A stretch of DNA of 64,000 nt. Source: Anaerolinea thermophila (GTDB lineage: Bacteria; Chloroflexota; Anaerolineae; Anaerolineales; Anaerolineaceae). The position numbers and the translations under genes are program-made. Below are positions 1-64,000 of this stretch, one piece after another. The stretch spans positions 186,001 to 250,000 of the forward strand of contig NZ_DYHZ01000003.1 in NCBI RefSeq assembly GCF_020723905.1, written 5' to 3'. The notes beneath the pieces were generated by a model. The model was not told where the DNA came from. It searched no databases and saw nothing but the letters and a program-made list of their open reading frames with translations. Within the stretch, counting starts at the first letter, position 1; each line of letters begins with the position of its first letter.

Positions 1-1
1 G

Positions 2-169
2 GAGGATACACCTGTGATGAAAACGATAGGTTCAGTCATCATGCCCCGATATTATCACAGGATAAGCGAGAGGAAAGAGGATAGTCAAATTGCAGTGTCA
101 TTAAATCATACGGAAAATTATCAGCCAGAAGTATCGTTATCTGGCAATCCAGACCTTAAAAGTCACTGA
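2..169 (+). CDS. Short ORF or 3' end of an upstream gene (unknown)
   Basis: An open frame runs from the window edge to a TGA at 167-169. Inside it GTG (14) and ATG (17) follow a GGAGG at 1-5, so it could be a free-standing protein of about 50 residues or the C-terminus of a gene that begins outside the window. The product is polar, has no recognisable domain and no membrane segment. It is followed by about 100 bases of AT-rich non-coding sequence before the rhamnosidase. I do not recognise it and cannot tell a real gene from chance. Confidence 0.3.
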   Translation, partial: EDTPVMKTIGSVIMPRYYHRISERKEDSQIAVSLNHTENYQPEVSLSGNPDLKSH

Positions 170-268
170 AAAAAACAGGTGCCTTAACATTCGTCAGTCC
201 TTTTTTATCCTATACTATGCTTAATTCGAAAAATCAAATTCCCGATGCTCTATGTTAAGAGGCTGATC

Positions 269-2941
269 ATGCGCCCTTATGAATTGACTTGTGAAGGCCA
301 GGTAAATCCTTTAGGGATAGATGAATTGTCACCCCGGTTCGCCTGGAAAATTCCTTTGCTCAGGCGGGGGATTCGACAGACGGCGTACCAGATTGTGGCG
401 GAATCAGAAGGAAAAATTTTATGGGATAGCGGTAAAGTGGACTCTCCCCAGTCGATTGAAGTGGAGTATTGTGGTTTACCTCTGAAAACTCGCCAGAAAG
501 TTTACTGGCGGGTACGATTCTGGGACGAATCTGGGAAAGTGAGTGATTACTCCGAGACAGCCTGGTTTCAAATGGGCTTGCTGAATCCTTCAGATTGGCG
601 GGGCAAATGGATTGAAACCGGAATTATCGGCGGCGCCAGGGTGACAGCACCGGCACCTTACCTTCGCAAACCCTTTCAAGTGAAAAAGCCGGTTGCCTCT
701 GCTGAACTGTATATCACCGCACTGGGTTTATATCTTGCCTCGATAAATGGTCGTTCGATTGGCGACGAAGTATTTGCGCCTGGATGGACTGACTACCATT
801 GTCGAGTTCAGTATCAGGTTTATGATGTAACATCCCATCTTCAGTTTGGAGAAAATGTTCTGGGCGTAGTTTTGGGGGATGGCTGGTATTGCGGGCATAT
901 TGCCAATATGGACCGACAGCAGTATGGAGACCGTCCACGCCTGTTAGCACAGTTGATGATCCAGTACATGGATGGCTCTTTCGAGATCGTCCCGACGGAT
1001 GAGACCTGGAGATACACTTCGGGTCCCATTTTAGAAAGTGATTTAATCATGGGAGAGAGTTACGATGCTCGCCTTGAAATGTCGGGATGGGATACGCCGG
1101 GGTGGAACGATACCGGTTGGTTTCCTGTGCATACAGTACAGTTGTCTTCTCTGAATCTGGTTGCCCGGAAAAATCCCCCGGTGAGAAGGCAGGAAGTGCT
1201 TCGCCCCGTTCAGGAACCTGTAGAATTACGCGAATGGAACCGGTCCCGGTGGATTTTTGACCTGGGGCAGAATATGGTGGGGGTTATCCGGTTGAGAGTA
1301 AAAGGAGAACGGGGACGGACCATCCGTATTCGATATAGCGAGGTGTTGAATCCAGATGGAAGTCTGTACACACAGTCTCTGCGGTCAGCGCGTGCCACCG
1401 ATTATTATACTTTAAAGGGAGGAGAGGAAGAAATTTTTGAACCCCACTTTACCTTTCATGGTTTTCGTTATGTAGAACTGACAGGTTTTCCTGGTGTTCC
1501 CACTCGGGAAAATATTGAGGGGGTTGTTTTGCATTCAGATACCCCCATCAGTGGTACGTTCATCTGTTCTGATCCATTTCTGAATCAATTACAACACAAT
1601 ATTGAGTGGAGTCAGAAAGGAAATTTCATTGAAGTCCCAACAGACTGTCCTCAAAGAGACGAACGTCTGGGGTGGACAGGGGATGCTCAGGTATTTATTC
1701 GCACGGCAACGTTTAATCGCAATGTATCTCGTTTCTTTGAAAAATGGATGCAGGATTTTGCTGATGCCCAGTCTTCCAGTGGTGCCATTCCTCCCGTGGT
1801 TCCTAAAGTGTTTGCCTTTGGACAACTGGAAGATGGCGGTCCTGCATGGGCAGATGCCGTATTGATTTGTCCCTGGACCATTTATCAGGTGTATGGCAAC
1901 AGGAGAATTCTGGAAAGGTATTATCCTGTTTTTCAAAAATTTATTGAATATTTGAAGAACACCAGTGTTGGATGGATTCGCTCCCATCCTGACTGGGTAG
2001 ATCAGGGGAATTTCCCCGGTTTTGGAGACTGGCTGGCGCAAGATGGTTCGGGTAAAGTGGATGGGGGTACGCCAAAAGATTTGATTGCCACGGCTTTTTT
2101 TGCGCACTCCGCCCGGTTGATGGCAAAGATTGCCCGTTGTTTGGGTAAATCAAAGGATGAACAGGTTTACCACACTATGTTTGAAAAAATCCGTGAGGCT
2201 TTCAACCGTAGATTTGTTACGGAAGATGGTTTGATAGTTGGAAGAACACAAACGGCATACGTTCTTGCCTTATCCTTTGATTTGCTCTCTGAAACACTTC
2301 AAGAAAAGGCTCTGGAAGAACTCCTTCGCGATATCCGTCAACGCGACTGGCATCTTTCCACAGGGTTTGTGGGAACTCCATATCTTCTCTGGACACTTAC
2401 AAAATTTGGGAAAGCAAAAGAAGCCTGGAAACTCTTAACGCAGAGAACCATGCCATCCTGGCTGTACCCCGTCCTGCACGGCGCAACGACCATTTGGGAG
2501 CGTTGGGATGGTTGGACTGAAGAAAAAGGTTTTCAGGACCCTGAAATGAATTCCTTCAACCATTACGCTTACGGATCCGTGGGAGCATGGATGGTTTCGA
2601 TGATTGGTGGGCTGGATTTCGACCCTGAATATCCGGGTTACCGACACATTCTAATGAAGCCACTACCAGACATAGAACTGGACTTCGCTTCTGTGGATTA
2701 TCAGACTCCTTACGGGAAAGTCGTCTCCCGGTGGCAAAAAGATGACCGACACTGCTGGAAATGGCAGGTAACCATTCCCCCCAGTACATGTGCAACGGCC
2801 TGGCTTCCCGAGGCTGTGGGTAAAGAAGTGCTTGAATCGGGAGTGCCTTTGCCGGCTGTGGAGATGATTGAGTGGCTGGGTGAGGAAGGAGATGCGGTCA
2901 AAATCAGGATCCCAGCGGGGAATTATGAATTTTGCTGGTAA
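269..2941 (+). CDS. Alpha-L-rhamnosidase, glycoside hydrolase family 78
   Basis: Hydrolyses terminal alpha-L-rhamnose from plant polysaccharides, glycosides or rhamnogalacturonan fragments. The protein is about 890 residues, the usual length for bacterial GH78. It has N-terminal beta-sandwich domains (about residues 10-330), then an (alpha/alpha)6 barrel carrying the family motif CPQRDERLGWTGDAQ near residue 460, which holds the general-acid Glu, and TTIWERWDGW near 745, which holds the likely catalytic base. No signal peptide is visible, so it probably acts in the cytoplasm on imported oligosaccharides. An earlier in-frame ATG exists at 245, but the ATG at 269 follows an AAGAGG at 256-261 and fits the family N-terminus better. 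The GH29 enzyme at 14.8 kb suggests a wider deoxy-sugar diet. Confidence 0.9.
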   Translation: MRPYELTCEGQVNPLGIDELSPRFAWKIPLLRRGIRQTAYQIVAESEGKILWDSGKVDSPQSIEVEYCGLPLKTRQKVYWRVRFWDESGKVSDYSETAWFQMGLLNPSDWRGKWIETGIIGGARVTAPAPYLRKPFQVKKPVASAELYITALGLYLASINGRSIGDEVFAPGWTDYHCRVQYQVYDVTSHLQFGENVLGVVLGDGWYCGHIANMDRQQYGDRPRLLAQLMIQYMDGSFEIVPTDETWRYTSGPILESDLIMGESYDARLEMSGWDTPGWNDTGWFPVHTVQLSSLNLVARKNPPVRRQEVLRPVQEPVELREWNRSRWIFDLGQNMVGVIRLRVKGERGRTIRIRYSEVLNPDGSLYTQSLRSARATDYYTLKGGEEEIFEPHFTFHGFRYVELTGFPGVPTRENIEGVVLHSDTPISGTFICSDPFLNQLQHNIEWSQKGNFIEVPTDCPQRDERLGWTGDAQVFIRTATFNRNVSRFFEKWMQDFADAQSSSGAIPPVVPKVFAFGQLEDGGPAWADAVLICPWTIYQVYGNRRILERYYPVFQKFIEYLKNTSVGWIRSHPDWVDQGNFPGFGDWLAQDGSGKVDGGTPKDLIATAFFAHSARLMAKIARCLGKSKDEQVYHTMFEKIREAFNRRFVTEDGLIVGRTQTAYVLALSFDLLSETLQEKALEELLRDIRQRDWHLSTGFVGTPYLLWTLTKFGKAKEAWKLLTQRTMPSWLYPVLHGATTIWERWDGWTEEKGFQDPEMNSFNHYAYGSVGAWMVSMIGGLDFDPEYPGYRHILMKPLPDIELDFASVDYQTPYGKVVSRWQKDDRHCWKWQVTIPPSTCATAWLPEAVGKEVLESGVPLPAVEMIEWLGEEGDAVKIRIPAGNYEFCW

Positions 2942-3027
2942 GATAATAGGGGTACTCGACAGGATAAGAGATGAATTTGTTTCCTTTTCACGTCATGTTA
3001 GATTTATTCAACAAGGAGCAATAAGAA

Positions 3028-4533
3028 ATGGAAGAAAAACTGCAAGAACTGAAACGGCGGCTGTCTGAAATTCATGACCTGGAAATGGCAAATGCTGTAC
3101 TGGGGTGGGATCAATTGACCTACATGCCTCCCGGAGGATCTGAGGCTCGCGGTCGGCAAATGGCAACCCTTGCCCGTCTGGCGCAGGAGAAAATGACCGA
3201 TCCAGGTTTGGGAAGATTGCTTGAAGATTTATTGCCTTATGCTGATTCGCTCCCACAGGATGATGACGATGCTGCTCTTATCCGTGTGGCCAAAAGAGAT
3301 TTTGACCGGTTGACGAAAATTCCTCCAGAATTGATTGCCAGAGTCTATGAACATCAATCCCGTTGCTACATGGCTTGGACGGAAGCCCGTCCCACCAATA
3401 ATTTTGAAAAAGTGCGCCCCCTTCTGGAACAGACTCTGGAATACAGCCGCGAAGTGGCGAACTGTTTTCCTGGATATGAGCATATTGCGGATCCGTTGAT
3501 TGACTGGGCAGATTATGGCATGAAAGCCAAAACCCTGCAGGTGCTTTTTCAACAACTTCGACACGAACTGGTGCCTCTGGTGCAGGCAATAACCTCATAT
3601 CCACCTGCGGATGATTCCTGTCTGCATCAATTTTTCCCGGAAAAAGATCAAATTGCTTTTGGAGAGCAAGTGATTCGGGCTCTGGGATATGACTTTCACC
3701 GGGGCAGGCAGGATAAAAGCCCGCATCCCTTTACCACCCGTTTTGGATATGGCGATGTTCGCATTACCACGCGGGTCAAAGAGAATGATTTTGGAGATGC
3801 CTTTTTCAGCACGGTTCATGAAGCCGGACATGCCATGTATGAACAGGGATGCAATCCTGCTTATGAGGGAACGCCGCTCTTTGGGGGAACCTCTGCCGGG
3901 GTTCATGAAAGCCAATCCCGTCTCTGGGAAAACATTGTTGCCAGGAGCAGGGAGTTCTGGGAATATTACTATCCGCAACTCCAGCAAGTGTTCCCGAGCC
4001 AGTTTGGCAATGTCTCTCTGGATACCTTCTACCGTGCGATCAATAAAGTCCAGCCTTCATTGATTCGCACAGATGCAGATGAGGTTACCTACAATCTCCA
4101 TGTGATGATTCGTTTTGATCTTGAGTTGCAGATGCTGGAAGGTTCGCTGGAGGTCAAACATTTACCTGAAGCCTGGAATGAGCGATATCGCTCGGATCTG
4201 GGTGTGGTACCGCCAGATGATCGGGATGGCTGTCTTCAGGATGTACACTGGTACGGCGGGTTCATCGGGGGACAATTCCAGGGATATACTTTAGGGAATA
4301 TCCTCAGCGCACTGTTTTATCACAAGGCAGTTCAGGAAGTTCCTTCTATCCCGGAAGATATTCGCCAGGGAAGATTTTCCGATTTGCATGCGTGGATGAA
4401 AGATCGGATTTATCAGTACGGTAGAAAGTACACGGCTCCGGAGTTGATTCGACGGGTCACCGGGCAGGACCTGGAAATTCAGCCCTATCTTGCTTACCTT
4501 AAAGGGAAATATAGCGAATTGTATTCTCTGTAG
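3028..4533 (+). CDS. M32 family metallocarboxypeptidase (Taq type)
   Basis: A zinc carboxypeptidase that removes C-terminal residues, with broad specificity except proline, acting in the cytoplasm. The 501 residues match the family length of about 500. The zinc motif HEAGH lies near residue 264, followed by the conserved GxHESQSRLWEN stretch that carries the third ligand and the IRTDADEVTYNLH block typical of M32. The start is supported by an AAGGAG about ten bases upstream. It follows the rhamnosidase by 86 bases in the same direction and precedes a lipoprotein gene by 23 bases. It resembles thermostable carboxypeptidase 1 of Thermus, but a family call is all that the sequence supports. Confidence 0.93.
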   Translation: MEEKLQELKRRLSEIHDLEMANAVLGWDQLTYMPPGGSEARGRQMATLARLAQEKMTDPGLGRLLEDLLPYADSLPQDDDDAALIRVAKRDFDRLTKIPPELIARVYEHQSRCYMAWTEARPTNNFEKVRPLLEQTLEYSREVANCFPGYEHIADPLIDWADYGMKAKTLQVLFQQLRHELVPLVQAITSYPPADDSCLHQFFPEKDQIAFGEQVIRALGYDFHRGRQDKSPHPFTTRFGYGDVRITTRVKENDFGDAFFSTVHEAGHAMYEQGCNPAYEGTPLFGGTSAGVHESQSRLWENIVARSREFWEYYYPQLQQVFPSQFGNVSLDTFYRAINKVQPSLIRTDADEVTYNLHVMIRFDLELQMLEGSLEVKHLPEAWNERYRSDLGVVPPDDRDGCLQDVHWYGGFIGGQFQGYTLGNILSALFYHKAVQEVPSIPEDIRQGRFSDLHAWMKDRIYQYGRKYTAPELIRRVTGQDLEIQPYLAYLKGKYSELYSL

Positions 4534-4556
4534 GGATTACCCGGAACAGATCGAAA

Positions 4557-5387
4557 GTGAAACAGTTAATGGTTTACAGGGTTGTGGCAAGAGTTCATTT
4601 GCTGGTACTGGTGATCGTCTTTGCGATTGCTCTATCAGGGTGTGGCGTGCCGGAAACGCTTAGCCCAACCGGCACGCCTACCGTTCAATCCTCGAAGACG
4701 CCAACCCACACGTTTACCCTGCCCCCTTCTCAGACACTATCTCCCTCGCCTTCATCCACCTCTACCGTTACCTTTACTCCTTCGCCTTCATTCACAGCAA
4801 CCATCACAGATACTCCTACAATCACCCCAACACCAACGTTCGATTTCCCGGATGTCACAGTGAAAATGCAAGCCCATTGCCGTTATGGACCTGCTAAAGC
4901 CTTTCTGCATGCCGCTGACCTCTATCCCGGTGATCACGGCACGGTGCGCGGGCGTTATGCTTACAGTGCCTGGTTGTATGTGAAATTTGACAAATTGAAA
5001 TATTTCTGCTGGGTTGCTCCTTCTGTTGTGGATGTGGAAGGGGATATTAACAAAGTGTATTTGACTGAACCCAAATTGCCAGGTCCAAGCGTGTTGTATG
5101 GCGCTCCCGAAAACGTGCGCGTTCAGCGTGAGGGCGATCGCGTGGTGGTGACCTGGGATCGTGTATCCATGACGGAAGACGATGATCGCGGTTATATGCT
5201 GGATGTGTTTGTTTGCCAGAATCAGAGGCTAATCTGGTATCCGGTTTCACTTCCCAACCAGTATGAGACCCGTGCAACCTTCATAGACGAACCCGGTTGT
5301 TCAACCCCTTCCGGAGGGGTGCTTTACACTGTGGAAAAACACGGATATTCCGTGCCGACAAAAATTCCATGGATTCCTGCGCCTTAA
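4557..5387 (+). CDS. Lipoprotein with Thr/Pro/Ser linker and SH3-like domain
   Basis: Function unknown. The N-terminus is a lipoprotein signal peptide ending in LSGC, which would acylate Cys29. Next comes a Thr/Ser/Pro linker of about 60 residues with many TPT and SPS units, then a domain starting CRYGPAKAFL that resembles bacterial SH3-like modules, and a C-terminal beta-rich part (VRVQREGDRVVVTWD) resembling a fibronectin type III fold, ending in DEPGC and EKHGYS. The start is a GTG, with an in-frame ATG 12 bases later. A clear paralogue lies at 24.3-25.1 kb on the other strand with the same order of parts. It is probably a surface-anchored binding protein. Confidence 0.8.
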   Translation: MKQLMVYRVVARVHLLVLVIVFAIALSGCGVPETLSPTGTPTVQSSKTPTHTFTLPPSQTLSPSPSSTSTVTFTPSPSFTATITDTPTITPTPTFDFPDVTVKMQAHCRYGPAKAFLHAADLYPGDHGTVRGRYAYSAWLYVKFDKLKYFCWVAPSVVDVEGDINKVYLTEPKLPGPSVLYGAPENVRVQREGDRVVVTWDRVSMTEDDDRGYMLDVFVCQNQRLIWYPVSLPNQYETRATFIDEPGCSTPSGGVLYTVEKHGYSVPTKIPWIPAP

Positions 5388-5398
5388 AAGGATTTTTG

Positions 5399-5704
5399 AT
5401 GATGAAACATTTTCTGGTTGAAATTACGTATACTGTACCGTTTGAAACCCTCCAACCGGTTGTTTCAGAGCATCGCGCTTTTCTGCAAACCGGATACGAT
5501 AAGGGCTGGTTGTTGCTCTCTGGCCCAATGAATCCCAAAACAGGGGGGCTGGTGGTAGCGCGCGCTCCCTCGAAGGAAGATCTTCAGGGCTTTTTTGCCG
5601 GAGATCCTTATGCGCTGCGTGGTTACGCCGAATATCGCTTTGTAGAGTTCGACCCGGTTAAGTATCAGCCGTTTCTGGCGGACTGGATTCACGGGGATAT
5701 TTGA
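5399..5704 (+). CDS. YciI-like protein
   Basis: A small protein of about 101 residues with the YciI/YCII ferredoxin-like fold: MKHFLVEITYTVP at the start, an HRAFLQTGYDKGWLLLSGP strand-helix-strand core, and a KEDLQGFFAGDPY helix near the end. Members are small cytoplasmic proteins, some with weak hydrolase or isomerase activity; the actual role is unknown. Two ATGs in tandem (5399, 5402) follow AAAAGGA at 5386-5392. The longer reading frame upstream lies inside the lipoprotein gene and is not the start. Its last 16 bases overlap the 3' end of the converging lysK gene. Confidence 0.8.
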   Translation: MMKHFLVEITYTVPFETLQPVVSEHRAFLQTGYDKGWLLLSGPMNPKTGGLVVARAPSKEDLQGFFAGDPYALRGYAEYRFVEFDPVKYQPFLADWIHGDI

Positions 5705-6735
5705 GTCAGAATATCGAGTACCTTGGTTAACACTTGGATACTTTGGCGGTACTCCGTCAGAGAAATATGTTCGCCAGGTGTATGATCCAGACTGGAGTCG
5801 CCGGGTCCGTATGCTACACATGGACATCTCCAGACCGGTGCCACCAGATTGAGGTCTGCCGTTCCGGTTTTCAATGAAAAGGCGGGAGTACCTTCCTCTG
5901 CGCGAATAGCCTGTAAAAAGGCTCGCACCAGAGCAGAGTTTTTCTCTCCCCGGTAGGCAGGTATGCTGTCTGAAAAGTCAATCGTTCCCTCCCCTCTGAG
6001 CCATTCAATTTCCTGTTTCAGGTTTTCGGGGGAAATGGCGGGGGGAAGACGTACGTTTATTTCCAGTTCGGCTGTCTCAGCAAATCCGTCCCGGGTTGAA
6101 TGCATGGCTTGAAGACTGGGCGTCACCTGATCAAACACTCGTGAAGCGGATTCATTCCATTCATTTGTTTTTCTTACAAGAGAATTCCAGAACTGTACGG
6201 CAGATTCACAGGCTGTTTGCTTCCCGGAAGCCGTGTGGTACATGGGTTTTTCAATGCGGTACCGAATCCACGCGCTCCCTTTATAACCCAGCGTAATATG
6301 ATCCCACCCGCTGGGCTCACCAATGATGGCAAAACGGGGATGATACTCATTCAATACCCCTTTGGCACCGCGAGAGTCGCTTTCTTCTGCCAGTGCTCCC
6401 ACGACGATGATTCTCCATCCCGGGCGCGCCCCGACTCGAGAGGCGGCTGTGGTGAAACACGCCAGAGGACCTTTCGCATCAACTGCTCCTCTTCCGTAAA
6501 GTAAATCCCCTTCAATATGAACCGGAATTTCTCCAGGAACAGTGTCAATATGACCTAAGAGTACAATTTCGTTTGGGCCATCACCAAGAATGCCGACAGC
6601 ATTACCGGTTGCGTCCACAAACGATTGAAAACCGGCCTCATCCATTTTCTGAACAAGGTATGTCACTGCCTGGTTTTCCTGCCCGGTGGGGCTGTAATGT
6701 CTCAGTAATCCTACCAGTAAATCCGTTTCGTCCAT
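5689..6735 (-). CDS. lysK: LysW-ornithine/lysine carboxypeptidase LysK (M20 family)
   Basis: The last step of the carrier route: hydrolysis that frees ornithine (or lysine) from the C-terminal Glu of LysW. The protein is about 348 residues, a dinuclear-metal M20 hydrolase with LLGHIDTVPG (metal His and the Asp two residues on), GAVDAKGPLA (bridging Asp) and ALAEESDSRG (catalytic Glu pair). The longer frame upstream runs into lysJ; the ATG at 6735 lies one base beyond the lysJ stop, so the two are translationally linked. It is the last gene of the arg operon and converges on the YciI-like gene with a 16-base overlap. Confidence 0.88.
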   Translation of the reverse strand: MDETDLLVGLLRHYSPTGQENQAVTYLVQKMDEAGFQSFVDATGNAVGILGDGPNEIVLLGHIDTVPGEIPVHIEGDLLYGRGAVDAKGPLACFTTAASRVGARPGWRIIVVGALAEESDSRGAKGVLNEYHPRFAIIGEPSGWDHITLGYKGSAWIRYRIEKPMYHTASGKQTACESAVQFWNSLVRKTNEWNESASRVFDQVTPSLQAMHSTRDGFAETAELEINVRLPPAISPENLKQEIEWLRGEGTIDFSDSIPAYRGEKNSALVRAFLQAIRAEEGTPAFSLKTGTADLNLVAPVWRCPCVAYGPGDSSLDHTPGEHISLTEYRQSIQVLTKVLDILTQISP

Positions 6736-6736
6736 G

Positions 6737-7894
6737 TTAATCCTTTTGAAGCACGTGTTTAACCTTTTCGACCACGATTTCGAGGTCATGCTGGTCAATC
6801 ACAAGGGGCGGGAGAAAGCGCATTACGGTGAGCCCAGCAGGTAAAGCCAGCACGCCTTCTTCCAGAAGCGCTTGCAGGTAGGGCGTCACTTTTTGTTTGA
6901 GTTCGATTCCCACCATTAACCCCAGTCCTCTTACTTCCCGAATGAGGGGCGATTCAATCTGCTGTAAGGCGTGGAGAAATTTATCTCCAAGTTCCTGTGC
7001 TTTTTGCGGCAGATGGTTTGCCAGCAGGTAATCTATGGAAGCAAACGCGGCAGCACAGGCAAGTGGATTTCCTCCAAAGGTTGAGCCGTGCACCTGTGGA
7101 GGAAGTTCCTGTATCGCATCTCCGATTAAAACGGCTCCCATGGGAATACCTCCAGCAATTGACTTGGCAAGGCAGACCAGATCCGGGTGGATGGGATGAT
7201 GTTGAAAAGCAAACATTTTTCCGGTTCTTCCAAAGCCCGTTTGCACTTCATCTACGATGAATAAAGCGCCGTGTTCCCGGCAAAGCTGTTCTGCTTTCAT
7301 CAAAAATTCCGCGCTGGCGGGGATGACCCCGCCCTCGCCCTGCACAATTTCGACAATAAAAGCGGCTGTTTCCTCATGAATAGCATCATCCAGTGCCTCG
7401 GGACGGTTAAATGGGATGTGCCGAAATCCTGGCACCAGTGGTTCAAAGGGTTCGCGATATTTCTTCTCCCATGTTGCCGAAAGCGCTCCCATAGTCCGTC
7501 CGTGAAATCCCCGCATACAGGCAACAACTTGAGATCTTCCCGTGGTAATGCGGGCAAATTTCAGAGCCGCTTCAACGGATTCTGTCCCTGAATTGCAGAG
7601 AAACACCCGCGGAAAACCAGATATTTCGCATAGACGTTGTTCCAGCAAAGCCCGTCGGTCGTTATAAAACATTTCTGGGCAGGAAATCAGGGTTTGGGCT
7701 TGCGCGGCGATTGCCGCCGCAACGGCAGGATTGGCGTGTCCGATGTTGGCTGCGCCCTGTCCACCAACACAGTCAATGTATTCTTTGCCATTGGCATCCC
7801 AGAGGTGAGCGCCTTTTCCGCGCACAATGGCGACAGGACGCTTGGTGTACAAGCCAGATGTATGCTGGTTTTCCAGATCAATGATATTCATCAT
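6737..7894 (-). CDS. lysJ: LysW-glutamate/aminoadipate semialdehyde aminotransferase LysJ
   Basis: A class III PLP aminotransferase that converts the LysW-bound semialdehyde to LysW-ornithine (or LysW-lysine), with glutamate as amino donor. It has 385 residues, matching ArgD/LysJ. Visible are CNSGTESVEAALK (phosphate-binding loop), FIVDEVQTGFGRTG (cofactor Asp) and CLAKSIAGGIPMG, whose Lys forms the Schiff base. Two ATGs at 7894 and 7891 overlap the lysZ stop codon, so translation is coupled. The sequence alone cannot separate this enzyme from acetylornithine aminotransferase; the neighbouring lysW, argX, lysY and lysZ make the carrier-bound substrate much more likely. Confidence 0.88.
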   Translation of the reverse strand: MMNIIDLENQHTSGLYTKRPVAIVRGKGAHLWDANGKEYIDCVGGQGAANIGHANPAVAAAIAAQAQTLISCPEMFYNDRRALLEQRLCEISGFPRVFLCNSGTESVEAALKFARITTGRSQVVACMRGFHGRTMGALSATWEKKYREPFEPLVPGFRHIPFNRPEALDDAIHEETAAFIVEIVQGEGGVIPASAEFLMKAEQLCREHGALFIVDEVQTGFGRTGKMFAFQHHPIHPDLVCLAKSIAGGIPMGAVLIGDAIQELPPQVHGSTFGGNPLACAAAFASIDYLLANHLPQKAQELGDKFLHALQQIESPLIREVRGLGLMVGIELKQKVTPYLQALLEEGVLALPAGLTVMRFLPPLVIDQHDLEIVVEKVKHVLQKD

Positions 7895-8694
7895 AGGATG
7901 ACCGTTCCCTTTCCAGCAAGCGCATCCAGTAAAGGGTGCTCCGTGCGCCCATCAGCGAAGATGACTTGAGGTACCCCCAGTTGGATTGCCTCACTGGCGC
8001 CCAGAACTTTTTTCTTCATTCTGCCCTCGGCAAATGACAGGGCTTGTTCCAGTTCTGTGTAATGAAGCCTTGGAATGACAGTGCTTTCGTCCGGAAAGTG
8101 TCTCATCAATCCCGGTACGTTTGTCAGGATGATGAGTTGTTCGGCATGCATTGCACCTGCTACCATTGCCGCAGCACGGTCAGCATCTACATTAACTGCT
8201 TCGCCTTGCTGAGAAAGCGCCAGTGGAGCAATTACGGGGGTGAGACCGTTTTCGAGCAAAACACGCAGCAGGTCTGCGTTCACTGCCTCGATTTTTCCTG
8301 TGTAGTCATCTCGCAGAATCATTTTGTGCCCGTTCTCCACAATGCGGATGGCTTCTTTTCGATGCGCCAGCATCAGGCGTCCATCAATCCCTGAAAGTCC
8401 AAAGGCGTTAATACCCCGCTTTTGCATCCGTTCAACAATAAGGGTGTTGATTTTTCCCGCAGTAACCATGGCAAAGATTTCCAGTGTGGCGCGGTTGGTG
8501 TAGCGACTGGTAAAGCCGTTTTCGCTGGTTACAAAACGGGGAGGGTGGCCAAGTTGGGTTGAAATTTCGTTCACCTCGGTGGATCCACCGTGAACTAAGA
8601 TTAACTGTATCCCCTGTTGAATGAGCGTAACAGCATCCGCACAGATGGTATCCAGATTCACACCTTGAGAACCGCCAATTTTGACTACAATCAT
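7891..8694 (-). CDS. lysZ: LysW-glutamate/aminoadipate kinase LysZ
   Basis: An amino-acid kinase family enzyme, 267 residues, that phosphorylates the free side-chain carboxylate of the glutamate or aminoadipate attached to LysW. MIVVKIGGSQG at the N-terminus is the phosphate-binding loop, LILVHGGSTEVN binds the substrate, and LTNVPGLM and GRMKKKVLGA lie in the nucleotide half. It resembles acetylglutamate kinase (ArgB), but its context is the LysW operon. The ATG at 8694 is preceded by GAGGTG and lies 20 bases beyond the lysY stop. It overlaps lysJ by four bases at its own 3' end. Confidence 0.88.
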   Translation of the reverse strand: MIVVKIGGSQGVNLDTICADAVTLIQQGIQLILVHGGSTEVNEISTQLGHPPRFVTSENGFTSRYTNRATLEIFAMVTAGKINTLIVERMQKRGINAFGLSGIDGRLMLAHRKEAIRIVENGHKMILRDDYTGKIEAVNADLLRVLLENGLTPVIAPLALSQQGEAVNVDADRAAAMVAGAMHAEQLIILTNVPGLMRHFPDESTVIPRLHYTELEQALSFAEGRMKKKVLGASEAIQLGVPQVIFADGRTEHPLLDALAGKGTVIL

Positions 8695-8714
8695 CTTCGC
8701 ACCTCAATGTGATT

Positions 8715-9755
8715 CTAAATGGGGTGTAACCCGGGAAATTCCAGACCAGTGGTTTCCTCAAAACCGCACATAATATTCATTGCCTGAACGGCTGACCCTG
8801 CAGCGCCTTTCATCAGGTTGTCAATGGCGGCAAGTGCAATTACCCGACGGCTTTTTGGGTCGAAGTCGAAGCCTACATCCACGTAATTTGAACCTGCCAG
8901 GATTTTTGGATCTGGAACGCGATAGACCCCCCGGCGATCTTTGACCAGTCTCACAAAAGGTTCGTTCTCGCTCCACTGACGGTAGATTTTCCACAAATCT
9001 TTTTCCGTGATTTCGGGTAGTGCAAAGGCATGTGCCGCCGCCAGCGCTCCCCGTACCAGATCCACAGATGTCATGGTTAAGTGCACGGATGTCAATCCCA
9101 GTTCCTGCATGACTTCAGCCGTATGGCGATGTCCATAGGCAGAAAACGTGCGTACCACGCCGCTGCGTTCCGGGTGATGCGATCCCGCGTTTGGGGTGGC
9201 TCCACCTTCCGACGAACCTACTTTGATATCTACAATGACAGGCAGACTTAAGTCCAATACCCCGGCTTTCACCAGCGGATAAAGAGCCAGGTTAGCGGCT
9301 GTTGCATTACATCCAACTCCGCTGATGTATGAAGCCCGGCTCATCTCTTGCCGGTGCAATTCAGGAAGCCCATAGACAAAACGCCCCAGCCATTCCGGGG
9401 CTTGATGAGGTTCGTCGTAATATTGGGCGTACAACTGATCATCCCGCAGACGGAAATCTGCCGAGAGATCAATGATCTTGGGCGCAATTTGCGCGTATTG
9501 ATTGATTTTTTTCTGGCTCTCACCGTGCGGCATAGCCAGAAAGAGCACATCGCATGGTGAAACCTGATTGGGATCGGAAAATTTCAACGTGGTGCGCTTC
9601 CGCAGGTTGGGATGTTGTTGGTACACATATTCTCCCAGATGACTGCTGGAAGTCACCTGCTGTACTTTTACTTCAGGGTGGTCGAGTAAAAGCCTTAAAA
9701 GTTCGCCTCCCACGTAGCCGGAGGCGCCAACGATGGAGACGGTCAAAGGACTCAT
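8715..9755 (-). CDS. lysY: LysW-glutamate/aminoadipate phosphate reductase LysY (ArgC-like)
   Basis: An NADPH-dependent reductase that turns the LysW-bound acyl phosphate into the semialdehyde. [17 protein letters not shown] is the Rossmann dinucleotide motif, [17 protein letters not shown] carries the active-site Cys, and [18 protein letters not shown] is the conserved ArgC/LysY substrate loop. The frame opens at 9773, but the ATG at 9755 forms an ATGA overlap with the argX stop and gives the usual short N-terminus before the Rossmann fold (346 residues). ArgC acting on N-acetylglutamyl phosphate would look similar; the lysW context decides. Confidence 0.88.
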
Positions 9756-10702
9756 GGTGTCAAATGGCTCCATTCTGCGAGAGAGTGAGATAACGGGTTC
9801 CAGATTGTGGATAAATTTTGAGGGGGCTGGATAAAAGGAACTGGCAGGCGGATTTCCTTCCGGGCAACCGCCAGGGTGTAATCGGCGATAATGCCGGCAA
9901 TATCTACGCCAGTGGTTGGGGCGAGAGTGTGAAATTCCATGGTGTGATTGATCTCATTCACCAGGTAACCCCGCTGTGGGTCTTCCAGCACATCCACAGC
10001 CAGGACGCCACCACCCACAGCGTGCGCCGCTTTTACACACAGGTCGTTCAATTCAGGGGTGACGGGACAATTTTCTCCCTGTCCGTTGCGGGCAGTGTTG
10101 GTAATCCAGTGAGAGGAATTGCGGTAAATCGCGCAGATGGTTTGATCTCCCACCACAAAGGCGCGTATATCCCGTCCGGGTTTTTGGATGTATTCCTGAA
10201 TGTAATAAATGGAGTGCTGATAAGAGCCCAGCGTCTCCTTGTGTTCCAAAATGGCTTCTGCTGCGTCACGATCGTTAATCTTTGCCAGCAGGCGTCCCCA
10301 TGACCCAACCACAGGCTTTAATACGACGGGATACCCCAGTTCTTCAATGGCTTGCAAAGCCGCTTCAGGTGTAAAAGCCACCTTGATGCGTGGTTGTGGT
10401 ACACCGGCTCGTGCAAGAGCAGAAGAGGTGGCGAGTTTATCCCCACACGTAGCGGCGACATGTGCCATGTTTACTGTGGGTATTCCCCATGAATTAAGGA
10501 TTTGGGTGGCATATAATCCACGGGCGAACGAAATACTGCGTTCCAGAATCACATCAAAGGAAACCCACGCATCGGGGTGGCTAATGTCAAACACCGATTC
10601 GCGGTCGTCAATGCGCTCATAGGCAACCCCCCGCTTTTCAAAGGCTTCCAGAAGCCACTTTTCTTCCACCCGTACCCGGGAAAGAATGATCCCAATCTTC
10701 AT
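9752..10702 (-). CDS. argX: LysW-glutamate ligase ArgX/LysX (ATP-grasp)
   Basis: An ATP-grasp ligase that joins the alpha-amino group of glutamate (ArgX) or aminoadipate (LysX) to the C-terminal Glu of LysW, the first step of the carrier route. It starts [17 protein letters not shown], as in the family, with nucleotide-binding [13 protein letters not shown] and metal/ATP residues in [13 protein letters not shown]. The ATG at 10702 is chosen over the frame opening at 10729 because GGAGGT lies at 10709-10714. It is 32 bases beyond lysW and overlaps lysY by four bases. The operon also holds argG and argH and no homoaconitate-pathway genes, so glutamate is the likelier substrate, but a bifunctional enzyme is possible. 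Confidence 0.88.
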
Positions 10703-10734
10703 TCGCACACCTCCAATGCAAATACACAATATCG

Positions 10735-10902
10735 TTATTCACCCCAGTCTTCTTCTTCCATGGGGGCAAGTTCTACCTGTGGGGGATCGATGCTTAAAAC
10801 TTCAAGATCCACCCCGCAATCCGGACACACAAGAATTTCGCCGATCATGACATCTTCCAGGCTGATGGGGGCATCACATTCAGGGCAATAAGCAGTAGTC
10901 AT
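10735..10902 (-). CDS. lysW: LysW amino-group carrier protein
   Basis: A 55-residue acidic carrier that holds the pathway intermediate on its C-terminal Glu. The sequence ends in EDWGE, the hallmark of LysW, and has a small zinc ribbon made of CPEC (Cys6, Cys9) and CPDC (Cys26, Cys29). A strong AAGGAGGT lies at 10907-10914, five bases before the ATG at 10902. The stop TAA is at 10735-10737. It sits between argH and argX, 43 and 32 bases from each. The gene is short and easily missed, but the terminal motif and context make the call firm. Confidence 0.95.
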
Positions 10903-10945
10903 CGTTACCTCCTTTTTTGGTTTTCAAAAATGGTTATCAGAATGG

Positions 10946-12373
10946 TTACGAACCATCTCCACCACGAGGGGTCTCAGGTGGAACTGCACTGCGAATCCGG
11001 TGTTGTTCCAGAAACTGGCGGGCTTGTTGTAATTGAATTTTCACCGCTGCCGGACTGGTTCCTCCAGGAACATTCCGGTGGGCTATGGACGCTTCAAAAT
11101 CAAACACCCCTTGAACATCTTTTTCAAAGAGCGGGCTGACTTTTTGGAATTCCTTAAGAGGGAGTTCATTCAGTGGCAGATTCAGTTCATGAGCCCGCCG
11201 AACGATTTGCCCAACCATGGCGTGAGCCTGCCGGAAGGGTACCCCTTTCCGAACCAGATAATCCGCCAGGTCGGTTGCCAGAATGGCAGGATCTAAAGCG
11301 GTGCGCATTTTTTCCGGATGGATTTCCAGTGTGCGAAGAACACCGGCAACAACAGGTAGCATTAAGCACAATGTATCGCTGGTTTCGAAGACAGGGATTT
11401 TATCTTCCTGCAAGTCTTTGTCGTAAGCAGAGGGTAACCCTTTCAACACAGACAACAATCCGGTCAATCTCCCAATCATTGTTCCGGCTTTCCCCCGGGT
11501 GAGTTCCAGCGTATCGGGGTTTTTCTTTTGCGGCATCAGGCTGGAGCCGGTGGAGTAGGCGTCGGAAAGTTCAATGAAGTCAAACTCTGCCGAAGTGTAG
11601 AGAATCAGCATCTCTGCAAGGCGGGAAAGATGCAGGGCTATCATTGTGGATACAAAGAGAAACTCCGCCGCTGAATCTCGATTGGATACAGCATCAATGC
11701 TGTTAGGGGTGATGGCTTTTAAACCCAGTTGATTGGCAAGGAACTTGCGGTCAATCGGGTAAGGAGTGCCGGCTAGAGCGCCAGAACCCAGGGGAAGCAC
11801 TGCCGCGCGTTCACGCAGTTGTCCCAGCCGTTGGCGGTCTCTGGCAAGAGGCCAGAAATGGGACAGCCACCAGTGGCTGAGTAAAATGGGTTGAGATTGT
11901 TGAAAATGGGTGTATCCCGGTAGAAGAATTCCGAAATCGATCTCAGCGCGGTCCACCAGGGCGCTTTGCACCAGTTTGACAAAAGCGTCGATACGGTCAA
12001 TGGCATCCACCAGCCAGAGGGTGAAATCCGTAGCAATCTGATCATTACGACTGCGCCCGGTGTGCAGTTTTCCTCCCACTGGACCGGTGAGTTCGATCAA
12101 ACGACGTTCAATTGCCGTATGTACGTCTTCATCAGTAGGTTCGTGTTTAAACCTGCCGCTCCGTACTTCTGCCAGGATATCGGTCAATCCTTTGACGATT
12201 TGTTGTTGTTCATCCAGATTGATCACTCCGGCTTTCATCAGGGCTTTTGCCCAGGCAATTGAACCGCGAATGTCCACCTCGGCTAAACGCCAGTCAAAGG
12301 AAATGGATGCATTGTATTCCCATGCAATAGGATCTAACCCGCTGGAAAACCGTCCGCCCCAAAGTTTACTCAT
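10946..12373 (-). CDS. argH: Argininosuccinate lyase
   Basis: Splits argininosuccinate into arginine and fumarate, the last step of arginine synthesis. The 475 residues start MSKLWGGRFSSGLDPIAWEYNASI, as usual for ArgH. The superfamily signature GSSLMPQKKNPD, which carries the mobile-loop catalytic Ser, lies near residue 275, with TGRSRNDQIATD near 115 in the substrate site. The ATG at 12373, preceded by AGGAGA, is preferred to the frame opening at 12391. It lies 46 bases beyond argG and 43 bases before lysW in the same operon. Confidence 0.95.
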   Translation of the reverse strand: MSKLWGGRFSSGLDPIAWEYNASISFDWRLAEVDIRGSIAWAKALMKAGVINLDEQQQIVKGLTDILAEVRSGRFKHEPTDEDVHTAIERRLIELTGPVGGKLHTGRSRNDQIATDFTLWLVDAIDRIDAFVKLVQSALVDRAEIDFGILLPGYTHFQQSQPILLSHWWLSHFWPLARDRQRLGQLRERAAVLPLGSGALAGTPYPIDRKFLANQLGLKAITPNSIDAVSNRDSAAEFLFVSTMIALHLSRLAEMLILYTSAEFDFIELSDAYSTGSSLMPQKKNPDTLELTRGKAGTMIGRLTGLLSVLKGLPSAYDKDLQEDKIPVFETSDTLCLMLPVVAGVLRTLEIHPEKMRTALDPAILATDLADYLVRKGVPFRQAHAMVGQIVRRAHELNLPLNELPLKEFQKVSPLFEKDVQGVFDFEASIAHRNVPGGTSPAAVKIQLQQARQFLEQHRIRSAVPPETPRGGDGS

Positions 12374-12419
12374 ATTCTCTTCTCCTTGCATTCAGGGATT
12401 TGATGTCCGAATTGTACAC

Positions 12420-13694
12420 TTAATCCCGCTTGAATGAGGAATAATCCGGAGCCTCTGAGGCAATTTGCACAGCGGCGGCAATATCCCGCATGGCAGCAAC
12501 CTTGAGCGGTAATCCAAACAGCGTGATGAATCCTTCCGCATCGCTCTGGTCGTAGACATTGTCTTTCCCGAAGGTAGCAAAGTCTTCGCGGTAGAGGCTG
12601 TAAACCGATTTTTTCCCTGCGGTGATGATGTTCCCTTTGTAAAGTTTGAGCCGTACTGTACCGGTGACATGCTTCTGGGTGACTTCAAAAAAGGCATCCA
12701 GCGCCTCACGAAGTGGTGTGAACCACTGCCCGAAATACACCAGTTCGGCATAGCGTTGAGCAAGCACATCTTTATAATGAAGCGTATCCCGATCAAGAGT
12801 GATTTGTTCCAGTTCCTTGTGAGCGCGCATGAGAATGGTACCGCCGGGAGTTTCATATACTCCACGAGATTTCATTCCCACAAGGCGGTTTTCCACCATG
12901 TCTACCCGTCCAATGCCGTGTTTACCGCCGATTTCATTGAGGGACTTGATGAGCGTGGCAGGGGATAAGGCTTTGCCGTTTAGTTTAACGGGTGTGCCTT
13001 CTTCAAAAGTAATTTCTATGTATTCGGGTGTATCTGGAGCATCTTCGGGGGAGACGGTCATTTGATACATACTTTCTTCTGGCTCTGCCCATGGATCTTC
13101 CAGTAAACCACCTTCGTGTGAAAGATGCCAGAGGTTACGGTCGCGGCTGTAAATGGATTTCAGGGTAGAACTTACCGGTACCTGATGGGCGGCGGCGTAT
13201 TCCAGAGCATCTTCCCGCGAGCGGATGTTCCATTCCCGCCACGGGGCAATCACTTTGAGCCGGGGATCAAGAGCCATTACAGTCAGTTCAAAACGAACCT
13301 GATCGTTCCCTTTGCCGGTACAACCATGTGCCACTGCATCTGCGTTTTCGAGGTGAGCAATTTCCACCATGTGTTTGGCGATGAGTGGGCGGGCAATCGA
13401 AGTCCCCAGCAGGTAATGACGTTCATAGATTGCTCCGGATTTGAGCAGTCTGAAGAGGTACTGACTGGCAAATTCCTCCGTCAGGTCTTCAATGTAAATT
13501 TTGGTTGCTCCTGTGGCTTTGGCTTTTTCCGGCAAGCCAGACAGTTCTTCCCCCTGTCCAATATCTGCGGTAAAACAAATTACCTCACAGCCATAGTTCT
13601 CTTTGAGCCATGGCACGATGATGGAGGTGTCCAGCCCGCCAGAATAGGCAAGAACAACTTTCTTGATAGGCGTAGAATGGGTTTGCTTGGGCAT
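12420..13694 (-). CDS. argG: Argininosuccinate synthase
   Basis: Joins citrulline and aspartate with ATP to form argininosuccinate. The protein is 424 residues against a usual 400. The N-type pyrophosphatase loop AYSGGLDTS lies at residues 16-24, and [14 protein letters not shown] and [14 protein letters not shown] are typical ArgG blocks. The ATG at 13694 follows GGAGTGAG. It is the first enzyme gene of the arg operon. Upstream lie a strong promoter, an arginine-rich leader ORF and an intrinsic terminator, so expression is probably set by attenuation. Confidence 0.95.
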
Positions 13695-13721
13695 ATCTCA
13701 CTCCTTTAGTTTCTCAAAATC

Positions 13722-13747
13722 AAAAAGCCCTCCAGGTACTGGAGGGC
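13722..13747 (-). terminator. Intrinsic terminator in the argG leader (attenuator)
   Basis: Read on the minus strand, a perfect 9-bp stem (GCCCTCCAG / CTGGAGGGC, 13727-13747) with a 3-base loop is followed by five Us and then GAUUUU. It lies 28 bases before the argG start and about 50 bases beyond the stop of the leader ORF, where a transcription attenuator would be placed. A terminator between a strong promoter and its own first gene implies conditional read-through. Confidence 0.8.
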
Positions 13748-13798
13748 GTGGTTACGACTGTTAGGGATTCTTTATAGGTTAGAAGTCAGGCAATCCAC

Positions 13799-13885
13799 TC
13801 AACAGGTGCGACCAGCCGACCTTCCCTGGAAATTCCGGGGAAGGAAGATCTTTCGTCGAGCCTTGAGTTCAAAAAGGAATGCCAT
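13799..13885 (-). CDS. Arginine-rich leader peptide of the arg operon (candidate)
   Basis: A 28-codon ORF in the argG leader: ATG at 13885, TGA at 13799-13801, with CAGGAG four bases before the ATG. Five of 28 residues are Arg, including a CGA-CGA pair at codons 10-11, then CGG, AGG and CGC at codons 17, 22 and 26. The ORF begins about 15 bases beyond the predicted transcription start and contains a stable hairpin (13820-13844) within codons 14-22. An intrinsic terminator follows. The arrangement matches amino-acid leader peptides that sense charged tRNA by ribosome stalling. The peptide itself probably has no other role. Confidence 0.6.
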   Translation of the reverse strand: MAFLFELKARRKIFLPRNFQGRSAGRTC

Positions 13886-13906
13886 TTTTCTCCTGAAGTT
13901 TGGCTG

Positions 13907-13934
13907 ATTATAGCACGATGACTCGGATTGTCAA
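13907..13934 (-). promoter_or_regulatory. Sigma-70-type promoter of the arg operon
   Basis: On the minus strand TTGACA (13929-13934) and TATAAT (13907-13912) both match the consensus fully, with a 16-base spacer. Transcription should start near 13900, giving a leader of about 205 bases before argG. It lies back to back with the promoter of the divergent sugar isomerase gene. Confidence 0.85.
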
Positions 13935-13953
13935 TAGAAAGTGGGGGCATTTT

Positions 13954-13983
13954 TTGAAAAATTTAGGGGTATTTGGATATACA
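13954..13983 (+). promoter_or_regulatory. Promoter of the sugar isomerase/fucosidase pair
   Basis: TTGAAA (13954-13959) and TATACA (13978-13983) with an 18-base spacer, 35 bases before the ATG at 14019. The leader contains GGGAGG just before the start. It is divergent from the arg promoter, leaving about 20 bases between the two -35 boxes. Confidence 0.5.
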
Positions 13984-14018
13984 ATCAAAAGGACTTCAAT
14001 CTTTTTCGGGAGGGTATC

Positions 14019-14771
14019 ATGTCCCCAATTCCTGTGGGTGTTCAATTGTATTCTGTGCGGGAGGATTGTGCGCGGGATTTACCGGGCACCTTGAAAGCCA
14101 TTGCTCAAATGGGGTACGATGGAGTGGAATTTGCTGGCTTCTATGGACATTCTGCCAGAGAACTCCGTCAGTGGCTGGATGAGAATGGCTTGAAGTGCTG
14201 TGGGGCGCACATTCCATTGAGTGACTTATCCGATGAAACATTCCATCAAACGGTCGAATTTCATCTGGAGTTGGGAAATCCCTATCTGGTAATCCCCTGG
14301 ATTTCGGAAGAATTCCGTGCCAGCCGAACAGCGTGGATAAAAACAGCCGAGTGGTTTTCCCACCTGGCAGAACGGTTGGAGCCCTATGGGCTTCGCCTGG
14401 GATACCACAATCATGACTTTGAATTTGACTGGATGGATGGCGAAGTGCAATTTGATATTTTCTTCAGCGCGGTAAGTCCCAAAGTGTTCATGCAGTTAGA
14501 TACAGGAAATGCCATGCACGGCAGCGCCGATCCTCTGGAGTACCTCCAGCGGTATAGCGATAAGGCGGTGACCATTCACCTCAAGGAATACTCTTCTAAA
14601 AATCCATCCGCTTTACCGGGGGAAGGAGAAGTACCATGGCAGGATGTTTTCGCCTTGTGTGAATGCTGTGAGGTCACCGAATGGTACATAGTTGAGCAGG
14701 AGCAATACTCCATGCCTCCACTGGAAACCATAGCCCGTTGTCGGGAAATTTTAAGGAAAATGGGGCGGTAA
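14019..14771 (+). CDS. Sugar phosphate isomerase/epimerase (xylose isomerase-like TIM barrel)
   Basis: A 250-residue TIM-barrel protein of the AP-endonuclease 2/xylose isomerase-like family, whose members isomerise or epimerise sugars with a divalent metal. Visible are GVQLYSVRED at the start, MGYDGVEFAGFYG, LGYHNHDFEF (metal His/Glu region), MQLDTGNAMHG and VTIHLKEY, each at the end of a barrel strand. The ATG at 14019 follows GGGAGG; the frame opening at 13941 overlaps the promoter and is rejected. The stop is three bases before the GH29 gene, so the two are co-transcribed. The substrate is unknown, though fucose or a related sugar fits the neighbour. Confidence 0.82.
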   Translation: MSPIPVGVQLYSVREDCARDLPGTLKAIAQMGYDGVEFAGFYGHSARELRQWLDENGLKCCGAHIPLSDLSDETFHQTVEFHLELGNPYLVIPWISEEFRASRTAWIKTAEWFSHLAERLEPYGLRLGYHNHDFEFDWMDGEVQFDIFFSAVSPKVFMQLDTGNAMHGSADPLEYLQRYSDKAVTIHLKEYSSKNPSALPGEGEVPWQDVFALCECCEVTEWYIVEQEQYSMPPLETIARCREILRKMGR

Positions 14772-14774
14772 AAA

Positions 14775-16034
14775 ATGGATAGAGATCGAGTTCGCTGGTT
14801 TGTGGATGCCCGCTTTGGGATGTTCATCCATTGGGGTATTTACGCCATTCCTGCTCGCGGGGAGTGGGTCAAACATTTTGAGTGCATTCCAGAAGAACAG
14901 TACCAGCAGTATTTTGACACCTTCAATCCGATCCATTATCCCCCACAGGAATGGGCACGAATAGCCAGACAGACAGGGATGAAATACGCTGTCATGACTA
15001 CCAAACATCATGATGGCTTTTGCCTGTTTGATAGCCAGTTTACCGATTACAAAGCCACGAACACGCCAGCAGAGCGGGATCTGATCAAAGAATATGTGGA
15101 AGCCTTCCGTGCGGAAGGGCTCAGGGTTGGATTCTATTACTCCCTTCTGGACTGGCATCATCCGGACTATCCCGTTGCTGGAGACCGCTTTCATCCTTAC
15201 CGCAATCTGCCGGAGTTTTCTGGACGCAAGGGTAATCTCGATCGCTATGTCCGGTATGTACATAATCAGGTGGAAGAGTTGCTGACCTCGTATGGAAAGG
15301 TTGACATCATCTGGTTTGACTTTTCTTACGATGACATGTGTGGGGAAACCTGGCAGGCATCTGAACTGGTGAAAATGGTGCGCTCTCTCCAGCCCGAAAT
15401 TTTGATCAATAACCGTCTGGGGGGCAATATTCGTGCGCTCCAACCCGAATTTTATGCAGGCGATTTTGCCTCTCCCGAACAAATTATTCCCCCGGAAGGT
15501 GTGGTAAATGAAGCCGGAGAGCCGATCCCATGGGAAGCCTGTATTACTTTGAATGACCATTGGGGGTATCATGCCCAGGACCAGAACTGGAAATCCCCCC
15601 GCACCGTGGTTCGTGCTCTGGTAGAGTGTGTTTCCAAGGGAGGAAATCTCTTGCTGAATGTGGGACCAACGGCAAAAGGGGAGATTCCTGAAGCCAGTGT
15701 GCAGATCCTGTCCCGGGTAGGGCAGTGGATGCGGGGCAACGGGGAGAGCATTTACGGGTGTGGACGATCTATGCTCCCCAAACCTGAATGGGGGCGATGG
15801 ACAACCAGAGACGGGCATTTGTTTGCTCATATTTTTGAACGAGGCATTGGGCCAATCTGCCTGAGGGGTTTGGAGGGAAAGATTGCCTGTGCACGTCTAC
15901 TGGCGGATGGCTCAGAGGTGAAATTAGAGCGTCCCTGGAATGCGCTGGAATATCCGGATGATTCTTTTATAACCTTCTCGCAATCTGAATGTCCGGATGA
16001 GTGGGACACGGTGATTGATCTGGTGTTGAAGTGA
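14775..16034 (+). CDS. Alpha-L-fucosidase, glycoside hydrolase family 29
   Basis: Removes alpha-L-fucose from glycans by a retaining mechanism. The 419 residues start with VRWFVDARFGMFIHWGIYA, the typical first barrel strand of GH29, followed by TTKHHDGFCLFDS and GFYYSLLDWHHPDY. The likely nucleophile is the Asp of IIWFDFSYDD near residue 181. GGNLLLNVGPTAKGEIP closes the catalytic domain, and a short beta-sandwich follows. No signal peptide is seen, so a cytoplasmic role on small fucosides is likely. It belongs to a two-gene unit with the isomerase. Confidence 0.9.
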   Translation: MDRDRVRWFVDARFGMFIHWGIYAIPARGEWVKHFECIPEEQYQQYFDTFNPIHYPPQEWARIARQTGMKYAVMTTKHHDGFCLFDSQFTDYKATNTPAERDLIKEYVEAFRAEGLRVGFYYSLLDWHHPDYPVAGDRFHPYRNLPEFSGRKGNLDRYVRYVHNQVEELLTSYGKVDIIWFDFSYDDMCGETWQASELVKMVRSLQPEILINNRLGGNIRALQPEFYAGDFASPEQIIPPEGVVNEAGEPIPWEACITLNDHWGYHAQDQNWKSPRTVVRALVECVSKGGNLLLNVGPTAKGEIPEASVQILSRVGQWMRGNGESIYGCGRSMLPKPEWGRWTTRDGHLFAHIFERGIGPICLRGLEGKIACARLLADGSEVKLERPWNALEYPDDSFITFSQSECPDEWDTVIDLVLK

Positions 16035-16115
16035 TTTTTGGTGATTCTTAACCGGGAAAATTCTCAGGAAGTGGATCAGTCTGGGCTGGTATAATTCCTT
16101 TCTGGAAAGAGAGGA

Positions 16116-17711
16116 ATGCTGAATTTGAACCCTACAGGAAGATCTCTGGCGATGTTAGACCGTCAGTACTATGAGAATCTTCGTGGCGCACTTCAAAAGG
16201 TCGCAGATGATCTGGCTCTGGCGGCAGAAGCGGATGGGGCATTTATAATAATCCTGGAAGAAGATCAGCGTTTCTCTCCTTTACTGGCAGGTGGGCGGGT
16301 TACGGAAAACGAACGTGCCATCTTTATGACGGCTATGCTCGATCCCGAAACGGATGTGCTGATTTACCGTATGCTGGCAAGACCCGTCACACTGATTTCC
16401 AATATGGTCGAAACCGATCCCCGTGTTTCACCCTCAATTGTCACTCAACTGGGGATGAGTGCAGTAGTATCTGTGCCGGTGATGCGCGAAGGTCGTCTGG
16501 CAGGGATGGTTCTGGTAGTTCGGCGTGGGCAAAATGATCCTTTCACCCATACCGAAGTGCGCATGGTGGAGTGGTTTGCCACTGCCATTGCCTTAGCGCT
16601 GGAAAATGCCCGGTTATACCACGAAACACAATCCCGACTGGCAGAAAGCCAGGCGCTTCATCAGGTCACTCTGGCGCTGTTGCACAAACTGGATTTAGAG
16701 GAAGTGCTCCAGATTATTTGTGATGAAGCCTTGTCCTTAACCCGTGCTTCTGGAAGCGCCGTCGCGTTGCTGGAAGAAGAAGGCTGGTTGCGTATTCCCT
16801 ACACTACCGGAAAAGTACCTGAAGTGCAGGGCAGGGTCACAGTGGAAAAGTCGGTAATTGGCATGGCAATCCGCAGGGGAGAGGCGGTGTTGGTAAACCA
16901 TCCATCTGAGGAAAGTATCAGCGGTTTACCTATGTCGATTCTGGCTGTACCGCTCCGTTCACAAAATAAAATCGTAGGGGTATTGCAGTTAACCCATCAG
17001 GGCCAGTCCTTCACGCCAGATGATGTGCGGCTGATTCAAGTCTTTGCCGATCAGGCGGCTATTGCAATTGAACATGCGCGGTTGAGCCGGCAGGTACAGG
17101 AAATGGCAGTAATCGAAGAACGTCATCGTCTTTCCAGAGAGTTACATGATTCGGTTAATCAATTGCTTTACAGTATCATGCTGTATTCGGAAGCCGCTAT
17201 ACGCCAGGCGGAACAATCGGATTGGGAACGTGCTCGCCAGCATCTGGAACGTCTGCGGGAATCCGCTCAGGAGGCTCTCAAAGAAATGCGTATGCTGATC
17301 TTTGAATTGCGTCCCTCCATTTTAGGGCAATTAGGGTTGAGAGCCGCGCTGGAACAGCGTTTGCGTTTGGTGGAAGAGCAGGTGGGATTGACTGCAGCGT
17401 TGAAATGGCGGGTGAATTCCCCACTGGACAAACACCTGGAAGAAACGCTGTATGGAATTGCGCAGGAAGCATTAAATAACATTGTCAAACATGCTCGTGC
17501 CAGAAATTTGTTTGTCCATGTGGTTCAGAGCGGGCAATCATTGATTTTGAGAATTGAGGATGATGGCGTCGGCATGGATGTAGAAAATCTTCCCGTTGCG
17601 GGATTAGGCCTGAAAACCATGCGGGAACGCGCGGAAGCCATTGGGGGAAAACTCAGCCTTCAGAGCGCATTAGGGCAGGGCACTGTAGTTACCTTTGAGG
17701 TCAGTCTATGA
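16116..17711 (+). CDS. GAF-domain sensor histidine kinase (NarL partner type)
   Basis: A soluble two-component sensor of up to 531 residues. Two GAF domains (about 20-170 and 185-325) precede a HisKA_3 dimerisation domain with the phospho-acceptor in RLSRELHDSVNQ (His near 343) and a HATPase domain with EALNNIVKHARA (N box), EDDGVGMD (G1) and GLGLKTMRERA (G2). No membrane segment is seen, so the signal is cytoplasmic and may be a small ligand or redox cue. GAGAGG lies only one base before the ATG at 16116; an in-frame TTG at 16125 or ATG at 16152 could be the true start. The stop overlaps the regulator gene as ATGA. Confidence 0.9.
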   Translation: MLNLNPTGRSLAMLDRQYYENLRGALQKVADDLALAAEADGAFIIILEEDQRFSPLLAGGRVTENERAIFMTAMLDPETDVLIYRMLARPVTLISNMVETDPRVSPSIVTQLGMSAVVSVPVMREGRLAGMVLVVRRGQNDPFTHTEVRMVEWFATAIALALENARLYHETQSRLAESQALHQVTLALLHKLDLEEVLQIICDEALSLTRASGSAVALLEEEGWLRIPYTTGKVPEVQGRVTVEKSVIGMAIRRGEAVLVNHPSEESISGLPMSILAVPLRSQNKIVGVLQLTHQGQSFTPDDVRLIQVFADQAAIAIEHARLSRQVQEMAVIEERHRLSRELHDSVNQLLYSIMLYSEAAIRQAEQSDWERARQHLERLRESAQEALKEMRMLIFELRPSILGQLGLRAALEQRLRLVEEQVGLTAALKWRVNSPLDKHLEETLYGIAQEALNNIVKHARARNLFVHVVQSGQSLILRIEDDGVGMDVENLPVAGLGLKTMRERAEAIGGKLSLQSALGQGTVVTFEVSL

Positions 17712-18355
17712 GTAAAATTCGTATTCTGGTTGTGGATGATCATATCGTGGTTCGGAAAGGACTGATGGCGATTTTGGAAACCGAACCAGGCATTGAAGTG
17801 GTGGGAGAGGCTGGCGATGGCAAGGAAGCGGTTGAAAAGGCTTGCTCACTCCTGCCTGATGTTGTCTTAATGGATCTGGTTATGCCGGGAATGGATGGTA
17901 TTGAAGCCACTCGACAAATCAAGCAACGTGTTCCTCAGGTTCAGGTTCTTGTACTGACCAGTTTCAGCACAAATGACAAGGTGATTCCCTCATTGAGTGC
18001 AGGGGCAACAGGCTATCTCCTCAAAGATGCTACTCCTGTGGATCTGGTGAAGGCCATTGAGCAGGTAGCGCAAGGCGAGGGGGCTCTTCACCCCGCGGTG
18101 ACCCGTTACGTACTTGGGCAGATTAAAAATATGCCTGAAGAAACCACGGTAGAGGAAGAACTGACTGAGCGAGAGAAGGAAGTGCTTCAGTATATGGCAC
18201 AGGGTTACAGCAATGCTGAAATTGCCCGTCTTCTGGTGGTCAGTAATGCCACTGTACATACCCATGTCAGTCGGATTCTTTCCAAGTTGAATGTGTCCAG
18301 CCGAACTCAAGCCGTTCTCTACGCGCTCAAGCGAGGAATAGTCTCTCTAGATTGA
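17708..18355 (+). CDS. NarL/FixJ-family response regulator
   Basis: Transcription regulator of 215 residues paired with the upstream kinase by an ATGA overlap. The receiver domain (about 1-120) has RILVVDDH at the start and the phospho-acceptor Asp in VVLMDLVMPGMDG. The LuxR-type helix-turn-helix (about 148-210) contains LTEREKEVLQYMAQGYSNAEIARLL. Targets are unknown. The CBS-hox operon begins less than 200 bases downstream on the same strand, after a terminator, and is a plausible target. Confidence 0.92.
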   Translation: MSKIRILVVDDHIVVRKGLMAILETEPGIEVVGEAGDGKEAVEKACSLLPDVVLMDLVMPGMDGIEATRQIKQRVPQVQVLVLTSFSTNDKVIPSLSAGATGYLLKDATPVDLVKAIEQVAQGEGALHPAVTRYVLGQIKNMPEETTVEEELTEREKEVLQYMAQGYSNAEIARLLVVSNATVHTHVSRILSKLNVSSRTQAVLYALKRGIVSLD

Positions 18356-18391
18356 CTGGAAGATTTCCCAATACAGGTTCGGTCAGCAATG

Positions 18392-18416
18392 CATCGGGAA
18401 CAATCCCGATGTTTTT
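18392..18416 (+). terminator. Intrinsic terminator after the two-component pair
   Basis: An 8-bp stem CATCGGGA/TCCCGATG with an ACAA loop is followed by TTTTT, 37 bases after the regulator stop. It separates the two-component operon from the CBS-hox operon. Confidence 0.8.
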
Positions 18417-18542
18417 GCTTAAGAATCAACCTTTTTATGGACAGGATTTCCATATTTTTCGGGATGACTCTCGTCTCTTCAGTTCCTATACTTCTGGTTG
18501 GATCAATTGGTTGCCTTTTGAAAAATGGCACGGGAGGTCAGA

Positions 18543-19370
18543 ATGAAAAAAGGAATTGTAAAAAACTGGATGAGTTCCCCGGTGTACACGGTTACGCCGG
18601 AAACGTTTATTGTAGATGCCCGGCGTTTGCTGGATGTTCGTAAAATCCGGCATTTGCCTGTGGTATCTGCGGGAAAACTGGTAGGCATTGTTACCCGGCG
18701 CGGTCTTCTCCGCGCGGACTTGCCGGCTGTTGTGGATGAAACCTGGGAAATTTCCTATGATTTGAATCAACAGACGATTCAAGACATCATGACCGTTAAT
18801 CCAATTACGGTTTTTCCCAATACACCCATTCCAAAAGCCGCTCGTGTGATGCTGGAAAACAAGATCACCGGCTTGCCTGTATTGAATGAACAGCGCGAAC
18901 TGGTGGGAATTCTAACCTCTTCGGATATTTTCCGTTTCATTCTGGAAGAGTTGGAAGAGCCGCTTCAGGTTGCTGAGTATATGAGCGATGAGGTGGTTGT
19001 TGTGGATCCAGATACCAGCCTGCTTGAAGCCCACCGCTTGATGGGTACAAAACGCATTCGCGCGTTGCCCGTTTTAGAAGATGAGCGCCTGGTAGGCCTG
19101 GTGACCCGCACTGATCTGGTCAGCAGTGATCCCTCCCGTTTTGTTTCCCGGAAACAACAGGAACTTTCTTTGAAAATCCTGACCCAACCGGTAGAAGCCA
19201 TCATGACGCGAACTCTTGTGACGGTAACCCCGCAGACCTTATTAAAAGAGGCGGCTGGATTGTTGCTGCAAAAGAAGATTCATTGTTTGCCCGTTGTTGA
19301 AAAGGGAAAGTTAGTTGGGATTCTTACGGAGAGTGATCTCTTCCGAATGGTTGTCCAAAAATTCTTCTAA
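18543..19370 (+). CDS. Protein with four CBS domains (two Bateman modules)
   Basis: A 275-residue protein made only of CBS domains. The repeats open with WMSSPVYTVTPETF (near residue 8), IMTVNPITVFPNTP (near 80), YMSDEVVVVDPDTS (near 145) and IMTRTLVTVTPQTL (near 220), each followed by a conserved LPV(V/L) strand. Bateman modules bind adenine nucleotides or NAD-type ligands and report energy state. The ATG at 18543 follows GGGAGGTC. Only 14 bases separate its stop from hoxE, so it is co-transcribed with the hydrogenase and may sense nucleotides to tune it. That role is an inference. Confidence 0.88.
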   Translation: MKKGIVKNWMSSPVYTVTPETFIVDARRLLDVRKIRHLPVVSAGKLVGIVTRRGLLRADLPAVVDETWEISYDLNQQTIQDIMTVNPITVFPNTPIPKAARVMLENKITGLPVLNEQRELVGILTSSDIFRFILEELEEPLQVAEYMSDEVVVVDPDTSLLEAHRLMGTKRIRALPVLEDERLVGLVTRTDLVSSDPSRFVSRKQQELSLKILTQPVEAIMTRTLVTVTPQTLLKEAAGLLLQKKIHCLPVVEKGKLVGILTESDLFRMVVQKFF

Positions 19371-19384
19371 TTGAAAGGGACCCT

Positions 19385-19891
19385 ATGGTTGCGACGACTC
19401 GAAAAGTAAATCCACCAGATGGAGATCGGCGTTGGAAAATTGTCGAAGCCACCATGCGGCGGCATGGGTACGCATCCACGGCTCTCATTGAAACCCTGCA
19501 TTCCATTCAGGAAACTTTTGGGTTTGTGAGTCGTGATGCGTTGAACTATGTGGCAGAGTCCTTAAATATCCCTCCCGCCAAGGTGTTTGGGGTAGCCACT
19601 TTTTACAATCTGTTCAATCTTAACCCGGTTGGAGAGCATGTCTTTTCTCTTTGCACCGGAACTGCCTGTTACGTAAAAGGTGCTGGAGAGATTGTGGACT
19701 TCATGAAAGAAGAGTTTGGTTTGGAACCCGGACAAACCACCCCTGATGGGAAGTTGACCTTCATGGTGGCGCGTTGTGTAGGCGCCTGTGGTCTGGCTCC
19801 CGTCATGATTCTGGATGGAGAAGTGGTGGGGAAATTGAGCGTCGAAGAGATGAAAGCCAAAATACGGGAGTGGGTGAACCATGACAAATGA
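19385..19891 (+). CDS. hoxE: HoxE, NuoE-like [2Fe-2S] subunit of bidirectional hydrogenase
   Basis: A 168-residue thioredoxin-like ferredoxin subunit of the NAD(P)-linked diaphorase module. The four cluster ligands are seen as [11 protein letters not shown] (C-x4-C) and CVGACGLAP (C-x3-C). The N-terminal helical part ([16 protein letters not shown]) is typical of NuoE/HoxE. It overlaps hoxF by 11 bases. NuoE of complex I would look the same in isolation; the presence of hoxF, hoxU, hoxY and hoxH directly behind makes this HoxE. Confidence 0.9.
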
Positions 19892-21500
19892 GGAACTTGT
19901 TACCATTGCTGAAAAAGAACAGGAACAGCAAAAGCAGTATCGTTACCGCATTATGGTCTGTTCCAGCACAGGGTGTTTATCATCTCGGAGCGATGAAATT
20001 CTGGCGGCGTTAGAGTCTGAGGTAAAGCAACGCGGCCTGGAAAATGAAGTGTTCGTCAAGAAGGTAGGGTGCCTGGGATTATGCGCTGCTGGACCAATTG
20101 TTTCGATCCAGCCAGATGGAATTCTGTACCGGGAAATGACCCCGGAGGATGTACCGGCAATCCTGGACCGTTTAGGTGGTGAACCTCTGGAAGAAAAACT
20201 CATCGATACCAGTGAACCCTTCTTCACCCGGCAAAAGAAAAATGCCCTTGAAAATGCGGGTGTTGTGGATCCGGAACGCATTGAAGATTACATCGCCTCA
20301 GGCGGATATTCGGCATTGATTAAAGTGCTCACCGAGTTAAACCCAGCGGAAGTCATTCAAGAAGTACAGAAAAGCGGCTTGCGTGGGCGCGGTGGGGCAG
20401 GCTACCCGACCGGTTTGAAGTGGAGCACGGTAGCAAAAGCTGAAGGGGATCAGAAATTCGTGGTTTGTAATGCGGACGAAGGTGATCCCGGCGCGTTTAT
20501 GGATCGCTCCATTCTTGAAAGCGATCCTCACCGGGTGCTGGAAGGGATGATCGTTGCAGCGTATGCGGTTGGAGCCAGTCAGGGCTATGTGTATGTGCGT
20601 GCCGAGTATCCTCTGGCGGTTAAGCGCTTCCGGATAGCCATTCGTCAGGCAGAAAAGATGGGCTTCCTTGGACAGAACATTTGTGGCACGCCCTTCTCGT
20701 TCAAAGTAGACGTTCGTTTAGGGGCAGGCGCCTTTGTCTGTGGCGAGGAAACCGCGCTTCTTCAGTCGGTTGAAGGTAATCGGGGTATGCCGCGGCTACG
20801 TCCCCCTTACCCAGCGCAATCGGGGTTGTTTGGGAAACCTACGCTGGTTAACAACGTGGAAACTTACGCGAACATCCCCGCCATTCTGCGAAATGGTGGA
20901 GAGTGGTTTGCTCAAACCGGTACGGAGAAAAGCAAGGGCACCAAAGTATTTGCGTTGACCGGTAAGGTTAAGAACACCGGGTTAATTGAAGTGCCAATGG
21001 GGATTACCCTTCGGGAAATCGTCTATGAGATTGGCGGAGGTGTTCCGGATGGGCGGAAATTCAAAGCCGTACAGACCGGCGGTCCTTCGGGCGGATGTAT
21101 TCCCGAAAATTTACTGGATACCCCGGTGGATTATGAATCCCTTAAGGCGCTGGGTTCCATGATGGGGTCTGGTGGCATGATCGTCATTGATGACCGTTCA
21201 GACATGATAGATGTTGCCCGATACTTTATGGAATTCAGCATGGAAGAGTCGTGCGGAAAATGTGTCCCCTGCCGGGTTGGCACGGTGCAGTTATACAACC
21301 TGCTGGGAAAATTCCAGCGTAAAGAAGCCACAGAAGAAGATTTGCAAACGCTTGAAGAACTTTGCGATCTGGTACGAAATGCCAGCCTGTGTGGTTTAGG
21401 ACAGGCAGCTCCCAATCCCATTCTCAGTACACTCAAGTATTTCCGTGAGGAATACCTGGCGAAAATTCGAAAACCATCCCCCGTTGAGGAGGAGGCATGA
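19881..21500 (+). CDS. hoxF: HoxF, NADH-binding diaphorase subunit
   Basis: The flavin and NAD(H) site of the hydrogenase complex, 539 residues. An N-terminal thioredoxin-like [2Fe-2S] domain (about 20-110; CSSTGC and CLGLC) is fused to a NuoF-type core with [13 protein letters not shown] near 168 (FMN/NADH loop) and [13 protein letters not shown]. An SLBB domain follows, and the C-terminal [12 protein letters not shown] holds three of the [4Fe-4S] ligands, with the fourth in NASLCGLG. The stop overlaps hoxU as ATGA. Together with HoxE and HoxU it passes electrons between NAD(P)H and the hydrogenase. Confidence 0.93.
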
Positions 21501-22219
21501 TGACCCCTACGGCTACGGTGAAAACATTTACGATTGATGGAAAGCCTTACAGCGCCACGGAAGATGAAACTATTCTGGATGTGGCTCGCGAAAATGGCAT
21601 AGATATTCCCACATTATGCCATCTGGAAGGGATTCTTCCAACCGGGCAGTGTCGGTTGTGTATGGTGGAGATTCAAGGAAGCGGACGTCTGGTCCCTGCC
21701 TGTGCCACCAAGCCTGAAGAAGGTATGGAAATCGTCACGGATAACCCGCGTCTGCGCAACTACCGCAAGATGATTGTTGAATTGCTGTTCTCCGAACGCA
21801 ATCATATCTGCGCGGTGTGTGTTTCCAATGGACATTGTGAACTTCAAAGCGTAGCCCAAAAACTGGGTGTCAATCATGTTCGCTTTGCCTATCTGCATCC
21901 CCGCTTCATGCTGGATGGATCTCATCCCAAATATGAGGTGGATCACAACCGTTGTATCCTGTGTGGGCGCTGTGTACGTGTATGCGAAGAAATCGAAGGG
22001 GCTCACACCCGCGACTTACGCAATCGCGGCATCCGCACCATGGTAATTACGGATTTTGATACTCCTTGGGGTGAATCACCAACCTGTACCGGATGTGGAA
22101 AATGTGTACATGTATGCCCGACTGGTGCACTGGCGGAAAAGGGTAAATCTGTGGCTGAAATGGCAAAGCGCCGGCATTTCCTGCCGTATCTGGCATTGAG
22201 ACGTCGTGGAGGTAAATAA
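21497..22219 (+). CDS. hoxU: HoxU, iron-sulfur electron-transfer subunit
   Basis: A 240-residue NuoG N-terminal-like protein. It has a plant-type [2Fe-2S] domain ([16 protein letters not shown]...VPACAT), a His-Cys [4Fe-4S] motif ([15 protein letters not shown]), and two ferredoxin-type clusters ([13 protein letters not shown] and [12 protein letters not shown]). It links the HoxF flavin to the hydrogenase dimer. Tandem ATGs at 21497 and 21500 overlap the hoxF stop. HoxY starts two bases after its stop. Confidence 0.92.
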
Positions 22220-22221
22220 AC

Positions 22222-22755
22222 ATGAAGAAAATCAGACTGGCAACCATCTGGTTGGATGGATGCTCCGGATGTCACATGTCTTTTCTGGATATCGACGAGC
22301 GACTGATTGAGTTGAGCGACCGCGTGGAACTGGTATTCAGTCCTCTGGTGGATGCCAAAGAATTTCCTGAAGATGTAGATATTACCCTTGTGGAAGGCGC
22401 TTTGGGCACTGAGGAGGATTTACACAAGATTCGCAAGATTCGGGAGCGAACGAAACTGCTGGTCGCTTTTGGTGATTGCGCTGTTACAGCGAACATTCCG
22501 TCCATGCGTAATCCTTTCGGCCGGGATGAAATGCTGAAATCCCTGTATGTGGAGACTGATGCGTTGAATCCGCAGGTGCCGGCGCAATCCTTACCGGAAC
22601 TTCTCCCGCGTGCATTACCGCTTCACCACTACGTCCACGTGGATGTCTTTTTGCCCGGATGTCCCCCTTCAGCAAACACTATTTATCAGGTGCTAACGGA
22701 GTTGATTGAAGGACGTATTCCGGATGTTAATACCTTGACTCGCTTTGGAGCATAG
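22222..22755 (+). CDS. hoxY: HoxY, [NiFe]-hydrogenase small subunit
   Basis: A 177-residue small subunit carrying one proximal [4Fe-4S] cluster. Ligands are visible in DGCSGCHMSFLD, FGDCAVTAN and LPGCPPSANTIY. No twin-arginine signal is present, which agrees with a cytoplasmic group 3 enzyme. The short length and the lack of extra C-terminal Cys motifs fit HoxY rather than periplasmic uptake small subunits. Confidence 0.93.
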   Translation: MKKIRLATIWLDGCSGCHMSFLDIDERLIELSDRVELVFSPLVDAKEFPEDVDITLVEGALGTEEDLHKIRKIRERTKLLVAFGDCAVTANIPSMRNPFGRDEMLKSLYVETDALNPQVPAQSLPELLPRALPLHHYVHVDVFLPGCPPSANTIYQVLTELIEGRIPDVNTLTRFGA

Positions 22756-22764
22756 GAGGCGCCT

Positions 22765-24192
22765 ATGAGCGATCGTATTGTAATCGAACAGGTTACCCGT
22801 ATAGAGGGACATGCCCGGGTTTCAATCTTTCTCAATGATGATGGTTCAGTGAAGGATGCTCAGGTGCACGTCACCCAGGTTCGAGGGTTTGAAAAATTTG
22901 TCCAGGGACGTCCCTTCTACGAGATGCCTTCTCTAACTGCTCGAACCTGCGGTATCTGTCCCGTGAGCCATTTGATTGCCTCGGCAAAAGCCTGTGATCA
23001 AATTCTCTCTGTCCGGATTCCCCCGACAGCAATCAGCCTGAGACGTATCCTCAATCTTGGACAAATTATTCAGTCTCATGCCCTGAATTTCTTTTACCTT
23101 TCTTCGCCAGATCTTTTGCTGGGCATGGATTCAGATCCGGCAAGACGGAATATTCTGGGTGTAGCGCAGGAGCATCCGCAATTTGCCCGTGATGGTATCC
23201 GTTTGCGCCAGTTTGGACAGCAGGTTATCGAACGCCTGGCTGGGAAGCGCATCCATCCTGCCTGGGTGATTCCAGGAGGAGTGGCATCCCCACTGGATCC
23301 CTCGGCAAGAGAACAAATCCTCCGGGAGATTCCCGAGGTGAAGAATATCATTCAGCGCACGCTGGACTGGTATAAGAAGAACCTGAATGCTTACCAGGAA
23401 TACATCCGGACATTTGCGAACTTCCCCAGTTTATTCCTTGGGTTGGTCAACAAAGAGGGACGGCTGGAACATTATCACGGTTATTTGCGTGTAGTCACTG
23501 CGAGGGGCAGTATTCTTGCCGATCAATTATCGGTAGAAGATTATGCGGATTACATTGGGGAAGCGGTCGAGCCATGGAGTTACTTGAAGTCACCGTATTA
23601 CAAGCCTCTGGGATATCCCGGGGGAATGTATCGGGTGGGTCCGTTGGCGCGGTTGAACATCGCGAATGAGTGTGGCACACCGCTGGCAGACCAGGAACTG
23701 GCAGAGTTTCATTGTCTGGATAAAGGCGCTGTTTTGAGTTCTTTCCATTACCACTATGCCCGCCTCATTGAAATTCTGTACGCCATTGAACGCATTGAGC
23801 AGCTGCTGGATGATCCTGATATTCTCTCGACCAGTGTGCGGGCGCACGCCGAGGTTAACAACCTCGAGGGAATTGGAGTCAGCGAGGCGCCACGGGGTAC
23901 CTTGATCCATCATTACAAAGTTGATGAGTATGGCTTGATTCAATGGGCAAACCTGATTATAGCGTCTGGTCATAATAACCTGGCGATGAATCGTGGGGTA
24001 TTACAGGCGGCAAGATACTATGTAAAATCGGCGCAACTGACCGAAGGGATGCTCAATCGTGTGGAAGCAGTGATTCGCGCCTTTGATCCCTGCCTGGCTT
24101 GCTCCACTCACGCCGTTGGACAAATGCCACTGGCAATTGAACTGATTGCTCCAGACGGTAGAGTGGTGGATACCCTGGTGCGTGGAGAATAA
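22765..24192 (+). CDS. hoxH: HoxH, [NiFe]-hydrogenase large subunit
   Basis: Holds the NiFe active site of a bidirectional NAD(P)-linked (group 3d-like) hydrogenase, 475 residues. The N-terminal VTRIEGHARVS, the L1 motif RTCGICPVSH near residue 60 and the L2 motif DPCLACSTH near 441 provide the four nickel-binding Cys. About 26 residues follow the L2 His and should be removed by a maturation protease after nickel insertion. No protease (HoxW) or Hyp gene lies in the window, so these must be elsewhere. A bidirectional terminator follows at 24.2 kb. Confidence 0.94.
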   Translation: MSDRIVIEQVTRIEGHARVSIFLNDDGSVKDAQVHVTQVRGFEKFVQGRPFYEMPSLTARTCGICPVSHLIASAKACDQILSVRIPPTAISLRRILNLGQIIQSHALNFFYLSSPDLLLGMDSDPARRNILGVAQEHPQFARDGIRLRQFGQQVIERLAGKRIHPAWVIPGGVASPLDPSAREQILREIPEVKNIIQRTLDWYKKNLNAYQEYIRTFANFPSLFLGLVNKEGRLEHYHGYLRVVTARGSILADQLSVEDYADYIGEAVEPWSYLKSPYYKPLGYPGGMYRVGPLARLNIANECGTPLADQELAEFHCLDKGAVLSSFHYHYARLIEILYAIERIEQLLDDPDILSTSVRAHAEVNNLEGIGVSEAPRGTLIHHYKVDEYGLIQWANLIIASGHNNLAMNRGVLQAARYYVKSAQLTEGMLNRVEAVIRAFDPCLACSTHAVGQMPLAIELIAPDGRVVDTLVRGE

Positions 24193-24223
24193 ACCTCGAT
24201 AGCAGTCCTCCTCAAGGCTTTAG

Positions 24224-24259
24224 AAAAGAGCGGAATCTTTGCACAGGTTTCGCTCTTTT
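24224..24259. terminator. Bidirectional terminator between hoxH and the lipoprotein gene
   Basis: A 12-bp stem (AAAAGAGCGGAA / TTTCGCTCTTTT, with a G-T closing region) has A runs on one side and T runs on the other. It ends the rightward hox operon and the leftward lipoprotein gene. Confidence 0.8.
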
Positions 24260-24277
24260 CAATTATCTGTGAATGGT

Positions 24278-25111
24278 TCAGGGAGATTGAGGTGGAATAG
24301 GGATTTCTACACGCGGAGTGTATCCATGCTTCTCGGCGGCGATAAAAGTGGCGTATGAGGGTTCACTGCAACCTGGCTCATCGGGAATTCGCACCGATGT
24401 CTGATATGTGCCAACTGGTTTGAACACCATTTGCCCCTTGATACAAACCCATGCTTCCACAATATAAGGGGTTTGTTCCGAATCATCCCCGGCTCGCAGG
24501 AGTAAAGGATTCCATGAAACAATGATTTCATTCCCTTCTCGTCTGGCTGTTATTCCGCCTGGAGAGGGGTAATAGGGAGAAATGGGCAGTTTGACCTCCC
24601 AGGCGCTGACCGGCTCGAGGGTTTGCCAGTCTCCCTTAAATTCAAGGTAATCTGCCCGTACCCAACAGCGATTACTTCCGCCGATCGCTTGAATCTCAAC
24701 ATAATTGCTCCCAATCACCCGCCGTAAAACCTCAATATTGCTTCCCTTGTACACACCATATTTGTACAAATATGGCGCGCCTGGACCGTAGTGGCAAACC
24801 GCCTGTTCGATAATCACTTTTGCACGCAGTTTGGTATAGGTGGGTGCCGGGCTGGGAGTGACGGTTGGGGTTATGGTTTCGGTTGGAGATGGGGTAACGG
24901 TTTTTGTCCGGGTTGGAGAAGGATTTGGGGTTGGGGTAGAAGTAATAGTAGGCGGCACAGGAGTGGAGGAGGAAGTGGGTAAAGAAGTTCCGGTGGGATT
25001 TTCTTGGGTTATGGCAGGCGGTAACGATTGTGGGAACACAGTGCTGCATCCCGTCCCAATCAGCAACAGCAATGAAATCCAGAAAAACATTAACAACAAG
25101 GAAGGTTTCAT
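24278..25111 (-). CDS. Lipoprotein with Thr/Pro/Ser linker and SH3-like domain (paralogue of 4557-5387)
   Basis: Function unknown. The signal peptide ends in IGTGC (Cys22), a Thr/Pro/Ser linker of about 65 residues follows, then an SH3-like domain beginning CHYGPGAPYLYKYG and a beta-rich C-terminal domain (ARREGNEIIVSWN, DEPGCSEPS, AAEKHGYT). The order and key motifs match the lipoprotein at 4.6 kb, so the two are paralogues. The ATG at 25111 lies 11 bases beyond the 3' end of tRNA-Arg. The only purine-rich ribosome-binding candidate (GGGAG) is inside the tRNA acceptor arm. The longer frame to 25147 reads through the tRNA and is rejected. Confidence 0.78.
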   Translation of the reverse strand: MKPSLLLMFFWISLLLLIGTGCSTVFPQSLPPAITQENPTGTSLPTSSSTPVPPTITSTPTPNPSPTRTKTVTPSPTETITPTVTPSPAPTYTKLRAKVIIEQAVCHYGPGAPYLYKYGVYKGSNIEVLRRVIGSNYVEIQAIGGSNRCWVRADYLEFKGDWQTLEPVSAWEVKLPISPYYPSPGGITARREGNEIIVSWNPLLLRAGDDSEQTPYIVEAWVCIKGQMVFKPVGTYQTSVRIPDEPGCSEPSYATFIAAEKHGYTPRVEIPIPPQSP

Positions 25112-25122
25112 AAAAAGAAAGG

Positions 25123-25196
25123 CGCTCCCGGCGGGACTCGAACCCACAACCTACTGATTCGAAGTCAGGCGCTCTGTCCACTTGAGCTACGGGAGC
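25123..25196 (-). tRNA. tRNA-Arg (anticodon TCG)
   Basis: A 74-base cloverleaf on the minus strand. The acceptor stem is GCTCCCG/CGGGAGC with discriminator G, the D arm contains AGCTCAAGTGGACAGAGC, the anticodon loop CTTCGAA gives TCG, and the T loop is TTCGAGT. It decodes CGA (and other CGN by wobble). CCA is not encoded. It probably shares a transcript with the lipoprotein gene directly behind it. Confidence 0.93.
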
Positions 25197-25243
25197 GTTG
25201 CCTGTATTATACCCGAAAACAGGCTCTCTGCGTGCATCAGTTT

Positions 25244-25663
25244 TTACTTTACCACCAGCACCGGGCAGGTTGCCATACTGATTACCTTTTGGGTCTGGCT
25301 TCCCATAAGTAAACCTGTGATCCCCCCTCTTCCTTTGCTACCAATGACGATTAAATCGCACTGGTGTGCTTCTGCAACATTCATGATCCCCTCAGCAGGA
25401 GATTGAAATACCAGTTCGCGACGAATCTCCACTCCTTCTCCGACCAGGGCACTGGCTTCATCAATCAATCGGTTGCCTTCCAGCGTTTGTTCGGCAATCC
25501 ACCGCTCTGCCATTGGGTCGCTGGACACCCAGGGTACCGCTCCTACAGCGCAGACAATTCGCACCACACAATCTTTCTGCTCACGCGCCAGATTTCCGGT
25601 TAATTCAGCGGCACGGCGAGAGTGTTCAGAACCATCGTAAGCAAGGAGAATTTGTTTGAACAT
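25244..25663 (-). CDS. Universal stress protein (UspA family)
   Basis: A 139-residue single Usp domain. It opens with FKQILLAYDGSEHSRRA and ends with the ATP-binding pattern G-x2-G-x9-GS seen in GSKGRGGITGLLMGS, followed by CPVLVVK. Nucleotide-binding members act as dimers in stress and low-energy states. The ATG at 25663 follows GGAGGAAAT; the frame opening at 25696 is rejected. It is separated from the upstream copper operon by a terminator at 25.7 kb. Confidence 0.9.
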   Translation of the reverse strand: MFKQILLAYDGSEHSRRAAELTGNLAREQKDCVVRIVCAVGAVPWVSSDPMAERWIAEQTLEGNRLIDEASALVGEGVEIRRELVFQSPAEGIMNVAEAHQCDLIVIGSKGRGGITGLLMGSQTQKVISMATCPVLVVK

Positions 25664-25711
25664 ATTTCCTCCTCCATTTTTCATTATAACCATCAAGAGG
25701 AGAAAATAAAC

Positions 25712-25740
25712 AGGCTGGCGAGAAAAAACTCGACCAGCCT
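25712..25740 (-). terminator. Terminator of the copper operon
   Basis: The stem AGGCTGGTCGAG / CTCG-CCAGCCT with a T6 loop, read on the minus strand, is followed by GTTTATTTT. It lies between the lipoprotein at 25.8 kb and the usp gene. Confidence 0.7.
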
Positions 25741-25764
25741 TAAAAACGATCCCGTAAAAACTTC

Positions 25765-26289
25765 TTAACGTTTACCTCCATCCCAAACCACAAAGGGCAT
25801 GTTCACAACGACGTTGGTGGGAGTTAAAACCAGTTCTCCATTGGCTTCTGCCTGTTTGATTTCTGTCTCAGATTTCAGTTCACGAGCCTTTGCGTCCTGT
25901 ACCCACTTTACCAGGATAATTTCCCGTAATGGTGTGTAGCCCTGGCTGGATGGCGGATGGTTAAAGACATCTGGTTGGTATCCGAGAGGTCCATCTCCCT
26001 TAACACCATTCTCGAACACGTAAACCTGAGCCAACGATTCAGATGGTACATTTGCCAGTGAGGGTACGGTAAGTACCGGAGATTTCATCATATTCGTCAG
26101 TTTCTCGGCAATTTGTGGATCAGAGGCTTCGGTATGAACAAAGTAAATCTCTTTTCCCTCTGCATAGGCTTTACCTGCAGGATTTTGGGCATAATTGCCG
26201 CTGGCGGTAGGTTGTGTATTACAGGCTGAGAAAAGCACGCTTAACAAGAAAAGAAGAGTAAGTGGGATCAAAATACGTTTTGTCATCAT
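25765..26289 (-). CDS. Lipoprotein of unknown function in the copper operon
   Basis: I do not recognise a named function. The 174 residues begin with a lipoprotein signal ending in FSAC (Cys23). The mature part has KEIYFVHTEASDP, a Met pair in NMMKSPVLTVPS, VFENGVKGDGPLGYQPDVFNHPP, LREIILVKWV and a final VVVNMPFVVWDGG. The scattered Met and His residues could bind copper. The start at 26289 follows TAGGAGA. Eight bases separate it from copA, so it is the last gene of the csoR-copZ-copA unit. An extracytoplasmic copper-binding role is an inference from context only. Confidence 0.75.
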   Translation of the reverse strand: MMTKRILIPLTLLFLLSVLFSACNTQPTASGNYAQNPAGKAYAEGKEIYFVHTEASDPQIAEKLTNMMKSPVLTVPSLANVPSESLAQVYVFENGVKGDGPLGYQPDVFNHPPSSQGYTPLREIILVKWVQDAKARELKSETEIKQAEANGELVLTPTNVVVNMPFVVWDGGKR

Positions 26290-26297
26290 GTTATCTC

Positions 26298-28724
26298 CTA
26301 AATTTTTTTGTTTCTTAATCTTAGGCTGTTGGTTACGACAAAGACACTGCTGAACGCCATTGCCAGTGCCGCAAGCATAGGAACGAGATACCCCAGCGCT
26401 GCAGCAGGGATGAGGATAGTGTTGTAGAAGAAAGCCCAGAACAGGTTTTGCTTAATCGTTCGCAGGGTTGCCCGAGAGAGTCGAATGGCTCGAGGTACCC
26501 CTCTTAAATCGCCACTGATGAGGACAACGGGAGCAGATGCCATTGCCACATCCGTCCCGGTGCCGATAGCAATGCCAATGTCCGCCTGAGCAAGCGCCGG
26601 CGCATCATTGACGCCGTCGCCCACCATAGCCACGGCATTGCCCTGTTCCTGCAATTTCTTAATTTCGGCTGCTTTTTCGCCGGGTAAAACCTCTGCCAGC
26701 ACCTCATCAATTCCAGCCTCTCGGGCTATGGCAAGGGCTGTCGGACGATTATCTCCAGTCAGCATGGCTACTTTAATCCCCATCTGATGAAGTTCTTCGA
26801 CGGCTTCGCGGGAACCGGACTTAATGGTATCGGCAATTCCAATCACTCCCACAGGCTGATCGTTTACCACCACAAGGACAGTGGTTTTTCCTTCCTGTTG
26901 CAATCTCTCAATGGATGGCTCTACACTGGTTAGCGCATATCCTCGCTGAATCATCATGCGAGGACTTCCCACCACCACTTTTAATCCATCAACTTCGGCT
27001 TCTACACCATTTCCTGCAGTTGCAAGAAATCCTTGCGGTTCGCTTAACTTCAAATCCCGGTTTCCGGATTCGGCAACAATGGCTTCTCCCAGTGGGTGTT
27101 CAGAGCCTTTTTCCACCGATGCAGCCAGCCTGAGAATGTCATTCTGGTTAAAGTCTGATGTGAGAGGAAGAATGTCTGTTACGGCGGGTTGTCCGCGAGT
27201 GATGGTGCCGGTTTTATCCAGCACAACTATTTTCACTGTTCCAGCGCGTTCAAGGGCTTCGGAATTTTTAAAAAGGATGCCCAGTTCTGCGCCTTTTCCA
27301 GTTCCTACCATAACCGCTGTTGGGGTGGCTAAACCCATTGCGCAGGGACAGGCAATCACCAGCACAGCCACCATGGTAATCAATGCCCGGGTGAATGGAG
27401 TTATGTCGGAATTTACAGGCAGGGGAGGTCCAAAGAACAACCAACCCAGAAAAGTGAATACTGCAATTACAATCACTGCCGGCACAAATACAGCCGAGAT
27501 GCGATCAACCAGTTTTTGTATGGGGGCTTTGGAGGCTTGGGCTTCTTCGACCAGTCGAATGATTTGAGCAAGAGCCGTATCTTTTCCGATGCGAGTGGCT
27601 TCAAATTTAATCAGCCCAAGTTTATTCAGCGTACCGCCGATGACCATTGCCCCGGGACCTTTTTCTACCGGCAGCGATTCTCCCGTGAGCATGGATTCAT
27701 CCACTGATGAACGTCCTTCAATCACAATGCCATCTACTGGGATTTTTTCACCCGGACGAACCATCACAATGTCGCCAATCTGAACTTCATCCACAGGGAT
27801 TTCCATTTCTTGCCCGTCACGGATGATGCGGGCGTTTTTTGGACGCAATCCCATGAGTTTCTTAATGGCTTCGCTGGTTCTACCCTTGGCACGGGCTTCA
27901 AGCAGTTTTCCCAGTTTGATCAGCACAATAATCACCGCGGCGGTTTCAAAATAAACATGACCGGAAATCCATCCCAGGGTGACAGGGATGGAGTAGAGAA
28001 ATGCCGCCGATGTCCCCAGCGCAACCAGCACATCCATATTAGCGGACCCGTTGCGCAGGGATTTATACGCACCGATGTAATATTGTCGTCCAACGTAGAA
28101 TTGCACGGGTAACGCCAGTACCAGCATTACCCACTTAATCCAAGAAGAATGGGAAACGGACATGGGTAAAAAGCCCAGATCCCCCGCCATAGAAAGGACG
28201 AACAATGGTATGGCGAAGATTAAACCAATAATCAGATGCCGCTTTTGCTGTTCAATCTCTTTTTGACGGGCAATACTTTCGGCATCTTCTGTCTCTACGC
28301 CTTCTTCAGCCGTTTCAAATCCCAGAGCATGAATGGCGCGACGCAGTTCTGTATAGGTGATTACAGTCGGAATGTAGCGAATGCGTACCCGCTCGCTGAC
28401 TACTGAAACCTGGACGGATAACACACCCTCAAGGCTGGCAAGGCTTTTTTCCAGTCTGCGCGCGTCGTTATCATCGCTCATGCGTTTTAAGAGAAAATCT
28501 GCTTCGCCTGTGGCTACGCCATATCCGGCCCGTTCAATCCGTTCAATCAGATCCGTTAATCCTGCCAGTGAGGGGTCAAATTCCACGCTGGCGCGCTCGG
28601 ATGAGAGGTTTACAATGGCAGTTTGCACCCCCTTGACCTTTTTCAAATTGCGCTCAACGGTTGCAACACAATTGGCGCAGGTCATTCCGGTAACCGGCAA
28701 GGTAATTTGTTTGGTTTGAGGCAT
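26298..28724 (-). CDS. copA: Copper-exporting P1B-type ATPase CopA
   Basis: Pumps Cu(I) out of the cytoplasm at the cost of ATP. The 808 residues hold an N-terminal metal-binding domain with GMTCANC (Cys16, Cys19), a second, degenerate HMA-like domain without its Cys pair (about 80-145), about eight membrane helices, the TGES actuator loop, the intramembrane CPC motif near 460, DKTGT (phosphorylated Asp near 500), SEHPLG (nucleotide site) and [11 protein letters not shown]. The last helix has [14 protein letters not shown], typical of Cu(I) pumps. The ATG at 28724 is preferred to the frame opening at 28745. Confidence 0.94.
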
Positions 28725-28785
28725 ACTTAACCTTCCCTTCTTCAAATAAAAGAGGGATTCTCAAATGGGGTTGGCAAGCCTGGAA

Positions 28786-28992
28786 TTAACTTTCAGGTGG
28801 GTAATTGATTTCCCGAAGTGTCGCAACAATCTGCTCTTCTGTAGCCGGGGCATCAAAGGTAATCACAGCAATTTTGGTGTCTTTATCCGCCTTTACCTCT
28901 TTGATGCCCGGGAGTTCGCTCAGTTCAGAAGTAATGGTATGAACACAGTGGTTGCAGGAAATGTTGGGAATCTTGTAAGTGACAGTTTGCAT
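28786..28992 (-). CDS. copZ: CopZ-like copper chaperone
   Basis: A 68-residue heavy-metal-associated domain protein with the metal site NISCNHCVHTI (Cys13, Cys16) and the beta-alpha-beta-beta-alpha-beta length typical of CopZ/Atx1. It carries cytoplasmic Cu(I) to CopA and possibly to the repressor. It lies 61 bases before copA and 23 bases after csoR. Confidence 0.92.
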   Translation of the reverse strand: MQTVTYKIPNISCNHCVHTITSELSELPGIKEVKADKDTKIAVITFDAPATEEQIVATLREINYPPES

Positions 28993-29015
28993 GGATACCT
29001 CCAGTATGTTGTGTT

Positions 29016-29288
29016 TTATACACGAGTTGCGGCTTCAAAGACATCGCTGATTTCTTTCAAGACGCGTTCTCGTTCTTTGGGGTCCTCACCTTGAACGGCG
29101 GTAATGACACAGGAGTTCAGGTGCTGTTCGAGAAGGAGCGTGCTGACCTTATTGAGCGAAGATTGCACAGCCTGTATCTGACGGATGACGTCAATACAAT
29201 ATGCATCTTCCTCAAGCATTTTCTGAATACCCCTTAAATGCCCTTCGGCAATCTTCAGTCGATGAATGGCTTCGCTTCGATCATGCAT
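29016..29288 (-). CDS. csoR: CsoR-type copper-sensing repressor
   Basis: A 90-residue all-helical repressor of the DUF156/CsoR family that leaves DNA when it binds Cu(I). The C-H-C ligand set is present: Cys31 (AYCIDV), His56 and Cys60 (EQHLNSC). The ATG at 29288 follows AGGAGGA; the longer frame runs through the promoter and is rejected. A G/C-tract operator overlaps its promoter just upstream, so csoR probably represses itself, copZ, copA and the lipoprotein gene. Confidence 0.92.
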   Translation of the reverse strand: MHDRSEAIHRLKIAEGHLRGIQKMLEEDAYCIDVIRQIQAVQSSLNKVSTLLLEQHLNSCVITAVQGEDPKERERVLKEISDVFEAATRV

Positions 29289-29305
29289 ACAAAATCCTCC
29301 TGGTT

Positions 29306-29329
29306 GCCCCACCCCCCTGGGGGGGGGTA
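29306..29329 (-). promoter_or_regulatory. CsoR-type operator
   Basis: GCCCCACCCCCC-T-GGGGGGGGG-TA is a GC-tract inverted repeat flanked by TA, the shape of known CsoR/RcnR-family sites. It starts about six bases downstream of the -10 box of the csoR promoter, over the transcription start, so bound repressor would block the polymerase. Confidence 0.75.
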
Positions 29330-29334
29330 AAAAT

Positions 29335-29362
29335 AGTATATCATGAAAATGCAGAAAATCAA
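29335..29362 (-). promoter_or_regulatory. Promoter of the csoR-copZ-copA operon
   Basis: On the minus strand TTGATT (29357-29362) and TATACT (29335-29340) with a 16-base spacer, about 50 bases before the csoR ATG. The operator lies directly downstream of the -10 box. Confidence 0.75.
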
Positions 29363-29441
29363 GAGGAATTAAATCCACTTTACATTGTCAGAGATAAAGA
29401 GAGAAAAAGAAAGGATTTTTCTGAGAAGATAGATTATCTCG

Positions 29442-30269
29442 TTAATCGCAATCGAAAATCTGGCATTTTGGACAGAAGTGGGTGCCTCTTTGCCCTACAG
29501 TTATGCGCTCAATAGGGGCTCCGCAGTTCAAACATGGCTCGCCTGTGCGTTGATACACCCGGAAAGAATTTTGAAACTCACCCCCGCGATACACCCAATC
29601 AATGCTGGCGCCGTTTTTTTGAATGCCTTCCTCCAAAACCTGTCGAATAGCACTGAGGAGGCGTGTGCTTTCTTCCTGATTTAAAGTGTGAGAGAGACGC
29701 CTGGGGTGTATTTGTGCCAGGAACAATGCCTCATCGGAGTAAATGTTGCCCACACCTGCCAGAAATCTCTGATCCAGCAAAAGGGGTTTGATCTGGCGTC
29801 GATATGTTAGCAACCGCTCATGAAACTGCTCTGGAGACAGGGTTTCATCCAGAGGTTCGGGTCCCAGATTTCCAATGATTTGATTGGGATCATCAACCAG
29901 CCAGACTCGCCCAAATTTCCTGGCGTCATTGAAAACCAGTCGAAGCCCATCAGAGAATTCAAACCACATGCGATCGTGAGATTGCAGGGGAGAGGTTGAC
30001 GGTTCAACTCTTAAGTCGCCGCTCATGCGCAGGTGAATAAACAGATGTGCCGAACGCAACTTGATCCAGATGAACTTTCCCCGCCGATGGATTTCTCGAA
30101 TTTCTTCCCCTGTAATTTTTTCCTGAAATGTTATCAGGTCTGGATGGGCAACCGTTTTTTGCCAGGCAATCTTTGTAGATACAATTTGCTTCCCTGAGAT
30201 GGATGGAGCCCCCCTGCCTCCATCCCGTAATGCTGAAACAATCGTCTGAACTTCAGGTAATTCAGGCAT
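29442..30269 (-). CDS. mutM: Formamidopyrimidine-DNA glycosylase
   Basis: Removes 8-oxoguanine and ring-opened purines from DNA and nicks the abasic site. The 275 residues start MPELPEVQ, where Pro2 is the nucleophile and Glu3 the acid. The conserved Lys is in RRGKFIWI, and the C-terminal zinc finger is CLNCGAPIER...HFCPKC. Asn and Tyr of the helix-two-turn-helix lie in AGVGNIYSDEALF. It stands 14 bases downstream of prs on the same strand. Confidence 0.95.
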   Translation of the reverse strand: MPELPEVQTIVSALRDGGRGAPSISGKQIVSTKIAWQKTVAHPDLITFQEKITGEEIREIHRRGKFIWIKLRSAHLFIHLRMSGDLRVEPSTSPLQSHDRMWFEFSDGLRLVFNDARKFGRVWLVDDPNQIIGNLGPEPLDETLSPEQFHERLLTYRRQIKPLLLDQRFLAGVGNIYSDEALFLAQIHPRRLSHTLNQEESTRLLSAIRQVLEEGIQKNGASIDWVYRGGEFQNSFRVYQRTGEPCLNCGAPIERITVGQRGTHFCPKCQIFDCD

Positions 30270-30283
30270 GTGGTCAAAATGGA

Positions 30284-31267
30284 TTACTCGTTAAACATCT
30301 CGCCGACACTGCGTCCCTGATTGGCGCGGAGGATCACTTCACCCAGTAAGGGGGCTACCGATAAGATTTTTAACCGGTCACCAAACAGTGCCTTCTTTTC
30401 ATCCGGGATGGGGATGCTATCCGTGGTGATAAATTCTGTAACGGGCAAACTGGCTAACCGTTGTGCAGCATTGGCAGAAAAGACCGGGTGTACAAATACC
30501 ATGTACACATTCCGTGCCCCATTTTCTTTGAGAATATTCACCGCTTCAACCATGGTTCCGCCAGTGTCAATCTCATCATCTACCAGAACGCAATCCCGTC
30601 CACTGACTTCACCAATGATCGTCAATGCGCGCGCTTTTGCATCGTTAGCCACACGACGTTTTTCGATAAATGCCATGGGGGCATCAATCGCTGCGGCAAA
30701 GTTTCTACCCTTCTTCGCAAACCCAAGGTCAGCAGTGACCAGAACAGGGGAATGCATTTTGGGTTTGATGGAGTGAAGGTAATCTACCAGAATGTGAAAT
30801 GCTGTCAGCACATCGCCTGGAATGGTGAAGAATCCCTGAATTTGCCCGGCGTGAAGATCTAAGGTGATATAGCGGTCTGCGCCAGCCACCTCAATCATAT
30901 CTGCAACCAATCGCGCTGTAATGGGAACGCGAGGCTGATCCTTCTTGTCTGAGCGAGCATAACACAGGTATGGTATCACCGCAGTGATTCTTGCTGCCGA
31001 GTCTAGCCGCAGGGTTTGAATCATAATGAGCAATTCCATCAGGTTGCGGTGTACCGGAGCGGAAGTTGTCTGGATGACGTAACAGTCCTGTCCGCGAACA
31101 CTGCTGTGCAGTTTTACAAAGAGGTTTTCGTTAGGAAAAACGACCACATCCCGTCCATTAACAGGAACCCCCAGATACTCAGCAACTTTATTGGTAAGTT
31201 CGGTGGATGCGGAGCCTGCATACAGTTTAATATCTCCATACATCCTTTCATGTCGCCCGTGGTGCAT
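30284..31267 (-). CDS. prs: Ribose-phosphate pyrophosphokinase
   Basis: Makes PRPP from ribose 5-phosphate and ATP for nucleotide, His and Trp synthesis. The 327 residues include YARSDKKDQPRVPIT, ITLDLHAGQIQGFF (catalytic loop and metal His) and CVLVDDEIDTGGTMVEA (PRPP-binding loop). The ATG at 31267 is one base after the stop of the GNAT gene and has GGAAG seven bases upstream. A second ATG at 31243 gives the usual family N-terminus (MYGDIKLYAGSAS) but lacks a spaced ribosome site. Either is possible. Confidence 0.93.
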   Translation of the reverse strand: MHHGRHERMYGDIKLYAGSASTELTNKVAEYLGVPVNGRDVVVFPNENLFVKLHSSVRGQDCYVIQTTSAPVHRNLMELLIMIQTLRLDSAARITAVIPYLCYARSDKKDQPRVPITARLVADMIEVAGADRYITLDLHAGQIQGFFTIPGDVLTAFHILVDYLHSIKPKMHSPVLVTADLGFAKKGRNFAAAIDAPMAFIEKRRVANDAKARALTIIGEVSGRDCVLVDDEIDTGGTMVEAVNILKENGARNVYMVFVHPVFSANAAQRLASLPVTEFITTDSIPIPDEKKALFGDRLKILSVAPLLGEVILRANQGRSVGEMFNE

Positions 31268-31268
31268 A

Positions 31269-31820
31269 TTACGCTTCCTCCCGTGTGGTTGCCTGCCACT
31301 CCGAACGAAGCACAGACATTACCACCATATCTGAATAGTATCCATTTCGATAAACGGCTTGTCGTAAGACTCCCTCTCTCACAAAGCCAGCCCGTTCATA
31401 GGCTCGAATACCTCTCACATTTTCAACGTCAACGCGCAGGTACACGCGATTTAAGTTCAAGGTTTCAAAGGCGTGTTTTACCATTAGTTGCATGGCTTCT
31501 CTTCCAAATCCCTGGTTCCAGAACCGTTTGTCTCCTATCAGAATGCCAACTTCTGCACTGCGATGCACCCAATTTAAATCAAACAGGGAAATGTTACCGA
31601 TCAGACGCCAGTCATCCCCTTCTTTTGCCTCAATGGCAAGGGGACGTTCTGGTTTTGGATGCTTCAAAACCTGTTCGTACCACATCTCTTCTTCTTCCAA
31701 AGAGAGGGGGATGTTCACTGTGATAAATTGCCGTACCTCTGGATCGCCAAGCCACTCGACAAAGAAAGGCAAATCACTTCGCTGAATCGGTCGAAGTCTT
31801 ATCCGTTGAGAAGAAATCAT
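31269..31820 (-). CDS. GNAT N-acetyltransferase (RimJ/RimL type)
   Basis: A 183-residue acetyl-CoA-dependent acetyltransferase. It has RIRLRPIQRSDLPFF at the start, EVGILIGDKRFWNQGFGREAM (the acetyl-CoA loop, here Q/R-x-x-G-x-G/A-like) and LRVDVENVRGIRAYERAGF, typical of the RimJ/RimL/SpeG group. The substrate could be a ribosomal protein N-terminus, an amino acid or a polyamine; the sequence does not tell. AGGAG precedes the ATG. It sits directly upstream of prs with one base between them. Confidence 0.85.
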   Translation of the reverse strand: MISSQRIRLRPIQRSDLPFFVEWLGDPEVRQFITVNIPLSLEEEEMWYEQVLKHPKPERPLAIEAKEGDDWRLIGNISLFDLNWVHRSAEVGILIGDKRFWNQGFGREAMQLMVKHAFETLNLNRVYLRVDVENVRGIRAYERAGFVREGVLRQAVYRNGYYSDMVVMSVLRSEWQATTREEA

Positions 31821-31928
31821 TTTTTTCTCCTGATTTTACAACCTTCAATTATAAGCGAGGTTACCTGAATTGTTTTATGGCTTTTCTTAAAATCCAGTAG
31901 TTTTTTAGAACCAACATTTGCAATAAAA

Positions 31929-31955
31929 GTCCCCACACCTTTAGGGTGCGGGGAC
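31929..31955 (-). terminator. Terminator after aspS
   Basis: A GC-rich hairpin (GTCCCC-x-CACC / GGTG-x-GGGGAC with one mismatch). On the minus strand it is followed by TTTTATTG, 23 bases beyond the aspS stop. Confidence 0.75.
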
Positions 31956-31977
31956 AAGAGGACAAGACTAAACCGGG

Positions 31978-33759
31978 TTATGGTTCGGTTTTTTTCTCTT
32001 CTGGCAATTCCACGCGGATATGCAGTTCCTGCAACTGCTTTTCGGTAGCAGGAGAGGGAGCATCCGCCATCAGATCGCGAGCGGCCTGGTTCTTGGGGAA
32101 AGCGATGACCTCCCGGATATTGGGCTCATCTGCCAGAAGCATCACCAGACGGTCAATTCCCGGTGCCATACCACCATGGGGTGGTGCGCCGTACTCAAAG
32201 GCTTCCAGCATATGCCCGAATTTGCGCTGGATATCTTCATCCTTCAAACCCAGCAGTTGGAAAATCTTAAATTGGATATCCCGCCGGTGAATCCGGATGG
32301 AACCGGAAGCCATTTCGTAGCCGTTACACACCATATCATAAGCATCCGAAAGAATGCTGGCTGGATCGGTGTCAAATTTATCCAGGTCTTCCATCTTGGG
32401 CATCGTGAAGGGATGGTGTGCAGCGTCCCATTTTTTCTCTTCTTCATTCCACTCAAACATCGGGAAATCCACCACCCAGGCAAATGCCAGCACGTCCCTG
32501 TCGGCTAATTTAAGTCGGTCTCGGAAATACAATCGCAGTGCCCCCAGTGTCTTATTGGCAACCTCTCGGGTATCGGCAACAAACAATACCAGGTCTCCTG
32601 TCCTGGCACCGGTCAATGCCTGCAGGGCTTCGACCTCTGCGGGGGTTATGAATTTCTGCGCTGTGCCTTTGATCCCTTCAGCAGTCAATGCCAGCGTTGC
32701 CAGCCCTTTTGCGCCTTGTTCTTTTGCAAAGGTTGTCAGGTCATCCACCTCTTTACGGGTGTACTCGGCGCATCCTGGGGCTACAATGCATTTGACCACC
32801 CCCCCGCTTTTTAACGTGTTCTGGAACACCATGAAGGAACTGTTTGCAAAGATGGTACTGCAGTCGTGTAGTTCCAAACCAAAGCGAAGATCTGGCTTAT
32901 CGGTGCCGTAACGCTCTACTGCCTCACGATAGGTAAGTTTGGGCCAGGGGGAAGCCAGCAAACGTTTGTGGGGAGCGACGGCAGGAATCATTGCGGTAAA
33001 CAAACCTTCCACCATGTTCAGCACATCATCCCGCTGGACAAAAGACATTTCCAGGTCCAGCTGGGTGAATTCGGGCTGACGGTCACCGCGCAAGTCTTCA
33101 TCGCGGAAGCACCGCGCAATCTGGAAATAACGATCCACACCAGAGACCATCAGTAATTGTTTTAATTGTTGTGGGGATTGAGGAAGCGCATAGAACATCC
33201 CCGGATGAACCCGGCTGGGCACCAGATAGTCACGGGCGCCTTCCGGCGTGGTCTTGAATAAAATGGGCGTTTCTACCTCAATAAACCCCTGCTGATCCAG
33301 ATAGTCCCGGATGAACTTGACCACTTTGTGACGAAGGATGAGATTGCGCTGCATACGTTCCCGGCGCAGGTCAAGATACCGGTATTTTAAACGCAGGCTT
33401 TCCTCTACCTCTTCCTCTTTATTGACCAGGAAAGGCAATGGTTTCGCAGGGTTTAAGACTTCGCATTCCAGTACATCAACTTCAATTTCTCCGGTAGGCA
33501 GGTGAGGATTTTCTGCTCCTTCCGGGCGTCGTCGAACAACCCCTTTGACCTGGAGGACCCATTCTGCGCGAGCACTCTGGATCACCGCCACCTTTGGGTT
33601 GGAAGGATTGGCAACAATTTGAACAATACCGTATCGATCGCGTAAATCAATAAAAGTAATACCGCCATGATCTCGCTGCCGGTGCACCCAGCCAGACAGG
33701 ATAACCGTTTGTCCAACATGAGTGGGGCGTAGTTCGCCACAAGTATGTGTCCGGTACAT
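31978..33759 (-). CDS. aspS: Aspartyl-tRNA synthetase (bacterial type)
   Basis: Charges tRNA-Asp. The 593 residues have the bacterial layout: an N-terminal OB fold that binds the anticodon ([22 protein letters not shown]), the class II core with [20 protein letters not shown] (motif 2), a GAD insert (about 290-420), and motif 3 in [14 protein letters not shown]. Whether it also charges tRNA-Asn cannot be read by eye. It ends at a clear terminator. Confidence 0.95.
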
Positions 33760-33858
33760 TTAGCACTTCCTCATTCACAAAATATTCTTAGACGGCAATT
33801 TTAACACAGCCGATGGTTTCCACCAAACCGAATTTGCTGGTAGAAAAGTTGGTTGTCG

Positions 33859-34797
33859 TTAGTCCAGAAGGTATTTCACAGCTTCGGCTGGGGAAAGTTC
33901 CCGTTGAAGCACACGTTCCACTACCTGATTAAGACGGGTTTCTCCAACCTGGTGCTTCCAATGTTCCAGCAAAATCTCCTGGACGCGTTCCAGAATTTCG
34001 GTGAGCACCCTGCTTCTTTCACGCGTTGTCCAGAGAGAATGTGTTTTCAGATATTCTCCATGGCGGAAGATGGCATCGATAATTTCTACAATTCCTTCTC
34101 CGTTAACAGCGCTGGCGCGCAATAGAGGAGGTTTCCAGCCATTCTGTTCCCTGGTTTGGGGGAACATTTCCAGCATTAAATTGAGTGCACGAAGGGTATT
34201 TTCTACTCCGGGTAGATCCGCCTTGTTCACCACCAGAATATCGGCGATTTCCAGAATCCCCGCCTTGATTGCCTGAACGTCATCTCCCAGACCCGGTGCA
34301 TCCACCACAATGACTGTGTGGGCAAGACGGGCAACTTCGACTTCTGATTGTCCAGTGCCTACCGTCTCCACCAGGATCATGCCGAAACCGAGAGCGTCCA
34401 GTACCTGAACGATAGCAGATGTTGCCCTTGCCACCCCTCCCAGTGCACCGCGGGAAGCCATAGAGCGGACAAACACCCCGGAATCGCCTGCTAAATCCCG
34501 CATACGCACCCGGTCTCCCAGTAAAGCGCCGCCTGTAAATGGGCTGGATGGATCCACTGCCACAATTGCGACTTTAGGAGCGTCCTGGCGTGAACGAATA
34601 GCCTTTGCTAACTGGTTTGCCAGAGAGGATTTGCCCGTTCCTGGTGCTCCTGTCAATCCGACAATGTGGGCATTACCCGTTCGCGGGTAAAGACGTTGCA
34701 GTGCCTCTTGCCCAAAAGAAGTGTTGTTTTCTACCTGTGTCAGCAGACGGGCAATGGCAAGCCGTTCTCCTGCCAGGGCGCGTTCCACCAGGTCCAT
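33859..34797 (-). CDS. meaB: MeaB/ArgK-type GTPase, chaperone of a B12-dependent mutase
   Basis: A G3E-family GTPase that loads and protects adenosylcobalamin in acyl-CoA mutases. The 312 residues hold GAPGTGKSSLANQL (Walker A), VDPSSPFTGGALLGDRVRM, a typical MeaB stretch, VETVGTGQSEVEVA (switch region) and VVNKADLPG (NKAD). The start codon overlaps the stop of the mutase subunit gene (TGATG), so the two are made together. The large mutase subunit is not in the window. Confidence 0.92.
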   Translation of the reverse strand: MDLVERALAGERLAIARLLTQVENNTSFGQEALQRLYPRTGNAHIVGLTGAPGTGKSSLANQLAKAIRSRQDAPKVAIVAVDPSSPFTGGALLGDRVRMRDLAGDSGVFVRSMASRGALGGVARATSAIVQVLDALGFGMILVETVGTGQSEVEVARLAHTVIVVDAPGLGDDVQAIKAGILEIADILVVNKADLPGVENTLRALNLMLEMFPQTREQNGWKPPLLRASAVNGEGIVEIIDAIFRHGEYLKTHSLWTTRERSRVLTEILERVQEILLEHWKHQVGETRLNQVVERVLQRELSPAEAVKYLLD

Positions 34798-35204
34798 CAG
34801 ACTTTTTCACCCAGTACGGCTTCTTGAATGTCTCGCACAACCACTTCTGTGCTGGTGCCGGGACCATAGACTGCATAAACTCCGGCTTCTTTGAGGGGAG
34901 GGATGTCCTCCTCTGGAATAATACCGCCCACAAACACCTTAACCTCTTCCTGCCCGTTTTTTCGAATCAGTTCAATGATTCGAGGAACCAGTGCCATATG
35001 TGCCCCTGAGAGAATGGATAGTCCAACCACGTCCACATCTTCCTGAAGGGCGGCTTCTGCAATCATTTCAGGGGTTTGACGCAAACCGGTATAAATGACT
35101 TCCATCCCTGCATCACGCAGAGCCTGGGCAATAATTTTTGCTCCACGGTCGTGACCATCCAACCCCGGTTTTGCAATGAGAACCCGAATCTTTCGATCGT
35201 TCAT
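34797..35204 (-). CDS. Cobalamin-binding subunit of a methylmalonyl-CoA-mutase-type enzyme
   Basis: A 135-residue stand-alone B12-binding domain. [12 protein letters not shown] carries the DxHxxG motif whose His binds cobalt, [10 protein letters not shown] is the SxL strand, and [10 protein letters not shown] is the GG loop that holds the nucleotide tail. The size fits the small (C-terminal) subunit of two-part mutases. The ATG at 35204 follows GAGGAG. With meaB it forms a two-gene unit without the catalytic barrel subunit. The partner could be methylmalonyl-, ethylmalonyl- or isobutyryl-CoA mutase. Confidence 0.88.
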
Positions 35205-35385
35205 TGCTTTACTCCTCATTTATTCAATCAGTTCATCCTGGATTATAAACGGAAAGGCTCTCTTTTTCTCCGGACATTACTCATATTTTGAACATCCTTA
35301 ATTCCTTTCTCTAAAAGGTTAGACAATCTTCCTTCTCTTTTGGATCCTTGCAGTATGATGTGATTGAAAAATTTTTTATGGTATA

Positions 35386-35409
35386 TTTATTGAAAGAAAT
35401 TGCAATAAA
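35386..35409. promoter_or_regulatory. Inverted repeat before the Fur-family gene (possible operator)
   Basis: TTTATTG and CAATAAA are exact reverse complements separated by 10 bases, ending 13 bases before the ATG at 35423. The location fits autoregulation. The spacing differs from a classic 7-1-7 Fur box, so the assignment is tentative. Confidence 0.35.
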
Positions 35410-35422
35410 GAAATTTCTCACT

Positions 35423-35842
35423 ATGTCAGAAAAGGAACCTGCTCAAACACTACACCAGCAGGGCTACCGTGTCACTCCTCAACGGCTGGCTATTTTGAAC
35501 GTTATAGAAGAGAGTGATGGTCATCTCTCTGCTATGGAGGTGTACGAAAGAACGCGGAAAATCCTCCCGGGGGTGACCGAAGCCACTATTTATCGTAACC
35601 TTGATTTTTTAGTCGATCAGGGCTTGATTTTGATGGCGCACGTTGGAAGTGGGAAGGTTGTTTATGAGTCCACCCGTCGTTTGCATCATCATCTGATTTG
35701 CAGAAAGTGTGGTGCTTCTCAAGAAATTCCCCATACCCTCCTCACCAATCTCTTTGAGGAATTATCCCGAGTGAGTGGGTATCAGGTGGATACATTTCAT
35801 GTAACGTTTTTTGGAATTTGTTCAAATTGTCAATCTGAATAA
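35423..35842 (+). CDS. Fur-family metal-responsive regulator
   Basis: A 139-residue repressor with a winged helix ([33 protein letters not shown]) and a dimerisation domain with the metal-binding HHHLICRKC and the structural Cys pairs CRKC and CSNC. The frame opens at 35348, but ATG 35423 (MSEKEPAQ) gives the usual length; no strong ribosome site is seen. It lies 35 bases before cbiM, so it probably controls the cobalt/nickel transporter. The metal (Ni, Co, Fe, Zn or peroxide sensing) cannot be decided from the sequence. Confidence 0.88.
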
Positions 35843-35877
35843 GAGGTTATATTTCATTCCTTTTTGAGGAGGTCAGT

Positions 35878-36825
35878 ATGCTTTATTCTCCTGCTCCAAT
35901 GCACATTCCAGACGGATTTCTTTCCGTCCCTCTATCCATTGCGCTTTGGATCATTTCGATTGTTGTCATTGCTCTGTCAACAAGACGGGTAAGTCAGGAC
36001 CTTGGCGAACGTGAGGTTCCGGTGATGGGGGTGCTGGCTGCGGCTATTTTTGCCGGGCAAATGCTGAATTTCACCGTCACTGGTGGAACATCGGGGCATC
36101 TGATGGGGGCAGCCCTTGCTACGATACTGTTAGGTCCCTGGGCGGCTGTTCTCATCATGACCTGCGTAGTTGGTGTTCAAGCCCTGATCTTCCAGGATGG
36201 CGGACTGCTCGCTCTTGGAGCCAATTTGTTCAATATGGCAGTTGTGGGTCCTTTTGTTTCTTATCCCATCTACCGCTTTTTTCAACGGATGTCTACAGGA
36301 CAAAAGTGGGGAGTATTTGTAGGCTCCTTCATTGCTGCCTGGACTTCAATTTTCATTGCTTCTCTTGCAGTAGCCTTGCAACTGGCTTTGTCGGGCACTT
36401 CACCAGCAAATATCGCATTTCCGGCAATGGGGGGTATCCATGCTCTCATTGGCATTGGGGAAGGCTTAATCACTCTGGGTGCAGTCAGCCTGATTTACGC
36501 TTCGCGGCGCGATTTGTTGAAACTGGGTGAACCTCAACCAAAAGGCAGTACGCTGATCTGGATTGGTGGAACCCTTCTGGCAATTCTCCTGGCGGTACTT
36601 TCCCCCTTAGCCTCCAGCAATCCGGATGGGTTGGAATGGGTAGCGGAACAGGCCGGGTTCCTGGAGAGAGCCAGTGAACCATCTTTTACCATTATTCCTG
36701 ATTACATCTTCCCGGGTATTCCCAATGAAACTCTTGCTACAATCATTGCGGGAATTTTGGGAACTCTCTTGGTTTTAGGTGTAACCCTCGGGATTGCCTA
36801 TCTGCGCCGCCAAAAGACTGCCTGA
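35878..36825 (+). CDS. cbiM: CbiM-type substrate-binding component of a cobalt/nickel ECF transporter, with C-terminal PDGLE-like domain
   Basis: The membrane S-component that binds Co2+ or Ni2+. The family start MHIPDGFLS lies at residue 8; about seven helices follow ([36 protein letters not shown]). The C-terminal third has [18 protein letters not shown], the PDGLE motif of CbiN-like partners, so CbiM and CbiN functions are fused. GAGGAGG is well placed for the ATG at 35878, giving seven extra residues before the conserved Met-His. In studied NikM/CbiM proteins the free N-terminus and His2 bind the metal, so this extension is odd. Confidence 0.9.
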
Positions 36826-36863
36826 AAACAGAGATCAACCTGTAGCCGGGTATCCAGTAAACC

Positions 36864-37661
36864 ATGCACGCACATTTCCTTGACCCGTACAAGCCTCGTT
36901 CCAGCCCCATCCATCAACTGGATGCCCGGCTAAAAGTTCCGTTAGTCATTGCTTTCATTCTTACCACTTCCCTGATCCCTATTGGGGGATGGCCCTTTTA
37001 CATTTTCTTGACTGCGGTACTCCTCTCGGCTGAAATCCTCAGTGATTTGGGAATTCCGTTTTTCTTTAAGAGAGCAGCACTTGCACTACCTTTTGTTCTG
37101 GCAGCGCTGCCGGTTCTTTTCACTCAAACAGGTAATGTTTGGGTGACTTTGCCGTTTGGGCTTACCATCACTGCCCCGGGAGTGGAGCGATTTATCAGCG
37201 TTGCGCTGAAGGCCTGGATTTCTGTTCAAGCCGCCATTTTGATGGCATCAACGACACCATTTCCTGAAATATTGCTGGCTTTGCGAGCATTGCGTCTCCC
37301 AAAAGTTCTGGTGTCCATCATTGGGTTGATGTGGCGCTATTTGTTTGTGATTGTAGATGAAACCATCCGAATGATGAATGCCCGTAATGCTCGAAGCGGA
37401 GAAAGCCCGAATCCTTCTTATAAACATGGGGGCAGTGTCTTTTGGAGGGCAAAGGTTACCGGTGGTATGGCAGGGAACCTTTTTATTCGCTCCATTGAGC
37501 GTTCGGATCGTATTTACCATGCCATGCTTTCCAGGGGATATGATGGTGAAATTCGGCATTTACCGCTCCCCTCTATTCCGGAGATTCAGCGCTGGATTTC
37601 TGTGGTGGTATTTGTGAGTTTTTTCCTTATCGTAGTTTTAGCCAGAGTTTTGTGGGGGTAA
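36864..37661 (+). CDS. cbiQ: CbiQ-type transmembrane (T) component of the ECF transporter
   Basis: A 265-residue membrane protein that couples the ATPase to CbiM. It opens with HQLDARLKVPLVIAF, has about five to six helices, and shows the two coupling-helix motifs with Ala-Arg-x-x-Arg-like patterns (MMNARNARSGE and RSDRIYHAMLSRGYDGE). It sits 38 bases after cbiM and abuts cbiO. Confidence 0.9.
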   Translation: MHAHFLDPYKPRSSPIHQLDARLKVPLVIAFILTTSLIPIGGWPFYIFLTAVLLSAEILSDLGIPFFFKRAALALPFVLAALPVLFTQTGNVWVTLPFGLTITAPGVERFISVALKAWISVQAAILMASTTPFPEILLALRALRLPKVLVSIIGLMWRYLFVIVDETIRMMNARNARSGESPNPSYKHGGSVFWRAKVTGGMAGNLFIRSIERSDRIYHAMLSRGYDGEIRHLPLPSIPEIQRWISVVVFVSFFLIVVLARVLWG

Positions 37662-37664
37662 GTG

Positions 37665-38375
37665 ATGAGTTGTGTCATTGAAGTCAAACGTTTGTCTTAT
37701 TCGTATCCTGATGGACATCAGGCACTTCGAGAGGTTTCTTTCCATATCAGCCATGGCGAAAAAGTTGCCCTGATTGGTCCCAATGGTGCTGGAAAATCCA
37801 CTCTGATTCTTCATTTGAATGGCATACTACCTGTTCAACAGGGAGAGGTTTTTATTGGGGATTTGCCAGTGATACCCAAAAACCTGGGACGTGTAAGGGC
37901 TATGGTGGGGCTTGTCTTTCAGACACCCGATGATCAGTTATTTTCTCCGACGGTGTTCGATGATGTGGCTTTCGGTCCCATTTATCAGGGATTGCCTCCT
38001 CAAGAGGTGAAAGAACGTGTCCATGAAGCCCTTTCGATGGTGCAAATGACAGAGTATGCTCCACGAGTATCTCACCATTTGAGTGTGGGGGAGAAAAAGC
38101 GCATTGCCATAGCCACAGTCCTTTCCATGAACCCTATTGCTTTGGTGCTGGATGAACCTACCGCGGGTCTGGACCCCCGTGCTCGAAGATCTCTCATTGA
38201 ATTGCTTCGCCAGTTGCCCCAAAGTATGCTGGTTGCAACCCATGATTTGCCGATGGTGCGAGAATTATTCCCCCGCACGATTGTCATGGATCAGGGCCAG
38301 GTTGTGGCAGATGGTGCAACCGAAGCCCTTCTCAGTGATCAAAAGTTTCTGATTGAACATGGGCTGGTATCGTAG
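37665..38375 (+). CDS. cbiO: CbiO-type ATPase of the ECF transporter
   Basis: ABC ATPase of 236 residues that powers metal uptake. It has GPNGAGKSTLIL (Walker A), VFQTPDDQLFSPTVFDDVAFGP (Q loop with the ECF-specific DDQ-F stretch), LSVGEKKRIAIA (signature) and LVLDEPTAGLD (Walker B). A GTG at 37662 directly precedes the ATG at 37665; GGGGGT of the cbiQ end serves as ribosome site. With cbiM and cbiQ it completes the transporter. No energising neighbour for B12 synthesis is present. Confidence 0.92.
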   Translation: MSCVIEVKRLSYSYPDGHQALREVSFHISHGEKVALIGPNGAGKSTLILHLNGILPVQQGEVFIGDLPVIPKNLGRVRAMVGLVFQTPDDQLFSPTVFDDVAFGPIYQGLPPQEVKERVHEALSMVQMTEYAPRVSHHLSVGEKKRIAIATVLSMNPIALVLDEPTAGLDPRARRSLIELLRQLPQSMLVATHDLPMVRELFPRTIVMDQGQVVADGATEALLSDQKFLIEHGLVS

Positions 38376-38473
38376 AAGCGATCCTGTCCTGGAAACCTCA
38401 TCCCATTTTTCTCAAATGAATGAGAGGAAGCAAGTCTGGTTTTGTGGTATGATAGCGGGCATTGGAGTTGTTT

Positions 38474-38830
38474 ATGGACGAGAAAATCACTATCATTGAG
38501 GGACCAACGCCCGTATTTGAAACCATTGATGATGGTTGGGCTTTAGGATTACATGAAAGCGCAGGCATGTACGCAACAGCGTTGACGCGGGTGCGTACAT
38601 TCAATGGAAACGCACTTGTAGAACGGTGTCATAAAGCCTGGAGCCGCCAGGAACACATTTACCTGCATTTTCGGAATCGTCTGGGATTGGAAGAGCGTGC
38701 CCCTATTTTTGCCGCGCGTAATGTAACTACTCCTGAAGGAGATGTCCTCTTGCTGTGGTGTCGGTTGAAGCCTGAGGATCTGGAAGAAGAACCCGATTTT
38801 GACTTGCCAGACGACGAAGATAAGGATTAA
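38474..38830 (+). CDS. Small acidic protein of unknown function
   Basis: Not recognised. It has 118 residues, no signal or membrane segment, one core of mixed strands (WALGLHESAGMYATALTRVRTF), a helix (LVERCHKAWSRQEHIYLHFRNRL) and an acidic tail rich in Asp/Glu. GGAG lies six bases before the ATG at 38474. A TATGAT box about 20 bases upstream may be its -10 element. Eight bases separate it from the cysteine-desulfurase-like gene, so the two probably share a transcript. Confidence 0.7.
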   Translation: MDEKITIIEGPTPVFETIDDGWALGLHESAGMYATALTRVRTFNGNALVERCHKAWSRQEHIYLHFRNRLGLEERAPIFAARNVTTPEGDVLLLWCRLKPEDLEEEPDFDLPDDEDKD

Positions 38831-38838
38831 ATTGTCAT

Positions 38839-40098
38839 ATGCTCGATCTGACTGCTATTCGGGGGCAATTTCCGGCGTTAGAAAGGGAAGTGATCTTTCT
38901 GGATAATCCCGGTGGGACGCAGGTTGCACGTTCGACCGTCGATCGTATAGCTCAGTACCTGGTCGAATTCAATGCCAACCATGGTGGCGAATTTGAAACC
39001 AGCCGAAGGTCAGATGCCGTCATTGATCAGGCTCGCCAGAGTATGGCAGAATTCCTGAACGCCCATCGGGTAGAGGAAATCATTTTTGGTGCAAATATGA
39101 CCTCTCTGACCTTTCAAATCAGCCGGTCTCTGGGAAAAATATTCTCTCCCGGGGATACGCTGGTTGTGACCCGATTAGATCACGATGCCAATATTTCCCC
39201 CTGGGTGCAACTGGCAGAAGATCGAGGCTTAACCATACGATGGGTAGATTTTCATCCTGAAGATGGCACTTTAAATCTTGAGGATTTTGAACAAGCTCTG
39301 AGCGAACATCCCCGTCTGGTTGCCTTTGGTTATGCTTCCAACGCTCTCGGTACAGTTAATCCCGTAGCCGAGATGGTTGAAAAAGCTCATCAGGCAGGTG
39401 CGCTCACGTATATTGATGCCGTACAGTATGCTCCACATGGTCCGATTGATGTTCAATCGCTGGACGTGGATTTTCTGGTCTGTTCAGCGTATAAATTCTT
39501 TGGCCCCCATGTAGGGGTTCTTTATGGGAAGATGGCGTTGCTGGAGTCCTTACCTGCCTATAAAGTTCGTCCAGCCTCGGAAAATCCCCCGGGAAAATTT
39601 GAAACAGGTACCGGGAATTTTGAGGGAATTGCTGGTGTTGCAGGGGCATTGGAATATCTGGAATGGGTCGGGAAAACTTTCGGAAGTGAAGTGGATGAAA
39701 GTATTCCCTCCCATTTATCTGGACGCAGGCGCTCTTTCAAAAAAGCCATGACTGCCATCCGGTCGTATGAGTATACACTCAGCCGGGCTCTGCTGGACAT
39801 TCTTGAAGAAATTCCCGGAATAACTATTTATGGGATCACCAATCGGCGTCAATTGGAGCAAAGAGTCCCCACTGTCTCATTTACTTTGAAAGGCAAACAT
39901 CCTCAAGAAATAGCCCGCTGGTTGGACAGGCAACATATTCAGGTTTGGAACGGGAATTTCTATGCCTTAGCGGTTACCCAACGTTTAGGGTTGGAAGATT
40001 CCGGAGGGCTGGTCAGGGTTGGACCGGTGCATTACAACACCCTTGAAGAACTGGAACGTTTGGGGAGCGCCCTCTGGGAAATGGCTAAAAAGGTATAA
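38839..40098 (+). CDS. Cysteine desulfurase-like class V aminotransferase
   Basis: A PLP enzyme of 419 residues. FLDNPGGTQVARSTVD opens the fold, GANMTSLTFQISRSL binds the cofactor phosphate, VDAVQYAPHGPIDV holds the cofactor Asp, and CSAYKFFGPHVGVLYG has the Schiff-base Lys. The sequence resembles the SufS-like subfamily of unknown physiological role rather than IscS. A clear active-site Cys loop as in SufS is not obvious. It could act as desulfurase, selenocysteine lyase or isopenicillin-epimerase-like enzyme. A terminator follows. Confidence 0.82.
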   Translation: MLDLTAIRGQFPALEREVIFLDNPGGTQVARSTVDRIAQYLVEFNANHGGEFETSRRSDAVIDQARQSMAEFLNAHRVEEIIFGANMTSLTFQISRSLGKIFSPGDTLVVTRLDHDANISPWVQLAEDRGLTIRWVDFHPEDGTLNLEDFEQALSEHPRLVAFGYASNALGTVNPVAEMVEKAHQAGALTYIDAVQYAPHGPIDVQSLDVDFLVCSAYKFFGPHVGVLYGKMALLESLPAYKVRPASENPPGKFETGTGNFEGIAGVAGALEYLEWVGKTFGSEVDESIPSHLSGRRRSFKKAMTAIRSYEYTLSRALLDILEEIPGITIYGITNRRQLEQRVPTVSFTLKGKHPQEIARWLDRQHIQVWNGNFYALAVTQRLGLEDSGGLVRVGPVHYNTLEELERLGSALWEMAKKV

Positions 40099-40108
40099 TT
40101 TTGACTGG

Positions 40109-40136
40109 GGCTGTCTGGAAAAAAGACAGCCTCTTT
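40109..40136 (+). terminator. Terminator after the desulfurase-like gene
   Basis: An 8-bp stem GGCTGTCT/AGACAGCC with a GGAAAAA loop, followed by TCTTTACATTTTT, 10 bases after the stop codon. Confidence 0.75.
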
Positions 40137-40446
40137 ACATTTTTCTCACTTGACCCCTGGGTCCATAGGTAAATGCCTATTTTAGCCCCACCAGATGTTT
40201 TTTTCCGACTAAGTTTTCCCACTGAGATCTGTCTAAAAAGAGAAAACAAGTCTTTTTGGATAGCCCCTTTTTTTATGGTTTTATTTTGTTGAAAGCCCTA
40301 AATAAGGATAAACGCCAGAGTGAGGGGGGCACCCTGACGTTTATCTATGGAATATTTTACTCACTTCTTCCAAAAAATCAAGGGTTAAAACTTACCTTAA
40401 CCTTACGAATAACCTTAAAAATTCCTAAGAGTTTTTTAAAAATGAG
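40137..40446. other. AT-rich intergenic stretch with a long hairpin and short direct repeats
   Basis: No gene is seen. It contains an inverted repeat GATAAACG...CGTTTATC (40307-40345) whose arms extend inward with CAG/CTG and GTG/CAC pairs. On the minus strand this lies about 100 bases downstream of tRNA-Arg and may end its transcript. Between the hairpin and the tRNA are four copies of ACCTTA-type hexamers. T-rich runs fill the rest. Confidence 0.5.
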
Positions 40447-40520
40447 TGCCCCAGGAGGGACTCGAACCCCCAACCAAGGCGTTAGGAGTGCCTTGCTCTA
40501 TCCTTTTGAGCTACTGGGGC
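40447..40520 (-). tRNA. tRNA-Arg (anticodon CCT)
   Basis: A 74-base cloverleaf on the minus strand: acceptor GCCCCAG/CTGGGGC with discriminator A, D arm AGCTCAAAAGGATAGAGC, anticodon loop CTCCTAA giving CCT, T loop TTCGAGT. It decodes AGG. CCA is not encoded. Confidence 0.92.
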
Positions 40521-40623
40521 GCATCCAAATTATATCCGGAACCGTTCCGCCTTTCAAGAAAACCAGAAGTTCGCTTTGGGGTTTGATACTATAATCATTT
40601 TATCTGTAAAGAGGAGCACAAGT

Positions 40624-41931
40624 ATGGAAGAGAAACAACATAAACGTGCTATCTGGGCATGGACGATGTATGATTGGGCAAATTCCGCTTTTGCCACAAC
40701 CATTATGGCGGCAGTCCTTCCGGTGTATTATGCCTCGGTCGCTGCCGCTAATTTGCCAGGAAATCTTGCAACGGTTTACTGGGCTTATACCACATCAATT
40801 TCACTTCTCATTGCGGCAATTCTCAGCCCGATCCTTGGAGCAATTGCTGATTTCAGTGGAGCAAAGAAACGTTTTCTCACGATTTTCATGCTTTTAGGGG
40901 TGACTGCGACGGCTCTGCTGTACTTTGTCAGAACGGGCGACTGGCTGATGGCGTCAATCTTCTTTATCCTTGGCGATCTTGGTTTTGCCGGCTCGCTGGT
41001 ATTTTACGATTCCCTGCTTCCTCATGTGGCAGGGCCAGATGAAATTGATCAGGTTTCTTCGCGTGGATATGCCATCGGGTACCTGGGTGGTGGTATATTG
41101 CTGGCAATTAATCTGGCAATGATTATGCTGGCGCCTCAGGAACTGACAGGATTAATGACACGTCTTTCTTTTGTCAGTGTTGCCCTTTGGTGGTTTGTTT
41201 TCAGCATTCCGTTGTTGAAGTGGGTATCTGAACCTCCTCGAAGAATCATGCCGGGTGAGAGTGGGAAAAATCCTGTTGCGGTTTCTTTTCATCGCCTTGG
41301 ACACACCTTTCGAGAAATTACCCGTTACCGGGATTTGTTTATCTTTCTGGTGGCGTTTTGGTTTTATAACGATGGCATTGGTACCATCATCAAAATGGCA
41401 ACCATTTACGGTGCGGAAATTGGGATTGGACAAACCACGCTGATAGGCACTCTCTTAATGGTGCAGTTTGTTGGAATTCCGTTTGCTTTCCTGTTTGGAT
41501 GGCTTGCCAAACGGATTGGCACGAAACAGAGCATTTATTTGAGCCTGCTGGTTTATACAGGAATTGCCATTGCCGGGTATTTCATGCAAAAAGAATGGCA
41601 TTTCTGGGCATTGGGGTTTGCGGTTGCCACTGTTCAGGGGGGGAGCCAGGCGCTCAGCCGTTCCCTGTTTGGTCGGATGGTGCCGAAGAGCAAATCGGCA
41701 GAGTTCTTTGGCTTTTTCAGCGTCTCGGAAAAATTTGCTGGAATTGCTGGACCGTTAATTTTTGGGCTGGTCAGCCAGTTTATGGGGAACAGCCGGTTGG
41801 GAATTATCTCTCTGATTCTCTTCTTTATAATCGGTGCAATCCTGCTAACTTTCGTAAATGAAAAAGAGGGTATCAGTGTTGCCGAAAAAGAAGAACAAGA
41901 GTTAATTGAAGCAGCGGTTTCTGCCTCCTGA
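40624..41931 (+). CDS. MFS transporter of the UMF1/Atg22-like family
   Basis: A membrane transporter of 435 residues with about 12 helices. The N-terminal IWAWTMYDWANSAFATTIMAAVLPVYY is the family mark (YDWANSAF). RIGTKQSIYLSLLV lies in the central loop, and QALSRSLFGRMVPKSKSAEFFGFF in helix 10-11 is also conserved. The substrate is unknown; eukaryotic relatives export amino acids from the vacuole. The ATG at 40624 follows GAGGAGC, and a TATAAT lies about 35 bases upstream. Confidence 0.88.
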   Translation: MEEKQHKRAIWAWTMYDWANSAFATTIMAAVLPVYYASVAAANLPGNLATVYWAYTTSISLLIAAILSPILGAIADFSGAKKRFLTIFMLLGVTATALLYFVRTGDWLMASIFFILGDLGFAGSLVFYDSLLPHVAGPDEIDQVSSRGYAIGYLGGGILLAINLAMIMLAPQELTGLMTRLSFVSVALWWFVFSIPLLKWVSEPPRRIMPGESGKNPVAVSFHRLGHTFREITRYRDLFIFLVAFWFYNDGIGTIIKMATIYGAEIGIGQTTLIGTLLMVQFVGIPFAFLFGWLAKRIGTKQSIYLSLLVYTGIAIAGYFMQKEWHFWALGFAVATVQGGSQALSRSLFGRMVPKSKSAEFFGFFSVSEKFAGIAGPLIFGLVSQFMGNSRLGIISLILFFIIGAILLTFVNEKEGISVAEKEEQELIEAAVSAS

Positions 41932-42042
41932 TAATTAACAAAGGGTATATTCTGGCTCTGCTTGATTTTTTTCATGCAGAGCCTTTTTGTTTTCAGAAAA
42001 TCAGGGTTTCTGTTCCTTTCAACCAGTTTACTCATAAAAATC

Positions 42043-42071
42043 TTGTATTATGGAAACAAATGTTCTATAAT
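42043..42071 (+). promoter_or_regulatory. Promoter of the radical SAM gene (leaderless start implied)
   Basis: TTGTAT (42043-42048) and TATAAT (42066-42071) with a 17-base spacer. Transcription from it should begin at about 42078, which is an in-frame GTG. The ATG at 42060 lies between the two boxes and so cannot be the start. Confidence 0.6.
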
Positions 42072-42077
42072 GAAAAC

Positions 42078-43247
42078 GTGGATACGTTTGAAAAGATGCG
42101 TCTTTTACAATCCGAGATGCGTTTGGAAGTGGCAGAGGATGTCTCTTTACCGGGATCTCCACTTACCAATTCACTTCCTGATGTGCCTTCTTTTTGTCCT
42201 GCGGATTTTCCAATTTCCACTGCAACGCTTCCCAATGGCAAGAAAATTCCCTTGTTGAAATCTTTACTTACTTCGGCATGTGAGCGGAACTGTCATTACT
42301 GCCCGTTTCGAATGGGGAGAGATTTTCGTAGAATTACTTTCAAACCGGAGGAACTGGCAAAAGCCGTTGTGGATTTAACCACCAGAGGGGTAATTCAAGG
42401 AGCATTTCTGTCCAGTGGAATTGCTGGAGGTGGTTTACGGACTCAGGATCGTCTGTTGGCAACCGCAGAGATTTTACGAAAAAAGTATCAGTATCAGGGT
42501 TACCTTCACCTGAAAATCATGCCTGGAGCGGAATATGATCAGGTTGTTGCCGCCATGCAACTGGCTGATCGGGTTTCGATCAATCTGGAAGGCCCAAATA
42601 CACAGCGCTTACAGGCACTGGCTCCCCAGAAGATTTTTTTCGATGAATTGTTAGAACCTTTGCGCTGGATTGAGAAGATTCGGCAAACTCTTCCACCCTG
42701 GCAGGGCTGGAAATCTCGCTGGCCCTCCAGCACAACGCAATTTGTTGTCGGCGCCGTAGGCGAGAGTGATTTGGAGTTGCTATCTGTCACTGCATGGCTT
42801 TATCAAAAGGTCCGGTTGGGAAGAGCCTATTTCTCCGGATTTTCACCCACCTCTGATACTCCTTTTGAAGATCGCCCGGCCTGTTCTCCATGGAGAGAGC
42901 ACCGCCTATATCAGGCTTCTTTTTTGTTACGCGATTATGGTTTTGATGTGGAGGATTTGCCTTTTACCCGGGAAGGTTACCTGCCATTAGAGACCGATCC
43001 GAAACTGGCATGGGCGCAAACTCATCTCATCCATAAGCCGGTAGAAATAAACCGGGCGGAAGCAAAGGAACTGTTGCGTGTACCAGGAATTGGCCCAAAA
43101 ACTGCGCAAGCCATTTTATCGGCTCGGCGGAACCAGCGAATAAAAAGTGAAGATGACCTGAAACGCCTGGGTGTTCCCATCAACCGCGCTGCTCCGTTCT
43201 TACTGGTCAATGGGCGCCTTCTGCAGCATCAACTTCGATTGTGGTGA
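42078..43247 (+). CDS. Radical SAM protein with helix-hairpin-helix domain (putative DNA modification/repair type)
   Basis: A 389-residue protein. CERNCHYC (C-x3-C-x2-C) near residue 68 binds the [4Fe-4S] cluster for SAM cleavage, LSSGIAGGG and LHLKIMPGAEYD lie in the barrel, and the C-terminal LLRVPGIGPKTAQAILSARR is a DNA-binding helix-hairpin-helix. This layout is the family named putative DNA modification/repair radical SAM protein; the reaction is unknown. The usual gene partner of that family is absent here. The start is probably GTG 42078 at the 5' end of a leaderless mRNA; other options are ATG 42096. Confidence 0.85.
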   Translation: MDTFEKMRLLQSEMRLEVAEDVSLPGSPLTNSLPDVPSFCPADFPISTATLPNGKKIPLLKSLLTSACERNCHYCPFRMGRDFRRITFKPEELAKAVVDLTTRGVIQGAFLSSGIAGGGLRTQDRLLATAEILRKKYQYQGYLHLKIMPGAEYDQVVAAMQLADRVSINLEGPNTQRLQALAPQKIFFDELLEPLRWIEKIRQTLPPWQGWKSRWPSSTTQFVVGAVGESDLELLSVTAWLYQKVRLGRAYFSGFSPTSDTPFEDRPACSPWREHRLYQASFLLRDYGFDVEDLPFTREGYLPLETDPKLAWAQTHLIHKPVEINRAEAKELLRVPGIGPKTAQAILSARRNQRIKSEDDLKRLGVPINRAAPFLLVNGRLLQHQLRLW

Positions 43248-43283
43248 ATCCGTGGAGAACTAAAAGCCATTAAAAAAGTAAAG

Positions 43284-43356
43284 TGCCCCCAGAGGAATTC
43301 GAATCCTCGTTTTGGCCTTGAGAGGGCCACGTCCTGGGCCGCTAGACGATGGGGGC
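43284..43356 (-). tRNA. tRNA-Glu (anticodon CTC)
   Basis: A 73-base cloverleaf on the minus strand: acceptor GCCCCCA/TGGGGGC with discriminator A, the typical tRNA-Glu D arm ATCGTCTAGCGGCC, anticodon stem TGGCC/GGCCA with loop CTCTCAA giving CTC, and T loop TTCGAAT. Confidence 0.93.
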
Positions 43357-43462
43357 ATTCCAGAAAGCGGTTGGATTTTAACACAGCCTTTTTTTGATGT
43401 CAACAAAATCAGTGCCCTTTTGAGGTTATATTCTCTAATGGCATGGGGGTTTCTTCTGGCAT

Positions 43463-43498
43463 AAAAACCCTCCCGCTGAAACTTCAGTGGGAGGGTTT
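43463..43498 (-). terminator. Terminator of the polyamine operon
   Basis: A 14-bp stem (AAACCCTCCC... / ...GGGAGGGTTT) with a short loop. On the minus strand it is followed by TTTTTATG, 10 bases beyond the speE stop. Confidence 0.85.
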
Positions 43499-43508
43499 GC
43501 TGTAGGTG

Positions 43509-44351
43509 TTACTGATCTACCAGCAAATCTTCCAGTTGCTTTCGGAAAAATTCCGGAAGGGCAAAGGCTGCCCTGTGTACCGCCGGGTTCAGGTAATTTA
43601 ACCCTTCCGGGAATGGACGGGAGAGACCTGCGGTCCATGGCGTATTGGAAACATACATGAACCCAATGCCGCCTCCCGGGTAGGTGGGAATGAGGGCATG
43701 GTAATAAGCAGGGTGATCCACCAATCCCTTCACAAAAGTGAAAATTTCCCGAATGAGCGAAGCGTCAAAGAACATTTGCTCGCATTGGGTGGCGATAGCA
43801 CCTCCGGGATTTAGGGCTTGCAACATGAGGCGGTAAAACTCTTCACTGAACAGGCGCTCAGCCATACCAATGGGATCGGTAGTGTCTGAGATGATCACGT
43901 CAAATTTCTCTGTTCCCGATTCCAGGAATGCAAAGGCATCCTGAACAACCAGGCGCGCCCGTGGATCTGCCCAGGGATCGCCAAAAGCGCTGAAGGCTTC
44001 TCTGGAGACTTCCACAACCCGGCGATCCAGTTCACAAACGACGGCTTCTTCCACAGAAGGATGTTTCAGGACTTGCTGAAGGCTTCCGCCGTCTCCGCCG
44101 CCGACAATGAGTACCCGTCGCGGGGCACCATGGGCAAGCATAGGAACGTGGGTGATCATCTCATGGTACCCGGCATTATCCCGTTCGGTTAACTGAATAA
44201 TGCCATCCAGGACCAGTGTTTTTCCAAAGAATTCCGTATCCAGCAGGAGCAAGTGCTGGAAGGGGGTTTGTTCATCTACCAGCACTTGCTTGACCCGCAG
44301 GGATTTCCGGTAATACGGATGAAGTTGTTCGGTAAACCAGATCTCATTCAC
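43509..44351 (-). CDS. speE: Spermidine synthase (aminopropyltransferase)
   Basis: Moves an aminopropyl group from decarboxylated SAM to putrescine or another amine. The protein is about 280 residues, starting NEIWFTEQLHPYYRKSLRVK, with LLLLDTEFFGKTLVLDGIIQ, VLIVGGGDGGSLQQVLKH (SAM loop), DVIISDTTDPIG (catalytic Asp in DTTDP) and ATQCEQMF. The GTG at 44351 overlaps the stop of the upstream gene (GTGAATGA). Another in-frame GTG at 44384 is possible but has no ribosome site. Agmatine or longer amines could be the acceptor in thermophiles. Confidence 0.92.
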   Translation of the reverse strand: MNEIWFTEQLHPYYRKSLRVKQVLVDEQTPFQHLLLLDTEFFGKTLVLDGIIQLTERDNAGYHEMITHVPMLAHGAPRRVLIVGGGDGGSLQQVLKHPSVEEAVVCELDRRVVEVSREAFSAFGDPWADPRARLVVQDAFAFLESGTEKFDVIISDTTDPIGMAERLFSEEFYRLMLQALNPGGAIATQCEQMFFDASLIREIFTFVKGLVDHPAYYHALIPTYPGGGIGFMYVSNTPWTAGLSRPFPEGLNYLNPAVHRAAFALPEFFRKQLEDLLVDQ

Positions 44352-44766
44352 GGTTGAAAAATGTCCCCTTTGCTCTTCCCGCACGGAAAGTTTCTATAGT
44401 GAAAGCCGCAGCCTTTTCGGGATCGAATTTCTTGCAGGAAAAAATATCAATGTAAGCCGCGTTTGACTGGTTTGCAAAGTGTCCAGTGATGTTGCTGGTT
44501 TCAATCAGTTGAACGAGCGAATAACCGCTTACGCGTGGGTCTTCTCCGAAATCCACGATAATGGGCTCGCCAAACCGTTTCATTTCAATCAGGTCGCACA
44601 ACTCAATGACGTAACGCCTGATTACCTCTGCGGAACGGATGCGCTCCGGGTCGCAATCGTAGAGATTCAAAACCAGATGCCAACCCCAGGGTTGGTCTGT
44701 GCCTTCGCTCCCCGGCATGAGCATTTCAAATGTATCAAGTTGGAAAGTGTTAACAGCAGTTGACAT
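44344..44766 (-). CDS. Diverged SpeD-fold protein (putative pyruvoyl-dependent decarboxylase)
   Basis: A 140-residue homologue of S-adenosylmethionine decarboxylase. Its core IETSNITGHFANQSNAAYID aligns with ESHASLHAWPEYGYCAVD of the neighbour so that Ser91, His96 and Cys111 keep the same spacing as the pyruvoyl Ser, the processing His and the acid Cys of SpeD. The residue before the Ser is Thr rather than Glu. It overlaps the canonical speD gene by 17 bases and is translated from an ATG with GGAG nine bases upstream. SpeD homologues that decarboxylate ornithine or arginine are known, so it may supply the amine for SpeE. A non-catalytic partner of SpeD is another option. Confidence 0.75.
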   Translation of the reverse strand: MSTAVNTFQLDTFEMLMPGSEGTDQPWGWHLVLNLYDCDPERIRSAEVIRRYVIELCDLIEMKRFGEPIIVDFGEDPRVSGYSLVQLIETSNITGHFANQSNAAYIDIFSCKKFDPEKAAAFTIETFRAGRAKGTFFNRE

Positions 44767-45139
44767 GTTCTGGTTCTCCTACAAGTTCTGCTACTCTTGC
44801 GACCTTGCGAATGGAGCACTGGGATGCGCCAAAGATATCTTTGATCTGGTTGATGAGCGGCGTGAGGTCCAGATCCAAATCGCAGGTAAACAGATCGACT
44901 GCACAATAGCCGTATTCGGGCCATGCGTGCAAACTGGCATGAGACTCAGCCAGCAAAAGGAAACACGTGAATCCATGAGGACTGAACGGGAAAAAGCCCT
45001 CATCGACCACAGTTAAACCGCTCTCTCGGACCGCTTTCGAGAATAACTGGCCGGCACGATCGCTATCATAAAGTAATTCTCGATTGCAATCCGAGAGATC
45101 GCAAATGTAGTGTTCCCCAAGTTTGAGTTGCGCGTTCAC
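44750..45139 (-). CDS. speD: S-adenosylmethionine decarboxylase proenzyme
   Basis: Makes decarboxylated SAM, the aminopropyl donor of SpeE. The protein is about 129 residues with LGEHYICDLSDCN at the start and AESHASLHAWPEYGYCAVDLFTC. Self-cleavage between Glu and Ser66 creates the pyruvoyl group; His71 and Cys86 complete the catalytic set. The frame opens at a TTG (45202), but a TTGACA promoter places the transcript start near 45184. GTG 45139, with GGGAGGG ten bases upstream, gives the family length. Confidence 0.9.
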   Translation of the reverse strand: MNAQLKLGEHYICDLSDCNRELLYDSDRAGQLFSKAVRESGLTVVDEGFFPFSPHGFTCFLLLAESHASLHAWPEYGYCAVDLFTCDLDLDLTPLINQIKDIFGASQCSIRKVARVAELVGEPEHVNCC

Positions 45140-45190
45140 CTGAACATAACCCTCCCAAAAAGAAATATAATTATTGTTTTCAAGGGACGA

Positions 45191-45219
45191 ATTTTCAATC
45201 AAAAACCCCAGAATGTCAA
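45191..45219 (-). promoter_or_regulatory. Promoter of the speD-speD2-speE operon
   Basis: On the minus strand TTGACA (45214-45219) and GAAAAT (45191-45196) with a 17-base spacer. The -35 box is perfect and the -10 matches at four of six. It argues against the TTG start at 45202. Confidence 0.45.
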
Positions 45220-45357
45220 TCCTTTTCTAAGAAGTTGTTTGGAATTTTTTGTTGATTCACTGTTTATCTCTCTGCCAGAAAAGGAGGAACATAGCAACCC
45301 AATCACAATTTTATCCATGCTATAATCTTTATAAGTAGTAATGATGAGAGGTTTAGA

Positions 45358-46086
45358 ATGGAAACGGGTTCCACATCTTCTCCCGTAACAATGGTTCTGG
45401 TGATTGCCTTTCTATGCATCACCATTGGCTATGTTTTTGGATGGCTTGTTGCTACCTGGCGGGCTGGTAAAGAGAAAGACGAAACCGAAGAGTTGCTTTC
45501 CAAAGCTGTTTCTTCTGTTCCGGAAAGGTCTGTCCCTTTACTGTTGGGCGTTTTTCAGGATCCCTTGAACAAGCGAATCAGGTTGGAGTGGAAAGGGGAA
45601 CTCATTGAAAAGCCCTCTGAACTTTCGGCTGAGAATCGAGGTAAATTATTAGCCATCCTTAGTGATGTGAGAGATTGGCTGGGTATTGGTGAAACGCCAG
45701 CATCGGCTCCAACAGAGAATGTCTCCGTCAGGTTGCCTGAACCGCCTTCCGTTTCTTTATCTGTGGAACCCGTTCGTTCGCCCAATATAATTACTGGAGT
45801 TACCACTGCATTTGCAGATGCAATGCAACCTCCCAGGAAAGAACCACCCAAGAGCATTGTGCAACAGATTGATGAAATTTTCCAGAAGAAATTGGAAGGC
45901 ACTCCTTACGAAGGAAAAAACATTTTTCTGGCTGAGGATCCGCGAAGAGGTGTTCTGGTACGCATTGAAGGACAGGTGTACGAAGGAATTGACAGTGTAC
46001 CAGAGGGAGAGGTAAAGGAATTATTGCGTACTGCTGTGAGTGAGTGGGAAAGGTCGCAAGAACTTCAAATTAAGAAAAAAGGATAA
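45358..46086 (+). CDS. Membrane-anchored protein of unknown function
   Basis: Not recognised. The 242 residues have one N-terminal membrane helix (about 12-32, VTMVLVIAFLCITIGYVFGWLVA), then a cytoplasmic part with LLLGVFQDPLNKRIRLEWKGELIEKP, a Pro/Ser/Val-rich linker (about 115-155), and a C-terminal segment (SIVQQIDEIFQKKLEGTPYEGKNIFLAEDPRRGVLVRIEGQVYEGIDSVPEG, about 165-225). The two structured parts share a strand pattern around a short polar beta sheet. GAGAGG precedes the ATG and a TATAAT lies at 45321-45326. A stem-loop follows. Confidence 0.75.
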   Translation: METGSTSSPVTMVLVIAFLCITIGYVFGWLVATWRAGKEKDETEELLSKAVSSVPERSVPLLLGVFQDPLNKRIRLEWKGELIEKPSELSAENRGKLLAILSDVRDWLGIGETPASAPTENVSVRLPEPPSVSLSVEPVRSPNIITGVTTAFADAMQPPRKEPPKSIVQQIDEIFQKKLEGTPYEGKNIFLAEDPRRGVLVRIEGQVYEGIDSVPEGEVKELLRTAVSEWERSQELQIKKKG

Positions 46087-46090
46087 AACG

Positions 46091-46129
46091 ACTCATCTGC
46101 CAGTAGAGGGGGGCTACCGGCAGATGAGT
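46091..46129. terminator. Stem-loop after the membrane-anchored protein gene
   Basis: An 11-bp perfect stem ACTCATCTGCC/GGCAGATGAGT that extends with GTAG/CTAC. The rightward side lacks a clear T run, so termination of the + gene may be weak or Rho-aided. The following 160 bases to the next promoter hold nothing I can identify. Confidence 0.55.
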
Positions 46130-46269
46130 TAATACTACTATAGCAAATAAATGTTCATTTTACAAGTGCTTTTTCAAAGAAAAGTTGAACAGTCTGGTTG
46201 TGGCGAATTCTATGTAAAAACCTGGTTGTTTTAGCCTTGGATGTGAGGGAATTGTATCAACCTATTCAT

Positions 46270-46298
46270 TTGCGCGTATTTGAAAAATATGACATAAT
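46270..46298 (+). promoter_or_regulatory. Promoter of the repeat-Ig envelope protein (leaderless start implied)
   Basis: TTGCGC (46270-46275) and CATAAT (46293-46298) with a 17-base spacer. The ATG at 46305 follows the -10 box by six bases and has no Shine-Dalgarno sequence, so the mRNA probably begins with the start codon. Confidence 0.5.
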
Positions 46299-46304
46299 TT
46301 GAGT

Positions 46305-47264
46305 ATGAAAATATTCTGGGAGAAATGGGGTTTAGGGTTGATCGTTCTGGGGGTGATCATTGCTGTGTTGCAATCCACCCACCCAGGACTTGCCGTTACG
46401 GTCCCTCAGGGGGATTCCTGTTATATTCTGGAAGGCGAAATTCGGGAATTTTATAATAGTATCCCGGATGCCTCGTTTATCCTGGGAGAACCGATTACGA
46501 ATTTATTTGATAACCCATTGAAACCCAGTGAAAAGATCCAGTATTTTACGCGCGCTCGTATCGAATTTTCTCCCGATTTACCCGCTGGACAACGTGTCCG
46601 TTTGTCCCCACTTGGAAGTTTGAATTTTGAAAATCTTCCGCCGGCAGAACTCCCGCTTTCTCCAGGGGCTTGTCGGACGTTCCCAAATGATAAAAGCGTT
46701 TGTTTTGACTTTCTAAAATTTTATGATCGCTATGGCGGGCAGAAAGTCTTTGGGCTTCCCATTTCCAATTTATTAAAACTACCCAATAATCGTCTGGTTC
46801 AGTATTTTGAAAATGCACGTTTTGAATGGTGGCCTGAACGACCAGAAGGGCTGAGGGTTAGCCTGACAGAACTGGGCAGAGTTGATTTCGATCGCAACAA
46901 ATTCCCTCGAACACTGCAGGATTGTCACGTACCTGGAAATATCATAGAAGCACCCATTAAACCCCGGGTGATGGTATTCCCCGCCAAAATTGCCATTAAG
47001 TCCAGCGAGATCCAGACTATTTACATCATCGTGCGGGACCAGTATCGCAATCCTCTGGAGAATGTCCCTGTTTCCCTTCAGGTTGTCGTTGATGGCAAAT
47101 CTACCGACCCGATGCGATTGAAAGAAACAGATTCATCAGGATTAACCCAGGGCGCAATTCCTTTAGGTAGTTACAAACCAGGAACAAAAGTAGAAGTAGT
47201 TGTCACGGTAGTGGTCCAGGAAAAGACGACCACAACACGCGCTTCGTTTCGGATCTGGTGGTAA
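46305..47264 (+). CDS. Secreted protein with two LGFP-like repeats and an Ig-like domain
   Basis: Function unknown. A signal peptide or membrane anchor (about residues 5-30, GLGLIVLGVIIAVLQ) precedes two related repeats: FYNSIPDASFILGEPITNLFDN...QYFTRARIEFSPD (about 50-110) and FYDRYGGQKVFGLPISNLLKLPNN...QYFENARFEWWPE (about 140-195). Each has a G-x-P-I-(T/S)-N-L motif and an aromatic R(I/F)E(F/W) strand, as in LGFP-type cell-wall repeats. The C-terminus is a bacterial Ig-like domain (IIVRDQYRNPLENVPVSLQVV, SGLTQGAIPLG). It is probably attached to the cell envelope. Confidence 0.78.
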   Translation: MKIFWEKWGLGLIVLGVIIAVLQSTHPGLAVTVPQGDSCYILEGEIREFYNSIPDASFILGEPITNLFDNPLKPSEKIQYFTRARIEFSPDLPAGQRVRLSPLGSLNFENLPPAELPLSPGACRTFPNDKSVCFDFLKFYDRYGGQKVFGLPISNLLKLPNNRLVQYFENARFEWWPERPEGLRVSLTELGRVDFDRNKFPRTLQDCHVPGNIIEAPIKPRVMVFPAKIAIKSSEIQTIYIIVRDQYRNPLENVPVSLQVVVDGKSTDPMRLKETDSSGLTQGAIPLGSYKPGTKVEVVVTVVVQEKTTTTRASFRIWW

Positions 47265-47365
47265 TTTATTCCAAAGTTCTCCCTGATCTGGTATACATGT
47301 TTTTCTTCAGGTAGAAAGCATGTGCTATAATGTGCCTGCTTTAAACCTTAGGATAGGGATTTCCA

Positions 47366-49795
47366 GTGAACAAGCCGAAGCCGAAAAAGAGTAAAGAGGT
47401 CTCATCCTCCAGAGGGAATAAGCCTTCTGCTAAAGGAAGCAAACCTGCTGGAAGGCAACCTGCCCTTGCGCCTTCCAAAACCAGGTCAGGCAAAAAGGTT
47501 CTCACTCCTCAAAAACCCGGCATTAGCTGGTGGGATAGCCTTACTCCCGAACGGAAAATGGATTTGTTGGGAGCCTTACTGGCTTTGATTGGGCTTCTAT
47601 CTCTGCTGAGTTTGTTTTCTTCTCAACATGGAATCTTGACACGCTGGTGGGTAACAGCCATGCAACTGCTGGGAGGGAACGGGGCTTTCATCCTACCCTT
47701 GTTATTCCTGGCACTGGGTTTCTGGTTGGTTTTACGCAATGTCGATCGTTTCCCGTCCCCTTCGTTAGAACGAGCAGCGGGTATTGCCCTGCTCTACGGG
47801 GTGATACTGGCAATGTTACACCTTTCCAGTGGGGGAGGGTGGGACCTTGCTGGTGCTGGTAAAGGTGGGGGGTATATCGGTGCTGTGTTGGAGAGGGCAC
47901 TGGTTTCAGCGATCGGGCAGGCAGGGGCATGGGTATTACTTCTGGCGGGATTAGTCCTGGGTATTGTCATGACCGCTGATATTGCCGTGGTTGATTTGAT
48001 AACATGGATCCGGAATCAAATACACCGTCTTGCCCGGCAATCGCAAAACTTAAAGACAACTTCTGAACATCACTTGCGTGGGCGTACATCTGCATTTTCT
48101 CCCTCACCTGCCCCTCTGGAGCGGGAGGAATTGCCCGAGGACTTTAAACCCTTACCCGTTCACCATACCGAACCTTCTTCTTTTACTCCATCTGTTGAGC
48201 AAAAACCTTCTCCGAGAAAGGTGGGGGAGAGAAACCGTTCTGATCGTGTACCGACCTCATTGGTTCATCGAACAGAAGGAGAGCAATTGCCGTCTCCCTC
48301 TCAACAACTGTGGCAATTGCCCTCTGTGGATGAAATTCTTGATCCGCCCATCGAAGAGACCATCCAAACAAACGTGGATGCCGAGCGGGCACGCCTGATT
48401 GAGGAAACGCTGGCATCCTTTGGCGCCCCCGTGCATGTTGTTGAAATCAGCCGTGGTCCAACAGTGACTCAATTTGGGGTAGAGCCAGATTTTATTGAGA
48501 CCCGCAGTGGACGTATGCGGGTGCGTGTAGGCAAAATCGCCGCCCTTGCTGATGATCTTGCTCTGGCGTTAGCAGCGCCGCGCATTCGTATTCAGGCACC
48601 AGTTCCTGGACGCCACTATGTGGGGATTGAAGTCCCAAATATTCAGATCAGCCGGGTGATGTTAAAAGAGGTTATCGAAAGCGAATCTTTTCGCAAAATC
48701 CGGTCACCGCTGCGTTTTGCGCTGGGAAAGGATGTTGCAGGGCATTCTGTGGCGTATGATCTGGCAACAATGCCTCATTTGTTGATTGCAGGGACAACAG
48801 GTTCAGGAAAATCGGTGTGTGTCAATTCCATTCTGACCTGTTTGCTTTTACATAATACGCCGGTAGATTTGCGTTTGATCCTGGTAGACCCCAAACGCGT
48901 GGAATTAACCGGTTACAATGGCATCCCCCATCTTCTTGCGCCCGTAGTGACGGAAGCAGAAAAGGTTGTTGGGGCTCTGCAATGGGTACAGCGCGAAATG
49001 GATGCGCGCTATCATCGCTTTTCACAATCCGGTGTCCGTAATATTGCCGAGTATAATCGGAAATTCTCCCCACCGCTTCCCTATCTGGTAGTGCTGGTAG
49101 ATGAATTGGCAGACCTGATGATGATGGCGCCAGAGGAAACCGAACGCAGTTTGACACGGCTGGCGCAGTTAGCCCGTGCAACCGGGATTCATCTGGTGTT
49201 AGCCACCCAGCGTCCCTCTGTGGATGTGATTACGGGTTTAATTAAGGCGAATTTTCCCGCCAGAATTGCTTTTGCAGTTGCCTCGGGGGTGGACAGCCGG
49301 GTCATTTTAGACCAGCCTGGCGCGGAACGTTTGCTGGGGAGGGGTGATATGCTCTTTCAAGCCCCTGATGCCTCAGCGCCGGTTCGTATTCAAGGCGTTT
49401 TTGTCTCAGATCTGGAAATCCAGCGTTTGGTGGATTTTTGGCGTCTTCAGGATATGAACATGCGTTCCACTCGCCAAACGTCTGGGGAATCGAATAACAT
49501 AATCGAACCGGTCAATATGGATTTGCCTCCCAGCGTGCCCTTGACGCAGGTTCCTCTGTTTGACTCTGAACTGGGAAGTCGGGAAGGTGATCCATTGCTG
49601 GAAGATGCCAAACGCATTGTTCGCCAGGAAGGTAAAGCCTCTATTTCTATGTTACAGCGAAAACTCCGCATTGGTTACACGCGGGCTGCACGACTGATTG
49701 ATGCACTTGAGGATGCCGGTGTGATTGGTCCTGCCTCTCCCACCTCTCAGGTTAGGGAAGTGCTGGATTGGGAAGATGATGCGGAATCGGAATAG
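47366..49795 (+). CDS. ftsK: DNA translocase FtsK/SpoIIIE
   Basis: Pumps chromosomal DNA through the closing septum and helps resolve dimers. The 809 residues have a basic N-terminus, about four membrane helices (about 60-210), a Pro/Ser-rich linker (about 230-310), the alpha/beta motor with GTTGSGKSVCVNSIL (Walker A near 477) and VVLVDELADLMM (Walker B), LATQRPSVDVITGLIKANFPARIAF, and a C-terminal winged-helix gamma domain (ISMLQRKLRIGYTRAARLIDALE) that reads polar DNA motifs. The start is GTG with AGGGAT upstream; TATAAT lies at 47326-47331. A strong terminator follows. Confidence 0.94.
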   Translation: MNKPKPKKSKEVSSSRGNKPSAKGSKPAGRQPALAPSKTRSGKKVLTPQKPGISWWDSLTPERKMDLLGALLALIGLLSLLSLFSSQHGILTRWWVTAMQLLGGNGAFILPLLFLALGFWLVLRNVDRFPSPSLERAAGIALLYGVILAMLHLSSGGGWDLAGAGKGGGYIGAVLERALVSAIGQAGAWVLLLAGLVLGIVMTADIAVVDLITWIRNQIHRLARQSQNLKTTSEHHLRGRTSAFSPSPAPLEREELPEDFKPLPVHHTEPSSFTPSVEQKPSPRKVGERNRSDRVPTSLVHRTEGEQLPSPSQQLWQLPSVDEILDPPIEETIQTNVDAERARLIEETLASFGAPVHVVEISRGPTVTQFGVEPDFIETRSGRMRVRVGKIAALADDLALALAAPRIRIQAPVPGRHYVGIEVPNIQISRVMLKEVIESESFRKIRSPLRFALGKDVAGHSVAYDLATMPHLLIAGTTGSGKSVCVNSILTCLLLHNTPVDLRLILVDPKRVELTGYNGIPHLLAPVVTEAEKVVGALQWVQREMDARYHRFSQSGVRNIAEYNRKFSPPLPYLVVLVDELADLMMMAPEETERSLTRLAQLARATGIHLVLATQRPSVDVITGLIKANFPARIAFAVASGVDSRVILDQPGAERLLGRGDMLFQAPDASAPVRIQGVFVSDLEIQRLVDFWRLQDMNMRSTRQTSGESNNIIEPVNMDLPPSVPLTQVPLFDSELGSREGDPLLEDAKRIVRQEGKASISMLQRKLRIGYTRAARLIDALEDAGVIGPASPTSQVREVLDWEDDAESE

Positions 49796-49827
49796 AAAAA
49801 GGCATCCATAAAACTGGATGCCTTTTT
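49796..49827. terminator. Bidirectional terminator between ftsK and the liv operon
   Basis: A perfect 13-bp stem AAAAAGGCATCCA/TGGATGCCTTTTT with a six-base loop, five bases after the ftsK stop. It serves the converging liv operon as well. Confidence 0.9.
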
Positions 49828-49844
49828 CTATTGCTGAAGAAAAT

Positions 49845-50198
49845 TTAACCGATCATGCTAAGGCGAATATCTTGCTGATCGAGGCGGACGAGTAACCAGA
49901 AGGAAAGTGCCAAGCCCAAAAAGCAGGTAATTAGAAAAGGCACATTAGGTTGTCCTTGATTGGTGAAGCCGGTACTAAAGAACATCATCAATCGGACGAT
50001 GACGTTCATTCCCTGCATGAAAATCATGAAGGTTAAAGCCAGTTCTTTTCCCTTTAAGAGGAAGTATCCGATCAGGACAAACAAAAGCACAGCCGCCATA
50101 ACGACCCCGACGCCCTTGAGAAGCGATTGAGGGGGATATAACAACACTGCAAGGATGGGGAGAAGAAAAAAGTAGAGGATTTTTTCATAAGTTTTCAT
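49845..50198 (-). CDS. Small integral membrane protein of unknown function, last gene of the liv operon
   Basis: Not recognised. The 117 residues form about four membrane helices (about 7-22, 27-48, 52-75, 85-105) with a short charged C-terminus. It starts 19 bases beyond livF and ends before the terminator at 49.8 kb, so it is co-transcribed with the transporter. A role in the assembly or regulation of the Liv system is only an inference. Confidence 0.72.
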   Translation of the reverse strand: MKTYEKILYFFLLPILAVLLYPPQSLLKGVGVVMAAVLLFVLIGYFLLKGKELALTFMIFMQGMNVIVRLMMFFSTGFTNQGQPNVPFLITCFLGLALSFWLLVRLDQQDIRLSMIG

Positions 50199-50217
50199 AG
50201 ATCACCTGCCTGTTGGT

Positions 50218-50931
50218 CTATCCATGCCCTCCAAGGTAGGCTTCAATCACCATGGGGTTATGGAGAAGTTCTTGCGCCGGACCTTCCAGCACAACACGTC
50301 CTGTTTCCAGTACGTACCCGCGATCAGCGATGGAAAGCGCCATTTGAGCATTCTGCTCAACCAGGAGAATACTTGTACCCTGCTGGTTGATATCCTGGAT
50401 GATTTCAAAAATCTGCTCAACCAGAATAGGAGAGAGCCCCATAGATGGTTCATCCAGCAAAAGCAGGGTGGGACGTGACATCAAAGCCCGAGCGATAGCG
50501 AGCATTTGCTGTTCTCCACCGGAGAGCGTGCCCCCGTACTGGTTGCGTCGTTCCCGCAATCGAGGGAATCGATCCAGCACCATCTCTAAATCTCGTTGAA
50601 TTTGGGCTTTATCTTTGTTAAGATAGGCGCCCATTTCCAGATTTTCCAAAACGGAGAGGGTGGCGAAAATTTTACGCCCTTCGGGAACCTGAACGATGCC
50701 TTTACGGACAATGTCCTGAGGCATGGTGCGGGTAATATCTTCTCCCTGGAACAAAATACTTCCCTGACGGGCTCTCAATAGCCCTGAAATGGTGTTTAAG
50801 GTGGTGGACTTCCCAGCGCCATTTGCACCGATCAGGGTGACGATTTCGCCTTTATCCACATGGAAGGTTACCCCTTTGAGGGCGTGAATTGCGCCATAGT
50901 ACACGTTGAGGTCTTTTACTTCGAGCATCAT
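50218..50931 (-). CDS. livF: Branched-chain amino acid ABC transporter ATPase LivF
   Basis: One of two ATPases of the high-affinity Leu/Ile/Val (HAAT) importer. The 237 residues contain LEVKDLNVYYGAIHALKGV, GANGAGKSTTLNTISG (Walker A), LSGGEQQMLAIARALMSRP (signature) and LLLLDEPSMGLSP (Walker B), the last being typical of LivF. Tandem ATGs at 50931 and 50928 overlap the livG stop (ATGATG). Confidence 0.93.
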   Translation of the reverse strand: MMLEVKDLNVYYGAIHALKGVTFHVDKGEIVTLIGANGAGKSTTLNTISGLLRARQGSILFQGEDITRTMPQDIVRKGIVQVPEGRKIFATLSVLENLEMGAYLNKDKAQIQRDLEMVLDRFPRLRERRNQYGGTLSGGEQQMLAIARALMSRPTLLLLDEPSMGLSPILVEQIFEIIQDINQQGTSILLVEQNAQMALSIADRGYVLETGRVVLEGPAQELLHNPMVIEAYLGGHG

Positions 50932-51779
50932 AGCGTTCTCTTCCGTCTAAATTTTTCGGATAATGCGGCAGAACCAGGTCCGAGATATGCTTCAACAACG
51001 CGCGGGTTTGCCTGAATTTCAGCAGGTGTTCCTCGAGCGATGACCTCACCGAAATCCATAACCGTGATGTATTCACAAATTCCCATCACCACCCGCATTT
51101 GATGTTCAATGAGCAGAATGGTCAAATCAAAGCGTTCTCGAATAAAATGGATCAAGTCCATCAACGCAACAGATTCAGCCGGGTTCATTCCGGCTGCAGG
51201 TTCATCGAGAAGCAACAATTTGGGTTCTGCAGCAAGGGCTCGTGCGATTTCCAGTCGGCGTTGCTCCCCATATGGGAGGTTTTTCGCAATCTCATGTTGC
51301 CGGTCCTGCAGGTTGAAAACGGCTAAAAACTCTTGTGCTCTTTCGGTGAGAATGCGTTCGTTTTCCTTGTACCTGCTATTGTGGAAAATTGCGTCCGTAA
51401 GGCTATAGCCTGCATGAGGGTGATAAGCAATTCGCACGTTGTCCAGCACGGTTAGATTGGAGAAAAGACGAATGTTTTGAAAAGTGCGTGCGATGCCCAT
51501 CTGATTAATTTTATGTGGCTCCAGTCCGGCTATTTCCTGTCCGTTGAATCGGATTGACCCGGAGGTGGGAACGTATACCCCTGTGATCATATTGAAAACG
51601 GTGGTTTTCCCTGCGCCGTTGGGTCCAATCAGACCGTTCAAATCGCCTTTATTGAGCGAAAGGCTGAAGTTATTCACGGCTTTCAAACCGCCAAACAATT
51701 TGGTCAACCCTTCAATGCGAAGGATTTCCTGTCCGTTGGATCGGGATTGGCGCGTTTGCGTGGAAGTTTGTTCACTCAT
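50928..51779 (-). CDS. livG: Branched-chain amino acid ABC transporter ATPase LivG
   Basis: Second ATPase of the importer, 283 residues. ILRIEGLTKLFGGLKAVNNF opens the domain; GPNGAGKTTVFNMITG is Walker A, ARTFQNIRLF the Q loop of LivG, and LLLLDEPAAGMNP the Walker B form typical of LivG. The signature LPYGEQRRLEIARAL is the LivG variant of LSGGQ. It overlaps livM (ATGA) and livF. Confidence 0.93.
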   Translation of the reverse strand: MSEQTSTQTRQSRSNGQEILRIEGLTKLFGGLKAVNNFSLSLNKGDLNGLIGPNGAGKTTVFNMITGVYVPTSGSIRFNGQEIAGLEPHKINQMGIARTFQNIRLFSNLTVLDNVRIAYHPHAGYSLTDAIFHNSRYKENERILTERAQEFLAVFNLQDRQHEIAKNLPYGEQRRLEIARALAAEPKLLLLDEPAAGMNPAESVALMDLIHFIRERFDLTILLIEHQMRVVMGICEYITVMDFGEVIARGTPAEIQANPRVVEAYLGPGSAALSEKFRRKRTL

Positions 51780-53032
51780 AGGCTCTCCTTAGCCGCTGGA
51801 GTTTGGGTTTCGGTTGCCGGTTTCTTCAGGGGTGGAAGAACTTGCCTCAGGTATGGGATTTCATAATTTCCAAACAACCCGTTGGGCTTCAGCAACATCA
51901 TTACCAGCAGTAGCAGGGGATAAACCACATACCGCCAGGTTTCGAACCCGGGCGGCAGAATACTACGCAGAATGCCTTCCAGCACCAATTGCCAGGCAAA
52001 GGCGGCAAATACTGTCCCGGTCACACTGCCCAACCCTCCAAAGACGACGATGATCATGGGGTCAAAGGATTTGATAAAGTTAAAGGAGTCGGGATGCAGA
52101 AATCCGTTGATGTGTGCGTACAGCCCGCCTGCCAGACCGGCAAACAGACAACCCAGCACAAAGGTAAGGGTCTTGTAATGTCCAATGTCAATTCCCATTG
52201 CTTTAGCGGCAATTTCATCCTCTCGAACGGAGATGATGGCGCGTCCGTAACTGGAATGTAACAGGTTGCGGGTGATGACGATTACCAGGATCAAGAACAG
52301 CATAACCCAGATCCATGAGGTGAGTTTGGGAATACCAATCATCCCGCGCGCCCCTTTCATCTCCACGAAACCGAACATGACGTCAGAATTGTCTAACAGG
52401 ACTTTAACGATGATGGTGAAACCCAGTGTGGCAATGCCAAAATAATCTGACCCGAGGGTAAGCACGGGTAAGCCAAACAGAAAACTTACCTCTGCCGCAA
52501 GGATGCCGCCTATGATAACTGCCAGCAGATAGACCAGCGTATTGGCAATATTGGTTGGTAAGGCTTTGAGTATGGCATTTACTGCCGGCGCAGTCAGGTT
52601 ACCAATTGAAACAGCGAGGGCAGTCAAACCCACTGCGGCAATGAGATAAATGGCAAATGCCGAAAGCGGATCTACACCACGAATTTTGCCAAACACGCGA
52701 TAAAGAATCAATATAGAGGCGCCAACCAGCAAAATGGTAAAGAACAGAACTGTCAACCCGTTGGAATTGGCGTCGTTTGTCCAACGATAGGTGATATCTG
52801 CGGCAGAATAGGCACCAATTGCATAGAATCCCCATTGCCCCAGGGAAAACTGTCCATTGAATCCGTAGATCAGGTTGAGCCCAAGCCCAACAATTGCCAT
52901 GACAGCCCCTTGCCGGAGAATGGTGTTCCAGAACGGGCTAAGCACACCCAGCGAGATAAGGACCTGCACCACGAGGGTGAAAGTCACAATACTTCCAAGG
53001 AAGATCAGGGTAGTTCGACTGATGTGTTTCAT
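51776..53032 (-). CDS. livM: Branched-chain amino acid ABC transporter permease LivM
   Basis: One of two membrane channel subunits, 418 residues with about ten helices. GLNLIYGFNGQFSLGQWGFYAIGAY is the LivM first motif and RAIISVREDEIAAKAMGIDIGHYK the cytoplasmic coupling loop. FMSITLx is replaced here by GLYAHINGFLHPDSF and MIIVVFGGLGSVTGTVFAA follows. The ATG at 53032 comes with GGAGAAGG at the livH end; the longer frame to 53062 overlaps livH and is rejected. A long insert (about 130-180) is larger than in E. coli LivM. Confidence 0.9.
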   Translation of the reverse strand: MKHISRTTLIFLGSIVTFTLVVQVLISLGVLSPFWNTILRQGAVMAIVGLGLNLIYGFNGQFSLGQWGFYAIGAYSAADITYRWTNDANSNGLTVLFFTILLVGASILILYRVFGKIRGVDPLSAFAIYLIAAVGLTALAVSIGNLTAPAVNAILKALPTNIANTLVYLLAVIIGGILAAEVSFLFGLPVLTLGSDYFGIATLGFTIIVKVLLDNSDVMFGFVEMKGARGMIGIPKLTSWIWVMLFLILVIVITRNLLHSSYGRAIISVREDEIAAKAMGIDIGHYKTLTFVLGCLFAGLAGGLYAHINGFLHPDSFNFIKSFDPMIIVVFGGLGSVTGTVFAAFAWQLVLEGILRSILPPGFETWRYVVYPLLLLVMMLLKPNGLFGNYEIPYLRQVLPPLKKPATETQTPAAKESL

Positions 53033-53033
53033 A

Positions 53034-54161
53034 CTATGCCTTCTCCCGTTGGGCTTCTCCAAAGATACCGGTGGGGCGGACCAGTAAAACGATGATCAAA
53101 ATGGAAAAGGCAATGGCGTCGCGCATGGGGGTGGAGATATACGCAGCGCTGAGCGTCTCTGCCTGTCCAAGAATTAAAGCGCCCACAACTGCGCCGGGAA
53201 TACTCCCGATTCCTCCCAGCACAGCCGCAACGAACGCTTTCAACCCTGGAATAATCCCCATCCAGAAGACTACTTGCGGGTAAGCGATGGCATACAATAC
53301 CCCTGCCGCCCCAGCCAGTGCTGCGCCTATGGCAAAAGTGGTTGAAATGGTGGCGTCCACATCCACACCCATCAGGCGAGCCGTTTGGCGGTCATATGCA
53401 GTGGCTCGCATGGCTTTTCCGGTGCGGGTATTCTTGACGAAGTACTGGAGTAAAACCAGAAGGATAATGGAAACAACGATGATGATGAAAGAAATGTTGG
53501 AGAAAATAATCGCTCCTGCAGGCACTTCCTGCCCTTTTTGGAGAACTTGCACGCCCTGATCCCCAATCACCCAGGTAATTACATCGAATGGGCGCCGGTA
53601 GGTGATGTAGTTTGCGGTATAAACGAAATTCAGAGCGCCAAAATACTCCAGAAAGAAAGATACCCCAATGGCGGTAATCAAAGCGGAGATTCTGGGTGCA
53701 TTGCGCAGGGGTTTGTATGCCACCCGTTCAATGGTGACGGCAAGAAGGGCACATACAGCCATGGAGAGAAGCACAACAGAAATTGTGCCAATGACATCGG
53801 CAATGAAGGGGTTCAGGTCAGGGAAAAGAGCCCGGGTCCAGAGGTGTAATTGAATGCGAGAAATGGCGTAAAAACTGGTGAATGCCCCCACCATAAACAC
53901 GTCACCGTGGGCAAAGTTAATTAACCGCACAATGCCATACACCATGGTGTACCCGAGCGCAATCAGGGCATAAACAAATCCAATCTGCAAACCATTGGTC
54001 ACTTGCTGAAGGAATAGAGATGGATTCTCAAGCAGTGCATTCCCCAGGCGCCAGATGGCTACCAGCAGGACCAGCCCTAATAGCAAATATCCCAGTGTTC
54101 GCCGTTGGACCAGAGATTCTAAAAAAGAAGGGGCTTTCCTTATCGGTTCAGAACGATTCAT
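53034..54161 (-). CDS. livH: Branched-chain amino acid ABC transporter permease LivH
   Basis: The other channel subunit, 375 residues with about eight to nine helices. GLQIGFVYALIALGYTMVYGIVRLINFAHGDVFMVGA is the LivH mark; RATAYDRQTARLMGVDVD is the coupling loop and GLKAFVAAVLGGIGSIPGAVVG closes the permease fold. The N-terminus carries about 25 extra residues before the first helix. It lies 189 bases beyond livK, across a terminator-like hairpin. Confidence 0.92.
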   Translation of the reverse strand: MNRSEPIRKAPSFLESLVQRRTLGYLLLGLVLLVAIWRLGNALLENPSLFLQQVTNGLQIGFVYALIALGYTMVYGIVRLINFAHGDVFMVGAFTSFYAISRIQLHLWTRALFPDLNPFIADVIGTISVVLLSMAVCALLAVTIERVAYKPLRNAPRISALITAIGVSFFLEYFGALNFVYTANYITYRRPFDVITWVIGDQGVQVLQKGQEVPAGAIIFSNISFIIIVVSIILLVLLQYFVKNTRTGKAMRATAYDRQTARLMGVDVDATISTTFAIGAALAGAAGVLYAIAYPQVVFWMGIIPGLKAFVAAVLGGIGSIPGAVVGALILGQAETLSAAYISTPMRDAIAFSILIIVLLVRPTGIFGEAQREKA

Positions 54162-54304
54162 ATGAGTTACCCCGACGGATCAAATTTAAATTGGTTTTCC
54201 TCGTTGCTTGCGCACCGAAAAAACCAGAGGAGAACAAATCAAAATTCCCCTGAAAGGGTAAATGCTGGTGGAAAATGCTCCCGGACGAGACATTGACCTG
54301 TGAG

Positions 54305-54336
54305 AAAGAGGGGCGGAGCGCTATCCGCCCCTCTTT
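54305..54336. terminator. Terminator-like hairpin between livK and livHMGF
   Basis: A perfect 12-bp stem AAAGAGGGGCGG/CCGCCCCTCTTT with an eight-base loop, 14 bases after the livK stop. Partial termination here would give more binding protein than membrane and ATPase subunits, a common arrangement in ABC importers. Confidence 0.75.
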
Positions 54337-54350
54337 GTTCCAGTTTCAGT

Positions 54351-55481
54351 TTATGGTGCCACCGAGGCGGAGAAGGAAACCTTTCCATCCTTTACGGAGA
54401 GCACAACGGCGTTCTTTACCGGGTTGTGTTGAGCATCGAAGGTGATCTTGCCTGAAACTGCTTCGTATTCCAGAGAAGCCAGCGCTTCGGCAACCTTGGT
54501 GGGGTCATCGGTTCCGGCTTTCTGGATTGCCGCAAAGAGCAGGTTTGCCGCGTCATAGCCCAGAGTTGCCAGCGCATCGGGGACGGCGTTGTATTTCTTC
54601 TGGTAGTTGGCTACCCAGGACTGCACAATTGGACGAGGATCTTCAGGGGAGTAGTGATTGGAGAAGAATCCACCATCCGCGGCTTTGAGGTCAAGATCGG
54701 CAGAATCCCAACCGTCGCCACCCATCATCACAGCGGTTACGCCTTTTTCTTTGGCTTGCGCACCTACCAGGTTCACAATCGGGTAGTAATCGGGCAGGAA
54801 GAGCACTTCGGCTTTGGATTCAGCCACTTTGGTCAGGATGGCAGAGAAGTCGGTGTCGGTCTTGGTATAGGATTCTTTGCCCACAACCTTGCCACCGGCT
54901 TCAGTGAAGGCTTTTTCGAAGTATTCAGCCAGTCCGCGCACATAGTCATTGCCCTGATCGAACATGATAAAGGCAGTTTTGTATCCCTTATCGAGCGCGT
55001 ACTTTGCCATCACCGTTCCCTGGAAGGGGTCAATGAAGCAGGCGCGGAAGACATACTTCTTGGTGGAGCCATCTTTGTTCAAAGTTACCTGGGGGTTTGT
55101 CGAGGTGGGGCTGATTTGAACCACCTGATTGGCTTCAGCAATTTCCGATACAGGGATGGAGGCGCTGGAGCAAACCTCACCAATGATGAACTTGACTTTA
55201 TCTTCCTGGATGACTTTGTTCGCGGCATTCACGGCAGGGTCAGCAGAACACTGGCTGTCGGCGACCACTGTTTCAATTTTCTTTCCGTTGATTCCGCCTT
55301 TGGCATTCCATTCCTCAACTGCCAGCTGGACGCCGTTATTGGTTGAAATACCAAACGTGGAAACCTGTCCGCTCATGGGAGCCAGAACAGCCACTTTGAT
55401 GGTACCCCCACCACCTGCCTGACAGGCTGTCACCATCAGGGCGACAATCAGCAATACAAATACAGCAATACGGGTCTTCAT
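54351..55481 (-). CDS. livK: Branched-chain amino acid binding lipoprotein LivK
   Basis: The extracellular substrate-binding protein of the importer, type I periplasmic-binding fold, 376 residues. The signal peptide ends in VTAC (Cys20). Next come KVAVLAPMSGQVSTFGI, GGINGKKIETVVADSQCSADPAVNAANKVI, GEVCSSASIPVSEIAEANQVVQISPTSTNP and AFIMFDQGNDYVRG, all typical of LivJ/LivK. Family members also bind urea, amides or other amino acids, so Leu/Ile/Val is the default rather than a proven ligand. GGAGGA precedes the ATG. Confidence 0.9.
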   Translation of the reverse strand: MKTRIAVFVLLIVALMVTACQAGGGGTIKVAVLAPMSGQVSTFGISTNNGVQLAVEEWNAKGGINGKKIETVVADSQCSADPAVNAANKVIQEDKVKFIIGEVCSSASIPVSEIAEANQVVQISPTSTNPQVTLNKDGSTKKYVFRACFIDPFQGTVMAKYALDKGYKTAFIMFDQGNDYVRGLAEYFEKAFTEAGGKVVGKESYTKTDTDFSAILTKVAESKAEVLFLPDYYPIVNLVGAQAKEKGVTAVMMGGDGWDSADLDLKAADGGFFSNHYSPEDPRPIVQSWVANYQKKYNAVPDALATLGYDAANLLFAAIQKAGTDDPTKVAEALASLEYEAVSGKITFDAQHNPVKNAVVLSVKDGKVSFSASVAP

Positions 55482-55706
55482 AAAATTCTATTCCTCCTTT
55501 GGATTTTTCTTTTTTCAGGGAAATGTTTACAGGTATGATAAGACCTTTTGAGGTGATCAGAGGTCTTCTTTTTTTATTGCTCTGATCGGGCGCTCACCTC
55601 CTTTCAATGAATAAATTTATGAGAAGGGTTCATCACCTCTCAAAAGAAATTTTCCGATGTTTGCTGTGTTGGTAAAGGATAAGGGGGGCTTGCTAAATAA
55701 TGTTTG
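55482..55706 (-). promoter_or_regulatory. Long structured leader of the liv operon
   Basis: About 210 bases between the predicted transcript start and livK. On the minus strand GATCAGAG can pair with CTCTGATC, and AAGACCT can pair with AGGTCTT; the two stems share bases and so exclude each other. No T run follows either stem directly. A nine-codon ORF with a poor ribosome site lies upstream. Regulation by this leader is possible but unproven. Confidence 0.35.
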
Positions 55707-55734
55707 AATATACCAGAGAATTGAGATATGTCAA
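55707..55734 (-). promoter_or_regulatory. Promoter of the liv operon
   Basis: On the minus strand TTGACA (55729-55734) and TATATT (55707-55712) with a 16-base spacer, about 225 bases before livK. Confidence 0.75.
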
Positions 55735-55770
55735 TAGCCGATGCGCCTCCAAAAATTATGAATGATTATT

Positions 55771-56544
55771 TCAGGATACCAGTAAGGGGAGGACTTTACA
55801 GACGTCCCAGGGAAGCAGTACAGTAGCCAGATGATCGAGACGGGTTGGCGAAAAATTGTTAATGATTAAGTGTGCCCCCTGAGAAACGGCCTGCAGTGGC
55901 AATTCGCTGGCGGGAAACACTTCTAAAGAGGAACCAATTACCAGCATGCAATCTGCTTTCCGGGTATGCTCCCTGGCTTCCATCCAGACATCATCAGGAA
56001 GCATCTCTTCGTACAGCACAATGGTCGGTTTCAATACGGAAGAATCTTTCGGGCATCGAGGCATACTCTCACTGGTTTCCAGAAGTTCACGAAAGTTTTC
56101 CATTGGAAAAGTAGCATGGCATTCCAGACACTCCAGGTGATCAATGGAGCCATGGAGTTCTAAAACAATTTGACTACCCGCGCGTTGATGAAGTCCATCA
56201 ATATTCTGGGTAATCACAGCCCGGAGGATGCCCAACCGTTCCATTTCTGCCAGAGCCCAATGCGCATCATTGGGTTGTGCTGTCCACATTTGTCTCAAAA
56301 GTGGGCGTTTCCAATCCCAAAATTTTTTCGGATTGGCAAGAAATACGCTCAACGAGGCAACTTCCAAGGGGTTAAACCGTTCCCATAAACCGCTTCCTGC
56401 GGAACGAAAATCAGGTACCCCGGAAGGGGTAGAAATACCCGCCCCGGTAAATGCGACTACATATCGACTCTCCCGGAGGATTTTCCGGGCAAGGGTAATT
56501 CTTTCATCCAGCAAGGAGTCTTCAGACGTTGACACGTTCGGCAA
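55771..56544 (-). CDS. Sirtuin (NAD-dependent protein deacylase, Sir2 family)
   Basis: Removes acyl groups from protein lysines with NAD+. The protein is about 250 residues with VVAFTGAGISTPSGVPDFR (NAD loop), ITQNIDGLHQRAG (catalytic region), LELHGS (active His), and the small zinc module CLECHATF. The second zinc pair is incomplete: CPKDSS has Asp where the fourth Cys should be. VIGSSLEVFPASELP is the GTS-like NAD strand. The start is uncertain: TTG 56544 and GTG 56535 both lie within the end of the upstream gene. The overlap implies coupled translation with the receiver-ParA protein. Confidence 0.87.
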   Translation of the reverse strand: MPNVSTSEDSLLDERITLARKILRESRYVVAFTGAGISTPSGVPDFRSAGSGLWERFNPLEVASLSVFLANPKKFWDWKRPLLRQMWTAQPNDAHWALAEMERLGILRAVITQNIDGLHQRAGSQIVLELHGSIDHLECLECHATFPMENFRELLETSESMPRCPKDSSVLKPTIVLYEEMLPDDVWMEAREHTRKADCMLVIGSSLEVFPASELPLQAVSQGAHLIINNFSPTRLDHLATVLLPWDVCKVLPLLVS

Positions 56545-57667
56545 TGGCTTCAGCTAAGCGGCTGTACTGGAGGCTCAGCATTCCGCCAATCTGCACCTGA
56601 ATCAAGGGTAGATTTCTGGTTGCCGCCTGGAATGAGACTTCAGGTGCAGGCGGGATGACCTGCGAAACGCTGTACCCCAGCATCTCCTGGATCTGAGTTA
56701 CCGAAAGCTGCACGTCAGCGCGGATGCGGTTTACAACAACCAGGGAAAGCAGTTTTCCTTTTCCAAAGCCCCTTTGCTTGAGATCTTCGATGAGGATGCG
56801 GGTTCGGGCAATTGCCGCTGGGAAGGGTTCTGTGACAACAATGATTTCTTTAGTCAGATTCAGAATTTCATCCAATGCCAGATGGGCATTTGTGCCAATG
56901 TCAAGGAAAGTCACTCGACCAATCAGCGAAAGCTGGTCAACAACGGCTTCCATGCTGGCGGTATTTTTCATCAAAGGAACGTCTTTAGCGTATGGTGAAG
57001 CCAGCAAAAGGCGAATCCCATAGGGAACGCGTATCAATTCGTTCTCGACGGTAGCCACGTTGATGTCCGAGGGGCTCAAGCGGAGGAGGTTGTTTAACCC
57101 CTCACAGGATTGAATTCCCAACTCTGTGCTCCAGGAACCCTGTCCGGGGCGCAATTCTGCGGCGATGACTTCCTGTTTGGTGTTTTGGAAATAATTAATG
57201 GCTACGTTCAGCGTGAGGGATGAAACCCCCAGTCCACCTTTTGCACCAATCACCCCAATTGTATAGCCTCTTTCGACAGGAACGCCCATCCGCCCTTTGT
57301 TGCGTGAGAGAATGGCGCGCATATGGGCAGTTAATTCGGCTGGATGAATGGGCTTGGTGAGGTAATCATCAGCGCCTGCTTCATATCCGGCAATTTTATC
57401 TTCCACCTGGGCTTTGGCAGTGAACATCAGGATGGGAATATCGGCAGTTTCAGGCTCTTTTCGTAATGTTCGGGCAACCGAAAACCCATCCACATCGGGC
57501 ATCATGACATCCAGCAAAATTAAATCCGGTCGCTCCGTTCGTGCCATGGAGATGGCTTGGGTACCGTTACTGGCGGCAAGAATTTTGTACCCCTGGCGTT
57601 CCAGCATTAACCCTACAAGACGGAGGGTTTGTACGTCGTCATCCACAATCAGGATTTTCTCTGCCAT
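56522..57667 (-). CDS. Receiver domain fused to a MinD/ParA-like ATPase (CpaE-like)
   Basis: A 381-residue fusion. Residues 1-120 are a response-regulator receiver (ILIVDDDVQTLR; phospho-acceptor Asp in LILLDVMMPDVDG; Lys in YLTKPIHP). Residues about 135-375 are a MinD/ParA-type ATPase with the deviant Walker A GAKGGLGVSSL and FLDIGTN in place of the usual Walker B D-x-x-x-G. The second domain resembles CpaE/TadZ, which places type IV-like pilus machines. No pilus genes are near, and no DNA-binding domain is present. The phospho-donor kinase is unknown. Confidence 0.87.
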   Translation of the reverse strand: MAEKILIVDDDVQTLRLVGLMLERQGYKILAASNGTQAISMARTERPDLILLDVMMPDVDGFSVARTLRKEPETADIPILMFTAKAQVEDKIAGYEAGADDYLTKPIHPAELTAHMRAILSRNKGRMGVPVERGYTIGVIGAKGGLGVSSLTLNVAINYFQNTKQEVIAAELRPGQGSWSTELGIQSCEGLNNLLRLSPSDINVATVENELIRVPYGIRLLLASPYAKDVPLMKNTASMEAVVDQLSLIGRVTFLDIGTNAHLALDEILNLTKEIIVVTEPFPAAIARTRILIEDLKQRGFGKGKLLSLVVVNRIRADVQLSVTQIQEMLGYSVSQVIPPAPEVSFQAATRNLPLIQVQIGGMLSLQYSRLAEAIAERVNV

Positions 57668-57850
57668 TTGCGCTTCCCCTCTCTTTCGGGCAAGTTGCCC
57701 TTTGAATTCAGTCTAGCATAAAATAATTCACCAGACAAGTTTATTTTCACTAATAAATATAACATTTTTTGAGTTGAAGATCCGTTAAGGTCAGGTAAAC
57801 CTGATCCACTTCTTTTTCACAATTATATAACGAAGAATTTTTATCATGAA

Positions 57851-58846
57851 TTAGTGATGATGTGGGAGTGTTCTAAAAGTGACCATACCCACAAGTAAAG
57901 GTACCCAGAAAGTAATACCCCGGTATGCCATCGTAATGACTGCCGCATCTTCAATGGGAATCTGCAGGGAGCGCAAAGCCACGGTAAGGACTCCCTCGAC
58001 AATTCCAATCCCTGCCGGCGTGGGGGATACAATCAGAAATAGAGAGGCAAGGCTGAATCCAGCAATCACAACGCCGGGAGTAAAGGGGACGTGAAAGGCT
58101 AAAAAAGTTAAGGTGAGTATTCCAATGAGAAGGGCTTTATTCAACAGTGCAAACAAAATGGGGCGGATAATTTTCTTCGGATGATTTCGAATGATAGCAA
58201 TGCCTTCAGCGGCTTCATAAGCAAATTCGTGGGCTCGTTCTTCTGAAAGGTACTCTCTGTGAATAAAAGGCTTAAGCAGGCGATTAACAGTGTGCGCTCC
58301 CCATTGAAGCACCTTTGCCAAGAGAGAAGCCGACTGCATGCCAATGTAAAGCAAAACACCCAGTCCAAGCGCACCAATGAGCAATATCAACGAGGCTAGA
58401 ATTTCTGCCCAGTGTAAGTTATTCCGATAGGCAAGTTCAGCAAGCCCGAAAATTAAAACAGTAAGGACGGCAACATATTCCAGTAATACAAATATGACAG
58501 CGGCAATGGCAGTTTTTCCCGTTGAGCGATTGTTGGAAACTGCATCAGACATGAAAACGGCTACACTGCCTAGCCCTGCGCTGGGCGCAACGATGTTCAG
58601 AAAGTTTACCGCAGTTGCTAATCGCGTCATGTAGAACGCAGAGACAGGCATGTCCAGAATGTTATAGATGGATTGGTAAGTGAGTCCTAAATTTAAAAAC
58701 CACCCCAATAAGAGCACAAATGCCAGAAAAATCCAACCGAACTCTCCCCGTTGGAGAACTTTTCCAATATCCTGCATTTCTGCGGCTCGCCCGATGATGA
58801 AAAGGACGCCAAGCAGGAGGACAAGAGCGATGAGAAACTTTTTCAC
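57851..58846 (-). CDS. Lysylphosphatidylglycerol synthase-like membrane protein (YbhN/UPF0104 family)
   Basis: A flippase-domain-like membrane protein of 331 residues with about eight helices. GWFLNLGLTYQSIYNIL, NFLNIVAPSAGLGSVAVFMSD and TPAGIGIVEGVLTVALRSLQIPIEDAAVITMAYRGITFWVPLLVG are the family blocks. The catalytic lysyl-transferase domain of MprF is missing, so this is the stand-alone integral part. The role is unknown; lipid translocation is proposed for relatives. Confidence 0.83.
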   Translation of the reverse strand: MKKFLIALVLLLGVLFIIGRAAEMQDIGKVLQRGEFGWIFLAFVLLLGWFLNLGLTYQSIYNILDMPVSAFYMTRLATAVNFLNIVAPSAGLGSVAVFMSDAVSNNRSTGKTAIAAVIFVLLEYVAVLTVLIFGLAELAYRNNLHWAEILASLILLIGALGLGVLLYIGMQSASLLAKVLQWGAHTVNRLLKPFIHREYLSEERAHEFAYEAAEGIAIIRNHPKKIIRPILFALLNKALLIGILTLTFLAFHVPFTPGVVIAGFSLASLFLIVSPTPAGIGIVEGVLTVALRSLQIPIEDAAVITMAYRGITFWVPLLVGMVTFRTLPHHH

Positions 58847-58881
58847 ATCACCGATTATAATGGCGTTTGCCTATTTGCTTA

Positions 58882-58927
58882 AAAAATAAACAGGTTGGAA
58901 ATTTCACACTCCAACCTGTTTATTTTT
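58882..58927. terminator. Bidirectional terminator between the S41 protease and the YbhN-like gene
   Basis: A near-perfect 18-bp stem (AAAAATAAACAGGTTGGA / TCCAACCTGTTTATTTTT) with a 10-base loop, 12 bases beyond the protease stop. Confidence 0.85.
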
Positions 58928-58938
58928 GGATTCTCCGT

Positions 58939-60189
58939 CTATGGAGTCACGTTCGCGCTTCCGCTTCTTAACAGTTCAACGGCTTTGTCCAACTGGGGAT
59001 CTCTTTCGGCTTTGATGTCTTCTTCGGTCAGCGGAACTACCACGTCAGGTGTCAGCCCGGAACCATTGATCTGGCGCTTATTGGGTGTAAGCCAGCGAGC
59101 CACGGTGACACGGATGGCACCCTGATCATTTTCCAGCGCCACCCAATTCTGCACCGAACCTTTTCCAAATGATGTTGTCCCTACCAGAATTCCACGCTGA
59201 TAATCCTGAATAGCCCCGGCGGTAATTTCAGAGGCAGAGGCAGTTCCTTCGTTGATAAGCACAACCAGAGGAATCTTGGTTGCCAGTCCACCGGGAATGG
59301 CATTGAAGGATTTTTCCCGACCATCCCCATATTCCTCGTACATGATGACACCTTTATCAATAAACTGAGAAACCACCTCAATGGCAGTAGTTAAGTAACC
59401 GCCGCCGTTGTTCCTCAAATCCAGGACCAGTCCTTTCGGATTTTGCTTGAGAAGATCTTTCAGGGCGTTTTTCAGTTCATCGGTGGTTTTTTCACCAAAA
59501 GTGAACAGTCGAATGTAGCCAATTTCGTCATCGAGCATTTTACTTTCCACGCTCGGAATGGTAATTTTGGCGCGGGTGATGGTAAATTCCAGCGGTTCGC
59601 TTTCTCCTTCCCGCTGAACCGTGAGAGTCACTTTAGTTCCTGCTGGTCCAAGGATGCGTCTCAAGACCAGGTTGCCATCAATTCCGGTCATATCTTCGCC
59701 ATCCACTTTCAGAATAATGTCTCCGGCTTTTAAACCCGCCTTCTCTGCTGGTGAGTTTGGCATTGGACTGATGATTTTCACATATGCGCCGGTAATATCC
59801 ACCCAGGCGCCAATGCCTTCATATTCGCCACTCATGGGCATATTGGCTTGCCGGAATTGATCAGGATCCATATATGAAGTATGCGGGTCTCCCAGCGATT
59901 GCAACATCCCGCTGATGGCACCGCGCATCAGTTTTTCCTGATCTACTGGTTGCTCTACATATTGATCATTAACGATATTCCACGCTTCCCAGAAGGGTTT
60001 AAATAACTGTTCCAGATCCTTTGGAGTTCCTCCTGTGGTGCTTGAAGAGGAAGGGAAAGGACCTGAAGGTGAAGCAGATACACTTCTTTCGGGAAGTAAC
60101 CAGCCCACAACAATCCCGCCAGAGAAGGCACCTGCTAACAGAATCAGCGCGAAAAAACCAAAGACGAAGTAACGAATGGACTTATTCAT
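58939..60189 (-). CDS. S41 carboxyl-terminal processing protease (CtpA type)
   Basis: A membrane-anchored serine protease of 416 residues. An N-terminal helix (about 8-30) anchors it outside the membrane. A PDZ domain (about 105-185; MPNSPAEKAGLKAGDIILKVDG) recognises C-termini, and the S41 core has LVLDLRNNGGGYLTTA, the catalytic Ser in NEGTASASEITAGAIQD (near 318) and the Lys in TSFGKGSVQN (near 343). It trims or degrades extracytoplasmic proteins. A Ser/Pro/Thr-rich stretch (about 35-55) links the anchor to the body. Confidence 0.92.
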   Translation of the reverse strand: MNKSIRYFVFGFFALILLAGAFSGGIVVGWLLPERSVSASPSGPFPSSSSTTGGTPKDLEQLFKPFWEAWNIVNDQYVEQPVDQEKLMRGAISGMLQSLGDPHTSYMDPDQFRQANMPMSGEYEGIGAWVDITGAYVKIISPMPNSPAEKAGLKAGDIILKVDGEDMTGIDGNLVLRRILGPAGTKVTLTVQREGESEPLEFTITRAKITIPSVESKMLDDEIGYIRLFTFGEKTTDELKNALKDLLKQNPKGLVLDLRNNGGGYLTTAIEVVSQFIDKGVIMYEEYGDGREKSFNAIPGGLATKIPLVVLINEGTASASEITAGAIQDYQRGILVGTTSFGKGSVQNWVALENDQGAIRVTVARWLTPNKRQINGSGLTPDVVVPLTEEDIKAERDPQLDKAVELLRSGSANVTP

Positions 60190-60280
60190 AAATTACTCCT
60201 TGCCATGAGGGTATCATGGCAGGCTTAAGATTGGATGAAAACCTCATTTGGGGCATTATACAACAAACCGTGTTTCCTTT

Positions 60281-60517
60281 TTATTCTTTCTTTGCAGATG
60301 GAGGAGATATTTCCCGAACTCGTTTTGCTAATTCTGAAATTTGTTCCTGCTCTTTGCCAAAAGGATTTTGAAGTGTCTGAAAAGAACGACGAATGACCTG
60401 GATTTCAGGGATTTCCCCTTTGTTCTTAAAAAATTCGTATAACCATAAATTGAACCCGATAATGAAAATAACCAGGAACCCAATGGCACACCATCCAAGA
60501 ATTCCAATCTCTTTCAT
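60281..60517 (-). CDS. Small single-span membrane protein of unknown function
   Basis: A 78-residue protein with one N-terminal membrane helix (about 5-28, GILGWCAIGFLVIFIIGFNLWLY) and a charged cytoplasmic tail (FFKNKGEIPEIQVIRRSFQTLQNPFGKEQEQISELAKRV) with coiled-coil character. The ATG forms an ATGA overlap with the stop of the upstream HAD gene, so both are made together. I do not recognise it. Confidence 0.72.
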   Translation of the reverse strand: MKEIGILGWCAIGFLVIFIIGFNLWLYEFFKNKGEIPEIQVIRRSFQTLQNPFGKEQEQISELAKRVREISPPSAKKE

Positions 60518-61170
60518 GAGCGGTGATCCTCCGATAATAATGGATCAAGTACCTGGGGAAGATGTTGCAGGTAGGGAATATGGTTGTGACATTCTGTGCA
60601 GATTATCGCAGGATGAACATGGATCGTATAAAAGCCCAGTGCTTTTGCAGCGCTTAGGTTTGAAACATTATCATCCAGATAAATACATTCTGTTGCCTGT
60701 GGGGACCCTGCTTTTTCCAGTGCCTTTTTAAAGGCTTCAGGTAAAGGTTTGCAATAGGGAAGCATATCCATGATGTCAATAATTTGTTCAAAAACCCCAT
60801 CAAGTTCCAGCACTTTCAAAACCCTGAGGGCGTGATTGCGGTCTGCATTGGTCAGAATAATTTTCCGCAAAGGGTACTTCAATAAAATCTGGCGGATTTC
60901 GGGTGCAGGGTGCAGAAATTTTTTGAGAGGAATATCATGAACAAATTTCAGGTAATCAACAGGGTCAATCCCTCTGGTAATCATCAGTCCTCTCAGAGTG
61001 GTCCCATATGTTCGGTACAGGCTTTCTCGTAAAGTGGAAACATCTTCCGCCGCAATACCTACACGGGTTTCCATGTACTCGTTGATTTTTTCCCCGATGG
61101 CGTCCCAGACCCCTTTTTCAGGGGGATATAGTGTGTCATCTAAATCAATGAACAGCGTGGTAAATGTCAT
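60514..61170 (-). CDS. HAD-superfamily phosphatase (pyrimidine 5'-nucleotidase type)
   Basis: A 218-residue HAD hydrolase. FIDLDDTLYPPEKG has the nucleophile and acid Asp, ILTNADRNHALRVL the second motif, and IYLDDNVSNLSAAKALG the metal-binding Asp pair. The all-helical cap insert between motifs 1 and 2 resembles pyrimidine 5'-nucleotidases (SDT1 type). The start is taken as ATG 61170; TATACT lies six bases before it and no ribosome site exists, so the mRNA may be leaderless. The gene is divergent from mutL, with 64 bases between the starts. Confidence 0.85.
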   Translation of the reverse strand: MTFTTLFIDLDDTLYPPEKGVWDAIGEKINEYMETRVGIAAEDVSTLRESLYRTYGTTLRGLMITRGIDPVDYLKFVHDIPLKKFLHPAPEIRQILLKYPLRKIILTNADRNHALRVLKVLELDGVFEQIIDIMDMLPYCKPLPEAFKKALEKAGSPQATECIYLDDNVSNLSAAKALGFYTIHVHPAIICTECHNHIPYLQHLPQVLDPLLSEDHRS

Positions 61171-61176
61171 AGGCAA

Positions 61177-61227
61177 AGTATACCGTAACTCATTGTATGG
61201 GATGAGAGAGTTAGATTAATGTATAAT
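61177..61227. promoter_or_regulatory. Divergent -10 elements for the HAD gene and mutL
   Basis: TATACT on the minus strand (61177-61182) lies six bases before the HAD ATG, and TATAAT on the plus strand (61222-61227) lies seven bases before the mutL ATG. Neither gene has a Shine-Dalgarno sequence, and no strong -35 box is seen for either. Confidence 0.45.
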
Positions 61228-61234
61228 CCACAGC

Positions 61235-62998
61235 ATGCCCATCCATATCTTACCAGAAGAAGTAGCGTCCCAGATCGCTGCCGGCGAGGTGGTAGAACGT
61301 CCTGCCTCTGTAGTCAAAGAATTGATTGAGAATGCTCTGGATGCTCAGGCTCATCAGATCGTTGTTCGGGTGGAAAGTGCAGGACGTCGGTTGATTGAAG
61401 TGTCAGATGACGGCAACGGCATTCCTCAAGAGGAACTGGCGCTGGCGGTGATGCGTCATGCCACCAGTAAACTCCAAACTGCTGAAGATTTATTCCAAAT
61501 TGCCACACTGGGGTTTCGCGGGGAAGCCTTGGCTTCGATTGCGTCCGTTTCGCACTTTTCGCTGGTTTCCCGACCGCCGCAACAAACTACAGCCGCCCGG
61601 ATTCGAGTAGATGGCGGGAAAGTGGGTGCTGTGGAAATGGTGGGAGCCCCTGTGGGCACTCTGGTGCGCGTAGAGGACCTGTTTTTTAACGTGCCCGCCC
61701 GTTTGAAGTTCTTGAAGCGTGATCAGACAGAACGACAACAAATTGATGCGCTGGTTACGCGGTATGCTCTGGCTTATCCTCATGTTCGTTTTCAATTATT
61801 CCATGATGGAACCCCCGTTTTCCAAACGGCGGGCAACGGACACCGCAGGGAAGTGCTGGCGCAGATGTATGACATAGATATTTCCCGCCAGATGCTGGAG
61901 GTTGAATACGAGGACGATATGGTATCAGTATCCGGCTTTACCAGCCCGGTGGGATTAACTCGTTCCAATCGGAAAGAGATCACTTTTTTTGTTAACGGAC
62001 GCTGGGTGCAGGATACAGCCCTCAATACTGCTCTGCTTCAAGCCTATCACACCATGCTCATGGTTGGGCGATATCCGATGGCAATCCTCTTCGTTTCCCT
62101 TCATCCTGAAGAGGTGGATGTCAACGTTCATCCGACCAAAGCCGAAGTCCGTTTTCGAAATCCCGATCGAGTGTTCAGTGCCGTCTCTCGTGCTGTTCGG
62201 AGAGCATTGTTGACTGCCAATCCTGTACCGTCGGTTGTTCCACCTTCAGTCTGGCAACGACCAGTGACTGGACAATCCACAATTGATCCTGCCTGGGAAA
62301 TGTCTCGTCAGGCACAGGGCACGTGGTTTTCTTCTGAGACAACGGCTGAAGAACCGGAGTCTTCTGTCCTGGAAAACCCATCGCATCACGTCCAGTCACC
62401 CCTTCCATCTGGGATGTTGCCATTGTTGCGTCTGGTTGGACAGGTGGCTATGGCATACCTGGTTGCAGAAGGTCCAGATGGTTTGTATCTTATTGATCAG
62501 CATGCGGCTCATGAGCGTGTTCTGTTTGAGCGATTTCTCCAGAGAAAACCAGATGGCATTCCGGCACAGACTTTGTTAGAGCCAGTACTGGTTCATCTTT
62601 CTCCTGCTCAGGCGAGGCTGTTGGAAAACGAGTTGGAAACTCTGAACCGCATTGGTTTCCAGATTGAGCCATTTGGACCTGCTACCTTCCGGGTGACTGC
62701 GATTCCTGTGATCCTTGCCGGAGCCGATCCAGTGTCGGCTGTTCGTGCTGTGGTGGAAGACTTTGAGGAAGACGAAACACCCCTTCAATCGGAAGTGGAA
62801 GCCCGACTGATTGCTCGAATTTGCAAACGTACTGCGGTTAAAGCCGGACAGGTGTTATCTCCAGAAGAACAGCGTGCCCTGCTCCATGATTTGGAAGCCT
62901 GTCAATCTCCGCGTACCTGTCCGCATGGACGTCCTACGATGATTCATCTCTCGGCTGATTTGTTAGAACGTCAATTTGGTCGCAAGGGCTCTCGATAG
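61235..62998 (+). CDS. mutL: DNA mismatch repair endonuclease MutL
   Basis: Links mismatch recognition by MutS to strand removal. The 587 residues have the GHKL ATPase (IAAGEVVERPASVVKELIENALDA; ATSKL; GFRGEALASIASVS), a linker (about 330-385), and the C-terminal endonuclease domain with DQHAAHERVLFE, matching DQHA-x2-E-x4-E near 421, plus CKRTAVKAG and CPHGRP near 567. It is therefore a nicking MutL, as in bacteria without MutH or Dam. ATG 61235 may be the first base of a leaderless mRNA. Confidence 0.95.
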   Translation: MPIHILPEEVASQIAAGEVVERPASVVKELIENALDAQAHQIVVRVESAGRRLIEVSDDGNGIPQEELALAVMRHATSKLQTAEDLFQIATLGFRGEALASIASVSHFSLVSRPPQQTTAARIRVDGGKVGAVEMVGAPVGTLVRVEDLFFNVPARLKFLKRDQTERQQIDALVTRYALAYPHVRFQLFHDGTPVFQTAGNGHRREVLAQMYDIDISRQMLEVEYEDDMVSVSGFTSPVGLTRSNRKEITFFVNGRWVQDTALNTALLQAYHTMLMVGRYPMAILFVSLHPEEVDVNVHPTKAEVRFRNPDRVFSAVSRAVRRALLTANPVPSVVPPSVWQRPVTGQSTIDPAWEMSRQAQGTWFSSETTAEEPESSVLENPSHHVQSPLPSGMLPLLRLVGQVAMAYLVAEGPDGLYLIDQHAAHERVLFERFLQRKPDGIPAQTLLEPVLVHLSPAQARLLENELETLNRIGFQIEPFGPATFRVTAIPVILAGADPVSAVRAVVEDFEEDETPLQSEVEARLIARICKRTAVKAGQVLSPEEQRALLHDLEACQSPRTCPHGRPTMIHLSADLLERQFGRKGSR

Positions 62999-63012
62999 GT
63001 TGGGTGCCTTAA

Positions 63013-63052
63013 CCAAACATGCGGAGGGTATCTGAAGCCTCCGCATGTTTGG
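63013..63052. terminator. Bidirectional terminator after mutL
   Basis: A perfect 15-bp stem CCAAACATGCGGAGG/CCTCCGCATGTTTGG with a 10-base loop, 14 bases beyond the mutL stop; TTTTTT follows a few bases later on the + strand. It also faces the 3' end of the converging NHL gene. Confidence 0.8.
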
Positions 63053-63068
63053 TGTTCAGGCTTTTTTG

Positions 63069-64000
63069 TCAGGGCAGGGTGAAGCGTAAAAGACGGTTAT
63101 TTGCTCCATCACTGACCCAGACTTTTCCCTCGGCATCGATGGCTATGCCTGACGCCAGGCCAAACCCATCGTAATTGGTGCTGTAATATCCCCAGCCGCG
63201 CACAAAACGACCATCGGAATTGAATTCCAGCACTCGATATCCCTCTGGGTCAGTTACAAAGACATGACCGTTCACCGGAGAAACCTTCAGGAAAGGTTTA
63301 TTCTCTAAAGATTGCCCATACCATCCGACGATTTCCCACTGCCGAATGGGGGTAAAAACGGTTCCTGAAGCATCTGGGACAAACACCTGCACCCTTTGAT
63401 TCCACGTATCTGCAATGTACACCAGTCCGTCCCTGTCAATGGCAATTCCAACAGGTTCGTCAAATTGTCCGATATCCAATCCGGCAGTGCCAAATTGAGC
63501 CACAAAAGTCCCATTCGGTTCGAATATGGCTACACGTTTGTTTCCGGTATCTGTGACATACACCCGTCCCCGCTGATCAATGGCTAAGCCACGTGGTCCC
63601 CAGAATGCATCGGGGGTCTCTGCCTGTCCGAAATATCCCCACATGCGCAGGAATGTACCATCCGGAGTAAAGGCTTGAATGCGGTGATTCCAGGTGTCGG
63701 TTACGAACACAGTCCCATCCAGCCCTACGGCCACATCCCACGGTTCATTGAAGGTTCCTCCAGGGGCATCACCCTGAGACTGGTCTGCAAAGGTGCCCCA
63801 CTGATGCAGCAGGGTTCCGTCTGCAGAGAAGTGCTGAATGCGGTGATTGCGCGAGTCAGCCACATACAATGTGCCGTCAGGTGCGATTGCCATTCCTCGC
63901 GGAGCCTGGAATTCGCCGGGGTTTGTCCCACTGGCGCCGATCACACGATCAGGGGTGAGATTGATCATCCCTGCCTGATAGGGGTCTTCTGGCGTGGTTT
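63069..64000 (-). CDS. NHL-repeat beta-propeller protein (5' part outside the window)
   Basis: The 3' part of a gene that continues past the right edge: the frame stays open from an internal ATG at 63968 to base 64000 without a stop. About six NHL repeats are visible, each like FQAPRGMAIAPDGTLYVADSRNHRI, VYVTDTGNKRVAIF or VWVSDGANNRLLRF, enough for one six-bladed propeller. The missing N-terminus may hold membrane helices or another catalytic domain. NHL propellers bind proteins or ligands; no catalytic residues can be named here. Confidence 0.85.
   Translation of the reverse strand, partial: TTPEDPYQAGMINLTPDRVIGASGTNPGEFQAPRGMAIAPDGTLYVADSRNHRIQHFSADGTLLHQWGTFADQSQGDAPGGTFNEPWDVAVGLDGTVFVTDTWNHRIQAFTPDGTFLRMWGYFGQAETPDAFWGPRGLAIDQRGRVYVTDTGNKRVAIFEPNGTFVAQFGTAGLDIGQFDEPVGIAIDRDGLVYIADTWNQRVQVFVPDASGTVFTPIRQWEIVGWYGQSLENKPFLKVSPVNGHVFVTDPEGYRVLEFNSDGRFVRGWGYYSTNYDGFGLASGIAIDAEGKVWVSDGANNRLLRFTLP

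Follow-up and report, generated by a model that had tools for sequence, protein, structure and literature searches.

Leader-peptide attenuators are known for the trp, his, ilv, leu, thr and phe operons. In the window, by which we mean the whole 64,000-nucleotide stretch of Anaerolinea thermophila DNA analyzed here, a short arginine-rich ORF and an intrinsic terminator precede argG, and the question raised by this locus is whether arginine biosynthesis is governed there by the same kind of device. We favor the reading, at a probability of about 0.92, that the element is a ribosome-mediated transcription attenuator, which would sense charged tRNA-Arg and control argG-argH-lysW-lysX-argC-lysZ-lysJ-lysK. 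This assignment is drawn from sequence and its comparison alone; no experiment was carried out.

Anatomy of the argG leader and the downstream operon

All of the leader features are located on the minus strand, upstream of argG. A pattern scan identified the -35 hexamer TTGACA (13929..13934) and the -10 hexamer TATAAT (13907..13912), the latter preceded by a TG extension; the two are separated by a 16-nt spacer and match the consensus in 12 of 12 positions. From the inferred transcription start near 13900 to the ATG of argG at 13694, the leader measures ∼206 nt. An AGGAG motif resembling a Shine-Dalgarno sequence (13890..13894) is followed by an ORF of 28 codons (MAFLFELKARRKIFLPRNFQGRSAGRTC; 13799..13885), delimited from the sequence and by comparison with relatives, which includes five Arg codons. 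Two of these, CGA-CGA (Arg10-Arg11; 13853..13858), are the predicted sensing codons, on the basis of the Arg-Arg pairs of the relatives and the stall scans described below. The sequence and its fold define a first hairpin with the 5′ arm CCUUCCC (strand 1; 13838..13844) and the 3′ arm GGGAAGG (13820..13826). Strand 1 would lie within reach of a ribosome stalled at Arg11, on the assumption that the ribosome covers 13 nt counted from the A site. The intrinsic terminator (13722..13747), detected by scan and supported by stem covariation in 39 leaders, comprises a 9-bp stem (13747-13727), a UAC loop and a tract of five U residues, and it ends 27 nt before the ATG of argG. A short leader ORF between promoter and terminator was our criterion for an attenuator leader, and it is fulfilled. 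The original prediction had proposed this consensus promoter with a leader of ∼205 bases, the ORF with its Shine-Dalgarno sequence and five Arg codons, the internal hairpin at 13820-13844 and the 9-bp terminator with its U tract, all of which were recovered from the sequence.

The window leader taken singly is more stable than most of its shuffled versions (z of -2.6, with 1 of 200 shuffles equally stable). Within the 2 kb scanned, promoter-like sites (2 versus 2.2 expected) and terminator-like sites (3 versus 2.1 expected) occur in chance numbers, and the case therefore depends on comparison rather than on the window alone.

The eight genes downstream, all on the minus strand, were identified by HMM matches: argG, encoding argininosuccinate synthase and the first controlled gene (12420..13694; NF001770, 648 bits), argH (10946..12391; TIGR00838), lysW, encoding a carrier protein with an EDWGE tail (10735..10902; TIGR01206, above cut-off), the lysX/argX ligase (9752..10729; TIGR02144), argC/lysY (8715..9773; TIGR01850), the lysZ/argB kinase (7891..8694; NF010659), the lysJ/argD aminotransferase (6737..7894; TIGR00707, above its cut-off) and the lysK hydrolase (5689..6798; NF003367). 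The criterion adopted for a LysW-dependent pathway, namely LysW with a C-terminal EDWGE together with LysX, LysZ, LysY/ArgC, LysJ and LysK, was satisfied. The operon is thus devoted to arginine synthesis via the LysW carrier, as had been predicted, although there are no data on the choice of these enzymes between glutamate and aminoadipate. That the eight genes form a single transcript is inferred.

A divergent gene at 13941-14771 shows a weak match to the myo-inosose-2 dehydratase IolE (70.7 bits; cut-off 290). Its listed GTG start is located 7 bases from the -35 hexamer of the arginine promoter, and an internal ATG may be the true start.

Conservation and amino-acid specificity of the leader

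The argG gene was sought in 41 related genomes and was present in 29. Additional samples comprised the 80 best argG loci of a public genome set and a class-wide set of 298 genomes, 239 of which carried argG. Within the genus, represented by five genomes, the leader sequence has diverged considerably, while the ATG, the Arg-Arg pair and the terminator are retained (doublet contexts KARRK in the window, KLRRK twice, KARRP and RLRRK). A strict rule called for an ATG-initiated ORF of 12-45 codons whose Arg-Arg pair is followed, after 40-130 nt, by an intrinsic terminator, and it was satisfied by 24 of the 27 assessable argG upstream regions, the window's own included (two of the 29 could not be assessed). 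The check that had been suggested, whether ORF start, Arg codons and terminator persist in relatives while the remainder drifts, thus gave a positive answer. The strict-rule leader was missing from the other three of the 27 (L095, L099 and L106). L106 passed a looser ORF/terminator rule, and in the genome of L095 an Arg-Arg leader is found one gene further upstream (L309).

The specificity of the leader was evident from the comparison with hisG. A terminator was detected in 25 of the 27 argG upstream regions, and 24 of these carried an Arg-Arg ORF and one a His-His ORF. Of 30 hisG upstream regions of the order, 28 had a terminator; when the rule was applied unchanged to these, 25 had His-His and 4 had Arg-Arg. 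Other doublets before argG were less frequent in the 25 regions (Ser-Ser in 9, Leu-Leu in 4 and the remainder in no more than 3 each). The leader amino acid is therefore specific to the operon, Arg-Arg for argG and His-His for hisG, which supports the original proposal of an amino-acid attenuator dedicated to arginine.

In the class-wide sample, in which some genomes of the order are present, 105 upstream regions could be assessed. A terminator lay near argG in 36, of which 26 contained an Arg-Arg ORF. The background under the loose rule is high, since an ATG-initiated Arg-Arg ORF also occurred in 31 of the 69 regions without a near terminator. ORF and terminator together were found in none of 13 loci from Bacillota, Deltaproteobacteria, Delongbacteria and unnamed bacteria. 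The search also accepted L070 (Bipolaricaulota) and L074 (Calditrichota, with TTG as the start codon); both have poor terminators, and we do not trust them.

For the analysis of the switch, 73 leaders with an ATG-initiated Arg-Arg ORF and a terminator were selected from the 104 distinct upstream regions of loci L001-L110. These leaders were chosen for having both features; doubtful members such as L070 were retained, and leaders with other start codons (e.g., L026 and L074) were excluded. In this selected set (one of the 73 dropped), the shuffle background for an Arg-Arg ORF was 9.4%. The first doublets are composed of CGT (98), CGA (36), CGC (11) and AGA (1) codons. Among the various groups of arginine leaders, the surrounding peptide changes (KARRK, RARRP, RRPRRK, IRRRRT) while the Arg residues remain constant.

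Promoter spacing and probable near-leaderless transcripts

A promoter-like pair with a score of at least 9 was present in 67 of 72 leaders examined, and the five without one were left out of the spacing counts. The ATG was positioned exactly 10 nt past the -10 hexamer in 29 of the 67 and at 6-11 nt in 47, and only 6 of the 67 had a Shine-Dalgarno-like motif. The window leader is atypical in this respect, with 21 nt from the -10 hexamer to the ATG and the AGGAG motif. Sigma-70 transcripts usually start ∼7 nt after the -10 hexamer. If this general rule holds in this phylum as well, these transcripts would begin 0-4 nt before the ATG, and those of the 47 leaders are thus probably near-leaderless.

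Proposed antiterminator pairing and computed effect of ribosome position

The proposed mechanism can be stated as follows. Transcription would begin near 13900, with ribosomes translating the leader ORF as they follow the polymerase. Under arginine shortage, a ribosome would stall at CGA-CGA (codons 10-11) and occlude the beginning of the first hairpin. Strand 2 (GGUCGGCUGGU; 13811..13821), thereby freed, could pair with strand 3 (ACCACGCCCUCC; 13741..13752), whose sequence shares bases with the terminator's 5′ arm, and read-through into argG would ensue. When arginine is ample, the ribosome would move over strand 2 towards the stop codon, so that the terminator would form and the operon would be off. 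In the absence of a ribosome the first hairpin would hold strand 2, with the same outcome. Translation, stalling, termination and the response to arginine are all inferred. Strands 2 and 3 were delimited from their computed duplex, which amounts to -15.5 kcal/mol in the window leader. This pairing replaces the possible switch originally envisaged, in which the CUUCC arm of the first hairpin would pair weakly with the GGAGGG arm of the terminator.

Across the leader group, the mean complementarity of strands 2 and 3 exceeds that of permuted partners. In an alignment of 39 leaders, picked by eye from the 73, the consensus of strand 2 is GAAGGUCGGG and that of strand 3 is GCCCUCCUUC. The mean value of the duplex in the 73 leaders was -20.9 for their own partners versus -17.1 ± 0.35 for permuted ones (lowest of 2000 permutations, -18.3). 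With an alternative anchoring, in which 26 of the 73 were placed on a later Arg doublet, the values were -19.2 versus -16.1 ± 0.36 (lowest, -17.2). Flank pairing was scored at five positions each in only the 28 rows that match a motif: of the 140 cells, 112 were paired, versus 91 ± 3.3 and a maximum of 104 in 5000 permutations. The paired changes in the flanks include AGUGG/CCACU, CCGAA/UUCGG and CCGUG/CACGG. In the automatic alignment of the 39 leaders, the terminator stem covaries strongly (two-sided change in 7 of 9 pairs). Covariation of the antiterminator is modest: four pairs changed on both sides versus 2.6, a number matched by 66 of 500 shuffles, whereas the covariation score was matched by 3 of 500. 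One tally on the alignment omitted 9 of the 39 rows, and in our opinion the weakness of the signal is due in part to misalignment of loops of differing length. The permutation and shuffle controls do not take relatedness into account.

The effect of ribosome position was computed under the premise that strand 4 had not yet been made, by determining, with the ribosome at every position in turn, how probable it is that upstream sequence is paired to the terminator's 5′ arm. In the 73 leaders, the antiterminator probability was 0.74 with the second Arg codon of the doublet in the A site, versus 0.24 for ribosome-free RNA (0.36 when partners before the Arg codons are also counted). The stalled value exceeded the free one in all 73, or in 72 when all upstream partners were counted. 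When the segment between doublet and terminator was shuffled, the corresponding values were 0.43 stalled and 0.26 free (0.39 with all upstream partners). The scan reached its peak, 0.74-0.76, at 0 to +9 nt and was lower on either side (0.34 at -36, 0.20 at +45); a ribosome at the stop codon gave 0.19 (26 of the 73 being anchored on the later doublet). An antiterminator that excludes the terminator and is favored by a stall at the regulatory codons, across the leader group, was the standard set for the switch, and in computation, though only there, it was met.

Taken alone, the window leader follows the pattern, but its computed switch is not a clean one; the model assumes equilibrium and leaves out co-transcriptional kinetics. 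When pairing partners were limited to those 3′ of the Arg codons, the probabilities were 0.54 stalled, 0.14 free and 0.04 at the stop codon. Counting all upstream partners, they were 0.63 free, 0.44-0.52 for codons 1-4, 0.35-0.37 for codons 6-10, 0.55-0.58 for codons 11-18 and 0.30 or less from codon 20 onward. Of the five Arg codons, only the CGA-CGA doublet and perhaps Arg17 are placed such that a stall would favor the antiterminator; Arg22 and Arg26 lie in or beside strand 2 and gave computed values of 0.23 and 0.30 versus 0.55. The tRNA-Arg genes to which the original prediction drew attention are present in the window (25121-25196, anticodon TCG; 40446-40520, anticodon CCT), but their presence gives no evidence about regulation.

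The position dependence is also relevant to the idea that read-through is set by general translation, or by nascent-peptide arrest with free arginine, rather than by the charging of tRNA-Arg. Such sensing has a counterpart in the nascent SpeFL peptide, which senses ornithine, and one leader group does conserve the peptide context beyond the Arg residues (PRTRRPKPTS). Across groups, however, the context differs as listed above while Arg stays, and the antiterminator probability peaks for ribosomes at the doublet, such that we regard this explanation as very unlikely.

Searches for ArgR, T-boxes and known RNA elements

The C-terminal domain of ArgR (PF02863) was detected in none of the 41 related genomes and in 8 of 14 controls. 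The N-terminal domain (PF01316) was likewise above cut-off in none of the 41, with one weak match (genome G001), and in 8 of the 14 controls. Control by ArgR was rejected on this ground. A T-box, known riboswitch or Rfam leader was also rejected: no Rfam family matched the leader at its gathering score, the best non-significant match being Phe_leader (20.3 bits versus a gathering score of 55), and no T-box was found in the window at gathering score, nor in 13600-14000 even up to an E value of 10.

T-boxes do occur elsewhere in the same genome, where eight matches (L139-L146), three of them above cut-off, are all located on contigs other than that of argG. Several of their neighbors, read by eye from the first residues, resemble trpE, trpB and aminoacyl-tRNA synthetases. 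The genome appears to mix T-boxes and leader peptides according to the amino acid; trp and ile T-boxes are known in the Chloroflexi, to judge from the part of the source available (PMC2494555).

These results bear on the possibility that the leader acts as an RNA switch that binds a protein or metabolite, such as an arginine riboswitch or a T-box, in which the ORF would be incidental and CGACGA would be kept only for its pairing with the GUCGG of strand 2. By our own reading of the sequences, several Anaerolinea leaders could form a CCGAC:GUCGG pairing, and strand 2 is conserved at the nucleotide level. Against this, Rfam matches were at chance level only, the T-boxes of the genome lie apart from argG, the Arg doublet is retained through differing codons, and the hisG leaders of the same order share the layout with His codons. 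A switch of this kind seems to us highly improbable. Mere coincidence, i.e., a chance ORF together with a terminator of the usual constitutive kind in front of argG, could appeal to the chance numbers of promoter and terminator patterns in the 2 kb and to the 31 of 69 class-wide background, but it is barely conceivable in view of the argG/hisG specificity, the conservation in 24 of 27 relatives, the strand complementarity and a shuffle background of just 9.4% in the selected leaders.

Relation to known systems

The attenuator favored here would share the logic of the trp/his-type systems, with regulatory codons in a short ORF, hairpins that exclude one another and an intrinsic terminator before the first gene. 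It differs from them in its arginine signal, its LysW-pathway operon and its occurrence in the Chloroflexota (Anaerolineae), and in that the ORFs of many relatives lack a Shine-Dalgarno-like motif and start near the presumed start of the transcript. His-type leader attenuators have been described, and His leader peptides in Firmicutes were added by a 2022 study, as far as the available part of that source indicates (PMC9413887). Leaderless poly-cysteine attenuator ORFs in mycobacteria (Canestrari et al. 2020, as cited in PMC9031893) resemble the argG leaders in being leaderless or near-leaderless with tandem regulatory codons; in contrast, they concern cysteine and Actinobacteria, and the argG leaders have an intrinsic terminator and an antiterminator candidate.

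Sensing of arginine by leader codons is not without precedent. In the Salmonella orf34-speF leader, two consecutive Arg codons of an upstream ORF sense arginine, but the accessible portion of the report describes Rho, masking of the ribosome-binding site and RNase G acting on ornithine decarboxylase, and not arginine synthesis (PMC6386406). In Staphylococcus aureus rbfL, Arg codons of a leader peptide sense arginine limitation, whereas control there is translational, concerns a biofilm regulator and lowers expression when arginine is scarce, according to the sections at hand (PMC13009471). Arginine T-boxes and ArgR repression similarly provide arginine feedback on arginine genes; unlike these systems, no T-box was seen upstream of argG in the window, and the 41 genomes have no ArgR domain above cut-off.

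Among the surveys, one of Actinobacteria did not see an element for arginine and refers to arginine T-boxes elsewhere, within the portion of its text available (PMC1262725). According to a 2010 survey, likewise available in part, leader peptides had been known from Proteobacteria and Actinobacteria alone, and the survey extended them to Firmicutes (PMC2965389). A 2013 survey on regulons controlled by RNA mentions "arginine" and "leader peptide" nowhere in its main text (PMC3766115). Open-access full texts yielded no leader-peptide attenuator for arginine biosynthesis in bacteria, nor any from Chloroflexota, most of the subscription literature being outside the scope of the search. As far as the literature could be searched, the mechanism is therefore known from trp/his attenuation, while its specificity and lineage are new.

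Related leaders on other operons

A covariance model of the leader (R1), in which the window leader, a member of its alignment, scored 51.9 bits, also detected full-length copies elsewhere. It matched in 44 of 61 relatives and in 50 of 400 genomes of the phylum; these tallies overstate the arginine leader, because weak or partial hits (below ∼30 bits, or restricted to the 3′ end) were largely plain terminators or other leaders where they were read. In all, 48 places were fetched, partly by choice and one of them the window's own, and their downstream genes were read by eye unless an HMM is named.

In seven places the leader precedes lysX, with argG elsewhere in the genome; all four of those tested by HMM (L284, L305, L308 and L313) were above cut-off for LysX, and in four of the seven argC follows lysX. 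A homocitrate or isopropylmalate synthase is encoded further on in L305, and a role in lysine synthesis is therefore possible there. Five places (L285 and L287-L290) have carA downstream, confirmed by HMM for L288, and the carAB leaders of L285, L289 and L290 have scattered Arg codons and no doublet. As a general target carAB was rejected, since a clear leader with a terminator was present in none of the 13 best carA loci in an order-wide set of 81 genomes, and carAB leaders were confined to the five genomes picked out by R1.

Nine places have a gene for a family-3 solute-binding protein downstream, and the best NCBIfam model for all nine proteins is the Lys/Arg/Orn binding-protein subfamily, below cut-off. 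One of them is a second copy in the genome of the window (contig C1, 9033-9148; 2034-2149 of L283), which encodes the peptide MMKLLLADLISPKRIPRSPSFREGAGSSCL before a solute-binding protein and a permease of basic amino acid type. The transporter leaders carry mixtures of basic codons, i.e., SPKRIPR (own genome), HKRH, KRFHVH, HKHPRNR, KAKHHH and PKRGAKHIR, and one genome with such a leader (G022) gave no argG match. In five of these leaders (L296, L310, L311, L322 and L324), the codons look like a list of transporter substrates. The remaining R1 places precede argG or ilv genes or are plain terminators.

Two further leaders were identified in the genome of the window. A His-rich leader (MMNIRFALHHHTSLHEPLGGGR) with a terminator precedes hisG (contig C4; 1170-1320 of L334), and its scan peaked at 0.82-0.83 for codons 10-14 versus 0.31 free. 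An Ile/Val/Leu-rich leader (MHSFFSLFILFLIAVLVIILENP...) with a terminator precedes ilvD (contig C10; 567-745 of L335) and has the antiterminator candidate GGGCGGU:ACCGCCC; its scan was flat at 0.58-0.60 for codons 4-23, with 0.00 at codon 24 and 0.30 free. Similar leaders were noted before ilvB or ilvD in four loci (L302, L307, L317 and L318) and in L316, for which the downstream gene is undetermined.

On balance, and with moderate confidence, we incline to the view that in the Anaerolineales leader peptides, rather than ArgR, largely govern the handling of basic amino acids. Attenuators of a single related design, mostly on near-leaderless transcripts, would serve argG, lysW-lysX operons, carAB and family-3 transporters, the mixed Lys/Arg/His codons of the last matching their likely substrates, beside His leaders on hisG and Ile/Val/Leu leaders on ilvD. 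Elsewhere in the class, leaders of types II-IV would represent solutions for argG that are unrelated in sequence, suggesting repeated invention. If true, this would explain the possible control of arginine genes in a lineage without detected ArgR, one RNA regulon would join biosynthesis, carbamoyl phosphate and uptake, and leader codons would yield predictions of transporter substrates.

The other leader types were seen in the upstream regions of additional loci. Type II arginine leaders, from other Anaerolineae, were observed in seven loci (L054, L060, L165, L204, L206, L217 and L224), where the ORF ends in PDxPSG or similar, and in L125, where it ends in PASG; they show a pairing of the CCAGACGG type, and their sequence is unrelated to that of the window type. 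In type III leaders (eight loci: L024, L131, L137, L156, L170, L187, L208 and L218), tandem Arg codons occur in ORFs that are mostly very short, the terminator is of the AACCACGAUG type, and the competing strands are unresolved. Type IV leaders (L199, L202 and L221) contain IRRRRT, with AGUCCGG beside the terminator arm CCCCGGACU or similar. Finally, in a family of four loci (L111, L112, L113 and L121), Arg-Ser-Lys-Arg takes the place of Arg-Arg in the argG leader.
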